Below the pieces are notes generated by a model, which ran no database searches, had not been told where the DNA came from, and was given only the letters and a program-made list of their open reading frames with translations. The translations under genes and the position numbers were made by a program. DNA of 29,862 nucleotides, from positions 4,949,262 through 4,979,123 of the forward strand of contig NZ_CM002285.1 of the NCBI RefSeq assembly GCF_000497445.1. Direction: 5' to 3'. The stretch is from Streptomyces roseochromogenus subsp. oscitans DS 12.976 (GTDB lineage: Bacteria > Actinomycetota > Actinomycetes > Streptomycetales > Streptomycetaceae). This document shows positions 1 through 29,862 of this stretch, piece after piece; positions within the stretch are counted from its first letter, which is position 1; the number at the start of each line of letters is the position of its first letter.

Positions 1-1
1 G

Positions 2-52
2 CCGCAGCTCGTCCAGCGCGAGCCGGCGCCGGCGGCGGGCGCCCCGGCGTGA
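2..52 (+). CDS. C-terminal end of an unknown gene (partial)
   Basis: One plus-strand frame is open from the window edge to a TGA at 50-52 and would end a protein with ...REPAPAAGAPA. The Ala/Pro-rich tail and G/C third positions fit a Streptomyces C-terminus, and the next 265 bases look like a promoter and leader region. Only 16 codons are visible, so neither family nor function can be named and another frame cannot be excluded. Confidence 0.35.
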   Translation, partial: PQLVQREPAPAAGAPA

Positions 53-130
53 GCGGCCGGGCCGGAGTGGATCCGGGTACCGGAACGGACCTGGCCAGAT
101 GAGGTGCGACCTGCGGCTATGAGGCTCGGT

Positions 131-317
131 TTGCCTTCAGGGGTGGTGAGTGCGTATGGTGGTAGATCGTTTGATCCCATTTGCCCGGCGCCACCACAGA
201 GCGCGCCGTGTGGCGCGTACTCTCCTTTGCCGTGGCGGACCGCATTGAGGCGGTCGTGAGCGAATCACGGAGTTGACGGGCGCGTGCCGAAGAGACTCCG
301 GAAGGTTTCGCATTCGC
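131..317 (+). promoter_or_regulatory. Promoter and long 5' leader of the DEAD-box helicase
   Basis: A plausible sigma70-type promoter is TTGCCT (131-136), 18 bases, then TATGGT (155-160). It would give a leader of roughly 150 nt before the ATG at 318. The leader holds a small hairpin (CGCGCC 202-207, loop GTGT, GGCGCG 212-217). Long structured leaders are common on cold-induced or autoregulated RNA helicase mRNAs, so post-transcriptional control is a reasonable inference. I do not recognise a named RNA family here. Confidence 0.4.
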
Positions 318-2507
318 ATGTCCGTGTCCAGTACTGACCAGTTCGTCGTGTCCGAGAACGAGTTCAACGATCTCAACGAGATCGACCAGCTCGACAAGGA
401 TCTCACCGACGTGACGACCGAGGTCACCGAGGCCCCCGAGGCCGCTGACACCACCCCCCAGTCCCCCCAGATCACCTTCTCCGACCTCGGCCTGCCCGAG
501 GGCGTCGTGCGCAAGCTCGCGCAGAACGGTGTGACGACCCCCTTCCCGATCCAGGCCGCGACCATCCCGGACGCCCTGGTCGGCAAGGACATCCTCGGCC
601 GTGGCCGCACCGGCTCCGGCAAGACCCTCTCCTTCGGTCTGCCGACCCTGGCCACGCTGGCCGGCGGCCGCACCGAGAAGAAGCGGCCGCGTGCCGTGAT
701 CCTCACGCCGACCCGTGAGCTGGCCATGCAGGTGGCCGACGCCCTGCAGCCCTACGGCGACGTCCTCGGCCTGAAGATGAAGGTCGTCTGCGGCGGTACG
801 TCGATGGGCAACCAGATCTACGCCCTGGAGCGCGGTGTCGACATCCTCGTCGCCACGCCCGGCCGTCTGCGCGACATCATCAACCGCGGCGCCTGCTCGC
901 TCGAGGACGTGCAGATCGCCGTCCTGGACGAGGCCGACCAGATGTCCGACCTGGGCTTCCTGCCCGAGGTCACCGAGCTGCTGGACCAGGTCCCGGCGGG
1001 CGGCCAGCGCATGCTCTTCTCCGCCACGATGGAGAACGAGATCCAGACCCTCGTCGACCGTTACCTGAACAGCCCCGTCTCCCACGAGGTGGACGCGGCC
1101 CAGGGCGCTGTCACGACGATGTCCCACCACATCCTCATCGTGAAGCCCAAGGACAAGGCGCCGGTCACCGCCGCGATCGCCTCCCGCAAGGGCCGCACGA
1201 TCATCTTCGTCCGCACCCAGCTGGGCGCCGACCGCGTCGCCGAGCAGCTGCGCGACGCCGGCGTGAAGGCCGACGCGCTGCACGGCGGCATGACCCAGGG
1301 CGCCCGCACCCGCACGCTGGCCGACTTCAAGGACGGTTACGTCAACGTCCTGGTCGCCACCGACGTCGCCGCCCGCGGTATCCACGTCGACGGCATCGAC
1401 CTGGTCCTGAACGTGGACCCGGCCGGTGACCACAAGGACTACCTGCACCGCGCCGGCCGTACGGCGCGTGCGGGCCGTACCGGCACGGTCGTATCGCTCT
1501 CCCTCCCGCACCAGCGGCGCCAGATCTTCCGCCTGATGGAGGACGCCGGCGTCGACGCGGCCCGCCACATCATCCAGGGCGGTGCCGCCTTCGACCCGGA
1601 GGTCGCCGAGATCACCGGCGCCCGCTCCATGACCGAGGTCCAGGCCGAGTCCGCGGGCAACGCCGCCCAGCAGGCCGAGCGCGAGGTCGCCCAGCTCACC
1701 AAGCAGCTGGAGCGCGCCCAGCGCCGCGCCGCCGAGCTGCGCGAGGAGGCCGACCGGCTGGTCGGCCGGGTCGCCCGCGAGCGCGGCGAGGACCCGGAGA
1801 CCGCGGTGGCCGAGGCCCAGGCGACGGCCGCGGAGGAGCTGGCGGTCGCCGAGGCCGCTGCCGCCGCCGAGAAGCGGGCCGAGCGCGAGGAGCGCCCGGC
1901 GGCTTCGGCGCCGTACGAGCGCCGGGAGCGGCGGAGCTTCGACCGGGACCGTGACGACCGTGGTGGCCGTGGTTTCGAGCGCCGTGACGAGCGTCGCCCG
2001 TTCGACCGCGACCGTGGCTTCGAGCGTCGCGACGACCGTGGCGGCCGTACCTTCGAGCGGCGTGACGACCGGCGCGACGAGCGTGGTGGCCGTGGTTTCG
2101 AGCGCCGTGACGAGCGTCGCCCGTTCGACCGCGACCGGGGTGGCGACCGTCCGTTCAACCGCGACCGGCGTGACGACCGCGGCGGTTTCGAGCGGCGTGA
2201 CGAGCGTGGTGGCCGTGGTTTCGAGCGGCGTGACGAGCGTCGCCCGTTCGACCGCGACCGCAACGACCGCGGTGGCCGTACCTTCGAGCGGCGTGACGAC
2301 CGCCGTGACGACCGTGGCGGCTTCCGCCGGGACGAGCGCGGCGGCCACCGGGGCAGCGACCGCCCCTTCAACCGCGACCGCCGCGACGACCGCCCGGGCT
2401 TCCGGTCTGCCGGCCACGAGCGCCCCTACGGCCGCCGTGACGACCACCGTGGCACCGGCTCCTTCGGCCGCCGCGAGGACAAGCCGCGCTGGAAGCGCAA
2501 CGGCTGA
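318..2507 (+). CDS. DEAD-box ATP-dependent RNA helicase with Arg-rich repeat tail
   Basis: A 729-residue protein that unwinds RNA using ATP, probably in ribosome assembly or cold adaptation. The helicase motifs are in order: Q motif TTPFPIQ (about 73-79), motif I GRTGSGKT (96-103), PTREL (131-135), TPGR (180-183), DEAD (204-207), SAT (235-237), then VATDVAARGIH and HRAGRTARAGRTG in the second RecA domain. A Glu/Ala-rich coiled-coil stretch follows, and then about 190 residues of repeated FERRDERRPFDRDRG-like units, an RNA-binding tail of RGG/RD type. The ATG at 318 is chosen over one at 273 because the family begins close to this MSVSSTDQF sequence. A strong terminator follows the gene at once. 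The exact subfamily (RhlE, CsdA) is not decided. Confidence 0.93.
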   Translation: MSVSSTDQFVVSENEFNDLNEIDQLDKDLTDVTTEVTEAPEAADTTPQSPQITFSDLGLPEGVVRKLAQNGVTTPFPIQAATIPDALVGKDILGRGRTGSGKTLSFGLPTLATLAGGRTEKKRPRAVILTPTRELAMQVADALQPYGDVLGLKMKVVCGGTSMGNQIYALERGVDILVATPGRLRDIINRGACSLEDVQIAVLDEADQMSDLGFLPEVTELLDQVPAGGQRMLFSATMENEIQTLVDRYLNSPVSHEVDAAQGAVTTMSHHILIVKPKDKAPVTAAIASRKGRTIIFVRTQLGADRVAEQLRDAGVKADALHGGMTQGARTRTLADFKDGYVNVLVATDVAARGIHVDGIDLVLNVDPAGDHKDYLHRAGRTARAGRTGTVVSLSLPHQRRQIFRLMEDAGVDAARHIIQGGAAFDPEVAEITGARSMTEVQAESAGNAAQQAEREVAQLTKQLERAQRRAAELREEADRLVGRVARERGEDPETAVAEAQATAAEELAVAEAAAAAEKRAEREERPAASAPYERRERRSFDRDRDDRGGRGFERRDERRPFDRDRGFERRDDRGGRTFERRDDRRDERGGRGFERRDERRPFDRDRGGDRPFNRDRRDDRGGFERRDERGGRGFERRDERRPFDRDRNDRGGRTFERRDDRRDDRGGFRRDERGGHRGSDRPFNRDRRDDRPGFRSAGHERPYGRRDDHRGTGSFGRREDKPRWKRNG
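1930..2400 (+). repeat. Intragenic tandem repeats coding the Arg/Asp/Gly-rich tail
   Basis: Within the helicase gene, blocks such as TTCGAGCGCCGTGACGAGCG and CGCCCGTTCGACCGCGACCG recur many times with small changes. They encode FERRDER and RPFDRDR units. The low complexity keeps other frames open (for example 1951-2547 plus and 1439-2371 minus), but these are side effects of the repeat and not genes. Copy number in such tails tends to vary between strains. Confidence 0.85.
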
Positions 2508-2548
2508 CGCAGCGCTGACGCAGGGTGAGCACTGCCGAGTGATCTGAG

Positions 2549-2586
2549 AAGGGCCCGTACGACGAGACGTCGTACGGGCCCTTTTT
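2549..2586 (+). terminator. Rho-independent terminator after the helicase
   Basis: A perfect 16-bp stem (2549-2564 pairing with 2568-2583) with loop AGA is followed by a T run to 2585. It is a textbook intrinsic terminator and lies 41 bases after the helicase stop. Confidence 0.93.
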
Positions 2587-2593
2587 GGCCATA

Positions 2594-2611
2594 GCGTGAC
2601 GCATGTCACGC
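2594..2611. promoter_or_regulatory. Inverted repeat upstream of the permease
   Basis: GCGTGAC-GCAT-GTCACGC is a perfect 7-bp inverted repeat 26 bases before the permease ATG, right behind the helicase terminator. Its position suits an operator for a dimeric regulator. No regulator is encoded next to it, so the binding protein is unknown. Confidence 0.4.
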
Positions 2612-2636
2612 CCCCGGGGAGGGAATTGCTGGGGGC

Positions 2637-4151
2637 ATGACAGATGACGCGAGAGTGAGCGAGGCACATACGCCGTCGGACGAGGAACGGCTGGCCCAGC
2701 TCGGCTACACCCAGGTCCTCGCCCGCCGGATGTCGGCGTTCTCGAACTACGCCGTCTCCTTCACGATCATCTCGGTGCTGTCCGGCTGTCTTACGCTGTA
2801 TCTCTTCGGCATGACCACCGGCGGGCCCGCCGTGATCACCTGGGGCTGGGTGGCGGTGGGCCTGATGACGCTGTTCGTCGGCCTGTCGATGGCCGAGATC
2901 TGCTCGGCGTATCCCACCTCGGCCGGCCTGTACTTCTGGGCCCACCGCCTGGCACCGCCCCGCTCGGCGGCGGCCTGGGCCTGGTTCACCGGCTGGTTCA
3001 ACGTACTTGGCCAGGTGGCGGTGACGGCCGGCATCGACTTCGGCGCGGCGTCCTTCCTGGGCGCCTACCTGAACCTCCAGTTCGACTTCGAGGTGACCCC
3101 CGGCCGCACGGTCCTCCTCTTCGCCGCGATCCTGCTCCTGCACGGCCTGCTGAACACCTTCGGCGTGCGTATCGTCGCGTTCCTGAACAACGTGAGCGTG
3201 TGGTGGCATGTGCTGGGCGTGGCGGTGATCGTCGGCGCGCTCGCCTTCGTCCCTGGCCACCACCAGTCGGCGACGTTCGTCTTCACGAAGTTCGTGAACG
3301 GAACGGGCTGGGGCAGTGGCGCGTACGTCGTCCTCCTGGGCCTCCTGATGGCCCAGTACACCTTCACCGGCTACGACGCCTCCGCCCATATGACCGAGGA
3401 GACCCACGACGCGTCCACGGCGGGCCCGAAGGGCATAGTCCGCTCGATCTGGACGTCCTGGATAGCCGGCTTCGTGCTCCTCCTGGGCTTCACGTTCGCC
3501 ATCCAGTCGTACGACAGGGAACTCGCGTCCCCGACCGGCGCGCCCCCGGCCCAGATCCTCCTGGACGCGCTCGGCGCCACGACCGGCAAACTCCTCCTGC
3601 TGGTGGTGATCGGCGCGCAGCTCTTCTGCGGGATGGCGTCGGTGACGGCCAACAGCCGCATGATCTACGCCTTTTCCCGCGACGGCGCGCTGCCCTTCTC
3701 CCGCGTCTGGCACACGGTCAGCCCGCGCACCCGCACCCCCGTGGCGGCGGTCTGGCTGGCCGCGCTGGGCGCCCTGGCCCTCGGCCTCCCCTACCTGATC
3801 AACTCGACGGCGTACGCGGCGGTGACGTCGATCGCGGTCATCGGCCTGTACATCGCGTACGTCATCCCGACCTTCCTGCGGGTCCGCAAGGGTGCGGCCT
3901 TCGCCCCGGGGCCGTGGCACCTGGGCCGCTGCTCGGGCCCGATCGGGGTCGTCTCCGTCGGCTGGGTCGTCCTGATCACGATCCTCTTCATGCTCCCGCA
4001 GGTCTCCCCGGTCACCTGGAAGACCTTCAACTACGCCCCCGTCGCCGTCCTGGTCGTCCTGGGCTTCGCCACGACCTGGTGGCTGGCCTCGGCCCGCCAC
4101 TGGTTCCTCGACGGGGCGCGCGCCGCGACCCCGGAACCGGTCGAAAACTGA
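2637..4151 (+). CDS. APC-family amino acid permease
   Basis: A 504-residue polytopic membrane protein that should import an amino acid or amine by proton symport. A hydrophilic start of about 30 residues is followed by roughly 12 hydrophobic helices. The first carries the discontinuous-helix signature around GCLTLYLFG..TGGPAVITWGW (50-71), and FTGYDASAHMTEET typical of the GABA/BAT1-type amino acid permeases lies mid-protein. The gene stands alone between the helicase terminator and tRNA-Lys, so context does not reveal the substrate. GABA, choline or basic amino acids are all possible. The ATG at 2637 gives the family's usual length; a GGAGGG lies a little far upstream (about 14 nt). Confidence 0.9.
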   Translation: MTDDARVSEAHTPSDEERLAQLGYTQVLARRMSAFSNYAVSFTIISVLSGCLTLYLFGMTTGGPAVITWGWVAVGLMTLFVGLSMAEICSAYPTSAGLYFWAHRLAPPRSAAAWAWFTGWFNVLGQVAVTAGIDFGAASFLGAYLNLQFDFEVTPGRTVLLFAAILLLHGLLNTFGVRIVAFLNNVSVWWHVLGVAVIVGALAFVPGHHQSATFVFTKFVNGTGWGSGAYVVLLGLLMAQYTFTGYDASAHMTEETHDASTAGPKGIVRSIWTSWIAGFVLLLGFTFAIQSYDRELASPTGAPPAQILLDALGATTGKLLLLVVIGAQLFCGMASVTANSRMIYAFSRDGALPFSRVWHTVSPRTRTPVAAVWLAALGALALGLPYLINSTAYAAVTSIAVIGLYIAYVIPTFLRVRKGAAFAPGPWHLGRCSGPIGVVSVGWVVLITILFMLPQVSPVTWKTFNYAPVAVLVVLGFATTWWLASARHWFLDGARAATPEPVEN

Positions 4152-4261
4152 CCATCCCACCCCCTACTCCCCCTCCGAACCCCGCCCGACGTGGCCGGGT
4201 CACCGATACCCGATCGGAGACCCGGCCTCGTCCGGCTATGCTCGGACAGGCAACATCGCCT

Positions 4262-4334
4262 GGGCCCTTAGCTCAATTGGCAGAGCAGTGGACTTTTAAT
4301 CCATTGGTTGTGGGTTCGAGTCCCACAGGGCCTA
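4262..4334 (+). tRNA. tRNA-Lys (anticodon TTT)
   Basis: A full cloverleaf can be drawn: acceptor GGGCCCT pairs with AGGGCCT (the first pair is G-U), D-arm GCTC..GAGC, anticodon loop CTTTTAA within a GTGGA/TCCAT stem, T-arm GTGGG-TTCGAGT-CCCAC, discriminator A. CCA is not encoded. It is transcribed rightwards after the permease. Confidence 0.96.
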
Positions 4335-4453
4335 CGGATACGGAGGCGGGGTCACCCCCTCTGACCTGCTGTGCGGCGCTCGGGTCGACTTCGGTCGGCT
4401 CGGGCGCTGACTCGTTTCGGGGTCTTGCGCGAGCGATGCGTGAGCGGATGTGC

Positions 4454-5347
4454 TCAGCTCCGGCAGCCGCAGCCCGAAGCGCTCTTGGCTTCCGTGACGG
4501 TCAGGGTGGGGCCGGCTGAGGTTTCGGACGGAGTGCAGCAGGCGGTGACGCCGCAGCAGGCGCCGTCCGAGTTCCTTGCCTCGGAGTTCGCGTCCGAGGT
4601 GGTGGGCTTGGTGGCGCGGACGATGGCGGAGTGCATGCCGTCCGCGACGGGGTGCGTCGGGGTGATCTCGACGTCCGTGAACCCGGCTGCTTCCAGGCCC
4701 GCCCGGTATTCGGAGAAGGACAGCGCGCCGGCGATGCAGCCGACGTAGTCACCGCGCTCGGCACGCTGTTCGGGGGTGAGTGCGTCGTCGGCGACGACGT
4801 CCGAGACGCCGATACGGCCGCCGGGCCGGAGGACCCGGAAGGTCTCTGCGAAGACGGCGGGCTTGTCGACGGACAGGTTGATCACGCAGTTGGAGATGAC
4901 GACGTCGATGGTGTTCGCCGGGAGGGGGATGGCCTCGATGGTGCCCTTCAGGAACTCGACATTCCTGGCGCCTGCCTTCTCGGCGTTGGCCAGGGCCAGG
5001 GCGAGCATCTCCTCGGTCATGTCCAGTCCGTACGCCTTGCCGGCCGGGCCGACGCGGCGGGCGGAGAGCAGGACGTCGATGCCGCCGCCGGAGCCGAGGT
5101 CGAGGACGCGTTCGCCTTCGCGGAGTTCGGCGACGGCGGTCGGGTTGCCGCAGCCGAGGGAGGCAGCGACCGCCTCGGCGGGCAGCGCGGCGCGTTCGTC
5201 GGCGGCGTAGAGGGTGGAGCCGAAGTTCTCGTCCACCTCGACGGGCTGCGGCCCGCAACATGCGGAGCCGCCTTCGGTGACCTTGACGGCTGCGGCGGCA
5301 TACCGTTCGCGGACGGTTTCACGCAGGTCGGTGGACTGCTCGCTCAT
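4454..5347 (-). CDS. arsM: Arsenite S-adenosylmethionine methyltransferase
   Basis: A 297-residue cytosolic enzyme that methylates As(III) with SAM to methylated arsenicals. The Rossmann SAM motif VLDLGSGGGID is at about 81-91. The family's conserved cysteines are present: CC at 30-31, C66 in SLGCGNP, C154 in SNCVINL and C204 in GCIAGA; the last three correspond to the As-binding triad of characterised ArsM. The C-terminus adds further CC and CGC clusters (ACCGVTACC, SGCGC), which may bind arsenic or be ornamental. The ATG at 5347 follows a good AGGAG 7 nt away; an upstream in-frame ATG has none. It is divergent from arsR over a shared 106-bp promoter region. Confidence 0.92.
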   Translation of the reverse strand: MSEQSTDLRETVRERYAAAAVKVTEGGSACCGPQPVEVDENFGSTLYAADERAALPAEAVAASLGCGNPTAVAELREGERVLDLGSGGGIDVLLSARRVGPAGKAYGLDMTEEMLALALANAEKAGARNVEFLKGTIEAIPLPANTIDVVISNCVINLSVDKPAVFAETFRVLRPGGRIGVSDVVADDALTPEQRAERGDYVGCIAGALSFSEYRAGLEAAGFTDVEITPTHPVADGMHSAIVRATKPTTSDANSEARNSDGACCGVTACCTPSETSAGPTLTVTEAKSASGCGCRS

Positions 5348-5392
5348 GGCTTCACTCCTGGGTGGCGGGGCATGGCGGTGCCCTGGAACGGC

Positions 5393-5446
5393 TTGTATTG
5401 ACGTGTGTTGATACAACCTTGCGCGCTGGATCGAAAGACGTCAACA
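5393..5446. promoter_or_regulatory. arsM/arsR divergent promoter with inverted repeats
   Basis: Between the two starts lies TTGTAT (5393-5398) ... ATACAA (5411-5416), a 6-bp inverted repeat with 12 bases between. A second inverted pair is TTGACG (5398-5403) and CGTCAA (5441-5446). TTGA/TCAA half-sites are typical of ArsR/SmtB operators, so ArsR probably binds here and represses both directions until As(III) arrives. The exact -10 and -35 boxes are not clear. Confidence 0.55.
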
Positions 5447-5453
5447 TAGAGGC

Positions 5454-5825
5454 ATGTCGAAGCAAGAGCTTGAGGTGGTCGGCCAGAACGCCACCTGCTG
5501 CCAGGGCCTGGCCGGCGCGCCGCTGGACGAGGAACGTGCCTCGGAGCTGGCGAAGGTTTTCAAGGCGCTGGGTGATCCGGTCCGGCTGCGGTTGCTGTCG
5601 ATGATCGCCTCGCGGGAGGGCGGCGAGGTCTGCGTGTGCGAGATGACGCCCGCCTTCGACCTCTCCCAGCCGACGATCTCCCACCACCTCAAGCTGCTGA
5701 GGCAGGCCGGCCTGATCGACTGCGAGCGCCGCGGCACCTGGGTGTACTACTGGGTGCTGCCCGGCGCCCTGGACCGGCTCGCCGCCTTCCTGACCACCCC
5801 GCGGACCACCGGAGTGCCGGCGTGA
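5454..5825 (+). CDS. arsR: ArsR-family arsenite-responsive repressor
   Basis: A 123-residue winged-helix repressor. The core runs FKALGDPVRLRLLSMI then DLSQPTISHHLKLLRQAGLI (recognition helix) and a wing ERRGTWVYYWV. Cysteines are C15-C16 near the N-terminus and C60-C62 in EVCVCEM. An N-terminal CC pair joined with a cysteine of the DNA-binding core is the As(III) site described for the Corynebacterium glutamicum ArsR, so the same chemistry is likely. The stop overlaps the next gene's GTG by 3 bases, indicating translational coupling within an arsR-aqpS-arsC operon. Confidence 0.93.
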   Translation: MSKQELEVVGQNATCCQGLAGAPLDEERASELAKVFKALGDPVRLRLLSMIASREGGEVCVCEMTPAFDLSQPTISHHLKLLRQAGLIDCERRGTWVYYWVLPGALDRLAAFLTTPRTTGVPA

Positions 5826-6556
5826 CGGTGCCCCTCGGCCGCCGCGTCGCCGCCGAGGCGGTGGGGACCGGGTTGCTCGTGGCCGTGGTCGTGGGTTCCG
5901 GCATCCAGGCGACCGAGCTGTCGCACGACGTCGGCGTGCAGTTGCTGGCCAATTCACTGGCCACCGTCTTCGGCCTGGGCGTGCTGATCACGCTGCTCGG
6001 GCCGGTCTCGGGAGCACACTTCAACCCCGCCGTCACCCTGACGGCCTGGCTCACGGGCCGCCGCGCCGGGACCGGTCCGGCCCTTCGTGAGGTGGCCGCG
6101 TACGTTTCCGCGCAGGTGGCCGGAGCGATCGGTGGCGCGGTCCTGGCCGACGCCATGTTCGCAAGGCCCCTGGTCAAGTTCTCCACCCACGACCGCTCCG
6201 CCGGCCACCTGTGGCTCGGTGAGGTCGTCGCCACAGCCGGGCTGATCCTGCTGATCTTCGGCCTCGACCGGATCGGCCGCGCCTCGCTCGCCCCGGCGGC
6301 GGTGGCCTCCTACATCGGGGCCGCCTACTGGTTCACCTCCTCCACGTCGTTCGCGAACCCGGCGGTGACCATCGGCCGCGCCTTCACCGACACCTTCGCC
6401 GGGATCGCCCCCGCCTCGCTCGTCCCGTTCATCGCGGCCCAGTTGGTTGGCGCCGCGCTCGGGCTGGGCGCCGTGGCGATGGTGTACGGACGTCCTGCCC
6501 ATAGGGCAGACGATGTCGTCGTCCCGCACGGCGAGCCTGAACTCGCCTCCTCCTGA
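5822..6556 (+). CDS. MIP-family aquaglyceroporin of an ars operon (AqpS-like)
   Basis: A 244-residue channel with six membrane helices and two half-helices bearing the NPA boxes HFNPAVT (NPA 68-70) and FANPAVTIGRAFTD (NPA 179-181). In the Sinorhizobium meliloti ars operon the AqpS channel lets As(III) formed by ArsC flow out. The same position here, between arsR and arsC with no ArsB or Acr3 gene, implies that role. The GTG start overlaps the arsR stop (GTGA) and a GTG start is the only one giving the normal MIP N-terminus. An ordinary glycerol or water channel is less likely from context. Confidence 0.88.
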   Translation: MTVPLGRRVAAEAVGTGLLVAVVVGSGIQATELSHDVGVQLLANSLATVFGLGVLITLLGPVSGAHFNPAVTLTAWLTGRRAGTGPALREVAAYVSAQVAGAIGGAVLADAMFARPLVKFSTHDRSAGHLWLGEVVATAGLILLIFGLDRIGRASLAPAAVASYIGAAYWFTSSTSFANPAVTIGRAFTDTFAGIAPASLVPFIAAQLVGAALGLGAVAMVYGRPAHRADDVVVPHGEPELASS

Positions 6557-6584
6557 CCTCCCTCCGCCCGCAAGGACACCCGCC

Positions 6585-7010
6585 ATGACCACTGCCGCCC
6601 CGCGGCCCTCCGTGCTGTTCGTCTGCGTCCACAACGCCGGCCGCTCCCAGATGGGCGCCGCCTTCCTCACCCACCTCGCAGGGGACGCCGTCGAGGCGCG
6701 CTCGGCCGGCTCCGCACCTGCCGACGCCGTCAACCCGGCGGTGGTGCAGGCCATGAAGGAGGTCGGCATCGACGTCTCCGCCGAAACGCCGAAGATCCTC
6801 ACCACCGAGGCCGTACAGTCCTCCGACGTGGTGATCACGATGGGCTGCGGGGACACCTGCCCCGTCTTCCCTGGCAAGCGATACCTGGACTGGCAGCTCG
6901 ATGACCCGGCGGGCCAGGGTGTGGACGCCGTGCGGCCGATCCGGGACGAGATCGAGCGGCGAGTGCGCGCTCTGCTGGCCGAGTTCGGGATTCCTGCGGC
7001 ATCGGCCTGA
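6585..7010 (+). CDS. arsC: Arsenate reductase, low-MW phosphatase fold
   Basis: A 141-residue enzyme that reduces As(V) to As(III). The P-loop is CVHNAGRSQ (C14 nucleophile, R20), with CGDTCP (C88, C92) and the DWQLDDP general-acid loop (acid probably D107). The family divides into thioredoxin-coupled and mycothiol-coupled types. In an actinomycete, coupling to mycothiol/mycoredoxin is plausible, but the CGDTC pair also fits the thioredoxin type and I cannot decide. The ATG at 6585 has AAGGA 9 nt upstream. It is the last gene of the arsR operon. Confidence 0.92.
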   Translation: MTTAAPRPSVLFVCVHNAGRSQMGAAFLTHLAGDAVEARSAGSAPADAVNPAVVQAMKEVGIDVSAETPKILTTEAVQSSDVVITMGCGDTCPVFPGKRYLDWQLDDPAGQGVDAVRPIRDEIERRVRALLAEFGIPAASA

Positions 7011-7147
7011 GCCGGCACCAGGGTCGGCTCGACTGCCTGGAGAAGTTCCAAAGCCTGCTCGACTGGGTCGGCTGACGGCCGACCAGCCAGGGCCCGGTCG
7101 ATACGGAGATCCCAGACCGAGGTTTGGCGCCGTCGATCGGGCGGGGG

Positions 7148-7447
7148 CTACTCGTGGCCTCTGGACTTCCGGCGGGTCGCTGCGTGGATGGCCTGGGTGT
7201 ACGGGGTGTCCGCGGCGCGTGTTTCCGGGTCGAGGTCGTTGAAAGGGATCAGGGCCTTGTGGTCGCTGTTCACCGTCTGTATCCAGGCGCACCAGGCGTT
7301 GTGGACGTCCTCGTCGGTCACCTGGTCTCCCTTGGCCAGCAGGAGGACGGCGTAGAGGCGGAACAGGTCGTCGGAGTCCGCGGGGGGCTTCGCGTGCGGG
7401 GGCAGGCAGGAGCGGATGAGGGCGGCGAGGGAGTCCAGGTAGGTCAC
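7148..7447 (-). CDS. Small protein resembling a RyR-like domain, last gene of cassette
   Basis: A 99-residue soluble protein starting at GTG (VTYLDSLAALI...), coupled by a 4-base GTGA overlap to the gene before it. A helix-rich N-terminus is followed by EDVHNAWCAWIQ...HKALIPFNDLDPETRAADTPY. The spacing of H-x2-W, H-x2-L-x-P-F/Y, L and D recalls the RyR domain (eHerW...HP.LvPYeeL...kd), which Aravind and colleagues linked to nucleotide-sensing conflict systems. It may belong to an actinobacterial DUF (possibly the one numbered 7701), but I recall this only loosely. Role inferred: ligand-sensing or regulatory partner of the two membrane proteins. Confidence 0.72.
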   Translation of the reverse strand: MTYLDSLAALIRSCLPPHAKPPADSDDLFRLYAVLLLAKGDQVTDEDVHNAWCAWIQTVNSDHKALIPFNDLDPETRAADTPYTQAIHAATRRKSRGHE

Positions 7448-7932
7448 ACGGACAGTGTGCCCCCGAACAGGATCAGGTGCGCCACGGCGAACACGAGGGG
7501 GACGATCCGCTCGGAGGTGCCCAGCTCCGCGTAGCGTGCGCGCCGGCCGGGAAACGGATCCCGCTTGAGTATGTCCCACTCGTCGGCCATGAGCCGAGCG
7601 GCGAGGTGGTCCTCCAGCCTGTGGATGACCTGGAACTTCGCGCTGTTCAGGTCTCGGTAGCTGCGTAGTTGCATCCACCATGCGCCGGACAGGGTGATGC
7701 CCGCCAGAGCCACGGCGAGCGGCACCCACCAGGGAGACCGCGACAGACTGGGGGAGCCGAAGGCGACCAGGGTCACCAGGGTCGACTGCACCGACAGGAA
7801 GAAGGCGTTGGCGGTGCCTCGGCGAGCGGAGACCCGGTCGGCCATCTCCACGGCGAGTTTGTACAGCTCCAGTATCTCCGGCTGTTGGTCCAGTGTGTCC
7901 GGCTGCCGGTCCGGCTCAGGGGGCGTCGTCAC
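7444..7932 (-). CDS. RipA/SLATT-like membrane protein
   Basis: A 162-residue protein with a cytoplasmic start, hydrophobic helices at about 42-60 and 67-86, a polar segment RSYRDLNSAKFQVIHRLEDHL, and a third helix at about 141-158. The layout ELYKLAVEMADRVSARRGTANAFFLSVQ + 2 TM + YRDLN..KF.VI..LE is, to my recollection, that of proteins annotated as RipA-family octameric membrane proteins. They resemble the SLATT membrane effectors of nucleotide-activated systems. The GTG start lies inside the end of the upstream gene (17-base overlap) and the stop overlaps the downstream start, so all three are translated together. Oligomeric membrane pore is an inference. Confidence 0.78.
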   Translation of the reverse strand: MTTPPEPDRQPDTLDQQPEILELYKLAVEMADRVSARRGTANAFFLSVQSTLVTLVAFGSPSLSRSPWWVPLAVALAGITLSGAWWMQLRSYRDLNSAKFQVIHRLEDHLAARLMADEWDILKRDPFPGRRARYAELGTSERIVPLVFAVAHLILFGGTLSV

Positions 7933-9031
7933 CGGGCTCCTCCCGTGTGTCGAGCGCGGTCAACTGGTCCATCACGGGCTGGAGTTCGCGCCTGACCAGT
8001 CGGCTGAGCGTCCAAGTGCTGGACAGCCGTAGGGTCGTGGGGTCGAAGCGAATGAACTTCGCCGCCCAGTCCGGTCGGAAGACGATCAGTCCCTTGAGGG
8101 TGAAGTCCCAACGCAGCCGCTTCTTCCCGCCGTTCAGGAGCACCTCCCAGCGTGGCCGCTCGGGGCGGGCGGGCGGGGGGTAGTCCGGCAGGCCGGGGAG
8201 CGGGGGCCACAGACCAGTTGCCGGTGCGCCTGGTTCGGTGTGTGACCGGCGGTCGTACTCCTCCGCGACTGCTTCCCGGAAACGGTCGTACGTCGGGGCA
8301 TCGCAGTAGGCCAGCAGCAACAGCCGCGTCGGCGGAACCAGGCGCACCGCCTCGGTGAACTCCCACACCGTGCCCGGACCGGGACCCGCCGCCAGCAGCA
8401 CGGCGTGCGCACCCGCGATCAGCCTGCTCACCTGGGACTGCCAGTCGTTCAGCGGCAGATACCCGCGCGCCGCACCCGGCAGCGGCAGCGCCTCGTCGGG
8501 CTGGCCGATCGCGATGACCCGGCCGAACCGCCGGAAGCGGCGTACCAGGGACTCCTCGTATGTCAGCCCCGAGACGAGGAAGAAGTTCTGGGCGTTGCCG
8601 CCGCCCTGGATGTCGTCGGGCAGCCCGGACATGAGCGCATCGTGGGAGAACGGGCGCAAGTACAGCAGGTAGCGGGTGCCCGGCAGGCGGTCCAAGGACT
8701 CGATGACGTCGGCGATGTGCTGCTTGCCGCGCACCACGGTCTGCCGGCCGATCATGAAGACCGCCACGCCGGCGAAGAAGACCGCCACCGCTCCCAGCAG
8801 GCGTAACCACCAGCGGACGTGCGGAACGGACGACCACTGATCGCTCTCCACGCTCTGCCTGAAGAGCGTGAACCCCAGGAAGCCCGACGCCGTGCCCACG
8901 ATCCGCAGGGTCCATCCGGCGGAGACCAGCACCCGCCCTCTCACCGCCCGCTGCGCACCACCCGGTGACGGGTTCTCGTGCGGCTGAGAGTCCGGGTTGA
9001 AGTCATGCTGGAAGAACGGGCTCCCGCTCAT
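7916..9031 (-). CDS. Two-TM protein with a TIR/SLOG-like Rossmannoid domain
   Basis: A 371-residue protein with membrane helices at about 36-57 and 74-95. A soluble domain begins GTRYLLYLRPFSHD (118-131) and runs through TYEESLVRRFRRFGRVIAIG to AGAHAVLLAAGPGPG-TVWEFTEAV (206-229). The YLRPF..D strand, the E-x2-L-x3-F partner helix and a Gly-rich loop followed by W-E resemble TIR- or SLOG-type nucleotide-handling folds. A separate C-terminal piece has KRLRWDFTLKGLIVFRPDWAAKFIRF. The ATG at 9031 is favoured because sequence upstream looks non-coding; its ribosome site is weak. First gene of a three-gene overlapping unit. Exact family and enzymatic activity are unknown. Confidence 0.75.
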   Translation of the reverse strand: MSGSPFFQHDFNPDSQPHENPSPGGAQRAVRGRVLVSAGWTLRIVGTASGFLGFTLFRQSVESDQWSSVPHVRWWLRLLGAVAVFFAGVAVFMIGRQTVVRGKQHIADVIESLDRLPGTRYLLYLRPFSHDALMSGLPDDIQGGGNAQNFFLVSGLTYEESLVRRFRRFGRVIAIGQPDEALPLPGAARGYLPLNDWQSQVSRLIAGAHAVLLAAGPGPGTVWEFTEAVRLVPPTRLLLLAYCDAPTYDRFREAVAEEYDRRSHTEPGAPATGLWPPLPGLPDYPPPARPERPRWEVLLNGGKKRLRWDFTLKGLIVFRPDWAAKFIRFDPTTLRLSSTWTLSRLVRRELQPVMDQLTALDTREEPGDDAP

Positions 9032-9200
9032 ACGCGCGGTCCCCGCGCGGACGGGTGCCGGCAGAGAGCCTGGTTCCCCACCTGCGTCCCCCCTGCCGCT
9101 CCCGTCGGGCCTCGACCCTTCGGAAGATACGGCAACAGGCGGAGCTTTCGTGGGGAGTTGGCTCCGCCTATGCCTTGTGGTTGCTTGTGGTGCCTTGTGA

Positions 9201-9344
9201 GCGTCGTGCGATGTCGTCCGCCCACCATGGCCCGAGCACTCGGTCATCCGCACCGGCCCGGACGGCTACCTCTTCGTCTACCTCTTCGGCAGCGAGGGCC
9301 TGCGTCTCGACGTCCGCACATCCGCTTCCGTCCGGCCCGCGTGA
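9201..9344 (+). pseudogene. C-terminal remnant of an unknown gene
   Basis: A plus-strand frame with no usable start, opening after a TGA at 9198-9200, reads ...EHSVIRTGPDGYLFVYLFG then SEGLRLDVRTSASVRPA and a stop at 9342-9344. It looks protein-like, in contrast to the two other frames, and is followed 18 bases later by a strong terminator. I read it as the truncated 3' end of a gene whose front was lost when the neighbouring cassette was gained or rearranged. The family is not recognised. Confidence 0.4.
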
Positions 9345-9361
9345 GCCGCTTGTCGTGAGTG

Positions 9362-9402
9362 CGGGAACAGGCCGCGGACTCCACGTCCGCGGCCTGTTCC
9401 CG
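9362..9402. terminator. Bidirectional hairpin terminator
   Basis: A perfect 17-bp stem (9362-9378 with 9386-9402) and 7-base loop lies between the plus-strand remnant ending at 9344 and the minus-strand small peptide gene ending at 9415. It can end transcription from both sides. The T tract is short, as is common in Streptomyces. Confidence 0.85.
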
Positions 9403-9414
9403 TTCACAACGAAG

Positions 9415-9543
9415 TCACCAGCAGAGCGAGCTAATCGTGTGGGTGTCGCACACGTAGTTGTTGTCGTGCTCCCCGGCGGAAGCGGACGGGGCCGCAACAG
9501 CTGTGAGGAGCCCGGCGATGAAGAGGGCAGCGATGTATCGCAT
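9415..9543 (-). CDS. Small secreted two-cysteine peptide
   Basis: A 42-residue peptide. Residues 1-23 are a clear Sec signal peptide (MRY, hydrophobic core AALFIAGLLTAVA, cleavage after ASA). The predicted mature form is 19 residues, GEHDNNYVCDTHTISSLCW, with two cysteines (32, 41) that can form a disulfide ring of eight intervening residues and a terminal Trp. The ATG at 9543 has AAAGGA about 7 nt upstream; the longer open frame is ignored because it lacks the signal-peptide start. It stands alone with its own terminator and a palindrome in its leader. Function unknown: extracellular signal, surface peptide or antibacterial are all possible. Confidence 0.7.
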   Translation of the reverse strand: MRYIAALFIAGLLTAVAAPSASAGEHDNNYVCDTHTISSLCW

Positions 9544-9570
9544 GGGATCGGTCCTTTCTGGATCCTCCGG

Positions 9571-9586
9571 CAAGACACGTGTCTTG
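9571..9586. promoter_or_regulatory. 16-bp perfect palindrome in the leader of the secreted peptide gene
   Basis: CAAGACACGTGTCTTG is perfectly symmetrical and lies 28 bases upstream of the small peptide's ATG. It could be an operator for a dimeric repressor or a short RNA hairpin. An AT-richer stretch at about 9620-9655 further upstream is the probable promoter. Confidence 0.5.
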
Positions 9587-9824
9587 GGGGCTTGCGTCCA
9601 AGGCTTGCCCAGACGCGCACAGACCGCATATCGAACATACATACCGTCTGTAATCGGACCAGGTTGCCGAGCACCTCTTTCATCCATCTGGGCTTCCGCC
9701 CATCCGGACCGGAGGGCGCGCTTCGAACGTCACCGGCCGGCCGTCGCGCGGACCAGCGGCGCCGAGCGGCTTCGGCGGCGGGTCCGGCCGTGGCGGCCGA
9801 CGGGGGCGACGGCGAACGGCGGCT

Positions 9825-10457
9825 CTACGACTTGGAGTTCCGCCGCGTGTGTGCGGCGTGCCGGGGTTTGGCCACCTTGGACGAGACCTGGCCGACGATC
9901 TCCCAGAAACACACCAGCGCGGTGATCGGCGGAATTCCGAAGATAATCCAGGAAAGCAGTGAGTGCGGTGAGTGGCTGACGCACAGGGCCACTGCCATGG
10001 CGGAGGCGCCCAGCACCACACCCCAGGACCTTCGCGCACTGCGATTCTGAACGGTGGCCCGCAGAATGGACAGGGCCGCCACGAGCCACGGCCCATACAC
10101 CGTCAGGGGCCACCACTCGGCCAATCTCGCCGGCAGTACGGAGCCGGCGGTGGCCCGGAGCTGGGCATAGGAATAAGAGAATGACCAGCCCAACATACAG
10201 ACGGCGCACACCGAGATGGTCGCGATCAGGATCGTGACGTGAGTTCCCCGGTTGTTGTCGTGCGAGCGGGATTCCGCGCGGAGCCGTTGCCGGGTCCTTC
10301 GGTGGCTGGACCGCTCGTGCGGCGGGCTCGGCGGTTCTGGTTCCGCGGCCGACGCGGCGGACAGCATCTGGGCCAGTTCTTCAACTGGATCCCACTGCAT
10401 CTCGAGCGTGCTGAACTCGGTGTCGCTGAAGAGGTCTTCGTTGTGAGTCCTGTCCAT
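9825..10457 (-). CDS. DUF2637-like four-helix membrane protein
   Basis: A 210-residue protein with a polar, partly disordered N-terminus (about 1-72, Pro/Ser/Arg rich), four hydrophobic helices at about 74-96, 117-134, 144-161 and 167-185, and a basic tail. The pattern ATISVCAVCMLGWSFSYSYAQL...WPLTVYGPWLVAALSILRA matches the DUF2637 family, found on Streptomyces plasmids and integrative elements (Spd-like spread proteins) and on chromosomes. It follows a 57-codon ORF by 10 bases, so the two are probably one operon. Role unknown; mycelial spread of mobile DNA is a family association and not shown here. Confidence 0.7.
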   Translation of the reverse strand: MDRTHNEDLFSDTEFSTLEMQWDPVEELAQMLSAASAAEPEPPSPPHERSSHRRTRQRLRAESRSHDNNRGTHVTILIATISVCAVCMLGWSFSYSYAQLRATAGSVLPARLAEWWPLTVYGPWLVAALSILRATVQNRSARRSWGVVLGASAMAVALCVSHSPHSLLSWIIFGIPPITALVCFWEIVGQVSSKVAKPRHAAHTRRNSKS

Positions 10458-10467
10458 CAGGTAAGTC

Positions 10468-10641
10468 CTATAGCCCCACCATCGCCTGCAGGTACTCGCT
10501 TTCCAGCTGGGTCATTCTTCTCAGGAAGTCGTCGAGAAGATCTGAACATCCGTCAATGAACACCTCACCTTCGTCGCATTCCACGTTAAATGTGATCGGC
10601 GAGCGAAGATTCCCGGTCGTGAGCCCCTCAGTTCGTGTCAC
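10468..10641 (-). CDS. Acidic 57-residue hypothetical protein
   Basis: A minus-strand GTG at 10641 opens a 57-codon frame ending with TAG at 10468-10470. The product is acidic: VTRTEGLTTGNLRSP, then ITFNVECDEGEVFIDGCSDL and LDDFLRRMTQLESEYLQAMV. The residue pattern (a beta strand with two cysteines, then an amphipathic helix) looks like a real protein. It ends 10 bases before the DUF2637-like gene. A GGAGGG lies 15 nt before the GTG, rather far, so a start at the inner GTG (V20) remains possible. Base composition is lower in G+C than the neighbours. No family recognised. Confidence 0.5.
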   Translation of the reverse strand: MTRTEGLTTGNLRSPITFNVECDEGEVFIDGCSDLLDDFLRRMTQLESEYLQAMVGL

Positions 10642-10792
10642 GACCGCCTAACGAGTCCCTCCGGGGGAGGGGGTGTCGTACATTCGGGTGTTTTCGTTGC
10701 CTGAAAGCAGTATCCGAGGGGGGCCGATCGCAGCAATCGGCGAAAATTCTCATAGGCAGGAAATTGCATTCCGTGAATATCGCGGTGTTCGA

Positions 10793-11359
10793 TCAGAGGG
10801 GTAGCTGGACCGTCATGATCAGATGGCAGGTCCCGGTGCCCGCGCCGCGGTAGGTGTGCGGGGTGTCGCCGTCGAACGTGGCGGTCTGGCCGGCTTCGAG
10901 AGGGTGCTCGGTGCCGTCGACGACCAGGGTCATCCGGCCCGCGGTGACACTGACGGTCTCCACGACCCCGGCCTGGTGGGGGTGGCTGGGGTATTCCTCG
11001 TCCGGTTCCAGCCGCCAGCGCCAGACCTCTACCGGGGTCGGGCCCGAGGTCGTCAGCATGAGCCGGGCCTCGCTGCCCCGCTCTCCGGTCCACAGGGGGG
11101 CCACGGTGTCGGCGGACACCACGCGGACGCGGCCCTCGGCGGGCCCCTGCATCAGCGCGGACACCGAGATGCCGAGGGTGTCGGCCAGCCGGACGAGCGT
11201 GGCCAGGTTGGGGTTGCCCTGGGCCTTCTCCAGGCCCACCAAGGCCCCCTTGCTGACCTGGGCGCGCCGGCTGAGTTCGTCCAGCGACAGACCCGCGCGG
11301 ACGCGGGCCGCCCGGACGTTGTGCGCGACCGTCCGCAGGGCGGCGGCTGTCTCGGTCAC
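10793..11359 (-). CDS. XRE-family regulator with C-terminal cupin
   Basis: A 188-residue repressor-type protein. The helix-turn-helix is at about 10-68 (LDELSRRAQVSKGALVGLEKAQGNPNLATLVRLADTLGIS), and a cupin sensor at about 100-185 holds HPHQAGVVETVSVTAGRMTLVV and ATFDGDTPHTYR. Such HTH-cupin proteins bind a small ligand and control a neighbouring transporter. It is divergent from the EamA exporter and B3/4 genes, and the shared 148-bp region holds a spaced direct repeat. The start is GTG at 11359. The target is most likely the exporter operon. Confidence 0.9.
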   Translation of the reverse strand: MTETAAALRTVAHNVRAARVRAGLSLDELSRRAQVSKGALVGLEKAQGNPNLATLVRLADTLGISVSALMQGPAEGRVRVVSADTVAPLWTGERGSEARLMLTTSGPTPVEVWRWRLEPDEEYPSHPHQAGVVETVSVTAGRMTLVVDGTEHPLEAGQTATFDGDTPHTYRGAGTGTCHLIMTVQLPL

Positions 11360-11435
11360 CTGATCACCATCCTCGCGTCTTGATCATGGGGATGCCCATG
11401 GAGTGTCCATTGGAATGTACTGCCCGGTCGGTTGG

Positions 11436-11498
11436 TTGACACCAGGCGGTCGTTCTGTTGTACGATTTGGTCGTTCTGCTGAAGCTTAAGGCCTTAAG
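11436..11498 (+). promoter_or_regulatory. eamA promoter with 21-bp-spaced direct repeats and a palindrome
   Basis: TTGACA (11436-11441) and TACGAT (11461-11466) form a promoter with a 19-base spacer. The decamer GGTCGTTCTG occurs at 11448-11457 and again at 11469-11478, exactly two helical turns apart and flanking the -10, as expected of tandem operator half-sites. Just downstream CTTAAGGCCTTAAG (11485-11498) is a perfect palindrome close to the GTG. The divergent XRE-cupin protein is the probable binder. Confidence 0.6.
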
Positions 11499-11507
11499 GG
11501 ATGTGCT

Positions 11508-12344
11508 GTGATCGCTCTGCTGCTGGCCCTCGGCAGCTCACTCGCTTACGGGTGCGCCGACTTCCTCGGCGGCCTGGGCGCCCGGAAGGCCCATGTGCTG
11601 CGGACCGTGCTGGTCGCGGCCCCGGCCAGTCTCGTGGTCGAGCTGTTGCTGTGGCCGGTGCTCGGCGCGTCGTTCGACGCTGGTGCGCTCGCCTGGGGTG
11701 CCGCGTCCGGTGTCGCCTCGGCCGCCGCGTTCGCCCTGCTGTACCGCACCCTGGCCATCGGCCCGATGAACGTGCTGTCGCCGGTGACCGCGCTGGTGTC
11801 CGCGGCGCTGCCTGTCGGGGTCGGGCTGCTGCAGGGCGAGCGGTTGAGCGCCGCCGGGCTGGTCGGGCTGCCGCTCGCACTGGTGGCGGTGGTGTTGGTC
11901 AGTGCCGGACACGGCATGGGCGCGGCCCGCCCCTCCCGTACGGCGCTGCTGCTGGCCTTCGGCGCGGGCGCCGCCATCGCCCTGCAGCTGGTCTTCCTGC
12001 ACCAGGCGCCGTCCGGCAGCGGCGTGGCCCCGCTGATCACGGGCCGGGCCGTCTCGTCGGCCGTCACCCTGGCCGCGGCCGGGCTGCTGCGCCGCGGACT
12101 GGGCGCCGAGCGGCCCGCGTACGCGATGTCGGCGGCCGCGGGCGTCCTGGACTCGCTGGCGAACCTGCTGTTCCTGCTCGCCGCCCGCAGCGGGGACCTC
12201 ACCGTCGTCGCCGTGATCACCGCGCTCTACCCGGCGGGCACGGTCCTGCTCGCCCGTGGCGTGCTCGCCGAACGCATCCACCGCGGCCAGCTGGTCGGCC
12301 TGGGCACCGCCGCCGTGGCCGTCAGCCTCCTGGCCCTGACCTGA
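11508..12344 (+). CDS. EamA (DMT) family transporter
   Basis: A 278-residue membrane protein with ten hydrophobic helices arranged as two repeats of five, the drug/metabolite transporter plan. The N-terminal repeat starts LALGSSLAYGCADFLGGLGAR and the second has SAAAGVLDSLANLLFLLAARSGDLTVVAVITALYPAGTVLLARGVLAERI, the typical EamA end. It probably exports an amino acid or related metabolite. GTG start at 11508 with an AGGG site nearby; no other start gives the usual N-terminus. A B3/4-domain gene follows 39 bases later in the same direction, suggesting an operon. Confidence 0.9.
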   Translation: MIALLLALGSSLAYGCADFLGGLGARKAHVLRTVLVAAPASLVVELLLWPVLGASFDAGALAWGAASGVASAAAFALLYRTLAIGPMNVLSPVTALVSAALPVGVGLLQGERLSAAGLVGLPLALVAVVLVSAGHGMGAARPSRTALLLAFGAGAAIALQLVFLHQAPSGSGVAPLITGRAVSSAVTLAAAGLLRRGLGAERPAYAMSAAAGVLDSLANLLFLLAARSGDLTVVAVITALYPAGTVLLARGVLAERIHRGQLVGLGTAAVAVSLLALT

Positions 12345-12383
12345 CCCGCCCAAGCCCCCGCACGCAGGAATCGGATACCCGCC

Positions 12384-13091
12384 ATGCCCGCCTTCCGGCT
12401 CGCCCCCGCCGTCGCCGACGCCTTCCCCGACACCCTCATCGCCCTGGTCACCGCGACCGGCCTGCGCGGCCGTGAACCCTGGCCGCACACGGCCACCGCT
12501 CTGGACGAACTGGAGCAGCAGCTCGCGGACGGCACCTGGCGGCCCGCCGACGAGACCGACCCCCGTATCGAGGCCTGGCATACCGCCTACCGCGCCTTCG
12601 GCACCAACCCACGCCGCGTCCGCCCCAGCGTCGACGCACTCGGCCGCCGCCTCGCCAAGAAGGGCACCCTGCCGCGCATCAACCCGGCCGTCGACTCCTA
12701 CAACGCCGTCTCCGTCCGGCACGGTCTGCCCGCAGGCGCCTTCGACCTGGACCGGGTCACCGGTGACGTCGACATCCGGTACGCGGACGGCACCGAGTCC
12801 TTCACCCCGCTCGGCGAGCCGGACACCGTCGAGAATCCCAAGCCCGGCGAGATCATCTACGCCGACACCACCGGTGTCCTGACACGGCACTGGAACCACC
12901 GCGACGCCCACCGCACCCGCGTCACCGAGGACTCCACCCACGTCACCTTCGTCCTCGAAACCCTCCACGCCACCCGGGACGGCGACCTCCTCAAGCTCGC
13001 GGCCGAGGAGCTGCAGAGCCTCCTCGCCCCGCACGCCGCGCAGACCGCCGTGCACCACCTCGACCCGGACCAGCCCCGGGCCACCGTCTGA
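12384..13091 (+). CDS. B3/4 domain protein (PheRS beta-like)
   Basis: A 235-residue soluble protein of the B3/B4 fold otherwise found in the phenylalanyl-tRNA synthetase beta subunit. Stand-alone versions carry WHTAYRAFGTNPRRVRPSVDALGRR and RINPAVDSYNAVSVRHGLPAGAFDLDRV, both seen here at about 65-90 and 98-126, then EIIYADTTGVLTRHWNHRDAHRTRVTEDSTHV. In the synthetase this domain helps edit mischarged tRNA. Stand-alone function is not firmly established, with tRNA or amino acid hydrolysis as guesses. It sits behind the exporter, under the same XRE-cupin control, which hints at handling of an amino acid analogue. Confidence 0.85.
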   Translation: MPAFRLAPAVADAFPDTLIALVTATGLRGREPWPHTATALDELEQQLADGTWRPADETDPRIEAWHTAYRAFGTNPRRVRPSVDALGRRLAKKGTLPRINPAVDSYNAVSVRHGLPAGAFDLDRVTGDVDIRYADGTESFTPLGEPDTVENPKPGEIIYADTTGVLTRHWNHRDAHRTRVTEDSTHVTFVLETLHATRDGDLLKLAAEELQSLLAPHAAQTAVHHLDPDQPRATV

Positions 13092-13156
13092 CCGCGCGCA
13101 CGATCGCCGCGCCCCTGCCGTCCGCGACCGCGTGCGCCGGGGTGATGGGCCGCTCG

Positions 13157-13288
13157 GGTCTCCGTCACGAGGCGCGTCAGGTCTCCGTCACGACGGGCAT
13201 CGGGTCTCCGTCACGAGGCGCGTCAGGTCTCCGTCACGACGGGCGTCAGGTCTCCGTCACGACGGGCGTCAGGTCTCCGTCACGATCC
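13157..13288. repeat. 23-bp tandem repeat array at the 3' end of tetR
   Basis: Five full copies (13157, 13180, 13203, 13226, 13249) and one partial copy of a 23-bp unit beginning GGTCTCCGTCACGA are joined head to tail. The copies differ mainly in the last nine bases. The partial copy and the last full copy hold the final codons and stop of the minus-strand tetR, so the unit was copied outward from the gene end. Read from the minus strand each copy contains GTGACGGAGACC, the codons of the protein's C-terminal VTET. Confidence 0.9.
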
Positions 13289-13847
13289 GCTCGACCGCCG
13301 CCGTCACCAGTTCGTCCCGCTCCGCCTCGGAGAGCACGTCCGGCAGGGTGAGTTGTTCGACGATCAGCCAGTTCAGGGCAAGGTAGAGCAGCTTGACGGC
13401 CGTGGCGTCGCCGGGCAGCCCGGAGGCCTCGTGATAGGCGACGTTGGCGGCGAGATCGGCGCGGACCCGCTCGGTGAGCACCGCGCGCAGCTCCGGGCGG
13501 CGGGTCGCCTCCAGCCGGAGTTCCAGCAGTGCGAGGTATCCGGTGCGGAAGGCGGCGACCCGGCCCACGAGTTCACGCATCAGCTCCGCGTACGTCTCCC
13601 GGTGGCGGCCGGCGGTCCGGTGGCGGGCGAGCGTGGCCTCGTCGGGCTGGAGCCGCTCGTAGACGCGGGCGCCGGCCTGGGTGAGCAGCTCGTCGCGGCT
13701 GGAGAAGTAGTTGGACGCCGTACCGGGAGGCACGGCGGCCGCCCCGTCCACCGCCCGGAAGGTCAGCCCGCGTGCCCCGTCCCGCGCCAGCACCTCGATC
13801 GCGGCGTCGACGAGGGCGGCACGCCGTTGGTCGTTGCGTCTCACCAT
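13269..13847 (-). CDS. TetR-family transcriptional regulator
   Basis: A 192-residue regulator. The N-terminal HTH is RRAALVDAAIEVLARDGARGLTFRAVDGAAAVPPGTASNYFSSRDELL (8-55), followed by an all-helical ligand domain with the C-terminal type seen in TetR proteins that sense lipophilic compounds. The ATG at 13847 has a distant GGAG. It is divergent from a second TetR gene over 215 bp that includes a perfect operator-like palindrome, and its 3' end runs into a tandem repeat. The regulated gene may be itself or its divergent neighbour. Confidence 0.9.
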   Translation of the reverse strand: MVRRNDQRRAALVDAAIEVLARDGARGLTFRAVDGAAAVPPGTASNYFSSRDELLTQAGARVYERLQPDEATLARHRTAGRHRETYAELMRELVGRVAAFRTGYLALLELRLEATRRPELRAVLTERVRADLAANVAYHEASGLPGDATAVKLLYLALNWLIVEQLTLPDVLSEAERDELVTAAVERIVTET

Positions 13848-13947
13848 GGAATGTCCGGCTCCGTGTGCAGGCGGTCATCGACAACCACTCCGGTCAGAGT
13901 ACTCCGCGTGGAGTTGTCAGCTCGGCGGGCTCCGGATCAACAAGACA

Positions 13948-13961
13948 TACGACCGGTCGTA
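13948..13961. promoter_or_regulatory. TetR-type palindromic operator
   Basis: TACGACCGGTCGTA is a perfect 14-bp palindrome between the two divergent tetR genes, right before an AT-rich TACATATTT that could be the -10 region of the rightward gene. This is the usual site and form of a TetR autoregulatory operator. Which of the two regulators binds it is not known. Confidence 0.65.
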
Positions 13962-14062
13962 CATATTTCTCGAGATGTGGCACGATGACCGGGATGGAAA
14001 GCGAACGACACGGTCCGGAGCGCGGCGCGGGGCGGGGAATCCTGGGTGCGGAGGGGCCTGAG

Positions 14063-14659
14063 GTGACCGATCTGCGGCTGGTGCGCGGTGCGCGCGCCCG
14101 GCAGCGGGTCGCGCGGCACGCCGTCGACATCGCCTCGCTGGAGGGGCTCGATGGACTCAGTATCGGACGGCTGGCCGCTGACCTCGGGCTGAGCAAGAGC
14201 GGTGTCCAGACGCTGTTCCGGACCAAGGAGAACCTGCAGCTGGCCGCCGCCGAATGCGCGCACCGCGAGTTCGAGCGGGCCGTGGTGCGACCCGCTCGGG
14301 CCTTCCCGGCGGGTGCCGCCCGGCTGCGGGCGCTGACCGAGCACTGGATCGCCTACGCGCAGACGCCCCTTTTCGCCGGCGGCTGCTTCTGGTCCGCCAA
14401 CCTTCCCGCCTACGACAGCCGCCCCGGCGCGGTCCGTGACGCCCTGCTCGCCCACCGCGAGGCATGGCTGAAACTGATCGCCGAACAGCTGGGGCAGGCC
14501 GCAGGCGCCGGTGACCCCGCCGCGCCGGACGTGGAGCTGGCCGCGTTCCAGCTGGACGCCGTCTGCAACGCAGCCAACATCGCGATGCGGCTCGGGGACG
14601 ACGGTGCCGCCCGCAAGGTGCGCCGGGTGGTGGAGGGGTTCCTCCGGGGGGCGCGCTGA
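14063..14659 (+). CDS. TetR-family transcriptional regulator
   Basis: A 198-residue regulator with the N-terminus RGARARQRVARHAVDIASLEGLDGLSIGRLAADLGLSKSGVQTLF (8-52), the HTH of a TetR protein. The C-terminal part has GGCFWSANLPAYDSRPGAVRD and FQLDAVCNAANIAMRLGDD, as in the TetR_C_6-like group. I chose the GTG at 14063 because GGAGGGG lies 7 nt before it and homologues begin there. In-frame ATGs at 13985 and 13994 would add 23-26 residues and could be used from a near-leaderless transcript. Target unknown. Confidence 0.85.
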   Translation: MTDLRLVRGARARQRVARHAVDIASLEGLDGLSIGRLAADLGLSKSGVQTLFRTKENLQLAAAECAHREFERAVVRPARAFPAGAARLRALTEHWIAYAQTPLFAGGCFWSANLPAYDSRPGAVRDALLAHREAWLKLIAEQLGQAAGAGDPAAPDVELAAFQLDAVCNAANIAMRLGDDGAARKVRRVVEGFLRGAR

Positions 14660-14691
14660 TCCGTGCGCAACTCCTCCGGCCGAGCTGATGG

Positions 14692-15396
14692 TCAGCCGGA
14701 GGGGCTGAGGCCGTCGCGCCCGTAGGCCCGCAGGAACGCCGCCACGCCGCCCCTGATCAGCCGGTCCGTCTCCGCGGCCGGGAGGGGGTGGACGCCGTAG
14801 TTGGTGGACTGGACGATCGTGTGGGTGGTCAGGGCCATGAAGTGGGCGGCGGTCATCGCCGCGTCGCCGTGCACGTCGAGCAGTCCGGCGTCCGCGAGGT
14901 GGGTCATCGCCCCGGCGACGGCCCGGCCGACCGGTCCGGGACCGGCCTCGTGCCAGGCCTTGAGGACCTCCGGCGGCACATGGTCGGCCTCGGCGTGGAT
15001 GTGCCGGACGAGCGCGAAGTGGTTCGGGTAGTCGGCCATGAGGCCGACGAACGCGCAGGCCAGGGCGACCAGATCGCGTTCCAGATCCTCGGCGCGGGGC
15101 GGCCGCTCGGGGTCCAACGTGGCCCGCAGACGGACGAGTTGGGCATCGCGGACCTCGTTGGACGTCCAGGTCACCACCGTCTGGAAGAGCTGGGCCTTGC
15201 CGCCGGGGAAGTGGTTGTAGAGCGTGCGCGTGGAGACGCCGGCCTCGGCGGCCAGCGCGTCGACCGAGGCGCGCGCATAGCCTTCGCGGCCGAAGAGCGT
15301 GCAGGACGCGCTCGCGATCGCCATCTGCTTCTCCAGCTTGCGCGGTGAGACCTCGCATCGCGCCTGCGCCAGCCGGGACTCGTTCGTTTCGCCCAC
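14692..15396 (-). CDS. TetR-family regulator of the reductase-MFS operon
   Basis: A 234-residue repressor with a TetR HTH at about 28-73 (SCTLFGREGYARASVDALAAEAGVSTRTLYNHFPGGKAQLF) and a C-terminal domain like those controlling multidrug exporters (TetR_C_7/AefR type). The GTG at 15396 is preceded by a perfect AGGAGG 5 nt away. It is divergent from an FMN reductase and an MFS exporter, and two matching palindromes lie in the shared region, so it very likely represses both itself and that operon until a toxic compound or quinone binds. Confidence 0.9.
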   Translation of the reverse strand: MGETNESRLAQARCEVSPRKLEKQMAIASASCTLFGREGYARASVDALAAEAGVSTRTLYNHFPGGKAQLFQTVVTWTSNEVRDAQLVRLRATLDPERPPRAEDLERDLVALACAFVGLMADYPNHFALVRHIHAEADHVPPEVLKAWHEAGPGPVGRAVAGAMTHLADAGLLDVHGDAAMTAAHFMALTTHTIVQSTNYGVHPLPAAETDRLIRGGVAAFLRAYGRDGLSPSG

Positions 15397-15431
15397 AACC
15401 GCCTCCTCGTGACCGGCCACTCTACCTGACT

Positions 15432-15468
15432 TACAACGGACGTTGTACTTTTTACAACGACCGTTGTA
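15432..15468. promoter_or_regulatory. Two tandem 16-bp palindromic operators
   Basis: TACAACGGACGTTGTA (15432-15447) and TACAACGACCGTTGTA (15453-15468) share TACAACG-N2-CGTTGTA and start exactly 21 bases apart, on the same face of the helix. They occupy the promoter region between a tetR gene and the reductase-exporter operon. They are almost certainly the operator pair of that TetR protein. Confidence 0.8.
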
Positions 15469-15536
15469 CGTTGCTGTTGCGGAAGGCCGCACAGGGCGGC
15501 CGACCCGCCAGGAGAAACAGGAGAAGGGGGACACCT

Positions 15537-16160
15537 GTGTCCGTCACCAGCAAGGAAGTTCTGCCGGCCCATGACGCACCACTGCGCGTCGCCGTCCTCG
15601 TCGGCAGCGTCCGGGAAGGCCGGCAGGGCCGGGCCGTCGCCGACTGGTTCCTCGCCGCCGCCGCCACCGACGACGTCCTCGATCTCGACGTCATCGACCT
15701 CGCCGGGCTCGACCTCCCGTTGGTGCTGCCCGGCTGGGGCGGCACGCCGAGCCCCGCGGCCGCCGCCGCGCTGCGGGACATCTCGCCGCGGCTCGCCGCC
15801 GCCGACGCGTTCGTCGTCGTCACACCCGAGTACAACCACAGCTTCCCGGCGTCCCTGAAGAACTTCATCGACTGGCACTACACGCAGTGGCAGGCCAAGC
15901 CGGTCGGCTTCGTGTCGTACGGCGGCCTCGGCGGCGGGCTGCGCGCGGTCGAGCAACTCCGGCTGGTCTTCGCCGAACTGCACGCGACGACCGTGCGCGA
16001 CTCGGTCAGCCTGCACGGCCCCTGGTCCGGCCTCGGGGAGGACGGCACACCCCGGGACGCGACCGTGTGCGCGGGTGCCGTGAAGGGCATGCTCGGTCAA
16101 CTCACCTGGTGGGGGCGGGCGTTGCGAGCCGCGCGGGCCGAGCGCCCGTACGCGGGCTGA
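15537..16160 (+). CDS. NADPH-dependent FMN reductase family protein
   Basis: A 207-residue flavodoxin-fold enzyme. VAVLVGSVREGRQGRAVADW (18-37) is the phosphate-binding loop for FMN, and VVTPEYNHSFPASLKNFIDW (94-113) is the second FMN signature of the NADPH:FMN/quinone/azo-reductase group. It probably reduces quinones or other electrophiles. The GTG at 15537 follows AAGGGGG at 6 nt. It is the first gene of an operon with the MFS exporter 16 bases downstream, so detoxification of one compound by reduction and export is a fair inference. Confidence 0.9.
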   Translation: MSVTSKEVLPAHDAPLRVAVLVGSVREGRQGRAVADWFLAAAATDDVLDLDVIDLAGLDLPLVLPGWGGTPSPAAAAALRDISPRLAAADAFVVVTPEYNHSFPASLKNFIDWHYTQWQAKPVGFVSYGGLGGGLRAVEQLRLVFAELHATTVRDSVSLHGPWSGLGEDGTPRDATVCAGAVKGMLGQLTWWGRALRAARAERPYAG

Positions 16161-16176
16161 GGGCGAGGGAGGAGAG

Positions 16177-17703
16177 GTGGGGGAGATGCGTACGACCGCG
16201 TCCGCCGCGGCACCGGGCCGACCGGTACCGAATCCGGTGAATCCAGCGAATCCGGTGAATCCTGTGAATTCGGTGAGTCGGGTGAAACGAGCCACGGTCC
16301 TGAACCGCACCCTGGCCGTCACCGTCATCGGCTCGATGATGGCGGTGCTCGACATGACGATCGTCAACGTCGCGATGCGCCGGCTCTCGCAGTCCTTCGG
16401 CGCCTCGCTGGAGACCATCCAGTGGACCGCCACCGCGTACACGCTCGCGCTGGCCGCCGTCATCCCGACCGCCGCCTGGGCCATGGCCCGGCTCGGCGCC
16501 AGGCGCACCTATCTGACGGCGCTCACCCTCTTCACCCTCGGCTCACTGCTCGCAGCGTGTGCCTGGGACGCGGGCAGCCTCATCGCCTTCCGGGCGGTGC
16601 AGGGTCTCGGAGGCGGGCTGCTGCAGCCGGTCGGCATGACGATGGTGATGGGCGCCGCCGACCGCAGCCGCCTCGGCCGTGCGATGGCCGTGGGCGGGCT
16701 GCCCCTCCTGGTCGGGCCGGTCGCCGGGCCGGTGCTCGGCGGCTGGCTGGTCGACGCCGCCTCCTGGCACTGGATCTTCCTGGTCAACGTGCCCGTCGGC
16801 GCCCTGGCCCTGACGCTCGGACTGCGGCTCCTGCCGCCGGACGCGCCGACGAACGGGACCAGCGCCGAGACCGGTACCGGCACCGCGAGGACCGCCGCCC
16901 GGCTGGACCTCCCCGGCCTGCTGATGCTCTCGCCCGGACTCGCCCTGCTCCTGTACGGCCTGGCCCGGGGCGGCGAGCGCGGCGACTTCGGCGCACCCGG
17001 CGCCCTCGTGCCGACGCTCGCCGGCGTGGCCCTCGCGGCGGGCTTCGTACGCCGGGCGCTCACCGCGTCCGCACCGCTGCTGGACCTGCGGCTGCTGCGC
17101 GACCGCACCTTCGCCGCCGGCATCGGCACGCTCGCGCTGTTCACCTGCGGCTACTTCGGCGCGATGCTGCTCGGCCCGCTCTACTGGCAGCAGGAGCGCG
17201 GCCTGAGCGCCATGGCGGCCGGCCTGCTGGGCGCGCCGACGGGTCTGGTCGTCGGTACGACGATGCAGATCGCGGCGCGACGGATCGACAAAGTGGCACC
17301 GCGCCGGCTGATCCCGGCCGGGATCGCGGCGGCCGCCCTCGGAATGGCGCTGCTGGCCTGGCAGTCCGGGGTGCCCGGGGTCGCGCCCTGGCGGATGGTG
17401 GCCTCGGCGATGGTGCTGGGCGTCGGCGCCGGCGTGGTGCTGATGCCGACGATGACCACCGCGAGCCGGGAGCTGCCCGCGGAACGGCTGGCCGCGGCGA
17501 GCACCGCGCTGAGCATCAACTCCCAACTGGGCGCGTCCGTCGGAACGGCCGCCCTGTCGGTGGCACTCGGCGAGACGGGCACGACCCCACCCGGCTTCCG
17601 CACCGCATACGCCATCGCGGCGACCTTGCTGGCCTTGGCGACCCTGCCGGCCCTCCGCCTCCCCTCGGGCACCCGCGGCCTCCCATCGGGCACCCGTGAC
17701 TGA
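16177..17703 (+). CDS. DHA2-family MFS drug exporter (EmrB/QacA type)
   Basis: A 508-residue proton antiporter with about 14 membrane helices. Motif LDMTIVNVAM (about 58-67) is the family's helix-1 signature; RLGARRTYL and AVQGLGGGLLQPVGM lie further on, and GPVAGPVLGGWLVD is motif C of antiporters. Before helix 1 comes an odd NPVNPANPVNPVNSV stretch encoded by a 9-bp repeat, and the protein ends with two SGTRGLP-like units. GTG at 16177 has GGAGG close upstream; ATG at 16186 is a good alternative. Operon with the FMN reductase, under the divergent TetR. Substrate unknown. Confidence 0.9.
   Translation: MGEMRTTASAAAPGRPVPNPVNPANPVNPVNSVSRVKRATVLNRTLAVTVIGSMMAVLDMTIVNVAMRRLSQSFGASLETIQWTATAYTLALAAVIPTAAWAMARLGARRTYLTALTLFTLGSLLAACAWDAGSLIAFRAVQGLGGGLLQPVGMTMVMGAADRSRLGRAMAVGGLPLLVGPVAGPVLGGWLVDAASWHWIFLVNVPVGALALTLGLRLLPPDAPTNGTSAETGTGTARTAARLDLPGLLMLSPGLALLLYGLARGGERGDFGAPGALVPTLAGVALAAGFVRRALTASAPLLDLRLLRDRTFAAGIGTLALFTCGYFGAMLLGPLYWQQERGLSAMAAGLLGAPTGLVVGTTMQIAARRIDKVAPRRLIPAGIAAAALGMALLAWQSGVPGVAPWRMVASAMVLGVGAGVVLMPTMTTASRELPAERLAAASTALSINSQLGASVGTAALSVALGETGTTPPGFRTAYAIAATLLALATLPALRLPSGTRGLPSGTRD
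16231..16275 (+). repeat. Five 9-bp repeats coding an NPV tract
   Basis: Five consecutive 9-bp units of the form AATCCGGTG (with variants AATCCAGCG, AATCCTGTG, AATTCGGTG) encode NPV-NPA-NPV-NPV-NSV in the cytoplasmic N-terminus of the MFS exporter. Close DNA identity points to recent slippage. Confidence 0.85.
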
Positions 17704-17744
17704 AAGCCCCCATGGCACGCGGACTTACGGCCACTGTCTTAAGG

Positions 17745-17797
17745 GCGTGGGGGTACCCCCAGCGGCGTCGGCGTCGGTCGCCGACGCTCCCCCACGC
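17745..17797. repeat. Nested palindrome hairpin between MFS and ribA genes
   Basis: An outer stem GCGTGGGGG (17745-17753) / CCCCCACGC (17789-17797) encloses GGGGGTACCCCC (17749-17760) and an inner perfect stem GCGTCGGCG (17765-17773) / CGCCGACGC (17779-17787). I recall similar GGGGGTACCCCC-centred modules as dispersed intergenic repeats in Streptomyces. It may terminate the exporter operon. The rest of the 297-base gap (17704-18000) holds several CCGGGGCTGA-like imperfect repeats and no gene I can support. Confidence 0.65.
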
Positions 17798-18000
17798 TCG
17801 ACTTCGCTCGCGGAGCCCCATCGCACCCCGCTCACCTGCGCTGATGAGGCGCCGTCGATGTCCTGCGACCTGATCCGCCGGACAGGCCCTGGCCCTTCAC
17901 GGCCGGGGCTGAACCCCCGACGGCCGAGGCTCAGTCCCCGACACCGGGGCTGAGCCCCACAACCGGGCTGATACCACCTAGGGCATCCCCCAGGGCCGGC

Positions 18001-18642
18001 TCAGCCCGCGTTCCGTTCCGTAAGTTCCGCCAGCGGCAGGGTGTGCCGGGTCTGCAGGACCTTCGCACGCAGGTAGCGGACGTTGTGGGCCGTGGTGAAG
18101 ACACCGGTCGGCACCCGGTCCCGTACGACGACGCCCAGCGCACGCAACTGCTCCGCCTTGTCGGGGTTGTTGGACAGCAGGTCCAGCTCCCCGATGCCGA
18201 GGGCGGCGAGCATCTGCGCGGCGGCCGTGTAGTCGCGGGCGTCCTCCGGCAGGCCGAGCGCGGCGTTCGCCTCGTAGGTGTCGAGGCCCTGGTCCTGCAG
18301 GGCGTAGGCGTCGAGCTTGTTGTAGAGGCCGATGCCGCGGCCCTCCTGGCGGAGGTAGAGCAGGACGCCGCCGCGGTCGGCGATGCGCTCGACCGCCTCG
18401 CGCAGCTGGGGACCGCAGTCGCAGCGGGCCGAACCGAAGACGTCGCCGGTCAGGCACTCGGAGTGCAGGCGCACCAGCGGGACGGAGCCCGGGGCCGGGT
18501 CACCGAGGACGACCGCGACGTGCTCCTGGCCGTCGCCCAGGCCGTGGAAGGTGACGAGTTCGGCGTCGACGCTGTAGCCGTCGTGGAAACGCAGCGGTAC
18601 CCGGACGCGGGCGCGCGTCGTGGCGGCGGGGGTGTCGGGCAT
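18001..18642 (-). CDS. ribA: GTP cyclohydrolase II
   Basis: A 213-residue single-domain enzyme that opens GTP to 2,5-diamino-6-ribosylamino-pyrimidinone phosphate, the first step to riboflavin. Zinc ligands C63, C74, C76 (SECLTGDVFGSARCDCG), catalytic loop RQEGRGIGL (98-106) and the AYALQD segment are intact. Streptomyces carry several GTP cyclohydrolase II paralogues, some feeding deazapurine or other products; the tyrosine kept in AYALQD is the residue of classical RibA. GGAGGG sits 6 nt from the ATG. There is no FMN riboswitch; a MarR-type operator and a leader hairpin lie upstream. Functional partners are the MarR and RibD-like genes to the right. Confidence 0.93.
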   Translation of the reverse strand: MPDTPAATTRARVRVPLRFHDGYSVDAELVTFHGLGDGQEHVAVVLGDPAPGSVPLVRLHSECLTGDVFGSARCDCGPQLREAVERIADRGGVLLYLRQEGRGIGLYNKLDAYALQDQGLDTYEANAALGLPEDARDYTAAAQMLAALGIGELDLLSNNPDKAEQLRALGVVVRDRVPTGVFTTAHNVRYLRAKVLQTRHTLPLAELTERNAG

Positions 18643-18664
18643 GCGGGTCCCTCCGGAAGCGGCT

Positions 18665-18729
18665 GCTGCTTCAGATTTGAAGCAGCGGTTTCGAAGGGGA
18701 CCCTACCTCATGTTTCAAACTTAAAGCAA
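18665..18729 (-). promoter_or_regulatory. ribA promoter, MarR operator and leader hairpin
   Basis: On the minus strand TTGCTT (18724-18729) and TAGGGT (18700-18705) with an 18-base spacer form the promoter. Between them TTTAAGTTTGAA (18714-18725) matches the operator of the marR promoter with one change. In the leader GCTGCTTCA-GATT-TGAAGCAGC (18665-18686) is a perfect 9-bp inverted repeat that contains another TTCAAATCTGAA-like site. It can act as a second operator or an RNA hairpin close to the ribosome site. Confidence 0.7.
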
Positions 18730-18827
18730 TTGTTTTCCGGGTGTCGGGTGTGACTTTCGGATACCGGATGTGGCTCAAGAGGCAGGCGTGTGTGACTTAG
18801 GAGGCACAGGAGGCGGGCGGGTGTGGC

Positions 18828-19340
18828 TCAGGAGCCGGAACAGGACGACCGGCGCCGCCAGGGAACGTCGTCCGTCCCGGCCTCGCTCCCGCCCTGCAAT
18901 CCGCGCGCTACCCCCGTGAAGATCTCCTCCAGCTGCCCCACCTGCTCCGGCGTGAGCCGGTCGAACAGGGTGGCGCGCACGACCGCGACGTGCCCGGGCG
19001 CCGTACGCTCCAGCACGGCCATCCCCTCGTCCGTCAGCACGGCGATGCTGCTGCGCTTGTCCCAGCGGCAGTCCTCCCTGCGCACCAGCCCGTCCCGCTC
19101 CAGGCGGGTCACCGCATAAGTCAGCCGACTGCGCGTGATCTTCAGCGTCTCGGCGAGATCGGTCATGCGCAGCCGCCGGTCGGGCGCCTCGGAGAGGTTG
19201 GCCAGCACCGAGTAGAACAGGTGGGGCATGCCGGCGTCCTGTTGGAGCTGCCGGTCCATCGCGTCCTCCAGGAGGTGGGTCGCGGCCATGTACGCGCGCC
19301 ACGCGCGCTGCTCCTCGGGGCTGAGCCAGCGGGTCGTCAT
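18828..19340 (-). CDS. MarR-family regulator of the rib-type locus
   Basis: A 170-residue winged-helix repressor: LSEAPDRRLRMTDLAETLKITRSRLTYAVTRLERDGLVRREDCRWDKRSSIAVLTDEGM (about 49-107) is the MarR HTH and wing, flanked by dimerisation helices. The ATG at 19340 lies seven bases after TACACT, with TTGGTT 17 bases further upstream, so the mRNA is probably leaderless; no ribosome site is visible. The operator TTCAAGTTTGAA lies between -35 and -10, and similar sites lie before ribA. It most likely represses itself, ribA and the divergent RibD-like gene. The ligand is unknown. Confidence 0.9.
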   Translation of the reverse strand: MTTRWLSPEEQRAWRAYMAATHLLEDAMDRQLQQDAGMPHLFYSVLANLSEAPDRRLRMTDLAETLKITRSRLTYAVTRLERDGLVRREDCRWDKRSSIAVLTDEGMAVLERTAPGHVAVVRATLFDRLTPEQVGQLEEIFTGVARGLQGGSEAGTDDVPWRRRSSCSGS

Positions 19341-19346
19341 GCCGAC

Positions 19347-19375
19347 AGTGTAGGTTTGTTTCAAACTTGAACCAA
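19347..19375 (-). promoter_or_regulatory. Leaderless marR promoter with internal operator
   Basis: Minus-strand TTGGTT (19370-19375), a 17-base spacer and TACACT (19347-19352) place the transcription start at the A of the marR ATG. TTCAAACTTGAA (19360-19371, plus strand) overlaps the spacer and is the same motif as before ribA. The rightward ribD-like gene must start from the same region. Confidence 0.7.
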
Positions 19376-19402
19376 GAGTGACTTCGCAGGGAGACCGCGC
19401 CG

Positions 19403-20536
19403 ATGTCGTATCCGTACGTGCTGCTGTCCGCCGCCGTCTCCCTCGACGGCTACCTGGACGACACCGGTCCCGAACGGCTTCTGCTGTCCAGCCCGGCCGA
19501 CTTCGACCGGGTCGACGCGGTACGGGCCTCCGTCGACGCCATCCTGATCGGAGCCGGCACGATCCGGGCCGACAACCCGCGGCTGCTGGTCAACTCCGCC
19601 GAGCGCCGCGCGGCCCGCGTCCGGGAGGGCCGGCCGGAGTACCCGCTGAAGGTGACCGTCACAGCCACCGGCGACCTCGACCCCGGTGCGAAGTTCTGGC
19701 ACACCGGCGGCGACAAGCTCGTCTACACGACCGACAAGGGCGCCGAGCGGGCCACCCACCGCCTCGGCGGCGCCGTCGACGTCGTCCCGCTCGGCTCCGA
19801 CCTCGACTGGCGCGCCCTGCTGTCCCACCTGCACGACGTGCGCGGCGTACGGCGGCTGATGGTCGAGGGCGGCGGCACGGTCCACACCCAGCTGCTGCGC
19901 CAGGGCCTCGCCGACGAGCTGCAGCTGGTCGTCGCCCCGCTGTTCGTCGGCGACCCGGCCGCGCCCCGCCTCTTCGGCCCGGGCGGCTACCAGCCCGGCC
20001 GGCTGCGGCTGACCGAGGCCCGACGGATCGAGGACGTGGTCCTCATGCGCTACGAGCCCACGGCCCCCGGCACCGGCCCGTTCCCCGCCGCCGCCGACCG
20101 TCACTGGCTGCGCACCGCCTGCGAACTCGCCGCGCTGTGCCCGCCCTCGCCCACGGCGTTCAGCGTGGGTGCGGTGGTGGTCGCCGCCGACGGTACGGAG
20201 CTGGCCCGCGCCCACTCGCGCGAGGGGGACGACCCCGTGGTCCACGCGGAGGAGGCCGCGCTCGCGAAGATCGACCCGGCGGACCCTCGGCTGCCTGCCG
20301 CCACCGTCTACAGCAGCCTGGAGCCGTGCGCCCGGCGTGCCTCCCGCCCCGCGCCGTGCTCCGAGCTGATCCTCCGGGCCGGGGTACGGCGGGTGGTCAC
20401 TGCCTGGCAGGAGCCGGACACGTTCGTGGCGGGCGCCGACGGTAGGGGGATTCTGGTGAAGGGCGGCGCCGAGGTGGTCGTACTGCCGGAGTACGAGGAC
20501 CAGGCCAAGGCGCCGAACAGGCACCTGCTGGGGTGA
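19403..20536 (+). CDS. RibD-like reductase-deaminase fusion with reversed domain order
   Basis: A 377-residue bifunctional protein. The N-terminal half (1-217) is the RibD_C/dihydrofolate-reductase-like reductase: SAAVSLDGYLDD, GAGTIRADNPRLLV, and MVEGGGTVHTQLLRQGLADELQL. The C-terminal half (about 230-360) is a zinc deaminase: HAEEAAL (H281, E283) and SLEPCARRASRPAPC (C309, C319), close to the EPC...GRTPPC of RibD but with one more residue between the cysteines. Usual RibD has deaminase first, reductase second. It should convert the RibA product to the amino-ribitylamino-uracil phosphate, or a related pterin or deazapurine. GGGAG lies 9 nt before the ATG. Confidence 0.88.
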   Translation: MSYPYVLLSAAVSLDGYLDDTGPERLLLSSPADFDRVDAVRASVDAILIGAGTIRADNPRLLVNSAERRAARVREGRPEYPLKVTVTATGDLDPGAKFWHTGGDKLVYTTDKGAERATHRLGGAVDVVPLGSDLDWRALLSHLHDVRGVRRLMVEGGGTVHTQLLRQGLADELQLVVAPLFVGDPAAPRLFGPGGYQPGRLRLTEARRIEDVVLMRYEPTAPGTGPFPAAADRHWLRTACELAALCPPSPTAFSVGAVVVAADGTELARAHSREGDDPVVHAEEAALAKIDPADPRLPAATVYSSLEPCARRASRPAPCSELILRAGVRRVVTAWQEPDTFVAGADGRGILVKGGAEVVVLPEYEDQAKAPNRHLLG

Positions 20537-20585
20537 TCCGCCCGGAAAGCCTTCAGGACCGGTGAAGACACTCAGCGCCGGTGGA

Positions 20586-20630
20586 AAGACTCAGGGCCCG
20601 GAAACCAATGGTTTCCGGGCCCTGAGTCTT
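20586..20630. terminator. 21-bp perfect hairpin, bidirectional terminator
   Basis: AAGACTCAGGGCCCGGAAACC (20586-20606) pairs perfectly with 20610-20630 around an AAT loop. It lies between the convergent RibD-like gene and tRNA-fMet and only three bases from the tRNA 3' end. It can end transcription in both directions; the short TTT on the minus side is weak. Confidence 0.85.
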
Positions 20631-20633
20631 CAG

Positions 20634-20707
20634 TAGCGGGGACAGGATTTGAACCTGCGACCTCTGGGTTATGAGCCCAGCGAGCTACCGAGCTGCTCCA
20701 CCCCGCG
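20634..20707 (-). tRNA. Initiator tRNA-fMet (anticodon CAT)
   Basis: A complete cloverleaf on the minus strand, 74 nt without CCA. The anticodon loop is CTCATAA, held by the three consecutive G-C pairs (GGG/CCC) that mark initiator tRNAs. Position 1 C is opposed to T at position 72, the unpaired first acceptor pair of initiators. The T-arm is CGCAGG-TTCAAAT-CCTG. This makes it the start tRNA and not an elongator. Confidence 0.95.
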
Positions 20708-21029
20708 TCGTTGTGTTCACCAGTGTACGCCATGCGCAGCACCGCATGCACACGGGTTGACCAGGGGCGCGGACCGGCGTCATCCGCCCGGGCCAAGAAG
20801 CTCGCCCCGTTCACTTACGGTGACCGGACGACCGCCCTCCGCATAACGCCTGAGACACCATCAAAAACTCCGACACTCCTGAACGATGGTCAACTCGACC
20901 GATTTGCAGCGTTCCTGACCGGTAAGTCCCCGTCGGAAAGCGCGAATGATCATGCCGAACGGCTTGGAAAGTGACTCTGGGGTCTATTAACGTTCGATAA
21001 CGCAGCGCGGTCGTCCCAGCCGTCACAAG
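20708..21029 (+). promoter_or_regulatory. Promoter region upstream of the riboswitch
   Basis: About 320 bases without a supportable gene. It is less GC-rich in places (CATCAAAAACTCC, TCTATTAACGTTCGATAACG at 20983-21002), and probably holds the promoter of tRNA-fMet (leftward) and of the riboswitch-M23 transcript (rightward). I cannot fix the -10 boxes. Confidence 0.35.
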
Positions 21030-21205
21030 AGGCGGCTCCGTGCGCACGCGCCGAATCCCGCAAGGGAACCGGGGAACCACCACCTTGGGGTGAATCACGC
21101 GGATACTGACGTGAACTCGTCGAGTCCACGCCCGGTATACGCGCGTAGGAGACCTTCCTGCTCCGAACCCGTCAGCTAACCCGGTAGGCGGAGGAAGGAA
21201 AGGAG
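21030..21205 (+). ncRNA. ydaO-type cyclic di-AMP riboswitch
   Basis: The leader of the M23 peptidase gene shows the conserved ydaO/yuaA pieces in order: CGCCGAATCC (21049-21058), GGGAACCGGGGAACC (21064-21078), CTTGGGGTGAATC (21084-21096), CGTAGGAG, then GAACCCGTCAGCTAACC (21166-21182) and GGTAGGCG. These are hallmark binding-site sequences for c-di-AMP. In Streptomyces this class turns off cell-wall hydrolase genes such as rpfA. CCTTCCT (21153-21159) can pair with AGGAAGG next to the ribosome site, so the 3' part may form the expression platform. Ends are approximate. Confidence 0.9.
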
Positions 21206-21214
21206 CACGCCCGA

Positions 21215-22231
21215 GTGGCGTCCAACCGGCCTGCCCCAGAAGCCCCGTTCGTGCCCGCGCAACCCGAGCCGGAGACCTTCGGCTACGGCTCCTACCGCGG
21301 CGAGGAGGGCCCCTGGGAGGAGTGGAACCCCACCGAGGAATCCCTCACCACCGTCCGCGGCCGGCACCGTGTCGCCAAGCAGCGCGGCGGATTCGCGCGC
21401 AGCTCCACCGTCCTCGGCGTCGGCGTGATGGCCGCCGTCGGCGCGGGCGGCATGGCCAGCGCCAACACCGGCAAGCCGCCGGTCTCCATATCCCTGCCGG
21501 ACTCCGTCACCCACTTCTTCGGCGACGACTCCTCCCACCAGGCCACCGCCACCGGGCTCAGCAAGGTCGGCGTGACCTCCGAGAGCGCCGACAGCGGTGA
21601 CGCCGGCGAGGCGCTGCGCAACCGGATCATGGCCCAGGCCGAGCAGCAGCAGAGCAAGGCCGACAGCAAGGCCACCGCCGCCGCGCTCGCCGCCGCCGAG
21701 AAGCAGACCGCCGCCGCCGCGGCCAAGGCGGAGAAGGAGGCCGCCGCCAAGGCCGCCGACGCCCAGGCGAAGGCGGAGGCCGACGCCAAGAAGGCGGCCG
21801 AGGCCAAGCGGCTGGCCGAGCTGGCCAAGCAGTACACCCTGCCCGTCGTCTCGTACACGATCACCGGCACCTTCGGCCAGCCCGGCGCGATGTGGTCCTC
21901 CGGCTACCACACCGGCCTCGACTTCGCCGCCCCCACCGGCACCCTCATCAAGGCCATCCACGGCGGCACGATCACCGAGGCGGGCTGGGCCGGCGCCTAC
22001 GGCTACCGCACCGTCCTGACCCTGGACGACGGCACCGAGCTGTGGTTCTGCCACCAGTCCTCGATCAACGTCTCGGTCGGCCAGAAGGTCTCCACCGGCG
22101 ATGTCATCGGGCGCATCGGCGCCACCGGCAATGTCACCGGCCCGCACCTCCACCTGGAGGTCCACCCGAACGGCCAGGCATCCGCCATCGACCCGGCGCC
22201 GTGGCTGCGGGACAAGGGCCTCAACCCCTGA
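21215..22231 (+). CDS. M23-family peptidoglycan endopeptidase, riboswitch controlled
   Basis: A 338-residue exported cell-wall hydrolase. A polar N-terminus of 60 residues precedes a signal or anchor helix (about 63-83, SSTVLGVGVMAAVGAGGMASA). A long Ala/Lys/Glu coiled coil lies at about 130-206, and the M23 domain at about 210-335. Zinc residues are H232 and D236 (GYHTGLDFAAP) and H313 in GPHLHLEVHPNG, with H280 also conserved. It should cut cross-links or stem peptides during growth or spore germination. GTG at 21215 follows AAGGAG at about 9 nt. The c-di-AMP riboswitch directly upstream ties it to osmotic and wall homeostasis. Confidence 0.92.
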   Translation: MASNRPAPEAPFVPAQPEPETFGYGSYRGEEGPWEEWNPTEESLTTVRGRHRVAKQRGGFARSSTVLGVGVMAAVGAGGMASANTGKPPVSISLPDSVTHFFGDDSSHQATATGLSKVGVTSESADSGDAGEALRNRIMAQAEQQQSKADSKATAAALAAAEKQTAAAAAKAEKEAAAKAADAQAKAEADAKKAAEAKRLAELAKQYTLPVVSYTITGTFGQPGAMWSSGYHTGLDFAAPTGTLIKAIHGGTITEAGWAGAYGYRTVLTLDDGTELWFCHQSSINVSVGQKVSTGDVIGRIGATGNVTGPHLHLEVHPNGQASAIDPAPWLRDKGLNP

Positions 22232-22253
22232 GCATGGCATTCGTGTGAACGCG

Positions 22254-22290
22254 ACGCCGGCGGCGGAATGAGATCATCCACCGCCGGCGT
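22254..22290 (+). terminator. Hairpin after the M23 gene, abutting the next start
   Basis: ACGCCGGCGG (22254-22263) pairs with CCGCCGGCGT (22281-22290). It ends 12 bases before the ATG of the aldo/keto reductase, so it may end M23 transcription or fold in the next gene's leader. No T run follows. Confidence 0.6.
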
Positions 22291-22301
22291 TCATGCTGAG
22301 C

Positions 22302-23246
22302 ATGACGTCTTTGCGCACACTCGGCTCTTCCGACATCGAGGTCTTCCCGCTCTCCCTCGGCGGCAACGTCTTCGGCTGGACCGCCGACGAGGAGACCTCC
22401 TTCGCCGTCCTCGACGCCTACGCGGCGGCGGGCGGCAACTTCATCGACACCGCCGACGCCTACTCCGCCTGGATCGAGGGCAACAAGGGCGGCGAGTCCG
22501 AGACGATCATCGGCAAGTGGGTCAAGGCCCGCGGCAACCGTGACAACGTCGTCATCGCCACCAAGGTCAGCCAGCACCCCGAGTACCAGGGCCTGTCCGC
22601 CGCCAACATCAAGGCCGCCGCCGACGCCTCCCTGCGCCGCCTGGACACCGACTACATCGACCTCTACTACACCCACTTCGACAAGCCCGAGGTCCCGGTC
22701 GAGGAGATCATCGGCGCCCTCGACGAGCTGGTGAAGGCGGGCAAGGTCCGGCACATCGCCGCCTCCAACATCACCCCCGAGCGCCTCAAGGCCTCCCTCG
22801 ACTTCTCCGACCGCGAGGGCCTGGCCCGCTATGTCGCCCTCCAGCCCCACTACAACCTGGTCTCCCGCGACACCTACGAGGGCCCGCTGCAGGACCTGGC
22901 CGCCAAGGAGGGTCTGTCCGCGGTCCCGTACTTCTCCCTCGCCGCGGGCTTCCTGACCGGCAAGTACCGCCCCGGCACCACGGTCGACAGCGCCCGCGCG
23001 GGCCGGGCCCAGCAGTACGCGGACTCCGAGCGCGGCCAGAAGGTCCTCACGGCCCTGGACGAGATCGCCGCCGCGCATGAGGTCCCCGTCGCCACGGTCG
23101 CCCTCGCCTGGCTCGGCGCCCAGCCGACCATCACCGCCCCGATCGCCTCGGCCCGCACGGTGGAGCAGCTCCCGGCGCTGCTGGGGGCGGCGGACCTGAA
23201 GCTGACGGACGAGGAAGTGGCGAGCCTGACGGAGGCGTCGGCCTAG
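22302..23246 (+). CDS. Aldo/keto reductase
   Basis: A 314-residue NADPH-dependent oxidoreductase with the TIM-barrel fold of the AKR superfamily. The tetrad is visible: D49 and Y54 in FIDTADAYSAW, K88 in VVIATKV and H125 in YYTHFDKP; ALAWLGAQPTITAPIASAR is the C-terminal cofactor-binding segment. The family (Tas/YhdN-like) reduces aldehydes and ketones; substrate unknown. ATG at 22302 gives the typical MTSLRTLGSS start; ATG at 22293 adds three residues. No good ribosome site is seen because the upstream hairpin fills the region, which suggests a leaderless transcript or read-through. Confidence 0.92.
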   Translation: MTSLRTLGSSDIEVFPLSLGGNVFGWTADEETSFAVLDAYAAAGGNFIDTADAYSAWIEGNKGGESETIIGKWVKARGNRDNVVIATKVSQHPEYQGLSAANIKAAADASLRRLDTDYIDLYYTHFDKPEVPVEEIIGALDELVKAGKVRHIAASNITPERLKASLDFSDREGLARYVALQPHYNLVSRDTYEGPLQDLAAKEGLSAVPYFSLAAGFLTGKYRPGTTVDSARAGRAQQYADSERGQKVLTALDEIAAAHEVPVATVALAWLGAQPTITAPIASARTVEQLPALLGAADLKLTDEEVASLTEASA

Positions 23247-23257
23247 CTCGCTCTCCG

Positions 23258-23291
23258 CCGCTATGACCTTCCTGCCGCTATGACCTTCCTG
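23258..23291. repeat. 17-bp tandem duplication
   Basis: CCGCTATGACCTTCCTG occurs twice in immediate succession (23258-23274, 23275-23291) in the gap between the convergent aldo/keto reductase and PrsW-like genes. It looks like a simple slippage duplication with no evident function. Confidence 0.85.
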
Positions 23292-23372
23292 GCGCGGTAA
23301 CTTTTCCGCCGCAACGGCGATCAGCCACGACGGGGCAATCCGGCGATGCCAGACTCTCCGCGACCCGGACGG

Positions 23373-24677
23373 CTACGACCGATACGGGTTGTAGGCGGGA
23401 TACGGCACCGCCGGATACCCGTACCCCGGCCAAGACGCCGCAGGCACCGTCGGCCAGGCCGGCGCAGCCGCCCGCGCCGCATACTCCAGGGCCGGGCGCG
23501 CCACATCCCTCCGCTTCCACAGCTCGTCCAGCAGCTCCCGCTCCCGGACGACGAAGTCGGCCCCGGCCTTCCCCTGCCGCCCCCGGCGCCGTAGAAACGC
23601 GAGCGACGTGGCGTACGCCTCGTACTGGGCCACCGCCCGCGCCGCCGCCCGGCCATGGTGGTGCCGGGCGTAGTCACGGGCCGTCCCCCGCGCCCTCATC
23701 GACCCGAGCGCGAACGGCTCGGCCGGCCCCAGCCACCCGGCCAGCACATACGCCGGCAGCTCCTCCCGCACGGTCCGCAGCTCCCGCTGCCGCGTCCAGA
23801 TCGCGAGCCAGGTCAGCAGCCCGAACACGGGCATCATGAACGCGCCGTAGACGGCGAAGAACCCGAACTCGCCGAAGGTGGAGGAGCCGTTCCAGAAGGC
23901 GTGCATGCTCATTGCGAGCAGCAGACCGCAGACCGGCAGCAGCACCCGCCGGGCGCGCTGCCGCTCGGCGGAGAGCGCGGCGACACCGAAGCCGAGACCG
24001 GTGAGGGTGGTGAACAGGGGGTGCGCGAACGGGGACATCACGATGCGCACGAAGAAGGTGGCGGCGGTGACGGAGGCGATGCCGCGGTCGCCGGAGAGCT
24101 GGTCGGTCCCGAAGGCTGTACCCAGGTAGAGGATGTTCTCGGTGAACGCGAACCCGGTGGCGGTGATCCCCGCTATCACCACCCCGTCCACGATCCCGGT
24201 GAAGTCACGTCTGCGGAAGAGAAAGACCAGCAGTACGGCGGCGGCCTTGGCGGACTCCTCCACGATGGGCGCTATCACGGTGGCGCCGAGCGTGTTGGCG
24301 CTGGCTGGATCGGCGGTGGCGGTGGCTATCCACTTGGTCGCGAAGCTGTTGGCGACGATGGCTATCAGCGCGGCCGCGCACGCGCCCCAGGCGAAGGCGA
24401 AGACCAGATTCCGCCAGGGGCCGGGCTCCACCCGGTCCAGCCAGCGGAAGGCGGCTATGAGCCAGGGCACGGGCAGCATGGCCAGCCCGAGCCCCACGAG
24501 AAACCCCTCGGTACCGGTCTGCCTGCGCACCAGCGCCAGGATGACCAGCCCGGACAGCGCCAGCAGCGTGATCAGTGCCCCGTACCGCACCCACCGGCGC
24601 TGCCACCAGTGCGGATGGCGCAGCACAAGGCCCTCTGGGCCCGGGGGATACGTCGGAAACGGAGGACTGGTGGCCAC
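23373..24677 (-). CDS. PrsW-family intramembrane metalloprotease
   Basis: A 434-residue membrane protein with about eight hydrophobic helices followed by a 130-residue basic, then Ala/Pro/Tyr-rich cytoplasmic tail. PrsW signatures are APIVEESAKAAAVLL (E140, E141, K144), GFAFTENILYL (E180, N181), H219 in MSPFAHPLFT and H259 in SMHAFWN. In Bacillus, PrsW cuts an anti-sigma factor; related actinomycete proteins have no proven target. The GTG at 24677 is the last start before the first helix; upstream sequence in the frame belongs to the trmB overlap region and is not credible. It lies 41 bases after trmB, probably in one transcript. Confidence 0.9.
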   Translation of the reverse strand: MATSPPFPTYPPGPEGLVLRHPHWWQRRWVRYGALITLLALSGLVILALVRRQTGTEGFLVGLGLAMLPVPWLIAAFRWLDRVEPGPWRNLVFAFAWGACAAALIAIVANSFATKWIATATADPASANTLGATVIAPIVEESAKAAAVLLVFLFRRRDFTGIVDGVVIAGITATGFAFTENILYLGTAFGTDQLSGDRGIASVTAATFFVRIVMSPFAHPLFTTLTGLGFGVAALSAERQRARRVLLPVCGLLLAMSMHAFWNGSSTFGEFGFFAVYGAFMMPVFGLLTWLAIWTRQRELRTVREELPAYVLAGWLGPAEPFALGSMRARGTARDYARHHHGRAAARAVAQYEAYATSLAFLRRRGRQGKAGADFVVRERELLDELWKRRDVARPALEYAARAAAPAWPTVPAASWPGYGYPAVPYPAYNPYRS

Positions 24678-24718
24678 GGCATCGACCCTAACGGTGACGG
24701 GACGAGGTGCTGAGCGGT

Positions 24719-25543
24719 TTATCGGCCCTGGTGCGGTACACGATGGAACAGCAGATCGTTCACCACATGTCCCTTGTCCAGTCCCTGACCCTCGAAACGG
24801 GTCAGCGGCCGGAACTCGGGGCGTGGCGCGAAACCGCCGTCGGCCTGCGTGTTCTCGAAGTCGGGGTGCGCGCTGAGCACCTCCAGCATCTGCTCGGCGT
24901 ACGGCTCCCAGTCGGTCGCGCAGTGCACGAGCGCTCCGGGCCTCAGCCGGGTCGCGGCGAGCGTCAGGAACTCGGGCTGGATGAGCCGCCGCTTGTGATG
25001 CCGTTTCTTGGGCCAGGGGTCCGGGAAGTACACGCGCAGCCCGTCCAGCGAGTCGGGGGTGAGCATCTCCCTGAGCAGGATGATCGCGTCCCCGTTCGCC
25101 ACCCGGACATTGTCCATTCCGCCCCGGTCGGCAAGATTCAGCAGATTCCCCTGCCCCGGCGTGTGCACGTCGACGGCGAGGATATTGGTGTCCGGGTCGG
25201 CGGCGGCCATCTGCGCGGTGGCCTCGCCCATCCCGAACCCGATCTCCAGCACGACGGGCTTGCTGTTCCCGAACAGCTCGGAGAGCTCGATCACACGCTG
25301 CCCGTCGATGTCGAGTCCCCACAGGGGCCACAGCCGCTGCAACGCATCGGCCTGCCCCGCGGTCACCCGACTCCGCCGCGGCTGAAAACTCCGGATCCGC
25401 CGCTCGAAGTGCGACCCGGCCGGATCCGCCCTGGGCCCGTCCGGAAACCGCGGCTCACCCTTGGCCCGGGTATGCCGAACGGAGGCGCCGGGGGTGTGGG
25501 GGGCCGGCGAGGGGGCTTCGGGGGCGTTGAGGAAGTCAGACAC
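24719..25543 (-). CDS. trmB: tRNA (guanosine(46)-N7)-methyltransferase
   Basis: A 274-residue SAM-dependent enzyme making m7G46 in the variable loop of tRNAs. The SAM site is VVLEIGFGMGEATAQMA (97-113), and VYFPDPWPKKRHHKRRL (171-187) is the family's substrate-binding hallmark. A Pro-rich N-terminal extension of about 45 residues precedes the core, as usual in actinobacteria. The start is GTG at 25543. It lies 54 bases from lhgO upstream and 41 from the PrsW-like gene downstream, all on the same strand. Confidence 0.95.
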   Translation of the reverse strand: MSDFLNAPEAPSPAPHTPGASVRHTRAKGEPRFPDGPRADPAGSHFERRIRSFQPRRSRVTAGQADALQRLWPLWGLDIDGQRVIELSELFGNSKPVVLEIGFGMGEATAQMAAADPDTNILAVDVHTPGQGNLLNLADRGGMDNVRVANGDAIILLREMLTPDSLDGLRVYFPDPWPKKRHHKRRLIQPEFLTLAATRLRPGALVHCATDWEPYAEQMLEVLSAHPDFENTQADGGFAPRPEFRPLTRFEGQGLDKGHVVNDLLFHRVPHQGR

Positions 25544-25597
25544 AGTGCTTCCGATTTTACGGCGCTCTACGAGCGTGCCCTTCCGGCTGTACGACGC

Positions 25598-26815
25598 CTA
25601 CAGCGAGCCGAGCATGTCCAGCACCCGACGCCCGACCTCCCTGCCGATCGGCAGGGAAGCTGTAGCCGCCGGGGACGGTGCGTTGAGCACGTGCACCGCC
25701 CGGCTCCCCTCTCGGATGAGGAAGTCGTCCACCAGCGTCCCGTCCCGCAACACCGCCTGCGCCCGCACCCCGGCCGGGGCCCGCACCAGGTCGTCGCCCT
25801 CCACCCCGGGCAACAACCTCCGCACGGCCTCCAGAAACGCCCTCTTCGACAGTGAGCGGTGCAGCTCCCCCGCGCCGTATCTCCAGTGTTGCCGGGCGAT
25901 CGCCCACGATCCTGGCCATGCCACGGTCCCGGCCAGCTCCCGGGGTCGTACGACCCCCCAGCCGTACCCCTCCCGGGCCAGCGCCGGCACCGCGTTGGGC
26001 CCGACGTGCACACCCCCGTCGATGCCCCGGGTCAGATGCACCCCGAGGAACGGGAACGCCGGATCCGGCACCGGATACACCAGCCCCCGCACCAGCTCGG
26101 GCCGCGCCAGCTCGTAGTACTCACCGCGGAACGGCACGATCCGCACCTCGGACTCGTCCCCGGTCAGCCGCGCCAGCTCGTCGCAGTACAGCCCGGCGCA
26201 GTTCACCAGCACGCGCGCGCGTACGACGTCTCCGCCGGTGGTGAGTACGGCGACCCCCCGCTCCGGCCGCCGGTCGACCCGGACGACCCGCGCGCCGTAC
26301 CGGATCTCCGCCCCCGAGGCCTGTGCCAGCTGGCGCGCGACGCCCACGAAGTCGCACACGCCGGTCGTGCCGACATGTATGGCCGCCAGCCCCCGGACCT
26401 CCGGTTCGTACTCGCCGATCTGGGCGGGGCCCAGCTCCCGCACCGGAATGCCGTTCTCCCGCCCGCGCTGCACGAGCGCGTGCAGCCGCGGCAGCTCCTC
26501 CCGCTCCGTGGCGACGATCAGCTTGCCGGTGACGGCGTGCGCGATGCCGTACTCGGCGCAGAACTTCACCATCTCGGCGGCGCCCCGCACGGCATACCGC
26601 GCCTTGAGCGAGCCCGGCCGGTAGTAGATCCCGCTGTGGATGACCCCGCTGTTGCGTCCCGTCTGGTGCCGGGCCGGCCCCGGCTCCTTCTCCAGCACGG
26701 TCACCCGTGTGCCCGGCGCGGCCCGTGTGATCGCATACGCCGTGGACAGCCCGACGATCCCCCCACCGACCACGAGCACATCACAGTCGTACGCCTCGAC
26801 CGGCACCTGCACCAC
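25598..26815 (-). CDS. lhgO: L-2-hydroxyglutarate oxidase
   Basis: A 405-residue FAD enzyme of the DAO fold that oxidises L-2-hydroxyglutarate to 2-oxoglutarate and repairs this metabolic by-product. The FAD-binding start is CDVLVVGGGIVGLSTAYAI (11-29), followed by LEKEPGPARHQTGRNSGVIHSGIYY, the family's signature that holds the flavin, and APAGVRAQAV and NAPSPAATASLPIGREV near the end. GTG at 26815 with GAGG 6 nt before. It heads the trmB-PrsW row on the minus strand. Confidence 0.92.
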   Translation of the reverse strand: MVQVPVEAYDCDVLVVGGGIVGLSTAYAITRAAPGTRVTVLEKEPGPARHQTGRNSGVIHSGIYYRPGSLKARYAVRGAAEMVKFCAEYGIAHAVTGKLIVATEREELPRLHALVQRGRENGIPVRELGPAQIGEYEPEVRGLAAIHVGTTGVCDFVGVARQLAQASGAEIRYGARVVRVDRRPERGVAVLTTGGDVVRARVLVNCAGLYCDELARLTGDESEVRIVPFRGEYYELARPELVRGLVYPVPDPAFPFLGVHLTRGIDGGVHVGPNAVPALAREGYGWGVVRPRELAGTVAWPGSWAIARQHWRYGAGELHRSLSKRAFLEAVRRLLPGVEGDDLVRAPAGVRAQAVLRDGTLVDDFLIREGSRAVHVLNAPSPAATASLPIGREVGRRVLDMLGSL

Positions 26816-26877
26816 CTCCCACCTCGATAGTGCACTGCGCCACTGACAACGCCTTCAAACGCAGGCGCTGCGGGTTC

Positions 26878-28302
26878 TCAGGCCGGCGCCATCAACAACG
26901 GCCGGGCCCGCTCCCGCAGCTCCGCCACCCGCGGCTCGTCCCCGTACGGCTCCAGCCGGTGCAGCAGATCCTTCACATACTCGGTCGTCCGGGCCGAGGA
27001 GATCCGCCCGGCCACCTCCACGGCCCGCACCCCCTGCTCGCACGCGGCGTCCAGATTCCCGGACTCCAGCTCGGCGACGGCCGACACCACCAGGCGCAGT
27101 CCGTGCGAGCGCACGAACTCCTCCGTCGGCTTCGACAAAGCCTGCTCGGTGAACCGCCGCACCTGCCGGGGCGCCTTCAGATCCCGGTAGCACTCGGCCG
27201 CATCGGCAGCAAACCGGTCATAGCCATAAAAACCAAGCCAAGAGGGGTCGTTGTCACCGTCCCTGGACCGCTCGAGCCAGCCCTCCGCCGCCTTCAGCGC
27301 CGTACCCGCCGCCTGCGCATCACCCGCACGCGCGTGTGCCCGCGCTTCCACCAGCCGGAAGAAACTCATCGTACGGGCCGTCGCCAGCCCCCGGTTCCGC
27401 TCCAGCGCGGCCTGCGCCAGATCGACCCCTTCGTCGCCGAAGCCGCGATACGTCGCCTGGAGCGACATGGAGGCGAGCACATAGCCCCCGAGCGGCACGT
27501 CCGCCGCCGCGCGCGCGAGCCGCAGCGCCTGGATGTAGTACCGCTGCGCGGCCTCCTGCTGGCCGGTGTCGAAGGCCATCCACCCGGCGAGCCGGGTGAG
27601 TTCGGCGGAGGCCCCGAAGAGTGCGCGGCCCACTTCGTCGGAGTAGGAGCCGAGCAGCAGCGGCGCCGCCTCCACCCGCAGGCACTCCGGCACCATCGAC
27701 GAACGCCAGTCCCCACCGCCGTACTTGGAGTCCCATCGCCGGGCGTCCTCGGCGGCCTCCCGCAGCTTCTGCACATCGCTGTGGCCGACTTTGATCGGTG
27801 CGCCGGAGCCCTCGGCGGAGCCCGCCTCCCGCGCGACCGAGCTGTCGGCGGGGGTTATCAGCCAGCGTGAGGCAGGCGTTGCGTATGCGCTCACTGCGAA
27901 CGATCCGGCGAGCGACTGCCAGATGCCGCCGGACCCGGCCCGGCGCCCGGCGAAGTCGAGGCGGTACAGCTCCGTCGCCGACTTCACCGCCTGTCCTACG
28001 TCTCTGGGGAAGGCGAGGCCCACTTCGGGCGCGGGATCCGCGTCCGCCAGGCCGATCTCGTGGAGCGGCACCGGGCGGCCGAGCTTCTGGCCGATGGCGG
28101 CTGCGATGAGGTGCGGGGCCGCGCCCTGCGGCACCATCCCCTTCGACACCCAGCGCGCCACGGAGGTCTTGTCGTAGCGAAGAGTCAACCCGCGTTGTGC
28201 GCCAAGGTCGTTGACGCGTCGCGCGAGTCCTGCGTTGCTGATTCCCGCGAGGGCGAGAACGGTGCCGAGCTTTTCGTTCGGCCCGCGTTGCTCCCTGGAC
28301 AT
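26878..28302 (-). CDS. NsdA-like TPR regulator of differentiation
   Basis: A 474-residue protein. The N-terminal part (about 1-75) is a XRE-like segment: [48 protein letters not shown]. The C-terminal half is a row of TPR-like helical pairs ([37 protein letters not shown] and following). This architecture is that of Streptomyces NsdA and related sporulation-associated proteins, which repress differentiation and antibiotic formation. Whether this paralogue does the same is inference. ATG at 28302 has GAGGGG 7 nt before it. It is divergent, over 723 bases, from an asparagine-synthetase-like gene. Confidence 0.85.
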
Positions 28303-29025
28303 GCGCCACCCCTCGACACAGACGGCTGCCGCGCTGGCATAACCACGCGGCATTCGTAAACCCAGCGTAGTTCGCCGCATCCCAAGCGTTAAGGGGCATT
28401 GTTCCGGATGGCGGGATTGTGGTCCGTACGGAAGTGCGGTCCTGTACGCACCGTGCACGGCTTGTCGCCGCGTGCCCCCGCCCGTGTGGCCGTGCGCCCG
28501 TCCGTGCGCTCTTCTCCGGCCACCGGGGGAGCGGTTCCATGGCTCTTGCGTGGGTCGGCCCGCTGTACTGGATCCAGTGGGCTGGGGGACACCGCCACCT
28601 TCATCCCCGCGGGTGGCGGACCGGTCCGGGAGGCGATGCCCGCCTCCCGGACTGTGCGCGTGCCCGCGTCGCCGCGCTCCCCGCAGGCCTGTACGGAGCG
28701 TGCTCAAATCCCGGGCGCCTCTGCATGATTGGCTGAAAATCGCTCCCGCTCGCAGGGGTAAATTTCCGCTCCCACCATGCAACTTGAGGGCGCGAAGGGC
28801 GTTTTCGGGGAGCGTACAGGGGGCGCATTCGAGTCGCGGCCATCGCGAGAAGCCGATGGCCGATACGTGCCGAGTCCGTCGACTCCCCTTGGTCTCCCCT
28901 GGCGTTCGCCGCGGGTTTCCCTCGATCGAAGCCGGTGCCGCCGCCCCTCCACACCGCGTCTTTCATGGCAGCATGAGGATCCGGTTCGTACGGTGCACTG
29001 TTGTCCACAGCCTGTGGAGGCGTCG
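28303..29025. other. Long divergent intergenic region
   Basis: No gene with convincing codon use is seen in these 723 bases. Several short plus-strand frames (for example around 28408-28728) are open but lack a good ribosome site and any recognisable sequence. An AT-richer stretch GGTAAATTTCC near 28757 may be part of a promoter. A plus-strand ATG at 28777 is in frame with the next gene and would add 83 residues of unlikely sequence. Confidence 0.5.
29001..29018. promoter_or_regulatory. DnaA-box-like sequence within a palindrome over the ribosome site
   Basis: TTGTCCACA (29001-29009) equals the preferred Streptomyces DnaA box. It is part of the inverted repeat TCCACAG-C-CTGTGGA (29004-29018), whose right arm overlaps the GGAGG used by the gene at 29026. 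It could bind DnaA or another dimer, or hide the ribosome site in RNA. Confidence 0.45.
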
Positions 29026-29862
29026 ATGCGGTGGTTGGTGGGTTGGAGCAGCACCGCCGCGGGCGTCGCCGGGATCGGTTCCGCGGGCGCCACCGGCTAC
29101 GACGGCGAGACCCTGCACCCGGTCGGCTCCCAACTCCTGTGGGGCGACCCGGATCCGCTGTGGGCCGTCGGCGACTGGCGCCCGGACGAGGTGCGCGTGA
29201 TACGGGCCGACGCGGAGAACCGCATCGCCGTCCTCGGCATCTGCGGCGCCTCCGACGAGGAGCTGCGGCGCGGCCTGTTCACCGCGCGCGGGGGCGCACT
29301 GCGCCATCTCACGACCTGGCCGGGCAGCTACACGGCCGTCGTACAGGTCGGCCGACGCATCACCGTCTGCGGCGATCTCGCCGGCGCCCGCCCGGTGTTC
29401 CACACCCCCTGGGCCGGCGGCACGGCCTACGCCACCGCCGCGCTCCCCCTCGCCGACCTCATCGAGGCCAACCTCGACTTCGGTCACCTGGCCGCCCTGC
29501 TCGCCGCCCCGGACGTACCGGCCGCGCTGCGCGACACCACCCCGTACGAGGGCGTACGGCGCGTTCCGCCGGGGCACGCACTCGTGCTGCGCGCCGGGGC
29601 GCGCGAGATCGCCGGGTACGAGCCGGTCGCCTCCCTCGCTGTGGCCGCGCCCCCGGCCGACCCCGACCACGCCGTGGACGCCGTACGCGACGCCCTGGTG
29701 GAGGCGGTCCGCACCCGGCTGTCCGCACCGCGCCACGTGCCCGACCTCGACCCCGGCCCGGTGCCCGGCATGGGCCCGGCCGAGCGGCGGGCCCGGCGCG
29801 GGATGCCCGTGCCCGGCATCGGCGCCGACCTCTCCGGCGGCCCCGCCTCCGGTACCCTCGCG
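29026..29862 (+). CDS. Asparagine-synthetase-like protein without glutaminase Cys (partial)
   Basis: The first 279 residues of a protein that continues past the window. The N-terminal half is a class II glutamine amidotransferase-like fold (CGDLAGARPVFHTPW, YEGVRRVPPGHALVLRAG), but residue 2 is Arg and not the catalytic Cys, so it cannot use glutamine. The synthetase half begins with GIGADLSGGPASGTLA, a PP-loop (SGGxxS) that binds ATP. The same plan occurs in lasso peptide and beta-lactam cyclases and in stand-alone Streptomyces proteins of unknown role. ATG at 29026 with GGAGG 5 nt upstream. No lasso precursor is visible beside it. Confidence 0.85.
   Translation, partial: MRWLVGWSSTAAGVAGIGSAGATGYDGETLHPVGSQLLWGDPDPLWAVGDWRPDEVRVIRADAENRIAVLGICGASDEELRRGLFTARGGALRHLTTWPGSYTAVVQVGRRITVCGDLAGARPVFHTPWAGGTAYATAALPLADLIEANLDFGHLAALLAAPDVPAALRDTTPYEGVRRVPPGHALVLRAGAREIAGYEPVASLAVAAPPADPDHAVDAVRDALVEAVRTRLSAPRHVPDLDPGPVPGMGPAERRARRGMPVPGIGADLSGGPASGTLA

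Follow-up and report, generated by a model that had tools for sequence, protein, structure and literature searches.

In animals, cADPR and ryanodine receptors (RyR) have been linked. In bacteria, the described systems closest to the locus analysed here are those of the Thoeris family, and our comparison with its types is based on the accessible parts of four reports (PMC13232231, PMC12948488, PMC11204291, PMC12847820). According to these parts, small ThsB-type TIRs make the signals in Thoeris (PMC12948488, PMC12847820), and in TIR-caspase operons N7-cADPR itself reportedly activates the caspase (PMC12847820). On the phage side, RyDEP is an anti-Thoeris protein with an RyR domain that cleaves cADPR and for which four ligand residues have been reported; among eight RyDEP homologues tested, six bound signals and degradation was recorded for none except RyDEP itself, as far as the consulted sections of that report go (PMC13232231).

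The window, by which we mean the whole analysed stretch of 29,862 nucleotides from Streptomyces roseochromogenus subsp. oscitans DS 12.976, contains a three-gene cassette that probably represents a Thoeris-like combination of a TIR, an RyR domain and a membrane effector, in which the usual soluble TIR would be replaced by a membrane-anchored TIR-like enzyme and which would act by abortive anti-phage nucleotide signalling. The first-pass annotation had interpreted the three genes as a candidate defence system, and our analysis supports this as largely right. The cassette has the following features.

9031-7916, minus strand: ORF1, 371 amino acids, ATG start; putative membrane-anchored TIR-like protein with two presumed membrane helices, followed by a YLRPF...D / GTxWE alpha-beta domain.
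8360..8374, minus strand: ORF1 codons 220-224, G-T-V-W-E, with E224 opposite the Glu of TIR and ThsB (position derived from the ORF1 coordinates and the sequence).
7916-7932, minus strand: overlap of ORF1 and ORF2, 17 bases (from the ORF coordinates).
7932-7444, minus strand: ORF2, 162 amino acids, GTG start; small membrane protein of the 8xMP / RipA family (PF24838), presumed membrane effector.
7444-7447, minus strand: overlap of the ORF2 stop and the ORF3 start, GTGA, 4 bases (from coordinates and sequence).
7447-7148, minus strand: ORF3, 99 amino acids, GTG start; DUF7701 (PF24792), RyR-R12-like and presumed nucleotide-binding, with residues H49, W52, H63 and D80.

The exact coordinates agree with the minus-strand arrangement and the overlaps of 17 and 4 bases given in the first-pass annotation, and the longer overlap may couple the translation of ORF1 and ORF2. 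All three are real, intact genes, since each has many database homologues and the differences from the closest fetched relative (L030) fall mostly at the third codon position, with 15/17/34 differences at positions 1/2/3 in ORF1, 8/4/20 in ORF2 and 4/4/8 in ORF3, a pattern that therefore speaks for selection on the proteins. A frameshifted or decayed cassette was considered and rejected, as no sign of it was seen in the ORF coordinates or in the codon-position comparison with L030. A scan for a sigma-70-type promoter found none.

ORF1 did not reach the cut-off of any Pfam or NCBIfam family, had no PADLOC match and matched no TIR family in Pfam at E<=10. Its predicted model consists of two long helices (residues 29-62 and 71-106) and an alpha/beta domain (pLDDT 85), in line with the two membrane helices proposed earlier, the membrane nature of which is presumed from the hydrophobic sequence. 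Both W223 and E224 are kept in 77 of the 77 sequences in the ORF1 alignment, and profile alignments place E224 opposite the Glu of TIR and of ThsB. That glutamate is the catalytic residue in TIR enzymes, and E224 is a candidate for the same role in ORF1. The proposed likeness to TIR is borne out by these profile alignments, at least as a resemblance. The comparison sets comprised 25 TIR, 13 RyR and 5 nucleoside deoxyribosyltransferase sequences, after two of the 15 RyR places and some of the TIR_2 loci had been set aside; ORF1 aligned to the last set with an E of 0.022, weaker than to TIR or ThsB, and since that set held only five short sequences, a nucleoside deoxyribosyltransferase origin of ORF1 is still conceivable. 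The SLOG fold, also named in the first-pass annotation, is a Rossmann fold with a GGxGTxxE motif. A second, distant protein of the ORF1 family is encoded in the same genome (L002 / L203, G000:C1:4666089-4666625), with 33% identity; neither 8xMP nor DUF7701 lies within about 6 kb of it.

ORF2 is a clear member of the 8xMP family (E 4.6e-43, 146.8 bits against a Pfam cut-off of 30), and many of its homologues carry the name "RipA family octameric membrane protein." Its likeness to SLATT and PycTM effectors is weak: ORF2 resembles SLATT_1 with an E of 3e-4, below the cut-off, which sets it apart from SLATT effectors proper, and the similarity to PycTM was found in a relative. The RipA/SLATT-like designation of ORF2 thus stands, in its SLATT part as a weak resemblance. 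Searches of the PDB by sequence gave no meaningful match for ORF1 or ORF2, and no convincing relative bearing on an octameric assembly of ORF2, and Pfam recognised no ligand domain in 8xMP.

Likewise, ORF3 is a clear member of DUF7701 (135.1 bits against a Pfam cut-off of 27), and its weak match to PDC-S47 (E 0.014) is the only one that PADLOC gave for the trio. ORF3 itself did not match the RyR family PF02026 at E<=10; 17 of 99 DUF7701 members did, with a best E of 6.5e-4. Both motifs behind the earlier RyR-like assignment, H-x2-W and H-x2-L-x-P-F, are present in ORF3, and H49, W52, H63 and D80 are kept in 99, 98, 96 and 99 of the 99 members, respectively. When aligned to bacterial RyR domains, the H, W, H and D of DUF7701 fall opposite the same residues, spaced by +3, +11 (not +22) and +17. 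Since all four of the reported RyDEP ligand residues are retained in DUF7701, we read it as a diverged RyR-type nucleotide-binding domain. These comparisons upheld all three resemblances and did not indicate unrelated folds, the evidence for the folds themselves being no more than moderate.

The strongest support beyond the sequence of the window comes from the neighbourhoods of 70 DUF7701 loci, surveyed in one genome per species with partners counted within 3.5 kb by HMM searches of all open frames, using profiles built partly from the counted loci. A ThsB-type TIR gene was found near DUF7701 in 39 of the 70 loci, an 8xMP gene in 62 and an ORF1-family gene in 16, and homologues of the trio, for which the first-pass annotation had called for a survey of co-occurrence, are indeed found together. 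Both TIR and ORF1 are present in 3/70 loci and neither in 18/70; 12 of these 18 have 8xMP, and in three of the twelve (L039, L040, L042) the sequence stops less than 0.8 kb upstream. In 33 loci, by approximate gene calling, the TIR gene lies directly upstream of the 8xMP-DUF7701 pair. All six TIR neighbours scanned exceed the cut-off of ThsB_TIR (PF08937), and a Glu occupies the catalytic position in 31 of 31 aligned, two truncated TIRs of 33 having been left out of the ThsB profile. Most of the loci are actinobacterial; one record each bears the label Bacillota, Anaerolineales, Betaproteobacteria, Saccharibacteria, Phormidesmis (a cyanobacterium) and Dormibacterota.

The gene order of the window, with ORF1, 8xMP and DUF7701 on one strand, recurs in six loci (L030, L052-L055, L074) from Streptomyces, Streptacidiphilus, Actinomadura and Bailinhaonella; in the remaining ORF1-bearing loci, ORF1 lies downstream or on the opposite strand. 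In a tree of the concatenated 8xMP-DUF7701 pair (built by a quick method from 61 rows, after removal of the 10 loci among 71 that lack a full pair), TIR and ORF1 replace one another at least five times, and ORF1 requires eight gains or losses, five of them forced by well-supported branches. Around ORF1 itself, 20 of 25 places were surveyed (the five set aside being that of the window itself and four that were weak or fragmentary); 8xMP is present in 12/20 and DUF7701 in 4/20, and the ORF1-8xMP pair stands without DUF7701 in 8/20. We rejected the explanation that these are chance neighbours, because 8xMP is rare in the genus (14/101 genomes) and yet present in 12 of the 20 ORF1 regions.

Other genes were also observed upstream of the pair. 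In L061, a 465-residue protein (8142-9539) with a GTGYE motif, without a Pfam match and membrane-spanning by eye, may represent yet another, third type of enzymatic partner. In four loci with neither TIR nor ORF1 (L041, L044, L045, L046), a gene for a large AfsR/NB-ARC-like regulator, named by eye, is located 95-158 bases upstream of 8xMP.

The distribution of the trio is patchy. Including the window's own genome, the ORF1 family is present in 21 and DUF7701 in 10 of 246 genomes of the genus, so that a conserved core gene was rejected and the absence of a core-genome position, as implied by the first-pass annotation, was confirmed. The trio genes are accessory in distribution. The accompanying description of the surroundings as gene remnants in an accessory island was not borne out, however, as nine of ten near-flank ORFs in a general Pfam scan match ordinary families (DEAD helicase, amino-acid permease, methyltransferase, ArsR, MIP channel, LMW phosphatase family, DUF2637, XRE-cupin and B3/4 domain). 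An arsenic-type cassette (4454-7141; methyltransferase, ArsR, MIP channel and LMW phosphatase/ArsC-like protein) adjoins the trio; L030 lacks it and has about 135 bases in its place. The sole PF08937 match of the genome (E 5.6e-24) lies about 1.09 Mb from the trio at L209 (1486-1983 and 2045-2689, the TIR gene and a neighbouring ORF), and this TIR gene adjoins an opposite-strand ORF that by eye appears to encode a small membrane protein.

DUF7701 is also encoded by phages. It was found in 44 of 50,697 phage records, all of Streptomyces phages and some of them duplicates, and Pfam confirmed it in 3/3 copies scanned. Single-sequence queries with ORF1 and ORF2 matched none of the 50,697 records, and one ThsB query matched a single record, other than the DUF7701 carriers. 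In eight viral contigs with DUF7701, the fetched flank (a short one in three cases) contains no 8xMP, TIR or ORF1, and an ORF1 search of the viral-contig collection gave one locus with a weak relative. The H-x2-W...H...D pattern is kept in 8/8 phage copies checked. The phage copies cluster apart from those of the hosts (support 87, few columns; three of 11 phage-type sequences left out), and therefore recent theft from the hosts is not supported. The presence of DUF7701 in 44 phage records in which ORF1 and 8xMP are unmatched suggests a counter-defence role for the solitary phage proteins. In the three phage regions read, Faust (L178, 7995-8258), JustBecause (L179, 8001-8294) and pSt2308 (L180, 5998-6264), the gene is annotated as hypothetical, and an RNA ligase gene lies just upstream in two.

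Yet another setting is provided by plasmids. On pYJN5-2 (L181), typed as conjugative, an operon for a TIR, a caspase and a small RyR-like protein (1044-2690) adjoins a TIR-8xMP-DUF7701 operon (4127-5320), the DUF7701 frame of which is interrupted by an in-frame stop and followed by an IS21 element. A small RyR-like gene follows TIR-caspase in five of six plasmid loci read, among 21 plasmid records with a match; this third gene belongs to the P0320 family (L181, L183, L184, L185, L186). In hhalign comparisons its product aligns to RyR with an E of 3.9e-8 and weakly to DUF7701 (E 0.0095 and 0.041), and the P0320-family protein might be a general signal-handling subunit.

We favor a mechanism in which ORF1, which its two helices would anchor in the inner membrane and which occupies the place of the soluble ThsB-type TIR found in more than half of the relatives, would upon infection convert NAD or a related nucleotide to an ADP-ribose-type signal, with E224 as the catalytic residue. 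The enzyme activity, the NAD chemistry and the identity of the signal are what we infer for ORF1. The signal would be bound in the H49/W52/H63/D80 pocket of ORF3, a minimal ryanodine-receptor-R12-like protein, and relayed to ORF2, which would open or rearrange as a membrane oligomer, so that membrane damage halts the cell ahead of phage maturation. A less probable extension is that these loci form a distinct type of TIR signalling, in which a YLRPF-family membrane enzyme has repeatedly displaced ThsB, DUF7701 is the receptor of the ADP-ribose-type signal and the RipA-family effector is octameric; the solitary phage DUF7701 proteins would then be relatives of the host receptor acting as a sponge or hydrolase, and RyR-type domains would serve on both sides of the arms race.

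One rival explanation, which we find possible but somewhat doubtful, keeps the cassette and makes DUF7701 a brake. As a cADPR-type glycosidase or as a sponge, it would remove leaked signal in the manner of ring nucleases, and 8xMP would either sense the product of ORF1 on its own or contact ORF1 directly. In favour of this, DUF7701 has the complete catalytic dyad of RyDEP (H49 and D80, each in 99/99), ORF1 and 8xMP do without DUF7701 in the 8/20 regions mentioned above, and phages carry DUF7701 without the partners. The TIR-caspase operons, in which the caspase reportedly responds to N7-cADPR itself (PMC12847820), also have a small RyR-like gene. Against this, six of the eight RyDEP homologues bind signals and none but RyDEP was seen to degrade them, at least in the sections available (PMC13232231); since these homologues mostly bind without degrading, the dyad residues do not predict hydrolysis. 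Furthermore, 8xMP is without a recognised ligand domain in Pfam. Between receptor and brake, we tentatively favor a sensor role for ORF3.

It is unlikely that ORF1 itself is the killing effector, acting upon infection as an NADase or nucleotide N-glycosidase at the membrane to exhaust NAD(P) or nucleotides, with 8xMP and DUF7701 in the role of sensor or regulators, given that 39/70 relatives have a small ThsB-type TIR and that such TIRs make signals in Thoeris, in the passages seen. Less probable still is a role outside defence, in a membrane-stress or developmental module where the RipA-like 8xMP would have a chaperone-like or transport function and the nucleotide status would be reported by ORF1 and DUF7701. 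The naming of 8xMP after RipA and the ordinary genes in the near flanks would suit such a module. However, the patchy distribution, the swapping with ThsB TIRs, the copy on a conjugative-typed plasmid beside a TIR-caspase operon and the DUF7701 copies in phages all argue against it.

If this reading is correct, TIR-based bacterial immunity would gain a new membrane-anchored enzyme family (YLRPF) and a new effector pair; a concrete part in defence could then be assigned to the families RipA/8xMP and DUF7701. It would also suggest that the reception or termination of cADPR-type signals by RyR-type domains takes place in bacterial operons and not in phages only, and the long-standing question of how cADPR acts on such domains would become testable in a protein of 99 residues. 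The interest of the cassette is heightened by the occurrence of the receptor-like DUF7701 alone in some Streptomyces viruses, and the reading would predict a function for a hypothetical gene in the 44 Streptomyces phage records.

Within the partial coverage of the full-text literature, including the consulted parts of PMC13232231, PMC12948488, PMC11204291, PMC12847820, PMC13373217 and PMC13174449, we found no description of the cassette; searches for DUF7701 and RipA-family octameric proteins returned no full text, and those for 8xMP unrelated papers only. The ThsB form of the cassette may already have been described, and the elements for which this literature gave no description are the exchange of TIR for ORF1 and the host DUF7701 as an RyR-type component. 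In contrast to Pycsar and CBASS, none of the three window proteins matches a nucleotide cyclase in Pfam or PADLOC. With RyDEP, as seen in the available parts of its report (PMC13232231), DUF7701 shares the small helical build, the H-x2-W ... H ... D pattern with spacings +3 and +17 and the occurrence in phages. The two differ in family, RyDEP being a member of PF02026, in the stretch between W and H, which has 11 residues fewer in DUF7701, and in setting, as the bacterial DUF7701 copies are mostly in operons with 8xMP. With the Thoeris types (I, II and later), as far as the accessible parts of the reports describe them, the locus has in common an operon of a TIR enzyme and an effector, and in 39/70 relatives a ThsB-type TIR near the 8xMP-DUF7701 pair; it differs in that the window has no such TIR beside the pair, in the presumed membrane anchoring of its enzyme, and in having 8xMP and DUF7701 in place of a SIR2-SLOG, TM-macro or caspase effector, with no PADLOC match to ThsA. 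A further parallel in composition is offered by the TIR-caspase operons, which we label type IV Thoeris-like: both consist of three genes, for a TIR or TIR-like protein, an effector and a small RyR-like protein, but the effector is a caspase there and 8xMP here, and the RyR-like proteins belong to different families.
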